Source: Pseudoclavibacter sp. 13-3 | GTDB taxonomy: Bacteria; Actinomycetota; Actinomycetes; Actinomycetales; Microbacteriaceae | Assembly: GCF_021168475.1 (NCBI RefSeq) | Contig: NZ_JAJOZT010000001.1 | Location: 653,238 to 717,237, forward strand | DNA: 64,000 nt | Direction of reading: 5' to 3' | Shown: piece after piece, positions 1 to 64,000 of the stretch | How the letters are laid out: every line of letters begins with the position of its first letter | How positions within the stretch are numbered: the first letter of the stretch is position 1 | Program-made: the position numbers and the translations under genes | Notes under the pieces: model-generated | Told to the model about the DNA's origin: nothing | Databases searched by the model: none | The model's input: the letters and a program-made list of their open reading frames with translations, nothing else

Positions 1-1716
1 GCTGGCCCCACCGGCGATCACGATCACTCCCCCGGCGACGATGAGCAGCGTGGTCCACAACGAGTCGCCGCTGCGCTGTTCTGGGGCAGCTGCCTGCTCC
101 TCGGCCTCGGGCTGCTGCGCAGACGCCTGAGCAGCGGTGCCGCGCTGCATCGTGTGCACCGCGATCGTCTTTCCTGTGTTGCCGAAGAAGACGAAATATC
201 GGTCGCCATCGTCGCCCTGTGGCAGCGCCGACGAGTCCACGACGAGGCGAACCTGCCCGTCGGTGACGGCGAAGCCCCCGACATACTGCGCACCCGGATA
301 GGCCATAACGGTTCCCCCGGTGGCCTCCGCGTCATCCTCGGGCCAGGCGAATCCGAGAGCGAGCTGGTCGCCCCAGGCGAAGGAGTCTGCAAGTCCTGCC
401 TCGGTGCCCTCGATCTGCTGCACCCGCCCATCCTGAATCGCGGCGGTCAGGTCGTCGATCGTCTGCAGCTGTGCGGGTGTGGCCGCCAGCGCGGAGGCTG
501 CAGCCGGTGCCGAGTCCGTGCCCAAGGCCTCAGTTCGCCGTGGAGCCGTCGCGGTCTGAGGCTGCGAGTCGGCAGCCGGTGCGGGTGCCGGTTGTGCGGC
601 GCTGTTCCCGCCGTCGCCCCCGGTGACACTGTTCACCGTCACCTGTTGCGTGACGGGTGCGTTGCCATAGCGAACGGTGACGGGCGCAGCCACCTTGTTC
701 GCATCGGCTGCGCCGTTCGAGGAATACCAGTACGCACCCTGACCGGTGGCCTGCTGAAAGCTCACGAAGTCCTGTGGGAAGGAGCCCTGTGGATTGCCCG
801 TCTCGTTCAGCACCGTGCCCGAGTCGTCCTTCACCCTGACGCCTTCGTAGTCGGGGAGGATGTCGAACCCCACGGCCTCTTGATCAGTCGTGTCGGCCCG
901 TCGAAGTGCCCCCTCCGCGAGCGCGGCACGGCCTTTCGCCTTGTCGAACGTCGCCAGAGTGATCTCTCTCGGTTCGACCGGCCTCCACTGCGTCATGTCC
1001 TCCATCGACGATGCGAATCCGCTGCCGGTCGCAGTGATCTTCGCACTGCCGTCGGCGTTGACGGTGAGCTTGGGATCTGCTGCGTACCAGAATGTCAGCC
1101 CGTTGTAGTACGCGACGGTCCATGCGCCGTGCCATTGGATGGTTCCCGCGCCAGTGCGCCAGTCGACGCTGCCGGTTCCGCCAGAGATCTCGATGCGGTT
1201 GTGGCTGTAGTCTCCGTCGTCTTTGTGCACGCCGGAGACGAGCTTGGTTCCGTTCGCCGACTGACAGCGATCGGCGAACGTCGAGTCGACGCGTGTCTTG
1301 CGGTCTGCCGACGGCCTGGTCACGCGCACGTTGCCGGCACCGTTCTGACGAGCCGTGTCATAGGCGGCCTCATCGATCTGCTGACTGCCGCGTCCGGGAT
1401 CGGGCACCTTTCCGGCAACGAGGAAGTTGCAGCTGCCGGGCATGAACGCACCGTTGCCTGACTCGTTGTTCATCTCCCAGGCAAAGCTCGCATCCTCGAT
1501 CGCAACGAGATTGCTCTCGGGTTTCACCGCCGTCACCGCGGCCTGGGCAAACGCGCCGCCGCCGACTCCAACCGCCAGCAGCGTCAGCACTGCAGCGACA
1601 CCACGCCCCCGGCGCCGCCTGCGCGAGGCGACCGCGGCATCCGCCCGCGGTTCTGGCCGCCGCTGACCGCTCGACTCTGACTCGTTGCGTGCCGACTCGT
1701 TCATCTGCTTGCCCAT
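1..1716 (-). CDS. HtaA-domain haem-binding surface protein (3' end outside window)
   Basis: Reading is open from an ATG at 1716 to the left edge, so the C-terminus is missing. It begins MGKQMNESARNE, then a run of five arginines and a hydrophobic segment ending GAFAQA, which looks like a secretion signal. Next comes an HtaA-type domain with the block SFAWEMNNESGNGAFMPGSC and the stretch VAYYNGLTFWYAADP, closely matching the neighbouring gene at 1869-5081, so the two are paralogues. A second domain near the end (SFAWGDQLALGFAWPED, then YFVFFGNTGKTIAVHT) is followed by an acidic Gln/Ala linker and a membrane segment (TTLLIVAGGVIVIAGG) just before the edge. HtaA domains bind haem at the cell surface in Corynebacterium. 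A second ATG at 1704 is a possible start. Expected role: haem capture and relay to HmuT. Confidence 0.85.
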   Translation of the reverse strand, partial: MGKQMNESARNESESSGQRRPEPRADAAVASRRRRRGRGVAAVLTLLAVGVGGGAFAQAAVTAVKPESNLVAIEDASFAWEMNNESGNGAFMPGSCNFLVAGKVPDPGRGSQQIDEAAYDTARQNGAGNVRVTRPSADRKTRVDSTFADRCQSANGTKLVSGVHKDDGDYSHNRIEISGGTGSVDWRTGAGTIQWHGAWTVAYYNGLTFWYAADPKLTVNADGSAKITATGSGFASSMEDMTQWRPVEPREITLATFDKAKGRAALAEGALRRADTTDQEAVGFDILPDYEGVRVKDDSGTVLNETGNPQGSFPQDFVSFQQATGQGAYWYSSNGAADANKVAAPVTVRYGNAPVTQQVTVNSVTGGDGGNSAAQPAPAPAADSQPQTATAPRRTEALGTDSAPAAASALAATPAQLQTIDDLTAAIQDGRVQQIEGTEAGLADSFAWGDQLALGFAWPEDDAEATGGTVMAYPGAQYVGGFAVTDGQVRLVVDSSALPQGDDGDRYFVFFGNTGKTIAVHTMQRGTAAQASAQQPEAEEQAAAPEQRSGDSLWTTLLIVAGGVIVIAGGAS

Positions 1717-1772
1717 CAACCGTTCTGTTCCCTCGAAATGTGACCGGTGCTGTGCCACCAGTCGAGAAGACC

Positions 1773-1803
1773 GGGGTGCGACCCGCATCGCAGATCGCAC
1801 CCC
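1773..1803. other. inverted repeat between two hta genes
   Basis: A perfect 9-base arm (GGGGTGCGA) pairs with TCGCACCCC across a 13-base loop. It lies in the 152-base gap between two genes that read in the same direction. No T-run follows on the minus strand, so this is more likely an attenuator or RNA-stability hairpin than a classical terminator. Confidence 0.45.
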
Positions 1804-1823
1804 AGCTCATTCATCTGTCTGGT

Positions 1824-1858
1824 CTCTTGTCAGCTGCTGTCCTGCCAGTTGACAAGAG
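1824..1858. other. inverted repeat just downstream of the HtaA gene
   Basis: CTCTTGTCA pairs perfectly with TGACAAGAG across 17 bases, immediately after the stop codon of the large HtaA gene at 1869. Together with the hairpin at 1773-1803 it could lower expression of the last gene of the haem operon. Function is inferred. Confidence 0.4.
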
Positions 1859-1868
1859 GCCAGTGCGA

Positions 1869-4800
1869 TCAGTGCTGAGACGCCTGATCGTCACGACGGC
1901 GACGAGCACGGGTCAGCAGCAGGCCGCCGGCCAGCAGCGCGAGGCCGATGGCACCTCCGGCGATCCCCTGACCGGTTCGGGCGAGCTGCTGCTCCGAGGT
2001 CTCCTGCTCCGAGGTCTCGGTCTTCGCCTGACCGCGCGTCGTTTCATCGCCGACGACCGGATTCGCCCCGTCCTCGTCGCTGTCTGCTGCCGGGGGCGTG
2101 GCCTTCTTGGCCTCGACCGTGAGCTTGGCTGCCTGCGCAGACACGGTGCCGCTCTCGTTCGTCGCCACGAGGCGGTAGCTCTCGCCGTTCTGGGCGAGCG
2201 TCACCGCTTTGAGGGTCAGAGCAGACTCGGTGGCACCCTCGACGTCGGCCCAGTTCTGACCGTCGGTCGAACGCTGCCACTGCAGCTTCGGTGCCGGGGC
2301 CCCGCTGACCTCGGCGCTGAACGTGACATCGTCGCCCTCGACTGCCGTCTGGTCGGTCGGCTGCGACTGCACGACGGGCTTCTCTGGGTAGAGCGCATCG
2401 AACTGCGCCGTCGTGATGCTGACCGGGGCTTCGGCCAGCAGGGCAGGCTGATTCGGCGACTGGGGCAGGCCGTGCGCGTTCCAGACGATGATCTTGTACG
2501 ACTGGTCGCGAGACAGCCGGGGCTGCCCTTCGTCATCTTTGGCCGCCACCTGCAGTGTCGTGGTGAACGTGCCGTCGGCGAGGGCACCGGGGCCGAACTT
2601 GGTGACGTACTGCACACCGAGATGGCCATCGGTCGCCGTGATGGTGTTTAGGTCGACGTCTGCCGGAACCAGCGCGGCATAGACGCCGGCCGAGTCCTTC
2701 CACACTTTGCTGCCATCGCTCCAGTACTGCGGCAGATCGGTCGGCACGAACCCGCTGCCATCGACCTGTACCTGCAGCAGATTCTGCGCCGGTGCGGTCG
2801 AGACGCTGCCGGTCACGCCGGCGGCGAGCCTCGGGGTCGCGATGACGGGGTCGGAGACGGCGGATGCTGCCGACGCGCCGAGGTCGTTGGCCGCCGTGAC
2901 CGTCGCGGTGTAGGCGACCCCCGGAGCGACGAGTCCGTCGAACACGCTGCTCGTGGCGTCGGCAGCGGCCTTGGCCGTCTGCGGGGCGCTGCCGTCAGCC
3001 GGCGTCAGTGTGACCGTGTAGCCGGTGACCGCCGAGTTGTTCTCGGCCGGCTTCTGCCAGGAGACCTCGACGACCGAGGTCTTCGACTTCGTGACCGTGG
3101 GCTTGGCAACCGCTGTGGGCACGTCGTTGACGACGAGCCTCGCCGGGTCGGTGGTGACACCGGCAGCGCTGGCGGGATTCGTGAAGACGGCCCGGTACTG
3201 CGTGTCGTTCTGCGCGATGGTCGCCGCATCGATCGTCAGATGCGTGGTGACGGTGGGGCGCTGCGACGTCGTGGTGACCGAAGTCGCGGGAACGTCAGTC
3301 CAGTCTGCGTCGCCCGTCTTGCTCTGCCATGTCGCGGCAGGCAGAGGGAGGCCTGTCGCCGTCGCGGTGAAGGTCGCCTGCTGTCCTGCGCGCGCGGTCG
3401 TGCTCTCGGGCTGGCCGGTGATCTGCACAGACTCGGGGAAGACCTGATCCCACTGCTCGTCGGTCACCGAGATGTCCCGCCGATCGATGACGGCGTTGCC
3501 GGTCGGCATGCCATGTGCGCGCCAGATCAGCACTTGATAGGTGCGGGTGCGGTCCAATTTGTCTGCGGGAGCTTTCAGCTGGGTTGTGAATGCACCGTCC
3601 ACGATGTCTTTCTGAGCGATCCATTTCGCCTCGCCGATGAATCCAGAGGCCTCATCGATCGTGGCCAGGTCAGTGGCCGAGTCGATGACTGCGGCGTAGA
3701 CGCCGTTGTTCAGGAATGCGCCGACCGAGGAATCCGGCAGGTTCGTGTAGTTCGTGCCGGCGACGGTGATGCCGAGCCCGGTCGTATCGGTTGAGTCGAC
3801 CGTGACTGCAGTGACCGGCGTGGCCGCCTGCTGCACGGTGAGCGTCGCTGCGGTGCTCGTCGCCGTGCCGATCGTGTTGGTCAGCACAGCACGGTACTGG
3901 GTTCCCGAGGCGGTGAGCGCGGCCGAGCTGACTGTGAGCGTCGTGGCCGTGGCACCGGCGACGTCGCCCCAGTCAGACGTGCCGACCTTGGACTGCCACT
4001 GCACGGTCGGCTGTGGAGTGCCCGCAGCTGCGACGGTGAACGTGGCGTCTCTGCCCTCGACCACGGTCGCGTCGGCCGGCTGTGCGGTGATCGTCGGGGC
4101 AATGCCCTTCGCCTGCGCCGTGTACCCGACGGTCACCGCAGTCGCGGGTTTGTTCGGGTCGGCACCGCCATTCGACGAGTACCAGTAGGAGCTCTGCCCG
4201 GTGAGCTTCTGAAAGTCCACGAAGCTCTGCGGGAACGATCCCTGGGGGTTGCCCGAGGGGTTGAGCACCTGCCCCGTGTCATCTGTGACCTGCACGCCCT
4301 CGTACTGCGGCGTGATCGGCTTGCCGTCCTTCGTCGTCACACCCGTCTCGGTGACTTTCACCGAGCCGGCGGAGAAGTCGGCGAGGGTGATCTGCCGGTC
4401 GGGGATGCTCACCCACTGCGTCATATCTTCCATCGACGAGCCGAACCCGCTGGCCGTCGCCGTGATCGTCGCGCTGCCGTCGGTGTTCACGGACAAATGC
4501 GGATCAGCGGCGTACCAGAGGGTGAGGCCGCTGTAGTAGACGACCGTCCATGATCCCCGCCAGGCGATGTCGGCGGTGTTCTTGACCGAATCGATCTCGC
4601 CGGTGCCCTTGGTGAGGTGCACCTCGTTCAGGCTGTAGTCATTCACATCGGCGTGGGCTCCGGCTGCGACTCTCTTGCCGTTGACCGACAGGCAGCTGTT
4701 CTCCCACGTCGCCGGTGAGAGCGTGCCCTGCAGGTCGGGTTTCAGCACGCTGGCGTTGCCGGCATCCGTCGCTCCGTCATAGCCGGCCTTGGTCAGCTGG

Positions 4801-5081
4801 GTGTTGCCCGTGCCCGGATTCGGGATCTTGCCTGCGACCAGGTAGTTGCAGCTGCCGGGCATATACCCGCCGTTGCCCGACTCGTGGTTCATGCCCCAGG
4901 CGAACGTCGCATCGGACACGGTCTTGGAGTCATCCGCCGCCGAGGCGAACGTGGTGCCGGCGATGGCACCGCCGATGGCGAGGACGGCGGAGAGGCCGAC
5001 TGCCAACGCGCCGCGCACGGGGCGCGGTCGTCCTGTTCTGTACATGTGTGCTCTCTTTTCTGTGTGGGTGTGAGAAGTCAT
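1869..5081 (-). CDS. large multi-domain HtaA haem receptor with LARTG sorting signal
   Basis: 1070 residues, probable cell-wall haem-binding protein. Residues 1-48 are a signal peptide ending TTFASA. The HtaA domain follows (about 55-330, with YYSGLTLWYAADP). Three Ig-like domains (about 330-415, 550-655, 900-995) share the pattern QPADATVVEG...WQ. One fibronectin-III-like domain lies near 655-755. Two copies of a module containing VGAFLNNGVYAAV or VWKDSAGVYAALVP end in an HG(M/L)P motif (about 420-550, 755-900). A charged linker leads to LARTG at 1033-1037, a hydrophobic stretch and RARRRR. This tripartite tail is the signature of a sortase substrate, in the LAXTG form used by class E sortases. 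The ATG at 5081 is 5 bases after the upstream stop; ATG 5045, with its own AAGAGAG, is an alternative. No sortase gene is in the window. Confidence 0.88.
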   Translation of the reverse strand: MTSHTHTEKRAHMYRTGRPRPVRGALAVGLSAVLAIGGAIAGTTFASAADDSKTVSDATFAWGMNHESGNGGYMPGSCNYLVAGKIPNPGTGNTQLTKAGYDGATDAGNASVLKPDLQGTLSPATWENSCLSVNGKRVAAGAHADVNDYSLNEVHLTKGTGEIDSVKNTADIAWRGSWTVVYYSGLTLWYAADPHLSVNTDGSATITATASGFGSSMEDMTQWVSIPDRQITLADFSAGSVKVTETGVTTKDGKPITPQYEGVQVTDDTGQVLNPSGNPQGSFPQSFVDFQKLTGQSSYWYSSNGGADPNKPATAVTVGYTAQAKGIAPTITAQPADATVVEGRDATFTVAAAGTPQPTVQWQSKVGTSDWGDVAGATATTLTVSSAALTASGTQYRAVLTNTIGTATSTAATLTVQQAATPVTAVTVDSTDTTGLGITVAGTNYTNLPDSSVGAFLNNGVYAAVIDSATDLATIDEASGFIGEAKWIAQKDIVDGAFTTQLKAPADKLDRTRTYQVLIWRAHGMPTGNAVIDRRDISVTDEQWDQVFPESVQITGQPESTTARAGQQATFTATATGLPLPAATWQSKTGDADWTDVPATSVTTTSQRPTVTTHLTIDAATIAQNDTQYRAVFTNPASAAGVTTDPARLVVNDVPTAVAKPTVTKSKTSVVEVSWQKPAENNSAVTGYTVTLTPADGSAPQTAKAAADATSSVFDGLVAPGVAYTATVTAANDLGASAASAVSDPVIATPRLAAGVTGSVSTAPAQNLLQVQVDGSGFVPTDLPQYWSDGSKVWKDSAGVYAALVPADVDLNTITATDGHLGVQYVTKFGPGALADGTFTTTLQVAAKDDEGQPRLSRDQSYKIIVWNAHGLPQSPNQPALLAEAPVSITTAQFDALYPEKPVVQSQPTDQTAVEGDDVTFSAEVSGAPAPKLQWQRSTDGQNWADVEGATESALTLKAVTLAQNGESYRLVATNESGTVSAQAAKLTVEAKKATPPAADSDEDGANPVVGDETTRGQAKTETSEQETSEQQLARTGQGIAGGAIGLALLAGGLLLTRARRRRDDQASQH

Positions 5082-5086
5082 GGCGG

Positions 5087-6301
5087 TCAGTCCTCTTGAG
5101 CAGGCTGTCTGCGGCGCCTGCGCAGCAGCACGAAGATCAGCAGAGCGATCACCAGCAGCGCGATGACGCCGACGACGACTGCGGCGATGATCAGCGGCGT
5201 GTTCGGGGCGGGCTGCTCATCGGTCGTGCTGACCGCGCCCGTCTGACCGGACGTATCGAAGGTCGTCCATCCGGTCACATCGCCTTGCGCGTTGACGGCG
5301 ACGAGACGGTGCTCGCCGTCGGCGACGTCGTCGGGAAGTCGCACATCGAACTCTCCGACCGAGTTCGGCTTGGACCATCCGGTGAACCGGGGGTCGGACA
5401 TCACGAAGAATCCCGTCCACGAGGCAGGGTCGGCCGCGGCATCGGTGACTTTCAGCTGGGTGTCTCTGACGGTGACTTGGAGGTCTCCCCTGTTGTCATC
5501 GGTCAGAGCCGCAGGGTCAGGGCTGGTCGGCACAGTGGCCGGTCGCGCATCGGCTGCGTCAGGCGCTGTCACACCTGCTGAGCCTCCCGTGGCCTGCTGT
5601 TCGAGCGTCTTTCCCTGTGCCGACGTCTGGCCGGTCGTCCCGGCCTGCACGTCGACCTTTCTTCCCGAGTCAGAGATGTGCTGAAAGCTGATGGGGGTGA
5701 ACGACTCGTTCGCCGGCTCTTTGACGCCGTGGGCGCCGACGGTCATGATGCCGCACTGCGTCTCCAGGCAGTTCACGCTGCCCTTGTTGCCGTCTCGATC
5801 GCTGTACTGGAACGTCGGACCGGGAACCATGAGTTTCGCATGCCATGTGCCGTCGGCGTTCAGCAGACCGCCATTGGCGGCGTACTGCGTCTCGCTGCCG
5901 GGAAAGCTCACGAAGAGCATGTAGCCGGTCGGGTTGGACTCATCGTCGTAGACGTACTTGCGGTCGATGCCGTCCACTCCGCCGGTGCTGGGCTTCCAGT
6001 TCTGCCCGGCCCAGCCGAAGAGCACGTAGACCCCGCCGAATCCGTTCTTCTTCGACACGAATCCGCTGCCCGACACATCGAGCGTCGTCAGATACTGGTT
6101 GTCTGCGACATTGACGAGGTCGGGTCGCCCCTCGACTGTGGCGACGACGGTCGGGCCGGCGGCCTGTGCCGGTTCGGCCGGCAGCGGTACCGCTGCGGCG
6201 CCCACTGCGATCAGGCCGACGGCGGCAAGTGCGAGGCCCCGCAGGATGCGACCGAGATGACCCGAATGACGCCGTGTCGCTGCACGCGCTGAGTTCTTCA
6301 C
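5087..6301 (-). CDS. membrane-anchored haem-transport-associated surface protein
   Basis: 404 residues. The GTG start at 6301 has GAGAGGA six bases upstream and overlaps the hmuV stop by four bases (GTGA). A signal peptide ends near AEPAQAAG. The body carries the GVYV(L/A)FG module found in HtaA-type proteins (FGGVYVLFGWAGQNW) and ends in CLETQCGIMTVGAHGVKEP, with two cysteines that could form a disulphide, and a FTPISF block. A second extracellular part (DLQVTVRDTQLKVTDAAAD) precedes a membrane helix (about residues 365-392) and a basic RRRRRQPAQED tail, so it is membrane-anchored rather than sortase-anchored. No canonical HtaA haem-binding block is evident, so direct haem binding is unproven. 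Its place between hmuV and the large HtaA gene ties it to haem uptake. Confidence 0.8.
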   Translation of the reverse strand: MKNSARAATRRHSGHLGRILRGLALAAVGLIAVGAAAVPLPAEPAQAAGPTVVATVEGRPDLVNVADNQYLTTLDVSGSGFVSKKNGFGGVYVLFGWAGQNWKPSTGGVDGIDRKYVYDDESNPTGYMLFVSFPGSETQYAANGGLLNADGTWHAKLMVPGPTFQYSDRDGNKGSVNCLETQCGIMTVGAHGVKEPANESFTPISFQHISDSGRKVDVQAGTTGQTSAQGKTLEQQATGGSAGVTAPDAADARPATVPTSPDPAALTDDNRGDLQVTVRDTQLKVTDAAADPASWTGFFVMSDPRFTGWSKPNSVGEFDVRLPDDVADGEHRLVAVNAQGDVTGWTTFDTSGQTGAVSTTDEQPAPNTPLIIAAVVVGVIALLVIALLIFVLLRRRRRQPAQED

Positions 6302-7158
6302 GCTGATTCCTCTCGTGAGTTTAGGGAAGATCCGGCCCCGCGACGCGGCAGCACCAGCGGCTGCCGAGTGCGTGGATGCTCGATCACGTCGACCGGATAC
6401 CGGTAGACGCGGCTGAGGCGTTCGGCCGTGAGCACGTCGCTCGGGGCTCCCGCTGCCGTCACCGTGCCGTGCTCGAGCAGTGCGATCCGATCGGCATAGG
6501 CCGCGGCGAGGTTCAGATCGTGCAGCACGATGACGACGGCGTCGCCGGACTGGGCACGCTCGCGTGCGATGCCGAGCACTTCTTCTTGATGACGGATGTC
6601 GAGTGCCGCGGTGGGTTCGTCGAGCAGCAGCACACCGGTGCGCTGAGCCAGCACTCGTGCGAGCGACACACGGGCGCTCTCTCCTCCAGAGAGCGACGGA
6701 AAGATCCGTGCGCTGAAAGTCGATGTCTCAGTGCGCGCCATCGCCTCGGCGACGGCGGCCTCGTCTTCGGCTTCGCGAGGCGTGCGGCGCCACGGCGCGC
6801 GCCCCATCTCGATCACTTCCAGCACGGTGAACGGAAAGGCCAGTGAATTGTTCTGGGTGAGCACGGCTCGAGCGCGAGCCTGTTCGCCGAGTGGCCACTC
6901 GCCGAGTTCCCGCCCGTCGAGGCGCACCACCCCGGTCGACGGGATGTCGCCGCTCAACGCCCCGAGCAGCGTGGACTTGCCCGCACCGTTCGGGCCGACC
7001 AGCGCAAGCACCTCGCCGGCGCGCACCACCGCATCCACATGATCGAGAATGGTGCGACCGCCCAACTCGACCGAGAGATCGCAGGCTTCGAGGGCGGCCT
7101 GCCCGATCGGCGTGCGCCTCGGCAGAGCGATCATCCGGGCACTCATCAGACCGATCAT
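6298..7158 (-). CDS. hmuV: haem ABC transporter ATP-binding protein HmuV
   Basis: 286 residues. It is the cytoplasmic ATPase that powers haem import through HmuU. Walker A is GPNGAGKST at residues 55-63. The ABC signature is LSGGESARVSLAR, Walker B is VLLLDEPTAALD, and the H-loop lies in VIVLHDLNLAAAYADR. The C-terminus (LTAERLSRVYRYPVDV) is typical of FecE/HmuV-type ATPases. The ATG at 7158 overlaps the hmuU stop by four bases (ATGA), which fixes this start; a longer upstream extension in frame overlaps hmuU and is not credible. The family also serves siderophores and cobalamin; the haem assignment comes from the hta genes next door. Confidence 0.93.
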   Translation of the reverse strand: MIGLMSARMIALPRRTPIGQAALEACDLSVELGGRTILDHVDAVVRAGEVLALVGPNGAGKSTLLGALSGDIPSTGVVRLDGRELGEWPLGEQARARAVLTQNNSLAFPFTVLEVIEMGRAPWRRTPREAEDEAAVAEAMARTETSTFSARIFPSLSGGESARVSLARVLAQRTGVLLLDEPTAALDIRHQEEVLGIARERAQSGDAVVIVLHDLNLAAAYADRIALLEHGTVTAAGAPSDVLTAERLSRVYRYPVDVIEHPRTRQPLVLPRRGAGSSLNSREESA

Positions 7159-8264
7159 CCCCAGCCTCCTGACGTGCGCCGCGTGCGCCGCAGCAGCCAG
7201 AAGAAGAAGGGGCCGCCCACCAGTGAGGTGAGCATGCCGATGGGCAGATCGGCGTACGTCACCGCGGTGCGCGCGACCAGGTCTGCGACTTCGAGCAGCA
7301 GCGCACCTCCGAGCATGCTGGTGATCAGCAGCGGGCGATGCGCCGGGCCCAACAGCATGCGCATCAGATGCGGGATGACCAGCCCGACGAACGAGATGAT
7401 GCCGGCGAACGAGACCGCGGCCGAGGTCAGCACGGCGACCACCACGATGCCGATCACGCGCAGCACTTCGACGTTCACACCGAGGTGTCGTGCCGAACGC
7501 TCGCCGAGCGAGAGCAGATCGAGTCGACGGGTGAAGAGAAACGTGCAGGCGATGCCGATCACGACCAGCGGGGCCACTGCCGCCACCTGCACCCATCGGC
7601 TGCCGTTCAGGCTGCCCAGCTGCCAGAACACGATCTGCTCGCGCGCAGACTGGTCGCTGACGAACGTCAGAAAGGCGAGTGCGGCCCCAGCGAACGCGTT
7701 GACTGCGACGCCGGTCAGAATCAGGGTGACCACCTCGGTGCGGCCGCCCGATCGAGAGAAGGCGTACACGATCAGCGTCGTCGCCAGACCGGACACGAAC
7801 GCCATGACCGGAACGGTCCACTCGCCCAGCAGAGCGATGTTGAAGACGATGGCCGTGCACGCGCCGACTGCGGCGCCGCTCGAGACCCCGACGACGCCCG
7901 GGTCTGCAAGCGGGTTGCCGAAGATGGCCTGCATGATGAGGCCGGCGACCGCGAGCGCGGCTCCCACGATGAGCGCCATCACGACGCGCGGCAGGCGGAT
8001 GCTCCAGAGCGCGGCTGCAGCGTTGGGATGCGTCACCTCATGGCCGATGTCGATGCCGAGCCCGTGCAGCAGAATCTGCACGACCTCTCCCGCAGGAATG
8101 CGCAGTTGTCCGGAGCCGACGGAGATGACGCCGAACACGACGAGCAGAACGGTCAGCACGACGATGGCGACGGCTGCTCGCGCGTGGCGCGGCTGGGCGG
8201 CTTCGAGGGGTGGACGAGACGACTGTCGAGGCTTCGTGCCTGTGGTCAGCGGCGAGGTCTTCAT
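7155..8264 (-). CDS. hmuU: haem ABC transporter permease HmuU (FecCD family)
   Basis: 369 residues with about nine or ten membrane helices, the usual size of FecCD permeases. Conserved family blocks are visible: RLPRVVMALIVGAALAVAG, then GNPLADPGVVGVSSGAAVGA, and near the C-terminus FVGLVIPHLMRMLLGPAHR, the segment that contacts the ATPase. The N-terminus adds about 30 polar residues before the first helix. It overlaps hmuT and hmuV by four bases on each side, so the three subunits are translationally coupled. Substrate is inferred from context. Confidence 0.93.
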   Translation of the reverse strand: MKTSPLTTGTKPRQSSRPPLEAAQPRHARAAVAIVVLTVLLVVFGVISVGSGQLRIPAGEVVQILLHGLGIDIGHEVTHPNAAAALWSIRLPRVVMALIVGAALAVAGLIMQAIFGNPLADPGVVGVSSGAAVGACTAIVFNIALLGEWTVPVMAFVSGLATTLIVYAFSRSGGRTEVVTLILTGVAVNAFAGAALAFLTFVSDQSAREQIVFWQLGSLNGSRWVQVAAVAPLVVIGIACTFLFTRRLDLLSLGERSARHLGVNVEVLRVIGIVVVAVLTSAAVSFAGIISFVGLVIPHLMRMLLGPAHRPLLITSMLGGALLLEVADLVARTAVTYADLPIGMLTSLVGGPFFFWLLRRTRRTSGGWG

Positions 8265-9475
8265 CGGCCGTCCCTGCGGGTCGAGTCGTCGGTCGTCTCT
8301 GCAGCCGGCGTGTCATCCGGGGCGTACACCGCACGGGCCAAGGCGTCGAGAACGTCTGCGGTGCGCGGACCATAGCTCATGATCTCGGTGTCGGACATAT
8401 CGACGATGCGGCGGTTCTGACCCGCTGGAGTGCTGGCCACCGCCGGTACGCGTTCCAGCAGCCCGTCGACGCCGCCGACCGATTCCAGACCCTTGGTCAT
8501 CATGAGGATGAGATCAGGCTTCATCTGGACCAGCGCCTCGGCGTTGATCGGCTTCATGCCCTTCCAGTCGACCTCCCGCGCGACGTCCACCCCACCGAGG
8601 GCGTCGATGAGCGAGTCCACGCCTGAGCCCTCGCCGAACATGTAGTAGATGCCGGCATTCCCACGCACGTACAGGAAGACCATGCGCACGCGGTCAGCCT
8701 CGTTCTGCGGCCTGATGGCGGCGATCTCCTGCGTCTTCGCCGTGATCTCGGCAGACAGGCGATCCGCGAGACGCTGCCCTGTCTGCGCAACGCCCAGCGC
8801 GGCGGCCACCTGCATCACGATCTCGCTGACGTTGCCCATATTGCGTTCTGAATCGACGAAGACGACGGGGATGCCGGCATCTTTCATCTGCATGAGGGTG
8901 TCCCAGGGCCCGAGGGTCGTATCGGTGACGATCACGGTGGGAGCGAGATCGAGGATGGCTTCGCCGTTGAGCTCGTGGCCATTCTGCGTCACCAGCGGAA
9001 GATCTGCGGCTTCGCGGAACCCCGTCGAAATGTCTCGCCCCACGACTCTGTCGCCGAGTCCGAGGCCGAAGACCGTCGCTGCCAACGACCCGTACAGGTC
9101 AAGGGCCAGAATGCGGGTGGTGTCCGTTACGGTGACGGATGCGTCCTGGCTGTCGGTCACGGTCGCCGGCAGCTGCTGCTGCGGGTCGGTCTCGATCGGC
9201 GTGATCGAGGTCTGGGCCATCCTGGCCGTGGACTCGCCGAAGTGGTTGCGCGGATTGCTCAGAGCATCGAGCGATGACAGCGGTGAAAGGGCAGCCTCTG
9301 CTGCCTCTTGATCACCACTCGTGTGTTGTGTGACGCCCGAACAGCCCGACAGGGCCACAGCCACAGCCACACCTGTTGCCCCGAGCACACGCCCGAGGTG
9401 GCCTGCAGCACGCGTTGAACGCCGCCGAGATCTCCCCAGAATGTGAGGAATACCCCAGTTCATCTGGGCAAACAT
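8261..9475 (-). CDS. hmuT: haem-binding lipoprotein HmuT
   Basis: 404 residues. It is the substrate-binding protein that receives haem from HtaA proteins and delivers it to HmuUV. The ATG at 9475 has GGAGAGAGAG six bases upstream; longer in-frame readings lack such a site. An arginine-rich N-terminus leads to a lipobox (VALSGC), so it is a lipoprotein. Periplasmic-binding-protein fold blocks follow: RILALDLYGSLAATVFGLG, then GHELNGEAILDLAPTVIVT, and a C-terminal MSDTEIMSYGPRTADVLDAL. The His of NGHELN and a Tyr further on match the His/Tyr haem ligation known for corynebacterial HmuT. It is the first gene of the operon and lies just downstream of an iron box. Confidence 0.93.
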   Translation of the reverse strand: MFAQMNWGIPHILGRSRRRSTRAAGHLGRVLGATGVAVAVALSGCSGVTQHTSGDQEAAEAALSPLSSLDALSNPRNHFGESTARMAQTSITPIETDPQQQLPATVTDSQDASVTVTDTTRILALDLYGSLAATVFGLGLGDRVVGRDISTGFREAADLPLVTQNGHELNGEAILDLAPTVIVTDTTLGPWDTLMQMKDAGIPVVFVDSERNMGNVSEIVMQVAAALGVAQTGQRLADRLSAEITAKTQEIAAIRPQNEADRVRMVFLYVRGNAGIYYMFGEGSGVDSLIDALGGVDVAREVDWKGMKPINAEALVQMKPDLILMMTKGLESVGGVDGLLERVPAVASTPAGQNRRIVDMSDTEIMSYGPRTADVLDALARAVYAPDDTPAAETTDDSTRRDGR

Positions 9476-9553
9476 CGTTGTCTCTCTCTCCGGTCCGGCA
9501 TTCGACAGGCAGTGCACGGCAGTCTGGGAGATCACCGTCTTGCACACACAGAC

Positions 9554-9572
9554 CAATCTAAGGCTTACCTCA
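9554..9572 (-). promoter_or_regulatory. DtxR/IdeR-like iron box upstream of hmuT
   Basis: Read on the minus strand, TGAGGTAAGCCTTAGATTG matches the DtxR consensus TWAGGTWAGSCTWACCTWA at 15 of 19 positions. It overlaps a plausible -10 (TAGATT) about 80 bases before the hmuT start, so iron-loaded DtxR would block the whole haem operon. Confidence 0.7.
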
Positions 9573-9810
9573 GCCGCACCATTGGAGTTTAGGCAACGAT
9601 CGTAGCTGTCGTCAACCGTTCTGCATTCTCGCAGACGTCTTCGCATGAGGCGCTGACCGTCTCGTGCTCCTGCATGCAGACATGCCAGATGCCCCGGACC
9701 ATGCGAGACATGCAGAGTCTCCCGATTCGATCGGCAGAGAGCCCTCCGGGTGACGACCGCCCGAATCAGATGCGGCGACACCACCCCTGCCGAGCGCGTC
9801 GCGCAGACGC

Positions 9811-9849
9811 AGAAGAGCCCCACCAGACATTGTCTGGTGGGGCTCTTCT
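9811..9849. terminator. strong hairpin downstream of pnp
   Basis: Left arm AGAAGAGCCCCACCAGACA (9811-9829) and right arm TGTCTGGTGGGGCTCTTCT (9831-9849) are a perfect 19-base inverted repeat. It is symmetric, so it could stop transcription from either side. It lies between the pnp stop and the haem operon promoter. Confidence 0.85.
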
Positions 9850-9875
9850 GCGACCGTCGGCAGCGCCTTGGTCAG

Positions 9876-9902
9876 GCAGCAGTGCCGAGTCGGCACTGCT
9901 GC
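9876..9902. terminator. second hairpin downstream of pnp
   Basis: GCAGCAGTGCCG pairs perfectly with CGGCACTGCTGC across a 3-base loop, 70 bases after the pnp stop. With 9811-9849 it makes a tandem terminator or a 3'-end protecting structure. Confidence 0.65.
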
Positions 9903-9972
9903 GCGGTTATGCGCGGCCGCCCGACCGCAGCAACCGCAGCGACGGCACCGGCAGCCGAACGATCAGCGACTC

Positions 9973-12195
9973 CTACTCGGCGTCAGCCGCAGCGGCATCC
10001 TCTTCGATCACGGGGATCAGCGACAGCTTGCCACGATCGTCGACCTTCGAGATCTCGACCTGCACCTTCTGACCGACCTGCACGACGTCGCCGACCTGGC
10101 TGACGCGCTTGCCGTCGTTGAGCTTGCGCAGCTCTGAGATGTGCAGCAGACCGTCACGGCCGGGCATCAGCGAGATGAACGCGCCGAAGTCAGCGAGCTT
10201 CACGACGGTGCCCAGGTAGCGCTCTCCCACCTCGGGGATGGTCGGGTTGGCGATCGCGTTGACCGCGGCGCGCGCAGCGTCGGCCGAAGGCCCGTCGGCG
10301 CTGGCGATGTAGACCGTGCCGTCGTCTTCGATCGAGATGTCGGCGCCGGTGTCTTCCTGAATCTGGTTGATGATCTTGCCCTTCGGGCCGATGACCTCGC
10401 CGATCTTGGCGACAGGCACCTGCACCGTGATGATGCGCGGTGCGGTCGGCGCCAGCTCGTCGGGCTCGGAGATCGCCGAGTTCAGCACGTTGAGAATCGT
10501 CAGACGAGCCTCTTTGGCCTGCGTCAGCGCACCGGCCAGCACTGATGCGGGAATGCCGTCGAGCTTGGTGTCGAGCTGAATCGCGGTGATGAAGTCGGCT
10601 GTGCCGGCGACTTTGAAGTCCATGTCACCGAGCGCGTCTTCGGCACCCAGGATGTCGGTCAGCACGGCGTACTCGGTGTGGCCGTTCTCTTCGTGGCTGA
10701 TCAGCCCCGAAGCGATGCCGGCGACCGGCGCGCGCAGCGGCACACCGGCGTTCTGCAGAGCGAGCGTCGACGCGCAGACCGAGCCCATCGAGGTCGAGCC
10801 GTTCGACCCGAGTGCCTCAGAGACCTCGCGAATCGCGTAGGGGAACTCCTCGACGCTGGGCAGCACGGGCACCAGGGCGCGCTCGGCGAGCATGCCATGG
10901 CCGATCTCGCGACGCTTCGGGCTGCCGACACGACCGGTCTCGCCAGTCGAGTAGGGCGGGAAGTTGTAGTGGTGCATGTAGCGCTTGCGCGTGACAGGCG
11001 ACAGCGAGTCGATCTGCTGCTCCATCTTGAGCGTGTTCAGCGTGGTCACACCCAGGATCTGCGTCTCGCCGCGCTGGAAGAGCGCCGAACCGTGCACGCG
11101 AGGCAGCACAGCCACCTCGGCGTCGAGCGCGCGGATGTCGCGCAGCCCGCGGCCGTCGATGCGCACGCCCTCGTTGATGATGCGACCGCGCACGATCTTC
11201 TTGGTCACGGCCTTGTACGCCGCACCGATCTGCTCGTACTCGTCTTCGTCGATCTCAGGAGCCAGACGCTCCTTGATGCTCGCCTTCAGCGCGTCGTCAG
11301 CATCCTGCCGCTCAAGCTTGTCGGCGATCTGGTAGATCTTGGCGAGCTCGTCATGAGCCAGCTTCTCGACCTTCTCGTACAGGCTTGCGCTGTAGGGAGG
11401 AAAGAGCGTGAACTCGGCCACCGGCTTGGCCGCCTGACGGGCGAGCTCTTCCTGAGCTTCGACCAGCTGGCGGATGAACGGCTTCGCGGCCTCGAGCCCC
11501 TGGGCAACGACCTCTTCGGTCGGCTTCTGCGCGCCGGCCTCGATGAGATCCCACGAGTTCTCGCCGGCCTCGGCCTCGACCATCATGATGGCGACGTCTT
11601 CGCTGCCGTCTTCGGTGACGACCTTGCGACCGGCAACAGCCATGTCGAACACGGCCTGGTCAAGCTGCGACTGCTTCGGGAACGCGACCCACTGGCCGTC
11701 GATCAGTGCGATGCGAACGCCGCCGATCGGGCCCGAGAACGGCAGACCGCCGATTTGGGTGGATGCGCTGGCCGCGTTGATCGCGAGGGTGTCGTAACGC
11801 TCGTCGGGGGCGATGGTCAGCACCGTGATGATGACCTGCACCTCGTTGCGCAGCCCCTCGGCGAACGAGGGACGCAGCGGGCGGTCGCACAGACGCGCGA
11901 CGAGGATGGCGTCAGTCGTGGGGCGGCCCTCGCGACGGAAGAACGAGCCGGGGATGCGCCCTGCGGCGTACATGCGCTCTTCGACGTCGACGGTCAGCGG
12001 GAAGAAGTCGAAGCCCTCTTTCGGCTTCTTCGACACGGCGGTCGTCGACAGCAGCGTGGTCTCGTCGTCGAACGTGACGAGCACGGCGCCGGCGGCCTGC
12101 TGCGCGAGACGGCCGGTCTCGAAACGGATGGTGCGCTTGCCGAACTTGCCGTTGTCGATAACGGTCTCGGCGTACGTGATTTCTGGACCCTCCAA
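9973..12195 (-). CDS. pnp: polyribonucleotide nucleotidyltransferase (PNPase)
   Basis: 740 residues. Phosphorolytic 3'-5' exoribonuclease of RNA turnover. Two RNase PH-like domains are present (residues about 1-230 and 330-560). A KH domain ([20 protein letters not shown]) and an S1 domain ([20 protein letters not shown]) follow. The catalytic-domain block [14 protein letters not shown] is intact. The start is a TTG at 12195, giving [23 protein letters not shown] sits six bases before it and it matches the usual MEGPEI N-terminus of actinobacterial PNPases. A longer in-frame reading to 12246 has no comparable ribosome-binding site. It follows rpsO, the conserved order, but a hairpin separates the two. 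Confidence 0.96.
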
Positions 12196-12535
12196 GGGGT
12201 GCTCCTTTACCTGATACGTGCAAGCAGGCAGGACGGGCACGAGCAACGTATGGTGCTGATCAACAGTAGAAAACCTCGGACGGACGTTCCGAAACTCACC
12301 ACCGAAGATCAGCGCCTGAACGGCTCACCTGCACGGTTTTGATTTGTGAGTGGCTCTCAGCGAACCACGCCCCAGTCTAGCAGAGCACACCGCAGACGAA
12401 CGGAGCGCACCTCTCGCGCATGAGGCCTGGACCGCAGACGCAGAGAGCCCCGAGCGAACCAGAGGGTTCGTCCGGGGCTCTCGACCTGAAGAAGGCAGGC
12501 GGCGCCTGCGCATTCCGGCAGAGGTCAGTCGAGAC
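12196..12535. other. intergenic region between rpsO and pnp
   Basis: 340 bases holding the rpsO terminator (12443-12482) and the pnp leader with its AAAGGAG site. No gene or riboswitch is recognised. Confidence 0.7.
12443..12482 (-). terminator. hairpin downstream of rpsO
   Basis: GAGAGCCCCG (12443-12452) pairs with CGGGGCTCTC (12473-12482), with an inner stem CGAACC/GGTTCG. It lies 54 bases after the rpsO stop and would reduce read-through into pnp. Confidence 0.8.
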
Positions 12536-12805
12536 TCAGCGGCGCAGGCCGAGACGCTCGATCAGCTTGCGGTAACGATCGATGTCGACCTTCTGCAGGT
12601 AGCCGAGCATGCGACGGCGCTGGCCGACGAGCAGCAGCAGGCCACGACGTGAGTGGTGGTCGTGCTTGTGCTCTTTCAGGTGCTCGGTGAGGTCGGTGAT
12701 GCGACGGCTCAGCAGCGCAACCTGCACCTCGGGTGAGCCGGTGTCACCCTCGTGCGTCGCGTACTCGCTGATGATCTGCTGCTTGACATCAAGTGCCAGT
12801 GCCAT
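12536..12805 (-). CDS. rpsO: 30S ribosomal protein S15
   Basis: 89 residues, the family's standard size, starting [17 protein letters not shown]. The conserved core is fully present: [38 protein letters not shown] and a C-terminal [19 protein letters not shown]. It binds 16S rRNA in the platform of the small subunit. It follows ribF by 43 bases and precedes pnp. A longer in-frame reading reaching 12889 overlaps ribF and is rejected. Confidence 0.98.
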
Positions 12806-12848
12806 GGTGATTCCTCTCACTCGCTGCGCGGTGCCGCTGAGGGAATTC

Positions 12849-13898
12849 TCAGTGGCGCTCTGGTTCCGCGGCCGATATACGGCGAACACTCGACCTTAGC
12901 ACAGCGCGCGTCTCGTCGCAGTCACGGTGCATCTGCTCGATGAGCGGCTCGAGGCCGGCGAAGGCGACCATGCCGCGCAGCCGAGCCACGAAGACGACCC
13001 GAGCCCAGCGTCCGTAGAGGTCGAAGTCGCCCACGTGGTCGTCGTCGCGGTCGATCACATGCGCCTCGACCGTTCGCGGCACGTCGTCGAAGGTCGGGTT
13101 GGTGCCCACCGAGACGGCAGCCGGGTAGCGATGCACCTCGCCCGTGTCGGCGCCCTCAGACCCGCCCGTCGAGACGTCGAGCCAGCCGGCATAGACGCCG
13201 TCGGCGGGGATGAACCCCTCGACGCCGCGCTGCTCATGGGTGGCTGCGTCCTCCCCTGCCCCCAGGTTCGCCGTCGGGAACCCGAGCTCGCGACCGCGCT
13301 TCGCGCCGTGCACGATGAATCCGCCGACGCTGGGCGATCGGCCGAGCACCGAGGCGGCCGTGTCGATGTCTCCCTCGCTCAGCGCCGCCCGCACGCTCGA
13401 CGACGAGAACTTCGGCTCGCCCGGCTGTGGTCGCAGCACGTCGGCGGCGATCACATCGAACCCGAGGCGTTCACCCGCTTCGCGCAGCGTGTCGACGTCG
13501 CCGGCACCGAAGTGCCCGAAGTGGAAGTCTTCGCCGACCAGCACCAGTCTGGCCTGCAGGCGATCGACGATCACCTGCTGGATGAACTCCTGCGGCGTCA
13601 GCGACGCGAACGCGCGGTCGAAGGTCATGATCGCGAGTGCGTCCACGCCGGTCTCGGCGATCAGCTGCGCCTGCCGGCGCGGGTCTGCCAGAGGGTGCGG
13701 GCATTTGTCCGGTGCGATCACGGCGAGCGGATGCCGGTCGAACGTCGCGACGATCGATGCCAGGCCGCGCTGTCGGGCCAGTTCGGTCAGCTGCCCGATG
13801 ATCGCCCGGTGGCCACGGTGCAAGCCGCCGAATTTGCCGATCGTGATGGCGCTGGGGCCGAGATCCGATGACTCCCTGTCGAGGTGCAGGATGCGCAT
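12849..13898 (-). CDS. ribF: bifunctional riboflavin kinase/FAD synthetase
   Basis: 349 residues. It makes FMN from riboflavin and FAD from FMN. The N-terminal FAD synthetase domain shows [19 protein letters not shown], the nucleotidyl-transferase HxGH-type motif, and the later block [13 protein letters not shown]. The C-terminal riboflavin kinase domain shows [12 protein letters not shown], then [10 protein letters not shown] and the helix [21 protein letters not shown] at 13898 overlaps the upstream stop (TGATG), supporting coupled translation. A serine/glycine-rich insertion sits between the kinase blocks ([16 protein letters not shown]). Confidence 0.96.
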
Positions 13899-14437
13899 CA
13901 GCCGTCGCGCCCTGCATCGGTCTGCGCCGCGGTGTCGGCTGTGCCGGCCGTCTTCTGCATGCCGGGGCGGTGCTTCGCCAGCCACCACAGCCCCAGCACC
14001 GGCAGCACCAGCGGGATGAACCCGTAGCCCATGCCGAACCACGACCAGACCGTGCTCTCGATGCGTCCGTTCGGAGCATCAGGAGAGATGAACAGCTGCG
14101 GTGCCCAGGTCGTCAGCGCACCCACGACGAGCACGCCGACCAGCTCGAAGCCGATGGTGAGCAGCGCGATGCGGTGCCAGCCCGGCCGGTGATGGCGAGC
14201 CAGCGCGACGGTGGCCAGGATGTACACGAGCGCGGCGACGGCGCTCAGAGAGTACGCGAGCGGAGCATGATTGAACTTCGTGAGAATCTGCACCAGCGAG
14301 CGTGCGGTGGCCGCGAGCGCGAGAATCGCGTAGACCACGACCAGCAGTCTGCCGGCTCCGCTCAGTCGCGGCGATTCGTCGGCGTCGCTGCGCGCGTCTT
14401 CGCCGCTCAACGGGGTGTGTGGGGTGAAAGCAGTCAT
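13898..14437 (-). CDS. four-helix integral membrane protein, function unknown
   Basis: 179 residues. After a polar N-terminus of about 27 residues there are four hydrophobic helices (LLVVVYAILALAATARS, AYSLSAVAALVYILATVAL, IALLTIGFELVGVLVVGAL and YGFIPLVLPVLGLWWL) and a short polar tail. Proteins of this shape sit beside ribF or truB in many actinobacteria, but I know no assigned function. A TAGAAT element lies 9 bases before the ATG at 14437, so the mRNA may be leaderless. The gene overlaps ribF by one base, so the two are probably cotranscribed. Confidence 0.8.
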   Translation of the reverse strand: MTAFTPHTPLSGEDARSDADESPRLSGAGRLLVVVYAILALAATARSLVQILTKFNHAPLAYSLSAVAALVYILATVALARHHRPGWHRIALLTIGFELVGVLVVGALTTWAPQLFISPDAPNGRIESTVWSWFGMGYGFIPLVLPVLGLWWLAKHRPGMQKTAGTADTAAQTDAGRDG

Positions 14438-14494
14438 CGGTCACTTATTCTAGTCAGCGTTCGGGAGGTCGCCGAAGTCGTCTCAGCCTCAGCC

Positions 14495-14896
14495 TCAGCC
14501 GATGCCGAGCGCAGTGGGGGCCAGCCCGGTGGCACCCTGCAGAGACCAGATCTGATCCATGCGCCAGATCATCACCGCGATGGTGAGGGCGGCGACGGCG
14601 AGCACGACGTTCGACCACCTCGTTCGCTCGATGAGCCCCCAGAACACCGCAGCCGGCGGAATGATCAGCGCAGTCACCAGGTAGCCGACGAACTCGACGC
14701 CGCTGCCGGTCGGCCCCGGCCCCGTGTTCCACACCACGATCGTGACCACGATCTGTGCGACCAGCAGCAGCTCGACCAGCGCGAGGCAGCCGAGCGTGAG
14801 GTCACTGGGAGTGCGCCCGATCAGCCCGAGCACGAGGCAGAGCACGCCGACGGCACAGGCCACGATGATCTGCGTCCAGGTGAACCAGTCGGTCAA
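14495..14896 (-). CDS. small membrane protein downstream of truB, function unknown
   Basis: 133 residues, starting at a TTG at 14896 that overlaps the truB stop (TTGA); the end of truB supplies GAGAAGG as ribosome-binding site. Four hydrophobic segments are visible: IIVACAVGVLCLVLGLIG, CLALVELLLVAQIVVTIVV, GYLVTALIIPPAAVFWGLI and VVLAVAALTIAVMIWRM. The N-terminus MTDWFTWTQ is short and cytosolic. It is coupled to truB and followed by the four-helix protein 57 bases on. No family name can be assigned; a longer upstream reading overlaps truB and is rejected. Confidence 0.75.
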   Translation of the reverse strand: MTDWFTWTQIIVACAVGVLCLVLGLIGRTPSDLTLGCLALVELLLVAQIVVTIVVWNTGPGPTGSGVEFVGYLVTALIIPPAAVFWGLIERTRWSNVVLAVAALTIAVMIWRMDQIWSLQGATGLAPTALGIG

Positions 14897-15900
14897 CGGT
14901 CTCGGCCTTCTCTCTGCGAGTCGGCCGGCTGGGGTGCGTTCGCGTCCGGCGGCACGACGAGCACCGCTCGCGCCCGACCCCCGCGATTCTCGACGATGCC
15001 GCGCAGCCCGCCGGCGTCGTCGAGAGCCGCGGTGAGCGGTCGTGCGGTCGACGGATGCCGCGCTGCGCTGGCAGAGATCGGCTGCGGCCCTGCGGCCGGC
15101 TCGGCACTCGGCGCGAGCGGTCTGCCATGGCCGAGATCGACACACTCCTGCGCGCTCAGCACCCGGGTCGGGAGCACTGCACTCGCCGCCTGGCCGAGCG
15201 TGAGCGCGGGCGGCGTCTCGACCTGCTCGATCGGCACCTCGCGGCCGGGCAGCACTGAGGCATCCGCCACATCGAACGGGCCTACCCGCACACGGCGCAG
15301 CGCCGTCAGGTGCCCGCCCACGCCCAGCGCAGTGCCGAGGTCGCGAGCGAGGGCGCGAATGTACGTGCCCGAGCTGCAGTGCACCCGGGCGTCGACGTCG
15401 ACGAACCCGTCGTCGCGGCGACGCACGTCGGTCACGGCGAACTCATGGATCGTGATCGGTCGTGGGCTGAGTTCGACACCCTCTCCCGCGCGCACCCGCG
15501 CGTACGAGCGCACGCCGTCGATCTTGATCGCGCTGACCGACGAAGGCACCTGATCGATATCACCGCTGAGCTGCGTCTCGACGATCTCTCGGATGCGCGC
15601 CTCGGTGACCGTGTGCAGCGTCTCGGCGTCGGCCTGCTCGGTGATCTCGCCCTCGGCGTCATCGGTGACGGTGGCCTGGCCGAGTCGGATGGTCGTCTGA
15701 TAGACCTTGTCGAGCCCGACCAGATAGGTCAGCAGCTTCGTGCCGCGGTCGACGCCCAGAATCAGCAGCCCGGTGGCCATCGGGTCGAGCGTGCCGGCGT
15801 GCCCCACGCGGCGGGTGGCGAAGATGCGGCGACCCCGGGCGACCACGTCATGGCTGGTCCAGCCCTGCGGCTTGTCGACGAGAACGATGGCATCGGGCAT
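14893..15900 (-). CDS. truB: tRNA pseudouridine(55) synthase
   Basis: 335 residues, starting MPDAIVLVDKPQGWTSHD. It isomerises U55 of tRNAs. The catalytic block RRVGHAGTLDPMATGLL contains the active-site Asp, and VSAIKIDGVRSYARVRAGE and HCSSGTYIRALARDLG are the other conserved motifs. The C-terminal region carries an Ala/Pro/Ser-rich insert (LAPSAEPAAGPQPISASAAR) not usual in the family. The ATG at 15900 replaces an unlikely upstream extension. It belongs to the conserved rbfA-truB-ribF string, but panE on the opposite strand has separated it from rbfA. Confidence 0.95.
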   Translation of the reverse strand: MPDAIVLVDKPQGWTSHDVVARGRRIFATRRVGHAGTLDPMATGLLILGVDRGTKLLTYLVGLDKVYQTTIRLGQATVTDDAEGEITEQADAETLHTVTEARIREIVETQLSGDIDQVPSSVSAIKIDGVRSYARVRAGEGVELSPRPITIHEFAVTDVRRRDDGFVDVDARVHCSSGTYIRALARDLGTALGVGGHLTALRRVRVGPFDVADASVLPGREVPIEQVETPPALTLGQAASAVLPTRVLSAQECVDLGHGRPLAPSAEPAAGPQPISASAARHPSTARPLTAALDDAGGLRGIVENRGGRARAVLVVPPDANAPQPADSQREGRDR

Positions 15901-15957
15901 GCCCCCAGTCTGCCACAGGGGCGCCGTCGGCTGTCGCACGCGGCCGGCCCATCGCCG

Positions 15958-15969
15958 TAGAATCGCCTC
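15958..15969 (+). promoter_or_regulatory. -10 element TAGAAT of a probable leaderless panE promoter
   Basis: TAGAAT (15958-15963) is followed by six bases and then the panE ATG. That is the distance from a -10 to the transcription start, so the mRNA probably begins at the start codon. No Shine-Dalgarno is present. Confidence 0.6.
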
Positions 15970-17070
15970 ATGAACGACGAGGTCACCCGCACACAGACGC
16001 CCGCTCCCCATCGCGCCGACGAGGCATCCCCCGATGCGACGTCACCGACGCGCATCGCGGTCATCGGCTGCGGGTCGATCGGCGGGGCCATGGCCGCCTC
16101 ACTCGATCGGGCGGGCTGTCAGGTCACCGTGACCGCTCGCGGCGACCATCTGGCAGCGATGCAGCGAGACGGGCTGCGAATGACCGGAGCGTTCGGCGAC
16201 CACGTCGCCCACGTGCATGCCGTGCCCGCGCTCGATGCGGCTCCCGATCTCGCGATTCTCACCACGAAGGCGCAGGATGCGGCGGCCGCGCTGGCCGACA
16301 ACGCCGAGTGGCTGCGTGGCGTGCCGCTGCTGGTCGTGCAGAACGGAGTCGAGGGCCCCACGACCGCGCACCAGGCGATCGCCGGGGCAAGCGTGCTGAG
16401 CGGCACGTCGTCGATCGGCGCCAACGTGCCGCAGCCGGGCCTCGTCGATGTGACCACGCCCGGCCCCACTGTGGTGTGCCCCGGCCCCGGCAGCGATCTG
16501 GACGACGCCCGGCGTGTGGCCGCGCTGCTGCAGCCGGCGCTGCCCGCACGTGCGGTCGAGAACACCGACGGCGTGCTCTGGACGAAGCTCGTCGTCAATC
16601 AGGTCAACGCGCTGCCCGCGATCACAGGGCTGAGCATTCAGCAGACCGTCGCCGACGACCGGCTGCGCCGGGTGCTCACCGCCTCGATGCGCGAAGCGGT
16701 ACACGTCGCACATGCCTCGGGCATTCGCTTCGGCAGTGCGCAGGGCCTCGACGACAGCATGCTGACCGTGCTGGCCGAGGTGCCCTCGGTCACGGCCGAG
16801 TTCATCCCGCTGCTGTTGGCGAAGCGAATGGGCGACGTGCCCAACACCGGTTCGACCCTGCAGTCGGTCGTCAGCGGGCGCCCCACCGAGATCGATCACC
16901 TGCACGGCGCGGTGGTGCGCGCAGCCGAGCAGATCGGCACGCGGGCGCCCCTCAACGCAGTCTTGGTGCGTCTCGTGCACGAGGTCGAGAACGCCGCCCG
17001 CAGCGCTGACGGCCGGCCGACGTTCCGCTCGGTCGACCAGGTCTGGGCCGAGGCCGAAGACCTGCTCTGA
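15970..17070 (+). CDS. panE: 2-dehydropantoate 2-reductase (ketopantoate reductase family)
   Basis: 366 residues. NADPH-dependent reductase that would convert ketopantoate to pantoate for coenzyme A synthesis. The Rossmann nucleotide-binding motif IAVIGCGSIGGAMAASL lies at about residues 29-45. The NQVNALPAITGL block carries the conserved Asn/Lys region (WTKLVVNQVNAL), and the C-terminal helical domain has STLQSVVSGRPTEIDHLHG, with the family Glu. An N-terminal polar extension of about 28 residues is unusual. It is the only plus-strand gene in this translation-gene cluster and splits truB from rbfA. Some members of this family act on other 2-oxo acids, so the exact substrate is likely rather than certain. 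Confidence 0.85.
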   Translation: MNDEVTRTQTPAPHRADEASPDATSPTRIAVIGCGSIGGAMAASLDRAGCQVTVTARGDHLAAMQRDGLRMTGAFGDHVAHVHAVPALDAAPDLAILTTKAQDAAAALADNAEWLRGVPLLVVQNGVEGPTTAHQAIAGASVLSGTSSIGANVPQPGLVDVTTPGPTVVCPGPGSDLDDARRVAALLQPALPARAVENTDGVLWTKLVVNQVNALPAITGLSIQQTVADDRLRRVLTASMREAVHVAHASGIRFGSAQGLDDSMLTVLAEVPSVTAEFIPLLLAKRMGDVPNTGSTLQSVVSGRPTEIDHLHGAVVRAAEQIGTRAPLNAVLVRLVHEVENAARSADGRPTFRSVDQVWAEAEDLL

Positions 17071-17092
17071 TCGCGACCGGGTCAGACCTCGA

Positions 17093-17548
17093 TCAGGCCT
17101 GATCGGCCGATTCGTCGTCTGCCTCTTCGCCGGGCCTGCGGTACGGGTCGGCGTCGCCGGCGAATGCCGAGCCCTCTGAGGCCTTGCGAGCCGCATCGTC
17201 GCGCTCGTGCGCGGTCTGCAGCAGCGCCTCGATGTGCGCAGCGTTCTCAGGGATGGCATCGAGGATGAACTCGATCGATGGCGTCAGCCGCAGCTTGATG
17301 TTGCGCCCGATCTCTGTGCGGATCATGCCGGTCGCGCTGCGCAGCGCGGCCTCGGTGTCGGCGCGCTCCTCGTCAGTGCCGAGCACTGTGTAGAAGATGC
17401 TCGCATGCTGCAGGTCACCGGTCACCTTCACATCGGTCACCGTCACGAAGCCGAGTCGAGGGTCTTTGACTCCGCGATCAAGCGTCTGAGCGACGACGAC
17501 CTTGATGCGGTCGGCGACTCGTTCTGCGCGGCTAGCGGTCTGAGCCAT
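17093..17548 (-). CDS. rbfA: 30S ribosome-binding factor A
   Basis: 151 residues. Assembly factor for the 30S subunit, acting on the 5' end of 16S rRNA. The KH-like core is clear: RVADRIKVVVAQTLDRGVKDPRLG, then VTVTDVKVTGDLQHASIFYTVLG and RTEIGRNIKLRLTPSIEFILD. The C-terminal 30 residues are acidic and disordered (GEEADDESADQA). The start has GAGGAGAACATC before ATG. It is separated from infB by a hairpin at 17672-17712. Confidence 0.95.
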   Translation of the reverse strand: MAQTASRAERVADRIKVVVAQTLDRGVKDPRLGFVTVTDVKVTGDLQHASIFYTVLGTDEERADTEAALRSATGMIRTEIGRNIKLRLTPSIEFILDAIPENAAHIEALLQTAHERDDAARKASEGSAFAGDADPYRRPGEEADDESADQA

Positions 17549-17671
17549 GATGTTCTCCTCGGTTCGTTCTGTGCAAGGGCGATGGTGTGGGCCCGTGTCG
17601 ATGGTAGTTCACTCCCGGTCTCGCCGTGAACCGCGCGGAGCGACGGGCACGACCCGCCGTCAGGTGACAGA

Positions 17672-17712
17672 GAAGCGCCCGCGCCGCCGAATTCCGGTGG
17701 TGCGGGCGCTTC
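17672..17712 (-). terminator. hairpin between infB and rbfA
   Basis: GAAGCGCCCGC (17672-17682) pairs perfectly with GCGGGCGCTTC (17702-17712) and sits 30 bases after the infB stop. There is no clear T-run. It may reduce, not abolish, read-through to rbfA. Confidence 0.7.
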
Positions 17713-17741
17713 GATCACGACTGTGACCGCTCAGGCGGTGA

Positions 17742-20540
17742 TCAGTCTCGCGGCTTCTCGCGCATCTCGTAGGTCTCGATCTCATCGCCGACCTGGATGT
17801 CGTTGAAGCTACCGAGCCCGATGCCGCACTCGACGCCCTTGATCACCTCGGTGACGTCGTCTTTGAAACGACGCAGTGATTCGATCGTGAGGTTGTCGCC
17901 GTGCACGACGCCGTTGCGCAGCACGCGCGCCTTGGAGTTGCGCGTGACCTTGCCGGTCTGCACGAGCGTACCGGCGATGTTGCCGAACTTCGACGAGCGG
18001 AAGACCTCGCGGATCTCGGCCGTACCGGTGTGCACCTCTTCGAACTCTGGTTTGAGCAGGCCCTTGAGAGCCCCCTCGATATCGTCGATCGCGTCGTAGA
18101 TGACCGAGTAGAACCGAATGTCGACGCCCTCTTTGTGCGCGGCCTCGCGAGCCTTGCCGTCAGGGCGCACGTTGAAGCCGATGACGATCGCGTTGTCAAC
18201 CGTGGCCAGGTTGACGTCGCTCTCGGTGATCGCGCCGACGCCACGGTGAATGATGCGCAGCTGCACCGAGTCGTCGACCTCGATCTTGAGCAGCGACTCC
18301 TCCAACGCCTCGACGGCACCAGAGACGTCACCCTTGATGATGAGGTTCAAGGTCTCGACCTTGCCCTCTTCAAGAGCCTTCGTGAAGTCTTCCAGGCTGA
18401 TGCGCTTGCGGCTCTTCGCGAGTAGGGCGTTGCGCTGGGCGGCTTCACGCTTCTCGGCGATCTGACGAGCCGTGCGGTCGTCTTCGGTCACCAGGATGTT
18501 GTCACCGGCTCGAGGCACCGAGGTGAGCCCCAGCACCTGCACCGGGCGTGACGGCCCGGCATTCTGCATGTTCTCGCCGTTCTCGTCGAACATGGCGCGC
18601 ACACGACCGTATGCCGTGCCTGCCACGATGGCGTCTCCGACGTGCAGGGTGCCGTTCTGCACCAGCACGGTGGCGACCGCACCGCGGCCCTTGTCGAGGT
18701 TCGCCTCGATCGCGACGCCGCGCGCCTCGCGCTCCGGGTTCGCGACCAGCTCGAGCCCGGCATCCGCCGTCAGCAGAATCGCGTCGAGCAGATCGTCGAT
18801 GCCGATGTTGCTCTTGGCCGAGACGTCGACGAACATCGTGTCGCCGCCGTACTCCTCGGCGACCAGGCCGAACTCGGTCAGCTGCTGTCGGATCTTCGCC
18901 GGATTCGCATCGGGCTTGTCGATCTTGTTGACGGCGACCACGATCGGCACGTCAGCTGCCTGGGCGTGGTTCAGCGCCTCGACTGTCTGCGGCATCACGC
19001 CGTCGTCTGCGGCGACGACCAGCACGGCGATGTCGGTCACCTCGGCGCCACGGGCACGCATGGCGGTGAACGCCTCGTGACCGGGGGTGTCGATGAAGGT
19101 GATGGCGCGTTCGTGACCTTCGTGCTCGGTCTCGACCTGGTAGGCACCGATGTGCTGCGTGATGCCGCCGGCCTCACCGGCGAGCACCTTGGTATGCCGG
19201 ATCGCGTCGAGCAGTCGGGTCTTGCCGTGATCGACGTGGCCCATGACCGTCACCACCGGAGGACGCGCGACGAGGTCTTCGGGATCGTCGGCGTCTTCGA
19301 GGTCGATGTCGAACTGTTCGAGCAGCTCTTTGTCTTCGTCTTCAGGACTGACGATCTGGATCTTGAAGCCGAGCTCGGCCCCGAGCAGCTGGAACGTGTC
19401 TTCGTCGAGCGACTCGGTGGCCGTGGCCATCTCGCCGAGGTGGAAGAGCACGGTCACCAGCGATGCCGGGTTCGCGCCGATCTTATCGGCGAAGTCGGTC
19501 AGCGAGGCGCCGCGACGCAGACGGATGATCTGCTCGCCGTTGCCGCGGGGCACTTTGACGCCGCCGAGCGTCGGGGCCTCCATCTGCTCGAACTCTTGCC
19601 GTTTCGTGCGCTTCGACTTGCGTGACTTGCCCGAGCGGCCTCCGCCGCGTCCGAACGCGCCAGCCGTGCCGCCGCGCCCGCGGCCGCCTGGACCGGGGCG
19701 ACCGCCGCCGCCGCCGCGGTGTGCGAAGCCCGAGCCTGCGCCGCCGCCCTGACCGGGACGGTGCGGGCCGCCGAAGCCGCCCTGACCGGGACGCGGCCGA
19801 GCGCCGCCGCCCTGACCGACGCGGTGCGGGCCGCTACCGCTGCCGGCACCACGACGTGGGCCGAAGCCCTGGCCCGGACGCGGAGCATGCGGACGAGGAC
19901 CGGCACCGGCACCCGGACGCGGTGCGTGCGGACGAGGACCGGGACGCGGGCCTCCGCTGTGCTTGGGCGAGAACGGGTTGTTCGCCGGACGCGGAGCGCG
20001 CGGACGGGGAATCGATCCGGGCGAGGGACGCGGGATCGGCGGGTGGGGATTGTGCCCGTCAGACTCGGAGGCTCCTGTCTCAGCGGGCTTCGGCGCCGGA
20101 CGAGCCGGGGCAGCCGTGGTGCGCTTCTCGGCAGCGGGCTTCGGCGCAGTCTGGTGAGGTGCGGGTTCCGACGGAGTCGGTTGGGCCGAACGCCCGGGAC
20201 GAGCGACTCGAGGAGCCGGACTCGGCGTCTGGGCCTGGGCCGGTGCCGCATCGGTCTCGCTCTGGGCCGCGGGCTTCGCCGTGGTGGTGCGAGCGCCGGG
20301 CTTCGGCGTCGTGCTCTTCGCAGCTGTGCTGCGGGCGGCGGGCTTCTTGGCCGCGCTGGACTTCTTGTCGTCTGCGGACTTCTGCTGCGGGAACGCAGCC
20401 TTCAGTTTGCGCACGACTGGGGGTTCCAGGCTCGACGAGGGGCCCTTGACGAACTCTCCCATATCGTTGAGCTTGGCCAGCAGCTCTTTGCTCGTGACGC
20501 CGAGTTGCTTCGCAATCTCGTGTACGCGTGGTTTTGCCAC
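17742..20540 (-). CDS. infB: translation initiation factor IF-2
   Basis: 932 residues. GTPase that places fMet-tRNA on the 30S subunit. The N-terminal IF2N motif is [20 protein letters not shown]. It is followed by about 280 residues of Lys/Ala/Pro-rich and then Gly/Arg/Pro/His-rich low-complexity sequence, including repeated PRPHAPRPG-type units. A second IF2N-like block ([19 protein letters not shown]) precedes the G domain with [16 protein letters not shown] and NKIDKP. The C-terminal fMet-binding domains end in [20 protein letters not shown]. The glycine-rich repeat is longer and more regular than the neighbouring coding sequence would suggest but is typical of actinobacterial IF2. Confidence 0.98.
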
Positions 20541-20773
20541 AATTCTCCTGTCTCAGGTCTGCACCCGAGAGCGGGAGCAGACAATTACCTCTGACGTCTC
20601 ATTTCGAGCCGTTCATTATGCGTCCATAAGCCGAATCAGCCTGTTCTGTGTGGATTCCGACATGCGCATCGGGCACATGTCCAGTACGTCATCCTAGCGC
20701 GTTCTGGCCCAGACGCACAGCATCGGCGTGCCGCCTCATGAAGACGGACACGCAGACACTGTGCGAAACCGAA
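20541..20773. other. nusA-infB gap with no ylxR
   Basis: 233 bases where most actinobacteria carry ylxR (about 90 codons, motif RTCxGC). All three minus-strand frames are interrupted and none contains that motif. A TAGGAT element near 20690-20696 on the minus strand could be a -10 for infB. Confidence 0.6.
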
Positions 20774-21736
20774 TCAGTTGTCGGCCTGGATGTCGATCTT
20801 CGCCCCGGTGAGCTTCGCCGCGAGACGGGCGTTCTGCCCCTCTTTGCCGATGGCCAGGGAGAGCTGGTTCTCTGGCACGAATGCCCGCACCGCCCGCTGG
20901 TCGGCGTCGAGCACCTCGGTGCGCGTCACCTTGGCCGGTGAGAGCGCGCTGGCCACAAATGCGCCGAGGTCGTCGTTCGAGTCGACGATGTCGATCTTCT
21001 CACCGTTGAGCTCTGCGGTCACCGCGCGAACGCGCTGGCCCAGCTCGCCGATGCACGCGCCCTTGGCGTTGATGCCCGGCTCGGTGGCCCGCACGGCGAT
21101 CTTGGTGCGGTGCCCGGCTTCGCGGGCGAGCGAGGTGATCTCGACGGCACCGGCGTGAATCTCTGGCACTTCGAGTTCGAAGAGCCCGCGAACCAGTCCC
21201 GGATGGGTGCGGCTGACGGTGATGGTCGGGCCCTTTGCGGTGCGCGCGACCTGCGCGATGAAGACCCGCAGGCGGTCACCGTGTCGGTAGTGCTCGCCTG
21301 GCACCTGTTCTTCGGGCGGCAGCACGCCTTCGGCCGACCCCAGGTCGATCGGGATCAGACGAGGGTTCTGCCCCTGCTGCACCACACCGGCGGCGATGGT
21401 GCCCTCGCGGTCTTTGTACTCGCCGAGCAGGCTGTCGTCGGCCAGCGCGCGCAGGCGCTGGTTGATCTCTTGTCGAGCGGCGAGCGCAGCGACGCGGCCG
21501 AAGTCGTGCGGGGTGACGTCGGTCTCACCGAGATCGCTGCCGTCTTCGTCGGTCTGCCGTTCGAGCACGGCGACCTGCCCCGTCTTGCGATTGATCTCGA
21601 CGCGGGCCGCAGTCGTGTGGCCGGTGTGCTTCTGATATGCCGTGAGAATCGCCTGCTCGAGAATCTCCAGCAGTTCGTTCAGGGGAATACCCTGTTCGCT
21701 CTCGAGAAGACGAAGTGCACTCAGATCGATATTCAT
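20774..21736 (-). CDS. nusA: transcription termination/antitermination factor NusA
   Basis: 320 residues, the short form normal in actinobacteria (no C-terminal acidic repeats). N-terminal RNA-polymerase-binding domain: MNIDLSALRLLESEQGIPLN, then AILTAYQKHTG. The S1 domain is around EGTIAAGVVQQGQN. Two KH domains follow (KIAVRATEPGINAKGACIGELG and LSLAIGKEGQNARLAAKLTG). GAGGAGG precedes the ATG. It lies only 90 bases after proS, with no rimP between them, which departs from the usual rimP-nusA-ylxR-infB order. Confidence 0.96.
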   Translation of the reverse strand: MNIDLSALRLLESEQGIPLNELLEILEQAILTAYQKHTGHTTAARVEINRKTGQVAVLERQTDEDGSDLGETDVTPHDFGRVAALAARQEINQRLRALADDSLLGEYKDREGTIAAGVVQQGQNPRLIPIDLGSAEGVLPPEEQVPGEHYRHGDRLRVFIAQVARTAKGPTITVSRTHPGLVRGLFELEVPEIHAGAVEITSLAREAGHRTKIAVRATEPGINAKGACIGELGQRVRAVTAELNGEKIDIVDSNDDLGAFVASALSPAKVTRTEVLDADQRAVRAFVPENQLSLAIGKEGQNARLAAKLTGAKIDIQADN

Positions 21737-21826
21737 ACCGCCTCCTCTATTCAGCTGAGATGTTCAGTGTCGAACACCCTATCTTAGCGGGTCGAGAGCC
21801 TCGCCGTCACCATCTCGGCCGACGGC

Positions 21827-23614
21827 TCAGTCCCTGCCGAGACGACGACGCAGCTCGGCCACGGCGTCCGCGATCGCAATCGGCTGCTTCGTGCCGGCGC
21901 GACGGTCCCAGAGCTCGAGCTGACCGTCGGCGAGCCCTTTGCCGACCACGAGCACGTGCGGCATGCCCAGCAGCTCGGCGTCTTTGAACTTCGCACCGGG
22001 CGAGACCTTGGGTCGGTCGTCGAAGAGCACGTCGATGCCGACGCGCTCCAACTCGTCGGCCAGATCGGAGCCGACGCGGTAGACCTCGTCGCTCTTGCCG
22101 GTCGAGACGATGTGCACAGGGAACGGAGCGACCGTCTCAGGCCAGATCAGCCCCTTCTCGTCGCGATTCGCCTCGGCGAGCACTGCGAGCAGACGGGTGA
22201 CGCCGATGCCGTACGAGCCCATGGTCACGGTGACGAGTTTGCCGTTGCGGTCGAGCACCTGAAGCCCCAGGGCGTCAGCGTATTTGCGGCCGAGTTGGAA
22301 GACGTGCCCGATCTCGACACCGCGCGCAGCGCGCAGCGGGCCCGAGCCGTCGGGCGCAGGATCGCCGTCGCGAACGTTCGCCACGTCGGCGATGCCGTCG
22401 GCGACGAAGTCACGACCCGCCACGACGTGCAGCGCATGGCGACGCTCTGCGTTCGCACCGGTCACCCACTCCGTGCCGGCCGAGACTCGCGGATCGACCA
22501 GATACGGGATGCCGTCGACCGAGCGCTCCCCCAGCGCATAGGTGCCGGTCTCGTCTGCCTGCGGGCCGATATACCCGCGCACCAGGCCCGGATGATGCTC
22601 GAAGTCGGCTTCGACAGCGGGCTCGACCTCGGCCGGGGCGAAGGCGATCTCGGCCCGCTTCAGATCGACGTCGCGGTCGCCGGGAAGGCCGACGACGACG
22701 AGCTCGCGCCTGCCGTCGGGATGAGTGAGCGCGAGCACCACGTTCTTCAACGTGTCGCCGGCCCGCCAGAGCCCGTCGCGTTCGTCGGCATAGCGGTCGT
22801 TCAGCAGCGCGACGAGCGAATCGATCGTCGGGGCGTCTGGCGTGTCGACCGTCATAGCGGCAGGCACGTGACTGGCGTCGACCGGGTCGGCCGGGTGCAC
22901 GCTGACCGCCTCGACGTTGGCTGCGTAGCCGGCGTCGGTGTAGACGAAGGTGTCTTCGCCGATCGGCGACGGCGAGAGGAATTCCTCGCTCTTCGAGCCG
23001 CCCATGGGCCCGGCGTCGGCCTTGACCGCGACGTATCTGACGCCCAGCCGGGTGAAGATGCGCTCGTACGCGTCGCGCATGATCTGGTAGCTCTCGTCGA
23101 GACCGGCGTCGTCGACGTCGAACGAGTAGGCGTCTTTCATGACGAACTCGCGACCGCGCAGCAGCCCGGCGCGGGGCCGAGCCTCGTCACGGTACTTGGT
23201 CTGAATCTGAAAGAGGCTCACCGGCAGGTCTTTGTACGACGAGTAGAGATCTTTCACCAGCAGGGTGAAGACCTCTTCGTGCGTGGGAGCGAGCAGGTAG
23301 TCGGCCTCTTTACGATCTCTGAGCGTGAAGATGTTGTCGCCGTATTCATCCCAGCGTCCCGTGACCTGATACGGCTCACGCGGCAGCAGGCCGGGAAAAT
23401 GCACTTCTTGCGAACCGGCAGCCTCCATCTCGGCGCGCACGATGGCCTCGACCTTGCGCAGAACCTTCAGGCCCAGTGGCAGCCAGGCGAAGATGCCCGG
23501 GGCTTCGCGTCGGATGTAGCCGGCGCGCACGAGCAGTTTGTGCCCGGCCACCTCGGCATCGTTGGGGTCTTCGCGCAGGGTGCGCAGGAACAGGTTCGAC
23601 AGGCGTGTGGGCAC
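21827..23614 (-). CDS. proS: prolyl-tRNA synthetase
   Basis: 595 residues, bacterial-type ProRS with an editing (INS) domain between class II motifs 2 and 3. Motif blocks: [11 protein letters not shown], then [18 protein letters not shown], and motif 3 [16 protein letters not shown]. The insertion domain runs from about residue 225 to 400. The C-terminal anticodon-binding domain has [16 protein letters not shown] and [13 protein letters not shown]. Start is GTG at 23614 giving [17 protein letters not shown]. It charges tRNA-Pro in the cytosol. It sits between ispG and nusA. Confidence 0.96.
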
Positions 23615-23695
23615 TGGGCTGGGTCTTTCTCTGAACGGTCTCGGCTGTTCGCTGTGAGCAGCCAGCTCTCATCGTACCGCGTCGCCCCAGTCGTC

Positions 23696-24070
23696 TCACA
23701 TGAAGCGATCGGGCAGATTGTCCGGGTCTTTCTCAGGCGGCGGCCCTTTGAAACGAATCGCCGCGGCGATCAGGATCACGACGCAGAGGCCGTCGAGAAT
23801 CCACCACAGCCACATCTGCATCTGCCAGAGCGGCAGGAACACCAGTGCGACGAAGCTCAGGGCGATGCCCCAGACGCGATGCCGGGTGCGATACATCAGC
23901 GAGGCCATGATGATCGACATGACGACAACGGCCATGCCGAAGATGCGATGCAGCAGCACCGCCTGGCCGTCGAACTGCACGAAGACGAGCACCAGCCCGA
24001 TGACCGCCGACACGATGCCCATCGGCCGAAAGCCGCGCATGCCGTCGGGAACCGCTCTCTGATCGCTCAT
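23696..24070 (-). CDS. small integral membrane protein, function unknown
   Basis: 124 residues with about four hydrophobic helices ([53 protein letters not shown] and [18 protein letters not shown]), the third and fourth rich in Trp. The tail [15 protein letters not shown] is polar. Its ATG at 24070 overlaps the ispG stop by four bases, so it is expressed with ispG. I do not recognise a named family with confidence. Confidence 0.75.
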
Positions 24071-25218
24071 GCCGTCACCACCTCGACGCCGACGCCCTCA
24101 GCGGGCGTCATGCCCTCGGCGAGCCGGTTCGCCTCGGCGATGAGCGTCTCGACGATGTCGGCCTCGGGCACCGTTCTGACCACCTCGCCCTTGACGAAGA
24201 TCTGCCCCTTGCCGTTGCCGCTGGCCACGCCGAGATCGGCGTCGCGGGCTTCACCCGGCCCGTTGACCACGCAGCCCATGACGGCCACGCGCAGCGGCAC
24301 CTTCAGGTCGTCGAGGCCCGCAGTGACGCGCTCAGCCAGGGTGTAGACGTCGACCTGGGCTCGACCGCACGACGGGCACGAGACGATCTCGAGCTTGCGC
24401 TCCCTCAGATTCAGCGACTCGAGAATCTTGAGACCGACGCGCACCTCTTCGATCGGCGGCGCCGACAGCGACACCCGTATCGTGTCGCCGATGCCCTGCG
24501 CCAGCAGCACGCCGAACGCCACCGACGATTTGATGGTGCCCTGGAACGCCGGCCCTGCCTCGGTCACCCCGAGGTGCAGCGGCCAGTCGCCCTGTTCCGA
24601 GAGCATGCGGTAGGTCTCGATCATCACGACCGGGTCGTGATGCTTCACCGAGATCGCGAAGTCGTGAAAGCCGACCTCCTCGAAGAGCGACGCCTCCCAG
24701 ACGGCAGACTCGACCATGGCCTCCGGCGTGGCCTTGCCGTACTTCTGCATCAGGCGCTTGTCGAGCGAGCCGGCATTGACACCGATGCGCAGAGCGACGC
24801 CCGCGTCTGAGGCAGCCTTGGCGATGTCGGCGACCTTGTCGTCGAATCTGCGGATGTTGCCGGGATTGACACGCACTGCGGCACAGCCCGCCTCGATCGC
24901 CTGAAAGACGTAGCGAGGCTGGAAGTGGATGTCTGCGACGACGGGGATGTTGGACTGCTGCGCGATGATCGGCAGCGCGTCGGCGTCATCCTGACTGGGC
25001 ACGGCAACGCGCACGATGTCGCAGCCGGCCGCGGTGAGCTCGGCGATCTGCTGCAGCGTGCCGCCGATGTCGGTGGTCTTGGTGGTGCACATCGACTGGA
25101 CGCTGATCGGGGCGTCACCGCCGACGGGGACCTTTCCGACGTGGATCTGACGGGTCTTGCGTCGGTGCGCCAGCACGCGGGCCGGCCCCTTGGGCATCCC
25201 GAGGTCGACAGCGGTCAC
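24067..25218 (-). CDS. ispG: (E)-4-hydroxy-3-methylbut-2-enyl-diphosphate synthase
   Basis: 383 residues. Reduces MEcPP to HMBPP in the MEP isoprenoid pathway using a [4Fe-4S] cluster. The TIM-barrel begins [20 protein letters not shown]. The cluster-binding cysteines are in IVSCPSCGR and [13 protein letters not shown], and VRVNPGNI is the conserved substrate loop. The start is the GTG at 25218 ([11 protein letters not shown]), with GAAGGAGG six bases upstream; the longer reading to 25242 has no such site. dxr, another enzyme of the same pathway, is 1.5 kb upstream with rseP between, a grouping common in actinobacteria. Confidence 0.96.
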
Positions 25219-25326
25219 GATGGCCTCCTTCGTTCGACGCACGACGCGCCGATGCTCTGCAAGTCTAGAACGCCTGACCGGTACGGTCTGCTTCTGCTGC
25301 GGTCAGGCTGACCGGTGTCTGCCGCA

Positions 25327-26664
25327 TCAGCCGAGCACCTGGATCGGTTTCACGAGGTCGGCGTAGATCAGCAGCACGCCCATCAGGGTGAGCGCGCCGA
25401 AGACGACCAAGGTCAGCGGCATCAGGCGTGCGGTGTCGAACGGCCCCGGGTCTCGACGCCCGAACAGGCGTGCGATGCTGCGGCGCAGCCCTTCGTAGAG
25501 CGCACCGATGATGTGCCCGCCGTCGAGCGGCATCAGCGGAATCATGTTGAAGGCGAAGAGCGCCACGTTCAGCGATGCGGCCAGACCCACCAGGCTGGCG
25601 GCCTTGTCAGTCACACCGATCTGGTCGCTGGCGGTGAGTTCGCCGGCGACCCGCCCCACGCCGACGATGCTCATCGGCCCGTCGGGGTCGCGGGCCTCGC
25701 TGCCGAAGGCCGCCTGAGCGGCTCCGACGAGCTTCTGCGGCATCGAGATGATGCCCTCCCACGCCAGCTGCAGGTTGTCCCGCATCGCGGGGATGGCGGC
25801 GGTCACCGGCTGACGCACGCGTTCTGATGTGGGCGCGATGCCGATGAAGCCGACCGTCTCAGTCTTCTTCTGCCCGTCGGCGTCGCGCTCGACTCGACCG
25901 AACCTGTCATAGACGAATCGTTCGACTGGCTGCGGCGTCAGGTTCACCGTCTGCACTTGCCCGTTGCGAAGCAGGGTCACGCTGACCGTCTGACCGGCGA
26001 GTGGCTGCACGATCGACTGCACGTCACTCCACCGTTCGACGTCTTCACCGTTGATGACGAGCAGCTGGTCGCCCGGCTGCAATCCTGCTTCGGCGCCGGG
26101 AGCAGCCGGATCATCGGGGCGGCAGTCGCTGCGCTGCTCGGTCGTGGGCAGCACGCACTGGCTGACGCTCGCCAGCGACGTCGTCGACTGCACCGTGCCG
26201 AAGGCGCTGATCAGCACGGCGTAGCAGACCAGTGCGATGATCAGATTCATCAGCGGGCCGCCGAGCATGATCAGCAGTCGCTTCCAGACCGCCTGGCGGT
26301 AGAACGCACGGTGCTCTTCGCCCGGGGGGATGGTCTCTGCGCTGACACGCCGCGCACTGCGCACCATCTCGGCGAGGCGTGACCGGGAGACCCGCACCGG
26401 CTCGCCGTTCGGCCTCGCGTCTTTGGCCGGCGGGTACATGCCGATCATCGAGATGTATCCGCCGAGAGGAATCGCCTTGAAGCCGTATTCGGTCTCGCCG
26501 CGTCGCCAGGAGAACACCGTCGGGCCGAAGCCGATCATGTACTGGTTGACGCGAACGCCGAAGCGCTTGGCCCAGAACAGGTGCCCGAGCTCATGCAGGG
26601 CAATCGACGCAGCCACGACGAGGGCGATCGCGACGATGCCGATGATGTACCAGAGAACCTGCAT
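25327..26664 (-). CDS. rseP: site-2 intramembrane metalloprotease (RseP/Rip1 family)
   Basis: 445 residues. Zinc protease that cuts membrane-embedded anti-sigma factors and other substrates. The catalytic HELGH is in the first helix (ASIALHELGHLFWAKRFG). A PDZ domain with GAEAGLQPGDQLLVINGEDV lies in the middle. The second zinc-ligand motif MPLDGGHIIGAL is near residue 385. Four membrane segments are visible. The extracytoplasmic region carries a Cys pair (SVSQCVLPTTEQRSDC). It lies between dxr and ispG, the standard actinobacterial arrangement. Confidence 0.93.
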   Translation of the reverse strand: MQVLWYIIGIVAIALVVAASIALHELGHLFWAKRFGVRVNQYMIGFGPTVFSWRRGETEYGFKAIPLGGYISMIGMYPPAKDARPNGEPVRVSRSRLAEMVRSARRVSAETIPPGEEHRAFYRQAVWKRLLIMLGGPLMNLIIALVCYAVLISAFGTVQSTTSLASVSQCVLPTTEQRSDCRPDDPAAPGAEAGLQPGDQLLVINGEDVERWSDVQSIVQPLAGQTVSVTLLRNGQVQTVNLTPQPVERFVYDRFGRVERDADGQKKTETVGFIGIAPTSERVRQPVTAAIPAMRDNLQLAWEGIISMPQKLVGAAQAAFGSEARDPDGPMSIVGVGRVAGELTASDQIGVTDKAASLVGLAASLNVALFAFNMIPLMPLDGGHIIGALYEGLRRSIARLFGRRDPGPFDTARLMPLTLVVFGALTLMGVLLIYADLVKPIQVLG

Positions 26665-26718
26665 GATGACCGAGCCTAGACCTGATTGCTGTGAGCGAGC
26701 TGACGATTCGAGACGTGC

Positions 26719-27891
26719 TCAGTCACCGTCGAGTGCAGCCGCATCGGCACCGGCCACGACCGCATGTGCTGCTCGTCGCGCCCACCGGTCGGCCGCGAAC
26801 ACGCCCTCGACCGAGAGCGGCGCGTTCGGCGGGCTCCACTGTTCGAGCACCGTCGAGATTCCCTCCACGATCGCGGTGAAACCGATGCGCCCGGCGAGGA
26901 ACTCGGCGACCATGACCTCGTTCGCCGCATTGAAGACCGCCGGCCAGGTGCCTGCACGCTCTCCCACCCGCTTCGCGAGCCGCACAGCGGGAAACGCCTC
27001 ATGGTCGATCGGTTCGAACGACCACTGCTGCGCCTGCGACCAGTCGAGCGCAGGCACCGCGTCGACGAACCGGTGCGGCCAGTCGAACGCCATGCTGATC
27101 GGCAGCCGCATGTCGGGCGGCGAGACCTGCGCGATCGTCGCACCGTCGATGAACTGCACCATCGAGTGCACGATCGACTGCGGATGCACCACAGCGTCGA
27201 TCCGTTCGTACGGCGTGCCGAAGAGATAGTGCGCCTCGATGATCTCGAGCCCTTTGTTCACCATCGTCGCCGAGTTGACGGTCACCAGCGACCCCATGCT
27301 CCAAGTGGGATGCCGCAGCGCCTGCTGTGGCGTCACACCTGCGAGCTCGGCACGGCTGCAGCCGCGGAACGGACCGCCGGATGCCGTGAGGACGAGTCGG
27401 GAGACCTCACGTCGGTCGCCAGCCCGCAGGCATTGGGCGATCGCGGAGTGCTCGGAGTCGACGGGCACGATCTGCCCGGGCGCGGCTGCAGCCTCGACCA
27501 GGTCGCCGCCGATGACCAGGCTCTCCTTGTTCGCCAGCGCCAGCGTCGCACCGCTGTGCAGCACGGCCAGCGTCGCCGCCAGACCCGCGGCGCCGTCGAT
27601 GGCGTTCAGCACCACGTCGGCCGTCACCTCGCGCACCAGCCGCACCGCGGCATCCGCGCCATGACGAATCGTCACCATCGGGTCGCCGCGACCGCCCGCA
27701 CTCTCGGCGCCGAGCGTCGCGGCGACGGCGAGATCACGGCAGCCGTGGCGCCTGGCCAGGTCGCGGAACGCCGCTGTGTCGTGACCGGCGGCAAGACCGA
27801 CGATCTCGAATCGGTCGGTCGTCTCGAGGAGATCCAGCGCCTGCGTGCCGATCGACCCGGTCGCACCCAGAACGATGACTCTGCGGTTCAT
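26719..27891 (-). CDS. dxr: 1-deoxy-D-xylulose-5-phosphate reductoisomerase
   Basis: 390 residues. Converts DXP to MEP with NADPH, the committed step of the MEP pathway. The nucleotide-binding motif is [19 protein letters not shown] at the N-terminus. The catalytic metal-binding block [12 protein letters not shown] and the flexible loop [22 protein letters not shown]-type region (here [17 protein letters not shown]) are intact. The C-terminal helical domain ends in the [10 protein letters not shown] segment. The ATG at 27891 overlaps the upstream phosphatase stop by four bases, so the two are cotranslated. Confidence 0.96.
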
Positions 27892-28751
27892 TCGGCGGCG
27901 TCGCCTCGCCCCTCGGCCGATGCCGCAGCGTCGGCCTCTGCCTCAGCGTCGGCCTCTGCCTCAGCGGGTGCGGTCGAGGCCGCAGTGACGCTGGAATCAA
28001 TCACGATCACCGAGACGTTGTCTCGGCCGCCGTTCTCGAGTGCCTGCTCGACGAGTCGCTCCGCCGCGACGAAGACGTCGTCGCTGTCGCGCAGAATCTC
28101 TTCGATGCGCTCGTTCGAGACCTCTTTCGTGAGCCCGTCGGAGCACACCAGCAGCCGCACCTGCGGCACCAGGTTCAGATGCCAGAAGTCGGGCCGAGGA
28201 TCCATGCCGAAGCCGATGGCACGGGTGATCGAGTTGCGCGCCGGGTGACGTTCGGCGTCTTTCTCGGCGATCTGCCCGCTGTCGACCAGCCCCTGCACGA
28301 CCGAGTGATCATGCGTGACCTGACGCAGCTGCCCCTCATAGAAGCCGTAGGTTCTCGAGTCACCGATGTTGAAGACCAGCCAGCCCGGCTCACCCTTGAC
28401 GATGTCGAAGGCCACCCCGGTGACCGTGGAGCCCGACTGCCCGCCTGAAGCGGCCGAGATCTGCTCGACGTCGTCGCTGGCGCGTCGAAGAGCCGCATAG
28501 ATGTCTTGCGGCGAGGAGTCTGGGTCGAGCTGCGAGAGCTCTTCGACGATGGCTGCGGATGCACGGTCGCCGGCTTCGTGCCCGCCCATGCCGTCGGCGA
28601 CGGCGAGCACCGCCTCAGTCGCCACCACGCTGTCTTCGTTGCGCTGCCGCAGCAGACCGGTGTCGGTCAGTGCGCCCCAGCGTGCACGCAGACGACCGCC
28701 GTCTGGCAGCCTCGTCTCGAAACTGCCTTGCGCAGCACCAATCAGGGTCAT
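27888..28751 (-). CDS. PP2C-type serine/threonine protein phosphatase
   Basis: 287 residues, cytosolic, with no membrane helix, unlike PstP of the pkn clusters. Metal-binding motifs are intact: [48 protein letters not shown] and [11 protein letters not shown]. The C-terminal 35 residues are an Ala/Glu/Asp tail ([18 protein letters not shown]) encoded by an exact 18-base tandem repeat. No kinase or FHA gene is nearby, so its target is unknown. It overlaps dxr by four bases and probably heads the dxr-rseP-ispG group. Confidence 0.92.
27928..27963. repeat. 18-base tandem repeat within the phosphatase gene
   Basis: Two exact copies of GCGTCGGCCTCTGCCTCA (27928-27945 and 27946-27963) encode two copies of the hexapeptide EAEADA in the disordered tail. 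The length, a multiple of three, allows in-frame expansion or loss. Confidence 0.85.
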
Positions 28752-28969
28752 CGAATGCCTTTCCCACGTGGGATCAGAGATGTCTCGGGCTCGGCGGCGA
28801 GGCCCCCGGCGACGACAGACACCGGTATCAGTGTACGGGTGATCGCCGAGGTCGGCCTGTCGACGGGCGCGGGCGCTCGAGAACCGGCGCTCGGATTCAG
28901 CAGATGTTCTGCCGCTGCGCAGGCGCCGATCGGCTTCTCCATGCCCTTTTCACAGAGAGTCTTCCCTTT

Positions 28970-28988
28970 TGAGGTTCACCTAACCTAG
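28970..28988 (+). promoter_or_regulatory. DtxR/IdeR-like iron box upstream of the SIP-domain gene
   Basis: TGAGGTTCACCTAACCTAG matches the DtxR consensus at 15 of 19 positions, with a strong right half (CCTAACCTA). It overlaps the likely -10 TAGACT (28986-28991), so bound repressor would block polymerase. Confidence 0.75.
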
Positions 28989-29000
28989 ACTGTGGTCGTT

Positions 29001-29393
29001 ATGAGTATCGAGTATTCAGCGTCAGCGTGGCACCCGTCACAGTCACGACGCTTCATGATCGCCGGAGACGACAGCGACCTCGCAGTGATCCAGCTCATGC
29101 TGTCGGCCCTGCCTCAACGTGCCCATGGCCAGGTCTTCATCGAATACTCCCCCGAGCACTCCGAACCCGTCGTCCTGCACGGACCGACCCGCGTGAGCGT
29201 GCACTGGATTCCCTCGCATGACGATGCTCACGGCGCGGCGCTCGCGCAGGCCATCGATCTGTGGCGCAGTGAGTTTCTCACTGCCCCTGACTTCGACGAC
29301 CCGAGCGAGTTCAAAGTCTGGATCGGCTGCGCGAGCTGCCCGATCGTCGCCGAGCTCAACCGCCAGATCGAATCGCAGATCCAGCCGCTCTGA
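29001..29393 (+). CDS. stand-alone siderophore-interacting-protein C-terminal domain
   Basis: 130 residues. The sequence resembles the C-terminal half of SIP-type flavin ferric-siderophore reductases: FMIAGDDSDLAVIQLMLSAL, then QVFIEYSPEHSEPVVL and VSVHWIPSH. The N-terminal FAD-binding domain is absent, so it cannot be a complete reductase on its own. A Cys pair (IGCASCP) follows near residue 110. The ATG at 29001 is chosen because a -10-like TAGACT ends 9 bases before it and there is no ribosome-binding site, so the message is probably leaderless. The iron box upstream places it under iron repression. Possible role: partner or regulator in siderophore iron release; this is inference. Confidence 0.75.
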   Translation: MSIEYSASAWHPSQSRRFMIAGDDSDLAVIQLMLSALPQRAHGQVFIEYSPEHSEPVVLHGPTRVSVHWIPSHDDAHGAALAQAIDLWRSEFLTAPDFDDPSEFKVWIGCASCPIVAELNRQIESQIQPL

Positions 29394-29407
29394 CCACGCG
29401 TTGAGAG

Positions 29408-30196
29408 TTATCTCTTCACGATCTCGAGCAGCCAGTCGGCACCCTCGCCGTCGCAGATGAGTCGTGCCCCGATGCGATCGGCCGCCGCGGCCAGCAGTGA
29501 CCGGTCGTTGTCGACGACCATCGCATCCGCCGCACGCTCGTCGGCGCACTCGGCCAGAGCCCGGGTGAACGCCCCCTTCGACTTCTTGTTGAAGTGGTTC
29601 AGCGGCCGATGCCGCCCGTCTTCGTCTCGCACCACGACCTCTACGACGTGCGCGTGCGGATGCTCCGGCAGCGGTGCCAGCGCCGCGTACGACTTCGAGC
29701 GCAGGTCGATCACAGTCGCTCCCTCTGCGAGCCGACGCTGCAGCACTGCGGTGCACGGCTCATGCCAGGCGGCGTTGAGGTCGTAGACCGACTTTCGCGT
29801 GCCGGCCGAGAGGCGGTAGGTCGGAATCTCGTCGCTCAGCGAGATCAGCCCGAAGAGGGCTGACTGCACGAAGACGTGGGCTCCGAGCCAGGAGCGCATC
29901 GGCGGGGCCAGCGTCTGTTCGCCGATCGCGTCGTACAGCACGCCGGTGTAGCGCTGCACGGCGGGTGTTGTGGCAGCCGTGTCCAGATGTCGATCGTCTT
30001 GCAGTGCGCGGGCCTGGCGCACGGTCAGGCGCAGCGCCTGAGCCGCAGAGTCGGGATCGGCGCAGAGCTGCGTCAGCCAGTGAATCGTCTGTCGGCGTGC
30101 GGCGGTGAGTGTTGATGCGAACGAGAGTCGCGTCATGTCGAGTGAGGGCCGATCGCCGCCCGCAGACTTCGTCTCGCTCGGCGGCAGCAGCAGCAT
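29408..30196 (-). CDS. yaaA: YaaA-family (UPF0246) peroxide-stress protein
   Basis: 262 residues. Family members lower free iron and protect DNA during peroxide stress in E. coli. The N-terminus MLLLPPSETKSAGG is typical and sets the start at 30196; an in-frame extension to 30304 is not conserved in the family. Other family features are YTGVLYDAIG, then FGLISLSDEIPTYRLS, and VVVRDEDGRHRPLNHFNKKSKG near the C-terminus. It converges on the iron-regulated SIP-domain gene with a 14-base gap. A role linked to iron handling fits, but no iron box was seen upstream. Confidence 0.88.
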   Translation of the reverse strand: MLLLPPSETKSAGGDRPSLDMTRLSFASTLTAARRQTIHWLTQLCADPDSAAQALRLTVRQARALQDDRHLDTAATTPAVQRYTGVLYDAIGEQTLAPPMRSWLGAHVFVQSALFGLISLSDEIPTYRLSAGTRKSVYDLNAAWHEPCTAVLQRRLAEGATVIDLRSKSYAALAPLPEHPHAHVVEVVVRDEDGRHRPLNHFNKKSKGAFTRALAECADERAADAMVVDNDRSLLAAAADRIGARLICDGEGADWLLEIVKR

Positions 30197-30390
30197 GATG
30201 CCGGCTCTGCGCTGTGGACATGCAGTCGAGCGGGTCTCTGGCAGGCTCCTGGTGCTGTCGTCCGCGTCATCTGTGCTGGTTGCGGGGTCTTGCCTCATCG
30301 GCATTGCTCAGGGCCTCTTCACTGGTGCGCATATCGTGTTGGGTGACGGATCGCTCCGTCTGCGGCCGGACGGCCGGCAGGCGAAAGCAA

Positions 30391-30422
30391 GAAGGGCGCC
30401 CACCCAGAGGTGGACGCCCTTC
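30391..30422 (-). terminator. terminator of the ATP synthase operon
   Basis: GAAGGGCG and CCACC pair with GGTGG and CGCCCTTC around a short loop, 40 bases after the atpC stop. This would end the atp transcript before yaaA. Confidence 0.8.
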
Positions 30423-30462
30423 GGACACATCAGAGCGGAGCGCTCGGCTCCGGCCGGTGAGC

Positions 30463-30729
30463 TCAGGCGGCGAGCTCGGCCACGCGAGCGACGACTCGCA
30501 CAGCGTGGCGTTCGACCGAGAGGAAGCCGTCAGCGGCGGTCGCCTCGACCGTCTTGCCGTCTTCCAGGGTCACTCGAACGGGGCCATCGCCCAGCACGGC
30601 CAGCAGAGGCTCGTGGCCGGCCAGCACGCCGATCTCGCCCTCGATGGTGCGGGCGGTGATCTGCGTGGCACGGCCAGACCAGATGAGCTTCTCTGCCGAG
30701 ACGATCTCGACGTCGAATGACTGAGCCAT
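30463..30729 (-). CDS. atpC: ATP synthase F1 epsilon subunit
   Basis: 88 residues, the short form without the C-terminal helical hairpin that inhibits rotation in many bacteria. The beta-sandwich is present: FDVEIVSAEKLIWSGRATQI, then EGEIGVLAGHEPLLAVLGDG and DGFLSVERHAVRVVARVAEL. It couples the gamma stalk to the c-ring. It is the last gene of the operon, three bases after atpD. Confidence 0.96.
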   Translation of the reverse strand: MAQSFDVEIVSAEKLIWSGRATQITARTIEGEIGVLAGHEPLLAVLGDGPVRVTLEDGKTVEATAADGFLSVERHAVRVVARVAELAA

Positions 30730-30732
30730 GGT

Positions 30733-33122
<2,390 letters not shown>

Positions 33123-33144
33123 GTGTTACTCCCTCGTCTCTCGG

Positions 33145-34782
33145 CTACTTGCTCGGCTTGACGAGCTTGGCCTGACCGACCTTGCTCTCGTCGAGCGCGG
33201 CGTCGTCTTCGGTGCCAGGTGCGGACAGCCCCTGCACGTCTGACTCGACGAAGTTCTTCTTGAACTCGGCCACTGCCGACTCCAGCTTCGCCTTCGTCTC
33301 GTCTTCGAGCTTGCCCGACTCACGCAGCACATCGAGCACATCGGTGTTGCGCTTCAGGTAGTCGAGGAACTCGCCCTCGAACCGCAGCACGTTCTCGACC
33401 GACACGTCGTCGAGCTTGCCGGTGGTGCCCAGCCAGATCGAGACGACCTGGTCTTCGACGGGATACGGCGAGTACTGCGGCTGCTTGAGCAGCTCGGTCA
33501 GACGTGCACCGCGGTTCAGCTGCTGCTTCGACGCGGCGTCGAGGTCTGACGCGAACATCGCGAAGGCCTCGAGGTCGCGATACGAGGCGAGCTCGAGCTT
33601 GAGCGTTCCCGAGACCTTCTTGATGTGCTTGCGCTGCGCGTCACCGCCGACTCGAGAGACCGAGATGCCGACGTCGATGGCCGGACGCTGGTTGGCGTTG
33701 AAGAGGTCGGACTGCAGGAAGATCTGACCGTCGGTGATCGAGATCACGTTGGTCGGAATATAGGCCGAGACGTCGTTCGCCTTGGTCTCGATGATCGGCA
33801 GTGCGGTCACCGAGCCGCCGCCCAGCTCGTCAGAGAGCTTGGCCGCACGCTCCAGCAGACGGGAGTGTAAGTAGAACACGTCGCCGGGGTATGCCTCGCG
33901 GCCCGGCGGACGGCGCAGCAGCAGCGAGACGGCACGGTAGGCCTCAGCCTGCTTTGACAGATCGTCATAGACGATGACGGTGTGCTTGCCCTGGTACATC
34001 CAGTGCTGGCTCAGCGCCGAACCGGTGTAAGCCGACAGGTACTTGAAGCCGGCCGGATCCGACGCAGGCGAGGCGACGATGGTGGTGTACTCCATCGCGC
34101 CAGCCTTCTCGAGCGCAGCCTTGACGCTGGCAATGGTCGAGCCCTTCTGACCGATGGCGACGTAGATCGCGCGCACCTGCTGCTTGGGGTCGCCCGACTC
34201 CCAGTTCTTGCGCTGGTTGATGATGGTGTCGATCGCGATTGCGGTCTTACCGGTCTGACGGTCGCCGATGATCAGCTGGCGCTGGCCCCGACCGATCGGG
34301 ATCATGGCGTCGATCGCCTTGATGCCGGTCTGCAGCGGCTCGTCGACGCTCTTGCGGCTCATCACGTTGGGAGCCTGCAGCTCAAGCTCGCGTCGGGTCT
34401 CAGCGTTGATCTCGCCAAGACCGTCGATCGGGTTGCCGAGCGGGTCGATGACTCGCCCGAGGAACTCGTCGCCGACCGGCACAGAGAGCACCTCGCCGGT
34501 GCGCTCGACGCGCTGCCCCTCGGCGATGCCGACGAACTCACCGAGAACGACGACGCCGATCTCGTGCTCGTCGAGGTTCTGGGCCAGACCCAGCACGCCG
34601 TTCTCGAAGCGCACCAGCTCGTTGGCCTGCACGCTTGGCAGGCCCTCGACGTGGGCGATGCCGTCGGCGGCACTGAGTACGTAGCCCACCTCGGCCTTCG
34701 TCGAGGAGGCTGGCTGGTACCCCTCGGCGAATTCCTTGAGAGCACCCCGGATCTCTTCGGGGCTGATTGCTACTTCTGCCAT
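33145..34782 (-). CDS. atpA: ATP synthase F1 alpha subunit
   Basis: 545 residues. Non-catalytic nucleotide-binding subunit. P-loop [15 protein letters not shown]; signature [14 protein letters not shown]. The extended C-terminus (about 30 residues, ending [15 protein letters not shown]) is acidic and lysine-rich, as in other actinobacteria. Two ATGs lie in tandem; the second, at 34782 ([10 protein letters not shown]), has AAGGA at the better distance. It is the fifth structural gene of the operon. Confidence 0.97.
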
Positions 34783-34849
34783 CATCTTCCTTACATTTGG
34801 TGGGGCCGCCGGCCCCGATCTAGACCTGTTCAGTACCTGTCGAAGTCGA

Positions 34850-35653
34850 CTACGCGATGGCCTGTCGAAGCTGAGACAGCTTCGTGCGAGCCGATGAGTC
34901 GATCAGGGTGTCGCCGAGGCGGACGACGACGCCGCCGACGAGGGCGGGGTCGACTGACACGTTGACGTGAACGGGGCCGCCCGCCTCGTTCTGCAACGCC
35001 TGAGCCAGAGCGGCTCGCTGCGACTCGGAGAGCGCGCGCGCCGAGGTCACGTCTGCGACCTGTCTGCCGGCGACCGCTGAGACTCGCTCGGCGATCTCGT
35101 GCAGTCGACGTGCGACCTTGCTGCCGCGCACGCTGCTGACGGCGCGGGTCACCAGAAGTGTGGTCGCAGGCAGAGCCTGCTGCCCGAAGAGGCGAGCCAC
35201 GAGCTGACGCTCGGCCTCTGGGTGCTCTCCCGGGTGTGAGAGGCTCAGCTGCAGCTCGCGGCTGCCTTCGAACACCTGGGCGACCTGGAAGAGTTCGTCT
35301 TCCAACCGTTCCAGGGTGCCGTCCTGCTGAGCCGTCAGCGCCACCGCCGTCTCACCGAGAGCCTCGATCGATGCGACGAACTCGTCGTCGTTCGACCAGC
35401 GCAGTGCTGCGGTCTTCTCGACGAATGCGACCACGTCATCTGCCACCCTGCCGGTGAACAGACGAGTGATCAGGCCGACACGCAGCTGCTCGTCAGTGGA
35501 AGGGTCGGCGATGAGCCCGCGAAGCTGCGTGCTCTCGCCCAGTGCGTCGGCGACCTCGAAGATCCCACCCGCGGCCTCCAAGCCACGAACCCGGGTGTCG
35601 GCGGTGAGAATCTGTCGAGCATGCTCGAGTGAGTGTGCGGTGGCGCTGCCCAT
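34850..35653 (-). CDS. atpH: ATP synthase delta subunit
   Basis: 267 residues, longer than the 180 of E. coli but normal for actinobacteria. Part of the peripheral stalk. N-terminal helical domain: [24 protein letters not shown]-terminal domain: [20 protein letters not shown], then [20 protein letters not shown], the family signature. It overlaps atpF closely (2-base gap), so they are coupled. Confidence 0.96.
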
Positions 35654-35655
35654 GC

Positions 35656-36207
35656 CTACTTGGCCTCCGACTTCTCGAGGTCAGCGAGGAAGTGATCGAC
35701 GACGGCCTTCGACTTCTGGTCGTCTTCGAGCGACTGACCGACGACCTGAGACGCCAGGTCGACCGACAGCACGCCGATCTCGCTCTTGAGCTGGTCGAAG
35801 GCGGTCTTGCGATCGGCAGCGATCTGAGCGTGAGCCTGGTCGCTGATTCGCTGGGCCTCGGCCGTCGCCTGCTCTTTGAGCTCGGCGACGATCTGCGCAC
35901 CCTCTGATCGGGCGGCATCCCGAATCTTCTGAGCCTCGACGCGTGCCTCGGCCAGCTGCGCGTTGTAGGCGTTCAGTGCAGCCGAGGCCTCTTCCTGTGC
36001 CTTCTGCGCCTGTTGGATGCCGCCCTCGATCTTCTCTGAGCGCTCGTCCAGCGTCTTCTGCAGCTTGGGTACGATGACCTTCCACACGAAGATGAGCAGA
36101 ACGAGGAAGATGATGAGCGACAGCGACCAGTCGTAGACGGCGGGGAAAAGAATGTTGTGCTCTTCCTCGGCGGCCTGTACGCCTGCTGTCAGCGCGAATT
36201 GAGCCAT
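35656..36207 (-). CDS. atpF: ATP synthase Fo b subunit
   Basis: 183 residues. One N-terminal membrane helix (YDWSLSLIIFLVLLIFVWKV) and a long charged coiled coil (VPKLQKTLDERSEKIEGGI to KAVVDHFLADLEKSEAK). Forms the peripheral stalk that holds the F1 head. The N-terminal segment before the helix (MAQFALTAGVQAAEEEHNILF) is a typical actinobacterial leader. Confidence 0.96.
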   Translation of the reverse strand: MAQFALTAGVQAAEEEHNILFPAVYDWSLSLIIFLVLLIFVWKVIVPKLQKTLDERSEKIEGGIQQAQKAQEEASAALNAYNAQLAEARVEAQKIRDAARSEGAQIVAELKEQATAEAQRISDQAHAQIAADRKTAFDQLKSEIGVLSVDLASQVVGQSLEDDQKSKAVVDHFLADLEKSEAK

Positions 36208-36239
36208 ATTAGTGCCTTACGTCTGAGGTGGGTGTCGAC

Positions 36240-36515
<276 letters not shown>

Positions 36516-37328
36516 TTAGTGCTCTTCTGCCAGCGACGACTGAATGTAGGCCGTTGTCAGAAGAGTGAAGATGTATGCCTGCAGCGCGGCGACCAGGATC
36601 TCGAAGAGCGTGAAGGCGAAGCCGAAGGCGAACGTGACGACGCTGAAGCTCTTGAGAATGCCGTCGGCGCTGAACAGGAAGAACCAGGTCGCACTGAAGC
36701 ACAGCACGAGGATGAGGTGGCCGGCGACCATGTTCATCAGGAGTCGCAGGGTCAGGGAGACCGGACGGATGACGAACGTCGAGAGGAACTCGATCGGGGT
36801 GACCAGAATGTACATCACTTTGGGCACTCCGGCGGGGAACAGCGCGTTCTTGAAGTAGCCCGCGCCGTGCTTCTTGATGCCGGTGTAGATGAAGGCGATG
36901 TAGGCGACCAGGGCGAGCACCAGCGGAAAGCCGATCGTCGCCGAAGCCGCGAGGTTCAGGCCGGGCACGATGCCGGTGATGTTGAAGCCGAGCACCACGA
37001 TGAAGATCGTGAACAGCAGCGGCACGAAGCGCTTGCCGTCTTTCTTGCCGAGCATCTCTTCGGCGATGTTCACCCGGACGAAGTCGTAGGCGAACTCGAG
37101 CATTCCCTGGCCGCGGCCGGGAACGAGCTTCAGCTTGCGAGTGCCGAACCACAGCAGCGCGATGATCACCAGCATCACCAGGATGCGAATCAGTGCGATG
37201 CGGTTGAGCTCGAACGGCGTGCCCGCGAAGAAGATCGGTTCGGGGAAGAACTCGCTGATGCTCGGTGCGTGGAACTCGCCGTCAGCGGCGAGAGTCGGCG
37301 TTGTCAGCTGGGTCAGCGCGTGAATCAA
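36516..37328 (-). CDS. atpB: ATP synthase Fo a subunit
   Basis: 270 residues from a TTG at 37328, with AGGAG nine bases before it. Starting there gives MIHALTQLTTPTLAADGEFH, matching the length of actinobacterial homologues. A GTG at 37367 would add 13 residues but has no ribosome-binding site. About six helices are present. The essential Arg lies in RPVSLTLRLLMNMVAGH, and the conserved Gln in the last helix segment ALQAYIFTLLTTAYI. It forms the proton half-channels against the c-ring. Confidence 0.94.
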   Translation of the reverse strand: MIHALTQLTTPTLAADGEFHAPSISEFFPEPIFFAGTPFELNRIALIRILVMLVIIALLWFGTRKLKLVPGRGQGMLEFAYDFVRVNIAEEMLGKKDGKRFVPLLFTIFIVVLGFNITGIVPGLNLAASATIGFPLVLALVAYIAFIYTGIKKHGAGYFKNALFPAGVPKVMYILVTPIEFLSTFVIRPVSLTLRLLMNMVAGHLILVLCFSATWFFLFSADGILKSFSVVTFAFGFAFTLFEILVAALQAYIFTLLTTAYIQSSLAEEH

Positions 37329-37484
37329 AAGATCATTCTCCTGAGCGATGTCCGCAGTCTTCGCCACGGCGCGTATTGAGTGATTCGGCAGCCAGTGACA
37401 AGACCACCACGGGACATACTAGCAACATCTGGCCATGAGTGCGGAACCGGCTGTGCGGACAGCGTGAGTTCGGGCGAGCCGTGC

Positions 37485-37985
37485 TCACTGCGGATCGTCG
37501 ACATACGGCACCTTCGCGCGCATCGCGGCGAAGGAGTCTGCGGCGAGGGAACCGAGCACGGCGGCGACGATCGAGCCGAAGAGCACACCCTTCACCACGA
37601 AGGGCGCCGTGGTGATCACCGCGAGCAGCCCGATGAACACGATGATCTTCACGATCCAGCCGCCGAGCACGATGGCCAGGAACGAGATGCCGCCCTGGCG
37701 GGAGCCGAGCCAGAGACTCCCGGCCGTGATCGCCGCGAACACGAGGGTGAGCACCGCTCCGACGAGTGCGCTCAGCGCGCCGTTCCAGCCGGCGATCGAC
37801 CAGCCGATGATGCCGCCGACGATCGCGACGAGCACGGCGAGGGCCGTCGTGAGCATCAGTGACAGCCGCAGCACTCTGACCAGACCGGGTGCTGCCTGTC
37901 GCCTCACCGGCTGCTCGGCGTCATCGACGAGGCTCTCGTCGAACGCGGCGTCGGGCTGCTGGGCGCGGTCTTCGGGGGTGGTCAT
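37485..37985 (-). CDS. AtpI-like membrane protein at the head of the ATP synthase operon
   Basis: 166 residues. A polar N-terminus (MTTPEDRAQQPDAAFDESLV) is followed by about four hydrophobic helices (SLMLTTALAVLVAIVGGIIG, SALVGAVLTLVFAAITAG, FLAIVLGGWIVKIIVFIGL and GVLFGSIVAAVLGSLAADSF). The KIIVF segment recalls AtpI/UncI proteins that help c-ring assembly. It overlaps the wecA stop by four bases (ATGA), which fixes the start at 37985; a longer reading overlapping wecA is rejected. Confidence 0.82.
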   Translation of the reverse strand: MTTPEDRAQQPDAAFDESLVDDAEQPVRRQAAPGLVRVLRLSLMLTTALAVLVAIVGGIIGWSIAGWNGALSALVGAVLTLVFAAITAGSLWLGSRQGGISFLAIVLGGWIVKIIVFIGLLAVITTAPFVVKGVLFGSIVAAVLGSLAADSFAAMRAKVPYVDDPQ

Positions 37986-39133
37986 GCGATCTCCTTCTTG
38001 CGGATGCGTCTGGCCGTCAGCTGCAGCTCGTTCGGTATCGGCGGCCCCCAGCCGAGCTGGGGCTGCAGCACCGGCCAGAACGTGAGCACGATGCAGCAGA
38101 GGATGCCGATCACGGCGAAGATCACCACGAACGGCCAGGCCCACACCATGAACAGGAAGCACGAGAGCGACAGCACGATCGTCCAGCTGTAGAAGACCGC
38201 TACTGCAGTGTACGTGTTGTGGCCGAGGCCGAGCAGGCGATGGTGCAGATGCTTGCGGTCAGGGCTGAACGGGCTCTTTCCCGCGCCCACGCGCCGGATC
38301 ACTGCCAGAGCGAAGTCGACGAACGGCAGCGACAGCACCACGACCGGCACGAGCAGCGGCAGCCAGACGCTCGAGTCTGAGAGCGTCTGCGGGTCGATCT
38401 GCCCGGTGACCGAGATCGCGCTCACCGCCAGCAGCATCCCCAGCAGCATCGCGCCGGAGTCGCCCATGAAGATCTTGGCCGGGTGCCAGTTCCAGGGCAG
38501 GAAGCCGACGCATCCGCCGATCAGCAGCGCGGCGACCAGCGTCGCGAGGTTGAAGTAGTCGGTCGGCGAGGTGCGCATCGTGAGCAGATAGACGTACAGG
38601 AAGAACACTCCCGAGGCGAGCAGGATGACGCCGGCGACCAGCCCGTCGAGCCCGTCGATGAAGTTGACCGCGTTCATCGTGAGCACGATCAGGATGGTGG
38701 TGAGCAGCGCGCTGACGGCTCCCGAGCCGATCAGGGTACCGCCGATCGGCAGTGACACGATCTGAAACCCCTGCCAGGTGAGGATGCCGGCCGCGAGGAA
38801 CTGCCCGGCGAGCTTGGCATACCAGACCATGTCGTAGAGGTCGTCGAAGACCCCGATGAAGACGATCAGCAGGCTGGCCGCGGCCAGAGCCACCATCTGC
38901 CCGGGGTGTCTGAACACCTCGCTGAACCACTCTATGCGGCTCGCCGTGAACAGCCCCAGCATGATGCCGATGAAGATGGCCACTCCCCCGAGCCTCGGCG
39001 TCGGGCGAGTGTGCACGTCGCGCGCCCTGATGGCCGGGTAAACGTGAAAGCGCAGCGCGAAGCGCAGCACCACCCAAGTCAGCCCCCACGTCGCGACAGC
39101 GGCGACGAATGCGACCAGCGCATAGCCCTTCAC
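37982..39133 (-). CDS. wecA: undecaprenyl-phosphate N-acetylglucosamine-1-phosphate transferase family (WecA/TagO)
   Basis: 383 residues with about eleven helices. It would transfer a sugar-1-phosphate to undecaprenyl phosphate to start wall-polymer synthesis. Diagnostic motifs are PTPRLGGVAIFIG, the Asp-rich VFDDLYDMVWYAK, NAVNFIDGLDGLVAG, the catalytic KIFMGDSGAMLLG and the cytosolic HLHHRLLGLG. The last motif fits WecA/TagO and not MraY. It sits between tsaC and atpI, its usual place in actinobacteria. The exact donor sugar is not shown by sequence. Confidence 0.9.
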   Translation of the reverse strand: MKGYALVAFVAAVATWGLTWVVLRFALRFHVYPAIRARDVHTRPTPRLGGVAIFIGIMLGLFTASRIEWFSEVFRHPGQMVALAAASLLIVFIGVFDDLYDMVWYAKLAGQFLAAGILTWQGFQIVSLPIGGTLIGSGAVSALLTTILIVLTMNAVNFIDGLDGLVAGVILLASGVFFLYVYLLTMRTSPTDYFNLATLVAALLIGGCVGFLPWNWHPAKIFMGDSGAMLLGMLLAVSAISVTGQIDPQTLSDSSVWLPLLVPVVVLSLPFVDFALAVIRRVGAGKSPFSPDRKHLHHRLLGLGHNTYTAVAVFYSWTIVLSLSCFLFMVWAWPFVVIFAVIGILCCIVLTFWPVLQPQLGWGPPIPNELQLTARRIRKKEIA

Positions 39134-39792
39134 TCGGTCAGCACCTTGCCGTCTCCGATGACCTCGGTGAGCTGCTCCGGGGTGACACCGCCCTGCCTCA
39201 CGATGCGCACGGCGCCGCTGACGTCGAAGAGCGTCGCGTCGATGATGGTCGACGAGAGCCCGCTGCGGCTGGTGCCGTGGTCGAGATAGACCTCGACACT
39301 GTCGCCGAGCTGCTGCTGTGCGTCGTCGATCGTGGTCGCCGCAGGCTGGCTGTGCCGATTCGCCGACGACACCGCGAGCGGTCCCGTCTCTTCGAGCACG
39401 GCGAGGGCGACGGGCTCGTCGGGAACCCGCAGCGCGACCGTACCCTGTGTGTCGCCGAGATCCCAGTTGAGACTGCTGCGCGCGTTGAGAATGATGGTCA
39501 GCGCACCCGGCCAGAACTTCTCGGCCGCCCGTTCGATGGGCTCAGGCACGTCTTCTGCCAGTGCGTGCAGGCTGTTGAGGTTCGGAATGAGCACCGGCGG
39601 CGGTGACTGCCTCGTGCGCCCCTTCGCCTCGAGGAGTGCGTTCACCGCATCCGGCGAGAACGCGTCAGCGGCGATGCCGTAGACCGTGTCGGTGGGCATC
39701 ACGACCAGTCGGCCGCGGCCGATGGCCCGGCGGGCCTCTCTGGTTCCGGTCAGTAGCTGCTCAGTGTCGCTGCAGTCGAACACGCTGCTCAT
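39130..39792 (-). CDS. tsaC: threonylcarbamoyl-AMP synthase (TsaC/Sua5/YwlC family)
   Basis: 220 residues. Makes the threonylcarbamoyl adenylate used for t6A37 in ANN-decoding tRNAs. Conserved blocks: GRLVVMPTDTVYGIAADAF, then EAKGRTRQSPPPVLIPN, FWPGALTIIL, VALRVPDEPVAL and PLAVSSANRHSQPAATT. It is the short form without the C-terminal Sua5 domain. GTGA overlap with wecA. Start context TAGACT lies about 35 bases upstream, with GAGGAG before the ATG. Confidence 0.94.
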   Translation of the reverse strand: MSSVFDCSDTEQLLTGTREARRAIGRGRLVVMPTDTVYGIAADAFSPDAVNALLEAKGRTRQSPPPVLIPNLNSLHALAEDVPEPIERAAEKFWPGALTIILNARSSLNWDLGDTQGTVALRVPDEPVALAVLEETGPLAVSSANRHSQPAATTIDDAQQQLGDSVEVYLDHGTSRSGLSSTIIDATLFDVSGAVRIVRQGGVTPEQLTEVIGDGKVLTE

Positions 39793-39874
39793 GTCGAAGA
39801 TCTCCTCGGGGTGTCTGTAGCAGTCTAGTCGCCGAGTCTGCGTGTGCCCTGTGCCGACTCGCGGCCGCGCACGA

Positions 39875-40930
39875 TCAGCGGCGCAGCGGTCGGCGCGCTT
39901 CGGTGAACCGATCGCGACCGGTCAGATCGCGGTGTGTCTGCGCCGCCTCGAATCCGACGCCTTCGAGCAGCGTGCGCACGTCTGCGCCCTGCTGCTCGGT
40001 GTGCTCCAAGAGAATGCCCCCTCCGCCTTGCAGCGCGGCGAAGGCGGGCGAGATCAGCGCACGGATGAAGTCGAGTCCGTCGGCACCGGAATAGAGGGCC
40101 GACGCGGGGTCGGCGCGCGCCTCGGGCTCCAGGGGAACATCCCCGGTCGGCACGTACGGCGGGTTCGACACGATCAGGTCGAACGCACCCACAGGCTCTG
40201 CCGCGGGCCTGCCTGGCGCCAGGTGCACGGTCGAGCGTGTCTGCGACCGGGCCGACGAGGGCGATGAGGATGCAGTCGCCAGATCGGCGATCGCGTCACC
40301 GGCGACGAGGGCGACGGCACTTTCGACCGCGGCCAGACCATCGGCCTGGGCGTCGATGTTGCGCTGCGCCCAAGCCTGGGCGGCAGGCTCCAGCTCGACG
40401 GTGCGCACCCGTGTGCGCGGCATCTCGGTGGCGATCGCGAGACTGATGGCGGCCGAGCCGGTGCCGGCTTCGAAGACCTGCAGAAGCCGTGGTGCGGTGC
40501 CGAGACGTGCGGCGACGGCCGCGGCAGACCCATCGGGGGCAGACACCGGCGTCTGGCCGGCGGCGCGGCGCTCTGTCAGCAGCTCCAGGGCGCGTTCGAC
40601 CAGCAGCTCGGTCTCAGGGCGAGGCACGAACACACCCGGTCCGACGGCCAGGTCGAGCGCGCGAAAGGGGGCGCTGCCGAGCACATGCTGCAGCGGGATG
40701 CGGTGGCTGCGTCGCTCGGTGAGGGTTTCGATCGTGTGCAGCCGCTCTGCGTTCACGCGAAGCCGGCCGGTGAGCTCGGCCAGGCGGAGATCGCCCAGAC
40801 TCACGCCGAGCGCGTGCGCGACGATCTGCCGGGACTCAGCCCGGGCCGGGCCGATGCCAGCCTCGGTCAGCTGCTGCTGCATCCGCCGGACGACCGGGCC
40901 CACCTCGCTGCCGGCAGCCGCGGCCGTCAC
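39875..40930 (-). CDS. prmC: release-factor glutamine methyltransferase
   Basis: 351 residues, somewhat longer than the usual 280-300. It methylates the GGQ glutamine of release factors. The catalytic NPPY is present ([21 protein letters not shown]). The AdoMet motif I reads [14 protein letters not shown], where DLGTGSGA is usual, so Asp is replaced by Glu one residue back and one Gly by Ala. Two inserts are Ala/Ser/Pro-rich ([19 protein letters not shown] and [17 protein letters not shown]). GTG start overlaps the prfA stop (GTGA); prfA, its substrate gene, is directly upstream. Confidence 0.92.
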
Positions 40931-42000
40931 TGCCCCAGGGCCTCGAGACGGTGCGCCTCGTCAGCGGCGACGGCCGACTCGATCACCGGGTCGAGCTCGC
41001 CGTTCATCACCTGATCGAGGTTGTAGGCCTTGAAGCCGGTTCGGTGGTCGGCGATGCGGTTCTCGGGAAAGTTGTAGGTGCGGATGCGCTCTGAACGATC
41101 CATCGAGCGAATCTGGCTGTGGCGCTGCTCGCTGGCGGCGGCGTCGAGTTCTTCCTGCTGTTTGGCGAGCAGACGGGCGCGCAGCACGCGCATGGCGGCG
41201 TCACGGTTCTGAATCTGGCTCTTCTCGTTCTGCATCGACACCACGATGCCGGTCGGCAGGTGCGTGATGCGCACGGCGGAGTCGGTCGTGTTGACCGACT
41301 GGCCGCCGGGGCCGGAGGAACGGTAGACGTCGATGCGCAGATCGTTCTGGTTGATCTGCACCTCTTCGGGCTCGTCGACCTCGGGGAACACCAGCACGCC
41401 GGTGGTCGAGGTGTGGATGCGCCCCTGGCTCTCGGTGACCGGCACACGCTGCACGCGATGCACGCCGCCTTCGTACTTCAGGTGCGCCCAGACACCTTCT
41501 GCAGGATTGTTCGAGCGGCCCTTGATGGCGACCGAGACGTCTTTGAACCCGCCCAGATCAGATTCGGTGGAGTCGAGCATCTCGACCTTCCACCCCTTCT
41601 TCTCGGCGTAGTGCATGTACATGCGCAGCAGGTCGCCGGCGAAGAGGGCGGACTCCTCGCCGCCCTCGCCGCCCTTGATCTCCATGATCACGTCACGGCC
41701 GTCATCGGGGTCGCGCGGAATCAGCAGTCGACGCAGCCGTTCGGCCGACGCGGCGAGCTCGGTCTCGAGACCGGGCACCTCGTCGGCGAACGACTCGTCT
41801 TCTCTGGCCAGCTCGCGCGCGGCCTCGAGATCTTCGTCGGTCTGCCGCCAGTGCTCGAAGGCGACCTTGATCGCGTTCAGCTCGTTGTACCGACGACTGA
41901 GCTTCTTCGCCAGAGCCGGCTTGGTGTGCACCACCGGGTCTGCGAGCTGGATCTGCAGGTCGGCGTGCTCGGCGAGCAGCTTGTCGACGGAGTCGAACAT
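40927..42000 (-). CDS. prfA: peptide chain release factor 1
   Basis: 357 residues from ATG 42000 ([16 protein letters not shown]), the family's usual N-terminus and length. It releases peptides at UAA and UAG. The GGQ motif is in [20 protein letters not shown]. The stop-codon-reading region lies near [20 protein letters not shown], which holds the tripeptide equivalent of PxT (PVTESQ). A TTG at 42027 overlapping the rho stop would add nine residues; ribosome-binding evidence is weak for both. Confidence 0.95.
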
Positions 42001-42023
42001 CGAGCTCACAGTCGAGGCCTCGC

Positions 42024-44204
<2,181 letters not shown>

Positions 44205-44342
44205 AGGAGGTTTTCCTCTCGCCTTGCCGTTTCGGCCAAGGAGATTCATCGATCGGTGGTCCCGATCGTCATTACAGAAGGGCACACATCTGAGAAAACG
44301 TGAGGTGCCGCTGGATCATGACCGAGAGCACAGCTCTCAAAG

Positions 44343-45260
44343 TCACAACACTACTGTAGCACCCTCAGCGGCGATCGCCACCCGGTGCGACTTCCACCGC
44401 ACGGGCGTGTCATGCGAGGCGGAATCGACCAGGCCATCCGCCGCCGCCACGGCATCGGCCTCGGCCGCGCTGGTCGCGAGAACGAGCACCGTCGGCCCGG
44501 CCCCGCTCAGCACTGCCGCATGCCCCTGCGTGCGCAGATCGGTGATCATGCGGTCGGTCGCCGGCATCGCCTGCGCACGGTACGGCTGATGCAGGCGGTC
44601 TTCGGTCGCCTCGAAGAGCAGGCTCGGGTCTTCGCCGAGGGCATGCACCAGCAGCGCCGAACGCGACAGGTTGAACACGGCGTCGGCCACCGGCACGCTC
44701 TCTGGCTGGAGCATGCGCATGGCGCTCGTCTTGGTCGTGTAGTCGGGCACCAGCAGCACCGCGTGGATGCTCTCGTCGACCGTCATGGCGGCGCAGCGAG
44801 GGCGCCCCTCACCGTCGGTGTAGGCGATGGTCGCGCCGCCGTAGACGGCCGGAGCCGCGTTGTCGGGGTGCCCTTCGCAGGCGGTGGCCAGCCGAAAGAC
44901 CTCGTCGCGGTCGGGCTGCTCACCGGTGTGCAGGGCGAGCGCCGCAGCGACGCCGGCGACTACGGCCGATGCCGAAGACCCGAGCCCGCCCGACTGCGGC
45001 ACGCCGTTCAGGGCACGCAGATGCGCACCGGAGAGGGCACCGCCGAGCTGCTCCGTCGTCTGCAGCAGAATGCGCACGAGCAGGTTGCGACGGTCGCGAG
45101 GCAGCCACTTCGACCCGGCGCCCCGCACGTCGACCTCGAATCGGCCGGAGTCGTTCGGGGTGACCTCGACCTCGTTCCAGAGGTCGAGGGCGATGCCGAG
45201 CGAGTCGAAGCCGGGGCCCAGATTGGCGCTGGTGCCGGGAACACGAACGCGAACGGACAT
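44343..45260 (-). CDS. thrB: homoserine kinase
   Basis: 305 residues, GHMP kinase family. Phosphorylates homoserine for threonine synthesis. Motifs: VPGTSANLGPGFDSLGIAL; the ATP-binding GVPQSGGLGSSASAVVAGVAAAL; and AVLSGAGPTVLVLA near the end. ATG 45260 has GGAG at six bases and begins one base after the hom stop, so the pair is coupled. An ATG 18 bases upstream lies inside hom. Confidence 0.96.
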   Translation of the reverse strand: MSVRVRVPGTSANLGPGFDSLGIALDLWNEVEVTPNDSGRFEVDVRGAGSKWLPRDRRNLLVRILLQTTEQLGGALSGAHLRALNGVPQSGGLGSSASAVVAGVAAALALHTGEQPDRDEVFRLATACEGHPDNAAPAVYGGATIAYTDGEGRPRCAAMTVDESIHAVLLVPDYTTKTSAMRMLQPESVPVADAVFNLSRSALLVHALGEDPSLLFEATEDRLHQPYRAQAMPATDRMITDLRTQGHAAVLSGAGPTVLVLATSAAEADAVAAADGLVDSASHDTPVRWKSHRVAIAAEGATVVL

Positions 45261-45261
45261 A

Positions 45262-46620
45262 TCAGTCTCCTTCGACACGCATGACGCCGATCACAGAGCG
45301 CACGGCAGACGTCTCGCCGAGCTGCTCGACGGTTCGCCGAAGGCGCTCCTCGGGTGCCCGGTGCGTGACGATGACGAGACTGACGTCTGCGGCTGATGCG
45401 GTGGTGGCCTCGTCTGAGCCTGCGGCAGCGGTCGTGGAGACAGCCGAGTCAGCGAGTTGCTCCTGGTGCAGGGCGCGAACCGAGATCTCGTTGCCCGCGA
45501 AGACCGCCGAGATCTGCTCGAGCACACCCGGCTCGTCGGCGACGTGCAGAGTGATGTGCCAGCTCGACTCGACCTCTGAGATGTCGGCGATGCGCAGGTT
45601 CGCGTCGAAGGTGACGAACTCGGCCGGTGCGCCGCGCACGATGCGCTTCGCGGCGAGCACGAAGTCGCTGAGCACGGTCGACGAGGTCTCGACGCCGCCG
45701 GCGCCAGCACCGTAGAACATCAGGTCACCGGCGTCGAGCGCCTCGACGAAGATGGCGTTCTTGCCCCCGTGCACTGCAGCAAGCGGGTGATCGGCGGGCA
45801 CCATCGCCGGATAGACACGCACGTTGACCGCGTCGCGCTCGCCCGGCTTCTCGGGAAGGCGCTCGGCGATCGCGAGCAGCTTCACGACGTAGCCGGCCCG
45901 TTTGGCGGCGACGAGCTGCTCAGTGGTCAGCCTCGTGATGCCCTCGGTGTGCACCGCTGAGCGGGGCACGTGCGTGTGGAAGGCGAGACCGGCGAGAATG
46001 GTCGCCTTGGCCGCGGCGTCGTGACCCTCGACGTCGGCGCTGGGGTCGGCTTCGAGATAGCCGAGACGGCTGGCCTCGTCGAGTGCCTCGTCGAGCGTGA
46101 TGCCCGCGGTGTCGATGCGATCGAGAATGTAGTTCGTGCTGCCGTTGACGATGCCGAGCACACGGTTGATGCGGTCGCCCACGAGGGAGTCCTGCAGCGG
46201 GCGGATGATCGGGATCGCAGCCGCCGCGGCCGCCTCGTACCAGGTCTCGGCGCCGCCGCGGCGGCCGGCCTCGAAGATGTCGACCTGGTGCGCGGCCAGG
46301 AGTGCCTTATTGGCGGTGATGACGTCTTTGCCCTCGCTGAGCGCGCGCTCGATGTACGTGCGTGCGGGCTCGATGCCGCCGATCAGCTCGATCACGATGT
46401 CGGCCTCGTCGATGAGGCGATCGGCGTCGGTGGTGAACAGCTGCTCAGGCAGCTCGACGTCGCGGTGTGCGTGCAGGTTGCGCACCGCGATGCCGATCAG
46501 CTCGAAGTCGGCGCCGATGCGCTGGGCGAGCTCGGCACGACGTTCGATCAGCTGTCGGGCCGTCTGCGCTCCGACCGACCCGGCGCCGAGCAGGGCGACT
46601 TTCAGCGTGCGGTGAGTCAT
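45262..46620 (-). CDS. hom: homoserine dehydrogenase
   Basis: 452 residues. Reduces aspartate semialdehyde to homoserine. NAD(P) motif LKVALLGAGSVGAQTARQL at the N-terminus; catalytic region RVLGIVNGSTNYILDRIDTAG and DVEGHDAAAKATILAGLAF with the conserved Lys. The C-terminal ACT regulatory domain (WHITLHVADEPGVLEQISAVF) is interrupted by an Ala/Thr/Ser-rich insert (SAVSTTAAAGSDEATTASAA), which is unusual. It overlaps lysA by one base (TGATG) and precedes thrB. Confidence 0.96.
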   Translation of the reverse strand: MTHRTLKVALLGAGSVGAQTARQLIERRAELAQRIGADFELIGIAVRNLHAHRDVELPEQLFTTDADRLIDEADIVIELIGGIEPARTYIERALSEGKDVITANKALLAAHQVDIFEAGRRGGAETWYEAAAAAAIPIIRPLQDSLVGDRINRVLGIVNGSTNYILDRIDTAGITLDEALDEASRLGYLEADPSADVEGHDAAAKATILAGLAFHTHVPRSAVHTEGITRLTTEQLVAAKRAGYVVKLLAIAERLPEKPGERDAVNVRVYPAMVPADHPLAAVHGGKNAIFVEALDAGDLMFYGAGAGGVETSSTVLSDFVLAAKRIVRGAPAEFVTFDANLRIADISEVESSWHITLHVADEPGVLEQISAVFAGNEISVRALHQEQLADSAVSTTAAAGSDEATTASAADVSLVIVTHRAPEERLRRTVEQLGETSAVRSVIGVMRVEGD

Positions 46621-48113
46621 CAGTCCTCCGTCTTGTTCGTGATCTCGAGACCGGCGTCACGGCGCAGCAGCGTCTCGATGCTCTCGCCGTGCACCAGCAG
46701 GTGTGCGGTTCCATCCCAGACGCCCACGACAGCCGGGCGCGGAAGCATGTTGTAGTTCGACGACAGCGAGAAGCAGTACGCGCCGGTGTCGGGCACGGCG
46801 AGCAGATCGCCTCGACGCACGTCTTCGGGCAGGTAGTCGGCCTGCACCACGATGTCACCGCTCTCGCAGTGCTTCCCCACCACGCGCACGAGCACCGGCT
46901 CGGCGTCGCTGCTGCGCGAGGCGAGCGAGGCCTGGTAGTCGGCGTCGTACAGCTCGGGGCGGGGGTTGTCGCTCATTCCCCCGTCGACGGCGATGTATCG
47001 GCGGGTGTTGCCGGTGAGCTGATCGATCTGCACGTCTTTGATGGTGCCGGTCTCATAGAGCGTCACGCCGGCGCGGCCGACGATCGAGCGCCCCGGCTCG
47101 ATCGCGATGTGCGGCACCGGAACGCCCTGCGCGAAGCAGGAGCGCTGCAGGGTCGACGCGATGTTCTCGGCCATCTGCTCGATCGGTCGCGGCAGGTCGG
47201 CTTCGGTGTAGGCGATGCCGAAGCCGCCGCCCAGGTTGAGCTCGGGCACGGGCCCGCTCTCGAGCAGCCGTTTCTGCACCTCGATGAGACGCGTGATCGC
47301 TTCGTCGAATCCGAGCGCGTCGAAGATCTGCGAGCCGATGTGCGAGTGCATGCCGACGAACTCGACGCGGTCGATCGCACGCAGACGGCGCACCGCCTCG
47401 TCGACGTCGGCCAGCGCCACCCCGAACTTCTGATCTTCGCGTGCCGTCGCCAAGAACTCGTGCGTCGACGCATGCACGCCCGTCGTCACGCGCAGACGCA
47501 CACGCTGCCGATACGACGGATCTGCCAGCGGGCTGGACGCAGCAGGCGAACCGGCCGCTGCATCCGCCGTCGTCTCGGCGACCGCGTCTTCGATCACGGC
47601 CTGCAGCAGGTCGATCTCATCGAGCGAGTCGACCACGATCGTGCCCAGGCCAATGCCGACTGCGGCGCGCAGCTCGGCGTACGACTTGTTGTTGCCGTGC
47701 AGGCCGATGCGCTGCGGGGGCATGCCCGCGGCGACGGCGATCGCGAGCTCTCCCCCGCTCGAGACGTCGACGTTGAGGCCGGCGTCGCGCATCCAGCGCA
47801 CGACGTCTGAGGTGAGCAGCGCCTTCGAAGCGTAGTAGACGGTGACGTCGGTGCCGATGGTGGCGAGTGCGTTCGCGAATGCGTCACGGATGCGGGTGGC
47901 CTGTGCGACTGCGGTGGCGCGATCGACCACGTAGAGCGGCGTGCCGAAGGTCTTGGCGAGGTCAGTCACCGCGACCCCGCCGATCTCGACCCCACCCGAG
48001 GCATTGCGGGCCGCGGTGTCTGGCCAGATGGCCGGATCGAGCGTGTTCAGGTCGTCAGGAATGGTGAGCCATTCGGGAGCCAGCGGTTCGGTGTGATCTG
48101 AGTGTGAGGGCAC
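46620..48113 (-). CDS. lysA: diaminopimelate decarboxylase
   Basis: 497 residues. PLP enzyme producing lysine from meso-diaminopimelate. PLP-lysine block VTVYYASKALLTSDVVRWM; conserved HSHIGSQIFD, GGGFGIAYTEAD and DTGAYCFSLSSNYNML, which carries the second-subunit Tyr/Cys region (RPELYDADY is also present). There is an Ala/Ser insert near residue 195 (TTADAAAGSPAASSPLADP). The GTG at 48113 is preferred: TAGAAT stands six bases before it, the spacing of a leaderless transcript. ATG 48119, two codons earlier, touches the -10 and would lie upstream of the expected transcription start. Confidence 0.93.
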   Translation of the reverse strand: MPSHSDHTEPLAPEWLTIPDDLNTLDPAIWPDTAARNASGGVEIGGVAVTDLAKTFGTPLYVVDRATAVAQATRIRDAFANALATIGTDVTVYYASKALLTSDVVRWMRDAGLNVDVSSGGELAIAVAAGMPPQRIGLHGNNKSYAELRAAVGIGLGTIVVDSLDEIDLLQAVIEDAVAETTADAAAGSPAASSPLADPSYRQRVRLRVTTGVHASTHEFLATAREDQKFGVALADVDEAVRRLRAIDRVEFVGMHSHIGSQIFDALGFDEAITRLIEVQKRLLESGPVPELNLGGGFGIAYTEADLPRPIEQMAENIASTLQRSCFAQGVPVPHIAIEPGRSIVGRAGVTLYETGTIKDVQIDQLTGNTRRYIAVDGGMSDNPRPELYDADYQASLASRSSDAEPVLVRVVGKHCESGDIVVQADYLPEDVRRGDLLAVPDTGAYCFSLSSNYNMLPRPAVVGVWDGTAHLLVHGESIETLLRRDAGLEITNKTED

Positions 48114-48125
48114 CCGCATATTCTA
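48114..48125 (-). promoter_or_regulatory. -10 element TAGAAT before lysA
   Basis: On the minus strand TAGAAT (48125-48120) is followed by six bases and the GTG at 48113, as before panE. It decides the start of lysA. Confidence 0.55.
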
Positions 48126-48308
48126 CGTGGTCGGCACGTCGGTCCATCCCAGCTGGAGCAAACCCGCGGTCGTGGCACCGAAAGTGCAGAAAATACGGCC
48201 ATCACGCAGCGATAGGCAGAGATTCTACAAACTCAGCGCACTGCCGCAGTCGATGAGCCACCGAGCTGCGGCGCGCACGAGAGAGCTGCGGCAGCGCTGC
48301 GGCGCGCA

Positions 48309-48336
48309 GCGGCGACCTCGCTGCGGCGACCTCGCT
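48309..48336. repeat. 14-base tandem repeat between argS and lysA
   Basis: Two exact copies of GCGGCGACCTCGCT (48309-48322, 48323-48336) plus a partial third (GCGGCGG) lie just after the argS stop, in a GCTGCGG-rich stretch that can fold into several hairpins. It may serve as argS terminator. Confidence 0.7.
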
Positions 48337-48348
48337 GCGGCGGCAGAA

Positions 48349-50091
48349 TCACATGCGCTCTGGGGCCGAGACGCCCAACAGATTCAGGCCGTTGCGCAGA
48401 ACCTGTCCCGCGGCATCGTTGAGCGCCAGACGGGCAGCGTGCACCGGCTCGACCGCTCCGTTGCTGAGCGGAATCACGCGGCAGTTGTCGTACCAGCGGT
48501 GGAAGTCGCTTGCGAGCTCCTCAAGATAGCGGGCCACGCGGTGCGGCTCGCGGAACTCCGCGGCTTTGGCCACGACGGCCGGGAACTGCGCGATCTTCGC
48601 GATCAGCTCGGTCTCGGTGGCATGCGTGAGCGTCGACGGGTCGAAGTCGAAGGCCGAGACGGTCACGCCGGCGGCGGCAGACTTCTCGGCGGCGGCGCGC
48701 ACCTGTTCGACGTCCTGCCCGGGCAGCGCGACGGCGATGCCCGCAGCAGCCGCGTTCAGCCCCACGTTGTGCGTGCGCGCATGCGCGTACTGCACGTAGA
48801 ACACCGGGTTGTCATTGGTGCGGCTGCGCAGCTTCTCGCCGTCGAGGTTCAGCGGCGAGTCGGCGGGATACCGTGCCAGCCAGTAGCGCATCGCATCGCT
48901 GCCGATCCAGGAGAGCAGATCATCGAGCTCGATGATGTTGCCCGCGCGCTTCGACAGCTTCGCGCCGTTGAGGTTCACCAGCTGCCCGATCAGCACGCTG
49001 ATGTTCGTCTCGGGGTCGTCGCCCGCGGCGGCCACGATCGCCTTCAGACGATTGACGTAGCCGTGATGGTCGGCACCGAGGAAGTAGATGGCCTGCTCGT
49101 ACCCGCGACGACGCTTGTCGAGGTAATACGCGGCATCTGCGGCGAAATACGTCTCTTCGCCATTCGACCGCACGACCACGCGGTCTTTGTCGTCGCCGAA
49201 GTCAGAGGTGCGCACCCAGGTCGCACCTTCCTGCTCGAAGACGCGACCCTGATCTCGCAGGTGCTGCACCGCATCCTGAATCAGGCTCGTGCCGGTCTCA
49301 GGGTTGATCGCGTGCAGGCGACGCTCGCTGAACCACACGTCGAAGTGCACGTTGAACGTGTCGAGCGAGTGCTTGATCTCGGCGAGCTGCTTCGCGTAGG
49401 CGAGCTCGCGTGCGGTCGACAGCTGCTCGTCGGCCGGCAGATCGAGAATGTCGGGCCGCTCGCCTTTGACGTAGGCGGCGAGATCCTGGATGTACTGCCC
49501 AGGATAACCGCCTTCGGGCGTGGGCTCGCCCTTGATGGCGGCGAGCACCGAGTCGGCGAAGCGGTTCATCTGGCTGCCGGCGTCGTTGATGTAGTACTCG
49601 CTGACGACCTTGGCGCCGGACGCCTTCAGCAGGCGCGCGATCGAATCGCCGAGTGCAGCCCACCGGGTGTGCCCGATGTGCAGCGGGCCGGTGGGGTTGG
49701 CCGAGACGAACTCGAGGTCGATCGAGTGGCCGGCGAGCGCCTCGTTGTCGCCGAAATGGTCACCCTGGCCGATGACCGTCGGCAGGATGCTGGCGCCGGC
49801 CGCGGCGTCGAGCGTGACGTTGATGAATCCCGGGCCTGCGACGTCGACCTCGGCGATGCCGTCGACGTCGCGCAGACGCCCGGCGATCGTCTCGGCGAGC
49901 GCACGCGGAACCAGTCCGACGCGCTTGGCATGCTGCAGCGCGACGTTGGTCGCCCAGTCACCGTGGTCACGGCTCTTCGGCCGGTCGATGCGCGGGGCCG
50001 GCACCGAGGTGAGCTCGGTCGGCACCTCGCCCGCCTCGGCGAGGCCGTGCAGAATGTCGACGATGGTCTGGGAGAGATCTTCAGGGGTCAC
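48349..50091 (-). CDS. argS: arginyl-tRNA synthetase
   Basis: 580 residues. Class I synthetase. HIGH-type motif in SANPTGPLHIGHTRWAALGDS; KMSKS equivalent near AKLSKRAGNIIELDDLL. C-terminal anticodon-binding helical domain: FYVQYAHARTHNVGLNAAA and the LYELASDFHRWYDNCRV-like end (here LEELASDFHRWYDNCRV). Start is GTG at 50091; TAGAAT lies eight bases upstream on the minus strand, so it too may be leaderless. The tRNA-Arg(CCG) gene is 107 bases away, divergent. Confidence 0.97.
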   Translation of the reverse strand: MTPEDLSQTIVDILHGLAEAGEVPTELTSVPAPRIDRPKSRDHGDWATNVALQHAKRVGLVPRALAETIAGRLRDVDGIAEVDVAGPGFINVTLDAAAGASILPTVIGQGDHFGDNEALAGHSIDLEFVSANPTGPLHIGHTRWAALGDSIARLLKASGAKVVSEYYINDAGSQMNRFADSVLAAIKGEPTPEGGYPGQYIQDLAAYVKGERPDILDLPADEQLSTARELAYAKQLAEIKHSLDTFNVHFDVWFSERRLHAINPETGTSLIQDAVQHLRDQGRVFEQEGATWVRTSDFGDDKDRVVVRSNGEETYFAADAAYYLDKRRRGYEQAIYFLGADHHGYVNRLKAIVAAAGDDPETNISVLIGQLVNLNGAKLSKRAGNIIELDDLLSWIGSDAMRYWLARYPADSPLNLDGEKLRSRTNDNPVFYVQYAHARTHNVGLNAAAAGIAVALPGQDVEQVRAAAEKSAAAGVTVSAFDFDPSTLTHATETELIAKIAQFPAVVAKAAEFREPHRVARYLEELASDFHRWYDNCRVIPLSNGAVEPVHAARLALNDAAGQVLRNGLNLLGVSAPERM

Positions 50092-50198
50092 GAGGGCTTA
50101 TTCTAGCGGCTGCGAGCGCGCCGTGCCGCGCATGGCCTGCGGCGGATGCTATTCTGGTGGGCGTCTGTGCGCGCCTGCTCTGCGGGTGCGTGCGTTCT

Positions 50199-50272
50199 GC
50201 GCCCATAGCTCAGCTGGATAGAGCGTTGGTTTCCGGTACCAAAGGCCAGGGGTTCGAATCCCCTTGGGCGCA
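50199..50272 (+). tRNA. tRNA-Arg (anticodon CCG)
   Basis: 74 bases. The acceptor arms GCGCCCA and TGGGCGC pair exactly. The anticodon stem TTGGT/ACCAA encloses the loop TTCCGGT with anticodon CCG, reading CGG. The T-loop GGTTCGAATC is canonical. The sequence after the discriminator A is CC, with no encoded full CCA. Confidence 0.97.
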
Positions 50273-50301
50273 CCGAACAGCACCAGTCGGTGTACCCAAA
50301 G

Positions 50302-50352
50302 AGCAGCCGAGCCGGCGATCGGTCAACCCGATCACCGGCTCGGCTGCCTTTT
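50302..50352. terminator. terminator shared by tRNA-Arg and the FKBP gene
   Basis: AGCAGCCGAGCCGG with GATCGG pairs with CCGATC and CCGGCTCGGCTGC, followed on the plus strand by CTTTTC. It lies 30 bases past the tRNA and 10 bases past the end of the converging FKBP gene. Confidence 0.88.
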
Positions 50353-50361
50353 CGCTGAGTC

Positions 50362-51282
50362 TTACTCTCCTGTCGAGGTCGAGGCGTCGCTGGCTGGCCC
50401 GGTCGAGTCGATCGTGAGCACGAACACCAGGGTCTCATGCTGCATCACCGCCCCGTCGCTGCTGCCGTACGCCTCTGACGGCGGCACCACAGCCACCACC
50501 GTCGAGCCGACTTTCTGCCCGACCAGCGCCTTGACGAATCCGGGGATCAGCCCCGTCTCGTCTGCCGTGCTCGTTGCCGCGTCGCCGCCGTAGTTGCTCT
50601 CGACCTGCTTGCCGTCGCGCAGCTTGGTGAGCTGGTAGTGGAACGACACGCTGTTGCCCTCCGCGACCGTCTCGCCGTCACCCTGCTTGATCACCTTGAC
50701 CTGTGTGGTCTTCGGTGAGATGCCGGTCGTGATCGTGGTCGTCGGGTTTCCGGAGTCGTCGAGCGTCACGGTGGGAAAGTCGGCATCGCTGAACGTGTCG
50801 GAGAGCTCGGGGTCGCTCGTCTGCACCTGGCCGATGACGTCGACCACCATAGCCAGCGGGTCGGAGTCGTCGAGCCCGAAGTAGCTGCTTGCGTTGCCGG
50901 CGCCGAGAAGGTCGGAGGCGCTGCCCGTGATGCTCAGGCGGGTTCCGATCTTCTTGCCGTCGATCTGGTCGGGCAGCGAGCTGAAGTACTGCTTCCACGA
51001 TGTCAGGCCCGACGTGGTGTTGTAAGGCGAGAGGTCTTTCTGGTTGGTCGGGTCGTAGAGCGCCAGCCCGAGTTCGACGTTGTCGTCTTTGCCGACGGTG
51101 TCGCCGTCACCGTCGATCAGAGTCTTGGTCTGCACCTTCGAGGTGTCGACGTCGCCTGAGACGCTGACGGCCGCCGCCGTGCCGAAGTCGCCCGTGACGT
51201 CGATGCCGTTCGACCCGTTCGAGCATCCGGCCAGTCCTACCATCGTCACCGCGATCACTCCGGCTGTGAGCCACTTGCGCAC
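50362..51282 (-). CDS. FKBP-type peptidyl-prolyl isomerase lipoprotein
   Basis: 306 residues. Signal peptide with lipobox MVGLAGC at the N-terminus, so it is membrane-anchored outside the cell. The C-terminal FKBP domain has [40 protein letters not shown] and PPSEAYGSS. The first half ([35 protein letters not shown]) looks like a degenerate FKBP domain without the active-site set. Function: folding of secreted proteins. The upstream region shows no clear operator. Confidence 0.92.
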
Positions 51283-51621
51283 GCTGCCACTCTCCCGTCT
51301 CTGGCCATGTCACAGCATGGCCGCGTTGTCTGCTTCAGATTCTGCTTCGTTCGCTCTGCGCGGCGGATGCCGTGGTACCGACGACCTCTGAACTGGCGTC
51401 TGCTGGCATGCCGGCCGAGCGTTACCCATCGTGGTCAGCGCACATTCCGACGACTCATGACTGCGCTGTGAATACGCTGAGCGTCTGCACCGCGGCAGGC
51501 GCAGACGGCCGCGGGCCGGGCGCTGGTGGCCGGGCGCTCAACTCCTTACCCGGCCCCAAGGCAGCACAGAGGGGCGCCGGCTGCCCGGACGCCCCTCTGT
51601 CTCAGCTGCTGAGCACGCGGC
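51283..51621. other. intergenic region between the FKBP and lactate dehydrogenase genes
   Basis: 339 bases with no gene recognised. It holds the lldD terminator at 51566-51600 and, on the FKBP side, the FKBP promoter region, in which I see no distinctive element. Confidence 0.7.
51566..51600 (-). terminator. hairpin downstream of lldD
   Basis: ACAGAGGGGCG (51566-51576) pairs with CGCCCCTCTGT (51590-51600), 21 bases after the lldD stop. Confidence 0.85.
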
Positions 51622-52932
51622 TCACTTCTTGGCGCCGGCCGCCTCGCGCTCGGCTTTCGCTTGGAGCTCGCTCGCAGCTGCCTGCGCACCGTTCGCCTCG
51701 CGCTCGTCGCGCGTCAGCCGACGCAGCTGCGTGACGTGACCGGGGTTCAGCTCGTCGAGCGACGAGACGCCGAGCAGCTTCATGGTGCGGATGATCTCGT
51801 CGCGCAGAATCTGAATCGTGCGATCGACGCCCTGACGGCCGCCGGCCATCAGACCGTAGAGGTAGGCGCGGCCGATGAGCGTGAAGTTCGCGCCCTTGGC
51901 GATCGCCGCGACCACGTCGGCCCCTGACATGATGCCGGTGTCGACGCCGATCTCGGTGCGGTCGCCGACGGCCTTGACCACGTCGGGCAGCAGCTGGAAC
52001 GGCACGGGCGCGCGGTCGAGCTGGCGGCCGCCGTGGTTCGAGAGCACGATGCCGTCGACGCCCGCAGCCACCAGGTTCTTCGCGTCTTCGACGTTCTGCA
52101 CACCCTTGATCACGAGTTTGCCGGGCCACATCTCTCGGATGACGTCGAGGTCGTCGAAGCTGATGGTGGGGTCCATCGCGCTGTCGAGCAGCTCGCCCAC
52201 CGTGCCGCCGGTCGAGCTCAGCGAGGCGAACTCCAGCTCAGGCGTGGTGAGGAAGTCCCACCACCACCACGGCCGTGGAATCGCATTGATGACGGTGCCG
52301 AGCGAGATCTGCGGCGGAATCGAGAAGCCGTTGCGCTTGTCGCGCAGACGCTGCCCGGCGACCGGGGTGTCGACGGTGAAGAACAGCGTGTCGAACCCGG
52401 CCTTGGCCGCGCGTCGGGTGAGCTCGTAGCTGATCTCACGATCGCGCATCACATAGAGCTGGAACCAGTTGCGCCCGTCGGGGTTGGCCGCCTTGACGTC
52501 TTCGATCGACGTGGTGCCCAGAGTCGACAGGGTGAACGGGATGCCGGCAGCGCCTGCGGCACCGGCTCCGGCGACCTCGCCCTCAGTCTGCATCAGGCGG
52601 GTGAACCCCGTCGGCGCGATGCCGAACGGAAGCGCAGACGGGCCGCCGAAGATCTCGCAGCTCGTGTCGACATCCGTCGCCGGGTGCAGCACAGACGGAT
52701 GCAGCTCGATGTCACGGAACGCCTGCCGGGCACGACGCAGCGAGATCTCGTCTTCGGCCGCGCCGTCGGTGTAGTCGAAGGCCGCACGGGGCGTGCGACG
52801 GGCTGCGATGCGGCGCAGATCCCAGATGGTCAGCGCCGAGTTGAGCCGCCGTCGGCGACCGTTCAGATCGATGGGTTTGAAATGCAGCAGATCGAAGATC
52901 TCGCTGGGCTTGGGAAACTGCCTCGTCACCAT
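51622..52932 (-). CDS. lldD: FMN-dependent alpha-hydroxy-acid dehydrogenase, probably L-lactate dehydrogenase
   Basis: 436 residues. Oxidises L-lactate to pyruvate, passing electrons to quinone or oxygen. FMN-fold blocks: [43 protein letters not shown], then the active-site [17 protein letters not shown] and [20 protein letters not shown]. The ATG at 52932 has AGGAG upstream. The C-terminal tail is Ala/Glu/Lys-rich. It is a single-gene unit bounded by a hairpin. Other 2-hydroxy acids are possible substrates; no L-lactate permease or LldR-type regulator is adjacent. Confidence 0.9.
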
Positions 52933-52998
52933 GTTCGCCACTCTCCTGTGAATCGCTGTCAGCGGCCCACACGCCAATGTGGTCGGGCCACCAGTTCG

Positions 52999-53017
52999 TT
53001 TCGGTCAGCCTAATCAG
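52999..53017 (-). promoter_or_regulatory. weak DtxR-like site upstream of lldD
   Basis: TTCGGTCAGCCTAATCAGT matches the DtxR consensus at about 13 of 19 positions, mostly in the centre (GGTCAGCCTAA). It is 67 bases before the lldD start. Weaker than the two clear boxes. Confidence 0.3.
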
Positions 53018-53048
53018 TGGCAGCAATGAAAGAAAGGGTTGCCTCGCC

Positions 53049-53567
53049 TCACTTCACGCGGTAAGCGCTGCAGCCGGCCTCGTCGGGCGCACTGGGGACG
53101 CGAAAGTCACCCTGGTGCGTCTGGTGCCAGAACCGAGTCAGGCCGTTGTCGACCTGCTCGACGTCGCGCTGGGTGCCCAGCAGCTCGAATCGATACAGTT
53201 CAGGCACCTGGCACTTGGTCGCGATGATCGGCCCGGCGTAGCAGTAGTACTCGCCGAAGTTCGTGTTGCCCGCGGTGATCACGCCGCGCAGCAGACCCCG
53301 GTTGACCGGGTCGTTGAGAAAGCCGATGACCTGTTTGGGCACGGCGCCGTTGCGCACTCCCCCGCCGTACGTCGGCAGCACCAGCACGAAGGGGCGCGAG
53401 ACCCGCAACAGGCCCTCGATGCGGGGGCGCAGCGGAATGCGCACGGCATCGTGACCCACGCGGTCGACGAACCGACGAGTGTTCTCAGAGACGCTGGAGA
53501 AATAGACCAGCTCTGGCGACTCGTTCGTCGCAAGCTCTCGCACCGTCGCAGCTGTCGTCACCTGCAT
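53049..53567 (-). CDS. nrdI: NrdI flavodoxin-like ribonucleotide reductase activator
   Basis: 172 residues. NrdI supplies oxidant to assemble the dimanganese-tyrosyl cofactor of class Ib reductase NrdF. The FMN-binding loop is [19 protein letters not shown], and [13 protein letters not shown] and [17 protein letters not shown] are conserved. The C-terminus is about 30 residues longer than usual. It stands alone: no nrdH, nrdE or nrdF is next to it. Two NrdR-like boxes lie in its promoter, so it should respond to dNTP status. The Mn importers next door fit this role. Confidence 0.9.
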
Positions 53568-53596
53568 CACTCGTCATACCTCATCTGTTCACTCAG

Positions 53597-53644
53597 TATC
53601 CATATGTAGTGGTTACATCCGACTCAACCCACTACATGTAGTAT
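53597..53644 (-). promoter_or_regulatory. paired NrdR-like boxes upstream of nrdI
   Basis: Box 1, TATCCATATGTAGTGG (53597-53612), matches the NrdR consensus ACACWATATMTWGTGT at 10 of 16. Box 2, CCACTACATGTAGTAT (53629-53644), matches at 12 of 16. Their starts are 32 bases apart, three helical turns, the spacing typical of NrdR operators. Confidence 0.7.
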
Positions 53645-53720
53645 TCACCGCTTCTGGGCCACGAGAGCCAGCCACGCCGAAGAGACAGACCAGAGACACC
53701 AGACTTCTTGCGAGAGAAGC

Positions 53721-53762
53721 AGGCTGATGCCGACGACTCTGTGGGATCGTCGACATCAGCCT
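53721..53762 (-). terminator. terminator of the manganese/zinc ABC operon
   Basis: AGGCTGATGCCGACGA (53721-53736) pairs with TCGTCGACATCAGCCT (53747-53762) with one mismatch, 34 bases beyond the permease stop. Confidence 0.82.
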
Positions 53763-53795
53763 GTGGCTCTGGAAAGCGCAGTGTCACCTCTTCTC

Positions 53796-54710
53796 TCAGC
53801 GCGTCGGGGTGAGTTCCACTTCTTCGTTCTCTTCACGAAGGGCGGCTTCGGCCTCTTCTCCGCTGCGATGACGGCGCAGCATCGTGAGCAGCGCACTCGA
53901 CGGCCCGAACAGATAGACGATGCCGAACGCCACACCCAGCACAACCCCGATCATGCCGCCCGACGAGGTGTCGAACGCATAGCTGAGCAGAATGCCGACC
54001 AACACGCATACCGCAGCGATCAGCGGTGCCAGCCAGAGCATCCGCCAGATGCTCGACGTGAGCAGACGGGCGGTGGCCCCGGGCACGATCAGCATCGACA
54101 CCGCAAGGATCACACCGACTGCCTGGAACGACACGACGACGGTGACCGCCAACGCACCGAGCAGCAGGCTGCTCAACACGCGAGTCGACAGCCCCAGCGA
54201 ACGAGCGTGAGTGGGATCGAAGGCGAACAGAGTGAGGTCACGACGCTTCAACAGCACCACGACGACAGTGATCGCGCCGAGAACGATCACCTGCCACATG
54301 TCTGTCTTGGTGATGCCCAGCAGGTTGCCGAAGAGAATGTGGTTCAGATCGGTCTGGCTGGGCGTGATCGATATCAGCACCGTACCGAAGGCGAACAGCG
54401 TCGTGAACACGATACCGATGGCGGCGTCCTCCTTCACCAGCCGCTGCCCGCGCATGCCGCCGATCAGCGTGACGGCGATCGCGGCGAACAGCAGAGCGCC
54501 GACGGCGAAGGGAACACCCCAGATGTAGGCGAGCACCACGCCGGGCAGCACCGCGTGCGAGATCGCATCGCCCATCAGCGACCAGCCGATCAGCACGAGC
54601 CAGCAGCTGATCACACCGCAGACGAGTGCGGTGACCATGCCCACGATCAGCGCGCGCTGCATGAATGCGTACTGCCAGGGCTCGACCAGCAGTGAGAGCA
54701 GGTCGTTCAT
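53796..54710 (-). CDS. metal ABC transporter permease (ABC-3 family, probably Mn)
   Basis: 304 residues with about eight or nine helices. Family blocks: LVCGVISCWLVLIGWSLMGD, AISHAVLPGVVLAYI, GIVFTTLFAFGTVLIS and VGVILAVSMLIVPGATARLL. The tail is charged (EEAEAALREENEEVEL). ATGA overlap with the ATPase gene. The family carries Mn, Zn or Fe(II); Mn is favoured by the divergent NRAMP gene. Confidence 0.92.
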   Translation of the reverse strand: MNDLLSLLVEPWQYAFMQRALIVGMVTALVCGVISCWLVLIGWSLMGDAISHAVLPGVVLAYIWGVPFAVGALLFAAIAVTLIGGMRGQRLVKEDAAIGIVFTTLFAFGTVLISITPSQTDLNHILFGNLLGITKTDMWQVIVLGAITVVVVLLKRRDLTLFAFDPTHARSLGLSTRVLSSLLLGALAVTVVVSFQAVGVILAVSMLIVPGATARLLTSSIWRMLWLAPLIAAVCVLVGILLSYAFDTSSGGMIGVVLGVAFGIVYLFGPSSALLTMLRRHRSGEEAEAALREENEEVELTPTR

Positions 54711-55465
54711 CGAATCACCTCTCTGGCCTCATCGGCGCTCAGGTCGAACGCTCGAGCCAAGTTCTGCGGCTCCAGCACTGCATTGGTCTCACCGTGCATG
54801 AGCACCGTGCGATTGATCAGCACTGACTCGGCGCAGAGCGCCGGCAGCGAGTGCAGGTCATGCGTGGCGACCAGGATCGTCGCGCCGTCGGCGACGAGAT
54901 CGTGCAGCACACTGACGATCGTGGCCTCAGAGCGCTTGTCGACGCCGGCGAAGGGCTCGTCGAGCAGCAGCACACGTGCATGCTGCGCCAAGGCTCGGGC
55001 GACGAAGACGCGCTTGCGCTGGCCCCCAGAGAGCTGACCGATCTGCCTCTTGGCGAGACCGGTGAGTTCGACGCGCTCGATCGCCTCAGCGACCGCCTCG
55101 CGGTCGACCGCGCGCGGGTGACGCAGCCAGTTCTGGTAGCCATAGCGACCGAGCATGACGACATCCTGCACACTCAGAGGAAACGTCGTGTCGATGTCGT
55201 CATGCTGCGGTACGTATCCGATCATGCCGGCGCGACGCGCCGTGACCGACGACTCCCCGAGAAACGAGAGCCTGCCGCTGTGAATCGGGATGACGCCCAT
55301 CAGTGATTTGAAGAGCGTCGACTTGCCGGCACCGTTCATGCCGACCAGACCGCAGATGCGGCCGGGTTTGATATGCACCGAGACGTCTCGCAGGGCGCGC
55401 ACGGCGCCATACGAGACATTCAGGTCGTCGACGGAGATACCGTCGTCAGCAGCATCGATGCTCAC
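54707..55465 (-). CDS. metal ABC transporter ATP-binding protein (probably Mn)
   Basis: 252 residues. Walker A GLVGMNGAGKSTLFKSL, in which Met replaces the usual Pro. Signature IGQLSGGQRKRVFVARAL. Walker B VLLLDEPFAGVDKRSE. H-loop TILVATHDLHSLPAL. The PQHDDIDTTFPLSVQDVVMLG segment is typical of Mn/Zn importers. Overlaps both neighbours by four bases. Confidence 0.94.
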   Translation of the reverse strand: MSIDAADDGISVDDLNVSYGAVRALRDVSVHIKPGRICGLVGMNGAGKSTLFKSLMGVIPIHSGRLSFLGESSVTARRAGMIGYVPQHDDIDTTFPLSVQDVVMLGRYGYQNWLRHPRAVDREAVAEAIERVELTGLAKRQIGQLSGGQRKRVFVARALAQHARVLLLDEPFAGVDKRSEATIVSVLHDLVADGATILVATHDLHSLPALCAESVLINRTVLMHGETNAVLEPQNLARAFDLSADEAREVIR

Positions 55466-56424
55466 TGTGCGTTGGCTCCGGTCAGACCATCGGCGATGGT
55501 GTCAGCATCATGCCTGAGCAGCTCGACGTACGTGGGCACCGGACCGTCTTTCTCAGACAGCGAGTCGACGTAGAGCAGGTGCTCGGGATCAGTCTCGAAG
55601 CGAGCGCCGGTGGCCTCGGCCACCTGTTCCATCGCCGAGGTGTTGACGGTCGACTCGCAGAACACCACAGGCACGTTTGCGGCTTTCACCTTGTTCTCGA
55701 CGTCGGCCTTCTGCTGCGGCGTGCCCTCTGACTCGGCGTTGACCGGCCACATGTAGATCTCGTTCAGCCCCGAGTCACGGGTCAGGTACGAGAAGGCTCC
55801 TTCGCAACTCACCAGAGTGCGCTGCCCCTCGGGAACGCTCGACAGGCGCTGCTCCAGACTGTCCGAGACGCCCTGGAGCTGCTTTTTGTAGTTCTCGCCG
55901 TTCTGTCGGTAGTCGGCGGCGTGGTCGGGGTCGAGGTCGCTGAAGGCCTTGACGATGTTGTCGACGTAGATCTGCCCGTTCTTCGGCGACATCCAGGCAT
56001 GGGGGTTCGGTTTGCCGCTGTACTCGCCCTCGCTGATGTCGATCGGATCGACACCCTCAGAGAGGTCGGCGCGCTTGGCCTTCGAGTCAGAGGTGAACTT
56101 CTCGAACCAGCGTTCCAAGCCCAAGCCGTTGTTCAGAATCAGGTCTGCCTTCGAGGCCTCTTTGATATCGCTCGGGGTCGGTTCGTAGTCGTGGATCTCA
56201 GCGCCGGGCTTCGTGATCGACTCGACTTTCAGATGGTCGCCGGCCACGTTCTCGGCCATGTCGTCAAGCACGGTGAACGTGGTGAGCACGAGAGGCTTGC
56301 CGTCGCCGTCAGCCGACTTCTGCTCACTGCCGCCGTTGGAGGTGCAGGCGCTCAGAGATGCGACCACCACCGTCGCGGCGGCAGTCGCGGTCACGACGCG
56401 CAGGAGTCTTGATTTTGCCCACAT
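55462..56424 (-). CDS. metal-binding lipoprotein of the Mn/Zn ABC importer
   Basis: 320 residues, cluster A-I solute-binding protein. Lipobox VASLSAC; ATG 56424 with AAAGGA nine bases before it. Metal ligands: first His in AEIHDYEPTPSDI, second in NPHAWMSPKNG, then the Glu in CEGAFSYL and an Asp/Glu near the end (CESTVNTSAM, YVDSL). The short linker between ligands lacks the His-rich loop of zinc ZnuA proteins, so Mn is more likely. It heads the operon. Confidence 0.92.
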   Translation of the reverse strand: MWAKSRLLRVVTATAAATVVVASLSACTSNGGSEQKSADGDGKPLVLTTFTVLDDMAENVAGDHLKVESITKPGAEIHDYEPTPSDIKEASKADLILNNGLGLERWFEKFTSDSKAKRADLSEGVDPIDISEGEYSGKPNPHAWMSPKNGQIYVDNIVKAFSDLDPDHAADYRQNGENYKKQLQGVSDSLEQRLSSVPEGQRTLVSCEGAFSYLTRDSGLNEIYMWPVNAESEGTPQQKADVENKVKAANVPVVFCESTVNTSAMEQVAEATGARFETDPEHLLYVDSLSEKDGPVPTYVELLRHDADTIADGLTGANAQ

Positions 56425-56518
56425 ATACAGGTGTCCTTTCACAGACGATCGATTATTCGTTCTCATGCCAGCGCACCCGGTCGGGATTGCAGCGACAGCA
56501 TCCACCGTAACCCAAACT

Positions 56519-56534
56519 GTTCGGGTGGCCGAAC
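56519..56534. promoter_or_regulatory. palindrome between the two divergent metal transporters
   Basis: GTTCGG-GTGG-CCGAAC is a perfect 6-base inverted repeat in the 221-base shared promoter region. Its position suggests an operator for a metal regulator such as an MntR-type repressor. The link to MntR is inference; I do not know its consensus in this group. Confidence 0.45.
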
Positions 56535-56645
56535 TTTTCTCTTCAATGTGGTAAAACTAATTGCAGATGGACGTGCAAGGCTCGCCCACCATGCGCGAGC
56601 CTGCGGCTCGTGATCACCGGGAGTGCATGTAGAGGAGCACGCGAA

Positions 56646-58040
56646 ATGTCCATCGAATCTGAGACGCGTCCGAAACGGGCAGACGGCTCGCGCAGCCGAC
56701 TGATTCAGCCGGCGAACGGGCCGTCGCTGCAAGAGATCAACTCGACCGTGCGCACACCGCCCGCCCATGCCGGGTTCTGGCGAACGCTCGCCGCATACAG
56801 CGGCCCCGGTGCGCTCGTCGCGGTCGGATATATGGATCCCGGCAACTGGGTGACCTCGATCGGCGGCGGCTCGCAGTTCGGCTATCTGCTGCTCAGTGTG
56901 ATCCTGATCTCGAGCCTCACCGCGATGCTGCTGCAGTACATGGCTGCGAAGCTGGGCATCGTCACAGGCATGGATCTCGCCCAGGCGACGCGGGCGCACA
57001 CGGGGCGAAAGACGGGCTTCGTGCTCTGGATCGTGACCGAGCTAGCCATCATGGCCACCGACGTGGCCGAAGTGATCGGTGCGGCCATCGCTCTGCACCT
57101 GCTCTTCGGCATGCCTCTCGTGGTGGGCGTCATTCTCACAGTGCTCGACGTGTTTCTGCTGCTCCTGCTGCTGCAGATCGGCTTTCGCAAGATCGAGGCC
57201 ATCGTCGTCACGCTCATCCTCACGATCATGGTCGTCTTCATCTACGAGGTCGTCATCGCCCAGCCTGATCTGCCGCAGGTGTTCGCCGGCTTCGTGCCGA
57301 AGGCCGACATCCTCAAACCTGAGCAGCTGACTCTCGCCCTTGGCATCGTCGGCGCCACCGTCATGCCGCACAACCTGTACCTGCACTCTGCCATCGTGCA
57401 GTCGCGCGACTACGCCCGCGAAGACGACGTCGAGAAAAGGCGTGCGGTGCGCTTCGCGACGTGGGATTCAAACATCCAGCTCTCGGCCGCGTTCATCATC
57501 AACTGTCTGCTGCTGCTGCTCGGTGCGGCTCTGTTCTTCGGCGTCGAGAGCGACTTGGGCACGTTCGGCGCGCTGTACGACGCGCTCAAGGATTCCAGCC
57601 TCGCGGGTGCCGTCGCCAGCCCTGTGCTCAGCACGCTCTTCGCCGTCGCCCTTCTCGCCTCGGGCCAGAACTCGACGATCACCGGCACGCTGACCGGTCA
57701 GGTCGTGATGGAGGGCTTCATCAAGATGCGGATGCCGCTGTGGGCCCGCCGCGTGATCACCCGAACGATCGCGGTGATTCCGGTGATCATCTGCACGGTG
57801 ATGTACGGAGGCGACGAGCAGGCCCTCGACAACCTGCTGGTCAACTCTCAGGTGTTTCTCTGCATCGCACTGCCCGTGTCGATGGTGCCGCTGGTCTGGT
57901 TCACCTCGTCGAAGAAGATCATGGGCAGCTTCGCGAACCCGCGGTGGGCCGTGGTGCTCGGATGGCTCGCGACCGGCGTGCTGACCGTGCTGAACATCAA
58001 ACTCATCTTCGAGACCGTCGGTGATATGTTCGGGGCGTGA
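56646..58040 (+). CDS. mntH: NRAMP-family divalent metal transporter MntH
   Basis: 464 residues with about eleven helices. Proton-coupled Mn(II) (and Fe(II)) uptake. The metal-binding DPGN is at residues 64-67 ([16 protein letters not shown]) and the helix-6 motif in [37 protein letters not shown] is also conserved. AGAGGAG stands eight bases before the ATG at 56646. It is divergent from the ABC importer and may share its operator. Confidence 0.95.
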
Positions 58041-58126
58041 GACCCTTGCGCCCCTGCGCCCCTGCACGGCAGAGCGTTGCCCCCCCTCTCTGCTGCTCTT
58101 CTTCTCCCCCCTCCCCGCCCCTCCCC

Positions 58127-58245
58127 CGCCAGTTGGTCGCACACGTCGCCTTGGCTGTGCAGCGGTTTTTGCGGTCGCTGTGCAGCGGTTTTTGCGGTGA
58201 ATCAGCCGTGACACCACAGATTTCGCTGCACAGGTTCGAGAAGTG
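58127..58245 (+). repeat. dispersed palindromic repeat, copy 1
   Basis: Starts CGCCAGTTGGTCGCACACGT and ends TTCGCTGCACAGGTTCGAGA plus AGTG. The last 64 bases are 53/64 identical to copy 2 at 59606-59669, and the first 36 bases are 30/36 identical to 59500-59535. It contains an inverted repeat CTGTGCAGCG...CGCTGCACAG. Confidence 0.8.
58154..58199 (+). repeat. 23-base tandem duplication within repeat copy 1
   Basis: Two copies (58154-58176 and 58177-58199) of a unit beginning GCTGTGCAGCGGTTTTTGCG differ only at the last base. Copy 2 of the element does not have it in this form. Confidence 0.85.
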
Positions 58246-58683
58246 GGCGCTGAGAGATGAGACTGGAAGGGGCAGGTTCACGGCTCGATTGTGTGGTTCT
58301 GGCACGTCAAACACACATCGAACGGCCAGACTGGCACACCCGTGGCTTTCGTGCGCCGATGCAGTCAACCTGCTCCGGCAAGAATCGTCAGCGAAACACC
58401 GATCAAGGCGATTCTGCCCAGACAAGTAACGACAGCACTGCTGTGATGCTCAGGAAGACGGTGATCAGACTCAGACACGCACCGATGATGTTGCCCCGGG
58501 CTCGTGTTCATGTGAGGCCGCCTAACCAATGGTCGTTCCCCACGCACAACACCGCAGCCGCACCCCAAACGACGCAGGAATGGGCCGAAAGTGCGACGAT
58601 TCCGCTGCTCGTGCGAAGATTTCGGGGGAGGCAGCATTGTCTTCGGATGCTGCGACGACACTCGAGTGAGGATGTTGCCGCTG

Positions 58684-59535
58684 ATGACCACCACTCCGGC
58701 CGGTGTCCTGATCGATCTCATCACCGTCAGTGCTTCGTCGCGTCTGGAACACCGATCCCCCGCCTCCAAGCCCGACGGCTGGGCTCTGCTCGATGCAGAC
58801 GAACAGCGTCGTGCCGCTCGCCTGCGACATCCCGCGCGCAAAGCCCTCTTCATCGCCGCACACACACGACTGCGTCAAGAGCTCGGCATGCGCCTGAACT
58901 GCCCGGCGGCTGAGGTGCCTCTCGCCCGGATGCCCTGCCCGCGTTGCGCCGACCCCGATCATGGCCGCCCTGTGTTCGCCGTGAGCAGCTCTTCTCCAGA
59001 GGTTCACACCGCGATACTCACCGAAAAACCGGTCAAGGCACCAGTCCGGTTCTCAGTCTCGTACACTGACGACCTGGCGTTGATCGCCATCAGTTCTCGC
59101 CCGGTTGGCGTCGACGTCGAGTGCACGTTCGACAGGCCGACTACCGACCGGCTGCGAGAGATGCTGCTGACAGATGCGCTGCCACGACCGCTCGGTCACG
59201 AGATCAGCGAGGCGCTGCAGAACTCCGCGGTGTCGCACCGAACTGCTGCCGCGACGTCTTCTGATGGTGCCGAGAATGAGCTGACTCGCACGTGGGTGCG
59301 TGCCGAGGCACGCCTCAAGGCCTTGGGGTGCGGCCTCTGCGACTCTCCCCTAGGTTCGGAAGAGCACCTTCTGAATCAGACATACATGCCTGCAGATACC
59401 TCGACGATTGGCCAAGTTCTCGTCATCACCGACGTGCCATTGCTGCATGTGGGGTTGCTGCCTGATGGCTCAACACGGCAGAAAGTCAAGACGCGGAACC
59501 GCCAGCTGATCGCACACCTCGCCTTGGCAATGTAG
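58684..59535 (+). CDS. 4'-phosphopantetheinyl transferase-like protein
   Basis: 283 residues. Would attach phosphopantetheine from CoA to carrier proteins. Visible family features: ARKALFIAAHTRLRQELG, a CPRC...GRPVF block, SVSYTDDLALIAIS, the Mg-binding VGVDVE (Asp144, Glu146) and WVRAEARLKALG (Trp204, Glu208, Lys212), where Ala replaces the Lys of the classic WxxKE motif. A serine-rich insert lies before that helix. No synthase or carrier-protein gene is adjacent. The last dozen residues (RQLIAHLALAM) and the stop lie inside repeat copy 2. The ATG at 58684 is chosen with a GAGG 12 bases upstream; 58672 is possible. The target is unknown. Confidence 0.72.
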   Translation: MTTTPAGVLIDLITVSASSRLEHRSPASKPDGWALLDADEQRRAARLRHPARKALFIAAHTRLRQELGMRLNCPAAEVPLARMPCPRCADPDHGRPVFAVSSSSPEVHTAILTEKPVKAPVRFSVSYTDDLALIAISSRPVGVDVECTFDRPTTDRLREMLLTDALPRPLGHEISEALQNSAVSHRTAAATSSDGAENELTRTWVRAEARLKALGCGLCDSPLGSEEHLLNQTYMPADTSTIGQVLVITDVPLLHVGLLPDGSTRQKVKTRNRQLIAHLALAM

Positions 59536-59669
59536 CGCTGCCTTTGGCATGTCGCGATTCTTCGCTACGTCGCTTTTGTTGGCAATGCAGCACAGCCTTG
59601 GTCAGACAGCGATTCTTGTGGTGAAACCGCCGAGACACCACAGTTTTCGCTGCACAGCTTCGGGAAGAG
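59500..59669 (+). repeat. dispersed palindromic repeat, copy 2
   Basis: Homologous to copy 1 with about 50 extra bases in the middle. Its 5' part forms the 3' end of the transferase-like gene. Its 3' part folds into a hairpin: CAGCGATTCTTGTGGTG pairs with CACCACAGTTTTCGCTG at 14 of 17 positions. Confidence 0.8.
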
Positions 59670-59754
59670 AAAGCTTCGATGCTGTCTGAGGCAGGCGTAT
59701 CAGGGGTGTTCCGCGTGGGATGCGCTGCATCAGCGTGACGGAGACCAGAATGCA

Positions 59755-60381
59755 TCATCGTGCCTGCTCCAGAATGGCCTGATCGTCATCTGCGTATCTG
59801 AGCGCGTCATCCTGGACAGTCGCACGGTCACCGTCTCTGGCTGCTCGCGCAACGTCAGAGAAGTGGTCGACGACGCCTCCTCCGTCAGCGCGGACGGTCG
59901 CCGGCCAGGATGCTGCCTCAGTCAGCATGTCGGCTGCTCGGGCCGCTGCAGGACGGTCGCTCCGGGTGTCAGCGTCCAGCCATTCACGCATCCAGGCGTA
60001 CCGGGCCGCGTCCTCGAACGTCCAGATGACCGTGGTCTTCTGCACCAGCGCACCGTCTGCAGGTTTCAGGTATGCGGCTGTTGCTGCTGCGAATCGGGTG
60101 CTGTCGTACTGTGCGGGGAGGACGATGTAGGCCGGCCACTGTGCCACGGCATAGCTCTCATAGTCATGCGATCCAGTGTTGATGTATTCAGTGTCGTCTT
60201 CTTCGGTCGAGGCCGACGAGTTGCCGAAGATGCCCGTCTGCGCGAGGAAGCCAGCACCGACAGCCACCCCTGGAACACCCACGAGCAACGAGATCAGAAG
60301 GACAAGCACTGCCCCTCGATGTGGTCTGCGGCGTCGAATGCCGATTGGCCTTTTCTCCGCTCGTGCGATGCTCTGCTGCAC
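59755..60381 (-). CDS. membrane-anchored or secreted protein, function unknown
   Basis: 208 residues from a GTG at 60381. After a basic segment (KRPIGIRRRRPHRG) comes a single hydrophobic helix (AVLVLLISLLVGVPGVAVGA), then an extracellular region rich in Ala, Asp and Tyr (SHDYESYAVAQWPAYIVLPA; WTFEDAARYAWMREWLDAD). The end is helical and acidic. I do not recognise the family. No in-frame ATG, GTG or TTG is seen in the 130 bases upstream, though the frame stays open, so the N-terminus is uncertain. It lies between repeat copy 2 and rnhA. Confidence 0.55.
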   Translation of the reverse strand: MQQSIARAEKRPIGIRRRRPHRGAVLVLLISLLVGVPGVAVGAGFLAQTGIFGNSSASTEEDDTEYINTGSHDYESYAVAQWPAYIVLPAQYDSTRFAAATAAYLKPADGALVQKTTVIWTFEDAARYAWMREWLDADTRSDRPAAARAADMLTEAASWPATVRADGGGVVDHFSDVARAARDGDRATVQDDALRYADDDQAILEQAR

Positions 60382-60518
60382 AAGCAGTCTGCTGACGTCA
60401 TCCGTGACGGTGACGTTCCGCGCCGGGGCCGCATCTGAGCAGAACTGCAGCAGAGAGCCGCGTCGTTCATGATCAGACGACGAAGTCTGCTGCCGCCGGC
60501 CAGTGGCAGAATAGTCGG

Positions 60519-61337
60519 ATGACCATCATCGCCTCTGCAGACGGATCAGCTCTCGGCAACCCCGGCCCCGCCGGCTGGGCCTGGTATGTCGACGACGACC
60601 ACTGGGCGGCCGGCGGCTGGGATCACAGCACGAACAACCGCGGCGAGCTGCAGGCCGTGCTCGAGCTGCTGCAGGCGACGGCCGACCGCGACGAGCCGCT
60701 GCGCATCCTCTGCGACAGCAAGTATGTGATCAACTCCGTCACCAAGTGGATGCCCGGCTGGAAGCGCAAGGGGTGGAAGAAGTCTGACGGCAAGCCGGTG
60801 CTCAACCGCGATCAGCTCGAGCTGATCGATGCGGCCCTGCAGGGTCGCGACGTGCGCTTCGAGTGGATCAAGGGGCACGCCGGGCATCACATGAACGAGG
60901 CCGCCGACGAACGCGCGCACGGTGCCGCCCTCGCCATCCAGGCGGGTCGTGCGGTGGATGCCGGGCCCGGTTTCGCCGCATCGGCTGCGACCCCGTCGAT
61001 CACCGACGCCTCGTCAGAGGCCACATCGTCGAGCTCGACTGCCCCTGACGCACTCACCGCCGAACGGCTGCTCGCCGACGCCCGAGGCTCTCGTGACCTC
61101 GCCACCGGTCGCGACCTGCTCGACGAGGGGTGCCGCATCATCGGCTCACGCGCTCTGCTGCCGGCCGCCGGCGATCAGCTCAGGTCGGCAGCGGCATCCG
61201 CCGTCACCGACGACGTTGCCATCGTGACATACGAGACTCGGTCACCGACGGTGGCCGCCCACTCGTCAGTCTGGGTTCGTCGCAACGGACGCTGGCTGCT
61301 GCGCCTGCACCAGGTCTCACCCGGCGGTCTGGCCTGA
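60519..61337 (+). CDS. rnhA: ribonuclease HI fused to a C-terminal NTF2-like (DUF4440-type) domain
   Basis: 272 residues. Residues 1-140 are RNase HI, which cuts RNA in RNA-DNA hybrids; Asp8 (ASADGSALGNPGPAGW), Glu43 (NNRGELQAV), Asp66 (CDSKYVINSV) and Asp130 (MNEAADERAHG) match the four catalytic carboxylates. An Ala/Ser/Thr linker leads to residues 180-272, which resemble the NTF2-like DUF4440 fold (DDVAIVTYETRSP, HSSVWVRRNGRWLLRLHQ). CAGAAT stands six bases before the ATG with no ribosome-binding site, so the gene may be leaderless. The role of the second domain is unknown. Confidence 0.88.
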   Translation: MTIIASADGSALGNPGPAGWAWYVDDDHWAAGGWDHSTNNRGELQAVLELLQATADRDEPLRILCDSKYVINSVTKWMPGWKRKGWKKSDGKPVLNRDQLELIDAALQGRDVRFEWIKGHAGHHMNEAADERAHGAALAIQAGRAVDAGPGFAASAATPSITDASSEATSSSSTAPDALTAERLLADARGSRDLATGRDLLDEGCRIIGSRALLPAAGDQLRSAAASAVTDDVAIVTYETRSPTVAAHSSVWVRRNGRWLLRLHQVSPGGLA

Positions 61338-61349
61338 GTCGGCCGCTGC

Positions 61350-62648
61350 TCACCGTGTGAGCGACGCCCACCAGATCAGCAGCATCGTGACGCAGAATCC
61401 GCAGGCGTAGTTGATCGCCAGAAAACGCCGCCAGCCGGCGTTGGCCTGTGCAGAGTGCTCATCGCTGATCGACCGGAACGGCCATGCCGCGGCGATGTAC
61501 GGCACGACCAGCAGCGCACCGAGCGGCCCCGGCCACGGTGTGACGAGCGTCAGCGCGCCAGCCGCCGCCCAGAGCCAGAGCGCCAGCCGCACCGTTCGCG
61601 CCGCTCCCAGCACTGTCGCGATCGACGAGATGCCGCCCTCGCGATCAGGCATGACATCCTGCACCGCGCCGAACGCATGACTGGCCATGCCCCAGAGCCC
61701 GAAGGCGACCAACAGCGCGACCAGCGGCCAGGTGAGACCGACGTCGGCGACGGCCAGACCGAACACGGCCGGGGTGACGAAGTGCAGGCTCGAGGTGACC
61801 GAGTCGACGACGGGCCGCTCTTTGAACCGCAGCCCCGGCACCGAGTAGGCGACCACCAGAAACAGGCTCGCCGCGAGAACGATCGCGCTGGCCGCGAACG
61901 TGCCGAGGTGCCAGGCTGCGAACAGCACGAGCAGCACGAACGGCGCGGCCGAGATCGCACCGCTGATCATGACCGCGCGGTGCAGTCGGGGTTCGAGCAG
62001 GGCGCCCTCCGCCCCGCCCTTGCGGGCGTTTCGCAGATCGCTCTCGTAGTCGAACACGTCGTTGATGCCGTACATGAGCAGGTTGTACGGCACCAGAAAG
62101 AGCAGCGTGCCCGCCACCAGCGCCAGGGTCTGCCAGGAGCCCGCGGCCAGCACGGCGCTCTGACGGGCTCCGTCGCCGGCGCCGAGTGAGAATGCCGCGG
62201 CGAACGGAAACGCCGTGTTGATCCAGCTCACCGGCCGTGATGAGAGCAGCACCGTGCGCGCGGTGCGCTCATGGTCTCGCATGAGGTGCCACAGTGCTGG
62301 CAGCAGTATCAGGGCGGCGAGGGGGTAGGCGAAGTCTTCGATCGGGGCCCGGCCGATCTGCCAACCGGTGCGGCCCTGGTCGGGGTAGGAGAACAGCCCC
62401 GCGGCGATCATCACGTTGTCGAAGACCGCGGTGAGCACGGCGAGGCCAGTCAGCGCGATCGCGAATGCTGCGAGCGCACGGGTGATGCGTGGTGCTGCCG
62501 ACAACGGCCTGGTGTGCGGAGGAGTGTGACGCGGATGCGGCGCAGCGCGCCGACCGTCTCTGCGGCGCAGCACCCCGCACAGCACCGCCGCTGCAGCTGC
62601 AGCGGCCGCGACAGCGAGCATGATGAGGTTGAGCTGAGGATAGGTCAT
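61350..62648 (-). CDS. fused lycopene cyclase subunit (CrtYf-like) and UbiA-type lycopene elongase (CrtEb-like)
   Basis: 432 residues. Residues 1-125 resemble the second subunit of heterodimeric actinobacterial cyclases (NVMIAAGLFSYPDQGRTGWQ, GRAPIEDFAYPLAALIL). From about residue 130 a UbiA prenyltransferase domain starts (RPVSWINTAFPFAAAF), with the two Asp-rich motifs NDVFDYESD and DVMPDREGG. In Corynebacterium these are the separate genes crtYf and crtEb, which add two C5 units to lycopene and cyclise the ends to give C50 carotenoids. ATGA overlap with crtYe fixes the start at 62648. The exact product cannot be told from sequence. Confidence 0.85.
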   Translation of the reverse strand: MTYPQLNLIMLAVAAAAAAAAVLCGVLRRRDGRRAAPHPRHTPPHTRPLSAAPRITRALAAFAIALTGLAVLTAVFDNVMIAAGLFSYPDQGRTGWQIGRAPIEDFAYPLAALILLPALWHLMRDHERTARTVLLSSRPVSWINTAFPFAAAFSLGAGDGARQSAVLAAGSWQTLALVAGTLLFLVPYNLLMYGINDVFDYESDLRNARKGGAEGALLEPRLHRAVMISGAISAAPFVLLVLFAAWHLGTFAASAIVLAASLFLVVAYSVPGLRFKERPVVDSVTSSLHFVTPAVFGLAVADVGLTWPLVALLVAFGLWGMASHAFGAVQDVMPDREGGISSIATVLGAARTVRLALWLWAAAGALTLVTPWPGPLGALLVVPYIAAAWPFRSISDEHSAQANAGWRRFLAINYACGFCVTMLLIWWASLTR

Positions 62649-62965
62649 CGCTGCCGCCGTTCGAGCAGCCGCGCAGCTGCACACCACAGCAGCATCGCGC
62701 ACCAGCAGAGCAGCAGCAGGAACACCGGCTCTTCAACCGGCAGCTCCGGCGCCAGCAGCACCCCGAGCTGCCACGGCCCGTCGGCCTGCCGAAAGTGACC
62801 GTGAGCGATGCCGAGCAGATCCCAGATCAGAAAGAACGCCACGCCGCCGACGAGCACCAGCGCCGCAGTGACGGGTGCACGCCAGACGAAGAGTCGCCAT
62901 CGCCGGTCGAGCAGGGCGACGCCGATGAGTGAGAGCAGCAGCAGAATCAGATACGCGGCACTCAT
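62645..62965 (-). CDS. crtYe: carotenoid cyclase subunit (CrtYe-like)
   Basis: 106 residues with three helices, the size of one half of a heterodimeric cyclase. Motifs: FFLIWDLLGIAHGHFRQADG and LLAPELPVEEPVFLLLLCW, which carries the acidic residues of the family (PxE(E)). The N-terminus MSAAYLILLLLSLIGVALLD is a membrane helix. Overlaps both neighbours by four bases, so the set crtI-crtYe-crtYf/Eb is one operon. Confidence 0.85.
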   Translation of the reverse strand: MSAAYLILLLLSLIGVALLDRRWRLFVWRAPVTAALVLVGGVAFFLIWDLLGIAHGHFRQADGPWQLGVLLAPELPVEEPVFLLLLCWCAMLLWCAAARLLERRQR

Positions 62966-64000
62966 CGGTCACCCCCTGCCGTGGCCTTCTGAGCGCCTTC
63001 GGTCAGCGGCCCCAGTGAGGTGTCGCCGCGCACACGCTTGAGCATGATCTCGGCGCTGATCAGACACATCGGCAGGCCGACCCCGGGGATGCTCGACGTG
63101 CCTGCGTAGTACAGCCCCGCCACCTTGCGCGAGGCGTTTCGGGCACGCAGCAGCGCGCTCTGGCGCAGGGTGTGGGCGGGCCCCAGTGCGCCTCCCTGCC
63201 AGGCGTTGAGGTCTCTCGCGAAGTCTGCAGGCGCGACGGTGCGACGCACCACGATGCGCTCGGCGAGGTCGGGGATGTCTGCCCACTCAGAGATCTGTGC
63301 GATCGCCCGGTCGACGGCAGCCTCGACGGCCGGGGCTCCTGCGCCGTCGACGCCCCCGGCACCGATCCGGGTGTCTGCCGCGACGGGAATCAGCACGAAC
63401 AGGTTCTCGCAGCCATTCGGTGCGACGGATGCGTCAGTGGCGCTCGGTCGGCACACGTAACAGGATGCGGGGTCGGGAACGCCGCAGCGATCGGCGAAGA
63501 TGGTGTCGAAATTGGTCTTCCAGTCTGCGGTGAAGAACAGCGAATGATGCTCGAGCTGCGGCAGCCCGCCGCGCACCCCGAGCATCGCCAGCACCGCGCC
63601 CGGGCCAGGGTCGCGACGCTGCCACCACGACGACGGGTAGGTGCGCAGATGCGAGGGCAGCAGCTCGGTCTCGGTGTGGTGCAGGTCTGCCGCCGACACC
63701 ACGATCTCGGCGAGGTGTCGGCGGCGACGACCGGTATGGTCCACCGTGGTCACGCCCGTCGCCTGAGCGCGCCGCCGCCGCGCGAAGCCGCTGCCCTGCC
63801 GGCGCCCACCCCGCGTGTCGATCGAGATCGCCCGCCGATCAGTGACGATGGTCACTCCCGCCTCACGGGCGACGCGCTCGATGGCCGCGATCACAGCCGT
63901 GAAGCCTCCCTGCGGATAGCGCACGCCGTCGTCGAGATCGAGATGGCTCATCAGATGGTAGAGCGCCGGGGTGCGCTCGGGCGACGTGCCGAGAAAGACC
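62962..64000 (-). CDS. crtI: phytoene desaturase CrtI (5' end outside window)
   Basis: Open from the right edge to a stop at 62962, 346 residues seen. Converts phytoene to lycopene with FAD. The visible part is the C-terminal two thirds: VFLGTSPERTPALYHLMSHL, then RYPQGGFTAVIAAIERVA, and the C-terminal FAD signature LYYAGTSSIPGVGLPMCL. An Arg-rich insert (FARRRRAQATG) breaks the middle. The ATG at 63951 is internal, not the start. It heads the visible carotenoid operon. Confidence 0.92.
   Translation of the reverse strand, partial: VFLGTSPERTPALYHLMSHLDLDDGVRYPQGGFTAVIAAIERVAREAGVTIVTDRRAISIDTRGGRRQGSGFARRRRAQATGVTTVDHTGRRRRHLAEIVVSAADLHHTETELLPSHLRTYPSSWWQRRDPGPGAVLAMLGVRGGLPQLEHHSLFFTADWKTNFDTIFADRCGVPDPASCYVCRPSATDASVAPNGCENLFVLIPVAADTRIGAGGVDGAGAPAVEAAVDRAIAQISEWADIPDLAERIVVRRTVAPADFARDLNAWQGGALGPAHTLRQSALLRARNASRKVAGLYYAGTSSIPGVGLPMCLISAEIMLKRVRGDTSLGPLTEGAQKATAGGDR

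Follow-up and report, generated by a model that had tools for sequence, protein, structure and literature searches.

The region described here lies in a 64-kb stretch of DNA, referred to below as the window, and extends from a gene for an NRAMP-type metal transporter to an RNase H-domain gene (Table 1). Between the two, starting 0.64 kb past the NRAMP gene, is an intact gene whose product is predicted from sequence to be a 4'-phosphopantetheinyl-transferase-like (PPTase-like) protein, similar to PPTase genes carried on plasmids. Its Pfam match, to ACPS (E 3.5e-4), scores 21 bits and so falls under the gathering score of 25, and the sole NCBIfam match is to HetI, at 31.4 bits against a curated cut-off of 370. 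A tblastn search of the protein against plasmids matched 40 plasmid records, 34 of them from Streptomyces; among the 20 matches listed, E values went down to 4e-18 and 17 are annotated as PPTase. The protein has matches at E 1e-5 in five of 59 genomes searched, the window's own genome (G000) included, and the sole close relative outside that genome is found in G002, a sister genome that was used as the main comparison throughout, where it is 58% identical over residues 5-282. A family-wide search at E 1e-8 found matches in nine of 398 genomes, with the seven besides G000 and G002 aligning partially, and a scan of genome contigs returned two loci, that of G002 and one with a 29% match over residues 31-219. 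As the other homologues align partially, the C-terminus can be compared in one close homologue, that of G002.

Table 1. Features between the NRAMP gene and the RNase H-domain gene, in coordinates of the window.
Feature	Position	Strand	Remarks
NRAMP-type metal transporter gene	56610..58040	+	Pfam Nramp, E 2.2e-114; 474 of 476 aa identical to G002, dS 0.04; upstream neighbour
5' scrap of first PPTase copy	58037..58049	+	GTG overlaps NRAMP stop; 4-base gap relative to G002, then nine bases identical to start of G002 PPTase gene
C-rich low-complexity scar between relic ends	58050..58126	+	Tandem C-rich units; homology to PPTase gene weak at most
Copy 1 coding part, RQLVAHVALAV	58127..58162	+	Last codons of first PPTase copy; CAG at the position of the G002 TAG stop; in frame of GTG at 58037
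Copy 1 hairpin part	58174..58245	+	Left arm doubled by 23-bp tandem repeat, 58154-58198
Spacer X, 438 bp	58246..58683		G+C 59.1%, window 66.3%
Intact 4'-phosphopantetheinyl-transferase-like gene, 283 aa	58684..59535	+	Pfam ACPS below gathering score; 58% identical to G002 homologue
Copy 2 coding part, RQLIAHLALAM and stop	59500..59535	+	Sequence comparison
Copy 2 hairpin part	59598..59669	+	Left arm expanded upstream, units 59524-59562 and 59579-59617
Convergent ORF, 208 aa	59755..60381	-	Between copy 2 and RNase H-domain gene; G002 has NRPS cluster in this interval
RNase H-domain gene	60519..61337	+	Collinearity with G002 picks up again just before, at 60484

The PPTase-like gene is bracketed by the two members of a palindromic repeat pair, which the initial annotation had pointed out and which was reproduced exactly, in the same orientation. 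In ungapped comparison the 3' blocks (58182-58245 and 59606-59669) share 53 of 64 bases and the 5' blocks (58127-58162 and 59500-59535) share 30 of 36. The next-best matches in the window are much lower, as an ungapped scan of both strands gave 37 (copy 1's own palindrome) and then 35 as runners-up to the 64-mer, and 23 as runner-up to the 36-mer. When copy 2 was compared with its own genome by BLAST the 3' block was recovered at E 2.1e-13 over 61 nt, and no match was reported for the 5' block alone. The palindromic character also holds, the arms in copy 1 being 77% complementary over 22 nt, as do both readings of the ends: copy 2 supplies the last codons of the gene, RQLIAHLALAM and the stop, and copy 1 in the matching frame reads RQLVAHVALAVQ with no stop. 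Each hairpin has grown by a local duplication of its left arm, through an exact 23-bp tandem repeat in copy 1 and in copy 2 as 39-nt units that lie 55 bp apart with 77% identity. In both copies the coding end and the hairpin are repeated as one unit with their order kept.

In G002 there is a single gene and a single hairpin. The PPTase gene follows directly after NRAMP, its GTG start overlapping the NRAMP stop, and is succeeded by the hairpin; on the opposite strand come a dihydroxybenzoate-AMP-ligase-like gene (TIGR02275, 588.7 bits, cut-off 723.55), an EntF-like NRPS gene (609.1 bits, cut-off 2400) and an ORF which, by its appearance rather than by a family search, we take to be transporter-like, and then RNase H. 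The G002 protein ends in RQPVAHVALAV and a stop (full end NRQPVAHVALAV), and the gene runs into the hairpin, with the stop codon falling within the left arm. In the interval that holds this NRPS cluster in G002, the window has the convergent ORF of 208 residues; this has no Pfam match and has relatives in G001 (53%) and G002 (45%), and as the G002 relative is found some 230 kb from the NRAMP locus either the ORF or its surroundings have moved. Contig C5 of a further genome, G003 (L051, L052), also carries an NRPS cluster resembling the G002 one (44-57% identity), but G003 gave no match to this kind of PPTase at E 1e-5.

Collinearity between the window and G002 ends at 58049, by which point it has entered the PPTase gene of G002 by a few codons, and the last nine bases are preceded by a gap of four. 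Copy 1 therefore occupies the place of the single PPTase gene of G002, directly behind NRAMP. Furthermore, the codons at 58127 lie 90 bases past the ancestral GTG and thus in the same frame, for which the chance expectation is 1/3, and this frame is open from the old GTG at 58037 to the last codons of copy 1. Both ends of a lost gene copy can thus be detected, a short 5' part consisting of the GTG and nine bases, and the last codons in frame with it. In local alignment of the scar between them (58050-58126), the best score against the PPTase gene of G002 was equalled by three of 200 shuffles and that against the window's PPTase gene by 177 of 200; translated comparison of the scar gave no noteworthy match, and no clear remains of the body of copy 1 were seen in it. 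Where G002 has its stop TAG copy 1 has CAG; the T concerned is paired with A in the G002 hairpin and the pair is C-G in both copies. Taken together, the position of the G002 gene, the matching codons and the frame mean that copy 1 is best seen as a remnant at the old place. The proposal that an element had reshaped the C-terminus of the gene is not borne out, since G002, with its one copy, carries the matching C-terminus.

The two copies are closer to each other than to G002 in bases: they share 55/72 of the hairpin block and 30/36 of the codons, against 43/72 for each copy with G002 in the former and 27/36 and 26/36 in the latter. This greater identity suggests from sequence that they probably separated after the window's lineage had split from that of G002. 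Two signals run contrary to this: ten of the relic's last 11 residues are those of G002 and eight are those of copy 2, and the nine-base 5' scrap is nearer to the G002 sequence than to the window's intact gene.

The copies are thus read as the two 3' ends of one kind of gene, a PPTase gene that was duplicated and then lost most of its first copy, a reading to which we assign a probability of about 0.7; the locus would most likely be a case of ordinary gene decay rather than the work of a jumping element. The ancestor would have had NRAMP, PPTase and hairpin in the order seen in present-day G002. A second PPTase copy would then have arisen immediately behind the first, tandem duplication being the simplest route, after which deletion of the body of the first copy would have left its start and, beyond a C-rich scar, the last codons with the hairpin, with the second copy staying intact and keeping a hairpin of its own. 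Following the deletion the copy 1 hairpin would sit right behind NRAMP and would serve that gene instead. The single gene with its hairpin in G002, the relic at the same place, the matching C-terminus and the open frame are all seen directly; the route by which the second copy arose, the order of events and a terminator role for the hairpin are inferred. The whole argument rests on one close relative, G002. No report on this locus was found in article titles and the opening parts of abstracts.

In G000-G003 the matches that overlap spacer X, apart from X itself, are no better than E 0.027, and comparison with the neighbouring regions of these genomes, at nucleotide level and in six frames, gave nothing beyond chance. 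Nor does X resemble the DNA after copy 2, whose match to it is equalled by 113 of 200 shuffles (by 30 of 200 on the other strand). With no source found for X, there is no sign of the repeated downstream flank that a simple tandem duplication should leave behind. It may be that the sequence past copy 2 was exchanged at the time the NRPS cluster disappeared. Between the reverse strand of 59670-60480 and the NRPS region of G002 there is a weak match (equalled by two of 200 shuffles), which was set aside, as translated comparison did not confirm it.

The history of the block is further illustrated by its divergence from G002, which was calculated for 41 window ORFs chosen by script according to length and GC3. 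The PPTase gene has the highest dN (0.300), dS (0.742) and dN/dS (0.40) of all, which suggests relaxed constraint or an older divergence. At the other end of the range NRAMP (dS 0.041) and a neighbouring binding-protein ORF (0.077) are far the lowest, the remaining 38 ORFs having dS of 0.177-0.587. The block thus has a history of recombination, and the tract from 55465 to 58049 suggests a recent exchange between lineages, with its right edge at the relic. The scar could have been made by a one-sided homologous import that ended illegitimately within a PPTase copy.

Such figures leave room for a second copy that was imported or is older than supposed. It would seem unlikely, in our estimation, that a diverged PPTase allele from another species arrived beside the resident gene with its own upstream DNA, namely X, and that the resident was then deleted, possibly in one event with the import of the G002-like NRAMP tract. 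The high dS of the PPTase gene and the low dS of the NRAMP and binding-protein genes, with an edge at the relic, would fit such an import, as would the lower G+C of X and of the PPTase gene (59.1% and 63.1%) relative to the window (66.3%). However, the copy 1 hairpin is nearer to copy 2 than to G002, and low G+C appears to be normal for a PPTase gene of this kind, GC3 being 69.2% in G002 and 70.8% in the window; a raised rate would also be expected under relaxed constraint and weak codon bias. A full second gene need not have existed at all if template switching or ectopic recombination had placed a copy of just the last ~120 bp, the coding end with its hairpin, further upstream. That the clear repetition is confined to the gene end agrees with this, and the local arm duplications in both hairpins mark the sequence as prone to copying errors, yet a copy made in this way need not land where copy 1 is, at the place of the G002 gene, with the start overlapping NRAMP, nine bases in common and the frame open, and we regard this origin as decidedly improbable.

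The initial annotation had put forward two explanations, a remnant of a duplication and a small mobile palindromic repeat (MITE- or REP-like) that landed at both ends of the gene. The former is upheld by the single G002 gene, which sits at the place of copy 1 with the same end; the latter is not, BLAST having recovered just the two copies. BLAST of copy 2 found no further copies in its own genome (other matches had E 0.6 or worse) and none at E 0.01 in 58 relatives or in plasmids and phages. The G002 homologue was itself missed in this search, so silence of BLAST elsewhere is weak evidence. A covariance model was therefore built from the three hairpins as a more sensitive search and run on 20 genomes. 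In G002 it found the PPTase hairpin once (on both strands, as palindromes do) and one other match with E 0.72. In G000 it found weaker matches at C3:228787 (E 1.4e-6), C3:450 (0.04) and C3:336 (0.08), the last two near the level of matches in other genera (best 0.10, G009). There was no match to Rfam.

These weaker hairpins speak in favour of a mobile repeat. A hairpin following a dihydrolipoyl-dehydrogenase-like gene scores 52 against copy 2, where the maximum in 300 shuffles is 34, and C3:336, which is left without explanation, scores 46 against copy 1, where 644 background chunks reach 36 at most; since palindromes score with both arms, such values are inflated. Against mobility, the repeat unit begins inside codons that are also present in single-copy G002, where the hairpin is in place, and BLAST yields the two copies alone. 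The core motif CCACA-N2,3-TTTCGC occurs at four places in 661 kb of G000, namely the pair and the two hairpins of the dehydrogenase locus. These two, at 228 kb and 234 kb on C3, follow two dihydrolipoyl-dehydrogenase-like genes, and at the corresponding site G002 has one such hairpin without the intervening 5.5 kb. The C3:450 hairpin stands behind a glycosyltransferase-like gene and likewise has a counterpart in G002 (both gene names are ones we presume from the translations rather than from a family search). As G002 carries these counterparts, the extra hairpins at the dehydrogenase-like and glycosyltransferase-like genes would seem to be residents of their gene ends. There is thus a loose class of such hairpins, and no family of near-identical dispersed copies was found (two by BLAST, weaker hairpins by the covariance model). 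We give scarcely any credence to a mobile repeat and have rejected it, there being two clear copies, none in the 58 relatives, plasmids or phages by BLAST, and a coding part that is kept in single-copy G002. The absence of further BLAST copies accords with the refutation that the initial annotation had foreseen, simple gene duplication being favoured if in addition the RQLIAHLALA end were conserved in distant homologues; for this second part the end could be compared in one close homologue, the more distant ones aligning over other parts of the protein.

The dehydrogenase locus (L090 6739-12249 on C3 of G000) is an observation in its own right, consisting of an operon that is absent at the G002 site, which from its translations we take to be pyruvate-dehydrogenase-like, bracketed by two similar perfect hairpins with arms of 19 and 18 bp. 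At the start of the same contig (L091 120-530) are two more hairpins like copy 1, between the glycosyltransferase-like gene and the contig edge. The sequence at the edge reads like the end of an IS30-type transposase; its 39 residues have no Pfam match. Both the PPTase locus and the pyruvate-dehydrogenase-like locus have two hairpins against one in G002, and similar gene-end hairpins might in principle act across the genus as seams at which blocks of genes are gained or lost without a transposase, an idea that we hold to be very improbable. It was tried on 17 indels of at least 300 bp from sampled stretches of G000 and G002, looking in the longer genome for direct repeats within 150 bp of the edges. 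Background pairs were as good in 0 of 600 cases for the dehydrogenase-like operon, in 3 of 600 for a 21-bp repeat around a G002 stretch, and in at least 26 of 600 for each of the other 15 indels. As flanking hairpin repeats were found at one of the 17, the dehydrogenase-like operon, seams were discarded as a general rule, and the idea would gain importance only with further loci of the same pattern. The PPTase block, tested on the longer G002 side alone, had no flanking direct repeat. The G002 stretch just mentioned, 2.2 kb at C2:148166-150389 with no equivalent in G000, has the 21-bp direct repeat in exact form on either side, in the manner of an integrated element. The window contains a perfect palindrome at 9808-9852, with 21-bp arms and a 3-base loop, which has 14-bp arms in its G002 version.

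With regard to function, the EntF-like NRPS of G002 has five matches in the window's genome, 26-33% identical and covering the adenylation part alone, and no full counterpart was found there. Matches to PP-binding carriers number one in G000 and three in G002, and the window's genome has a separate ACPS-family gene. On these three grounds the window's PPTase is predicted to be probably an orphan. The locus would be a snapshot of a PPTase-like gene that was duplicated, has lost half of the duplication, stands without an NRPS neighbour and evolves faster than its neighbours. One suspected mobile element can be struck from the list, and a single sister genome settles most of the case.

Finally, the hairpin sits between convergent genes in both the window's genome and G002, and is likely to be a putative transcription end or a structure at the mRNA 3' end. 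Its fold energy is marked in G002 (z -3.57 over 73 nt) and slighter in copies 1 and 2 (z -1.07 to -1.21). Pairing is kept in 85% of 60 pair cells, a value equalled by 11 of 500 shuffles, with slid-partner controls at 28-55%, and the covariation score was equalled by 115 of 500 shuffles. A terminator scan of the region gave two terminator-like sites, one of them within copy 1, where 1.0 was expected.

The gene and its repeat can be placed beside several known systems. The gene resembles PPTase genes of the Sfp/HetI type in its matches to the HetI and ACPS profiles, and its G002 homologue adjoins dihydroxybenzoate-AMP-ligase-like and EntF-like NRPS genes, although the scores lie under the curated cut-offs (25 bits for Pfam, 370 for NCBIfam) and the window's genome lacks an NRPS neighbour. 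The hairpin is similar to bidirectional terminators between convergent genes, being a palindrome at a gene 3' end that all three copies retain and that has relatives at the ends of other genes, whilst the window copies fold weakly and have no clear T-run. In being short, palindromic and mostly intergenic the pair recalls REP and MITE repeats, from which it differs in having two clear copies, in containing coding sequence of a single-copy relative and in lacking dispersed near-identical copies. Compared with duplicated-gene relics that lie beside a surviving copy, the lost copy is unusual in that its extreme ends alone are left and that the spacer has no known source, but the likeness is otherwise close: the copies have the same orientation, the coding end is repeated together with its 3' flank, the relic is at the site of the relative's gene and the intact copy is near.
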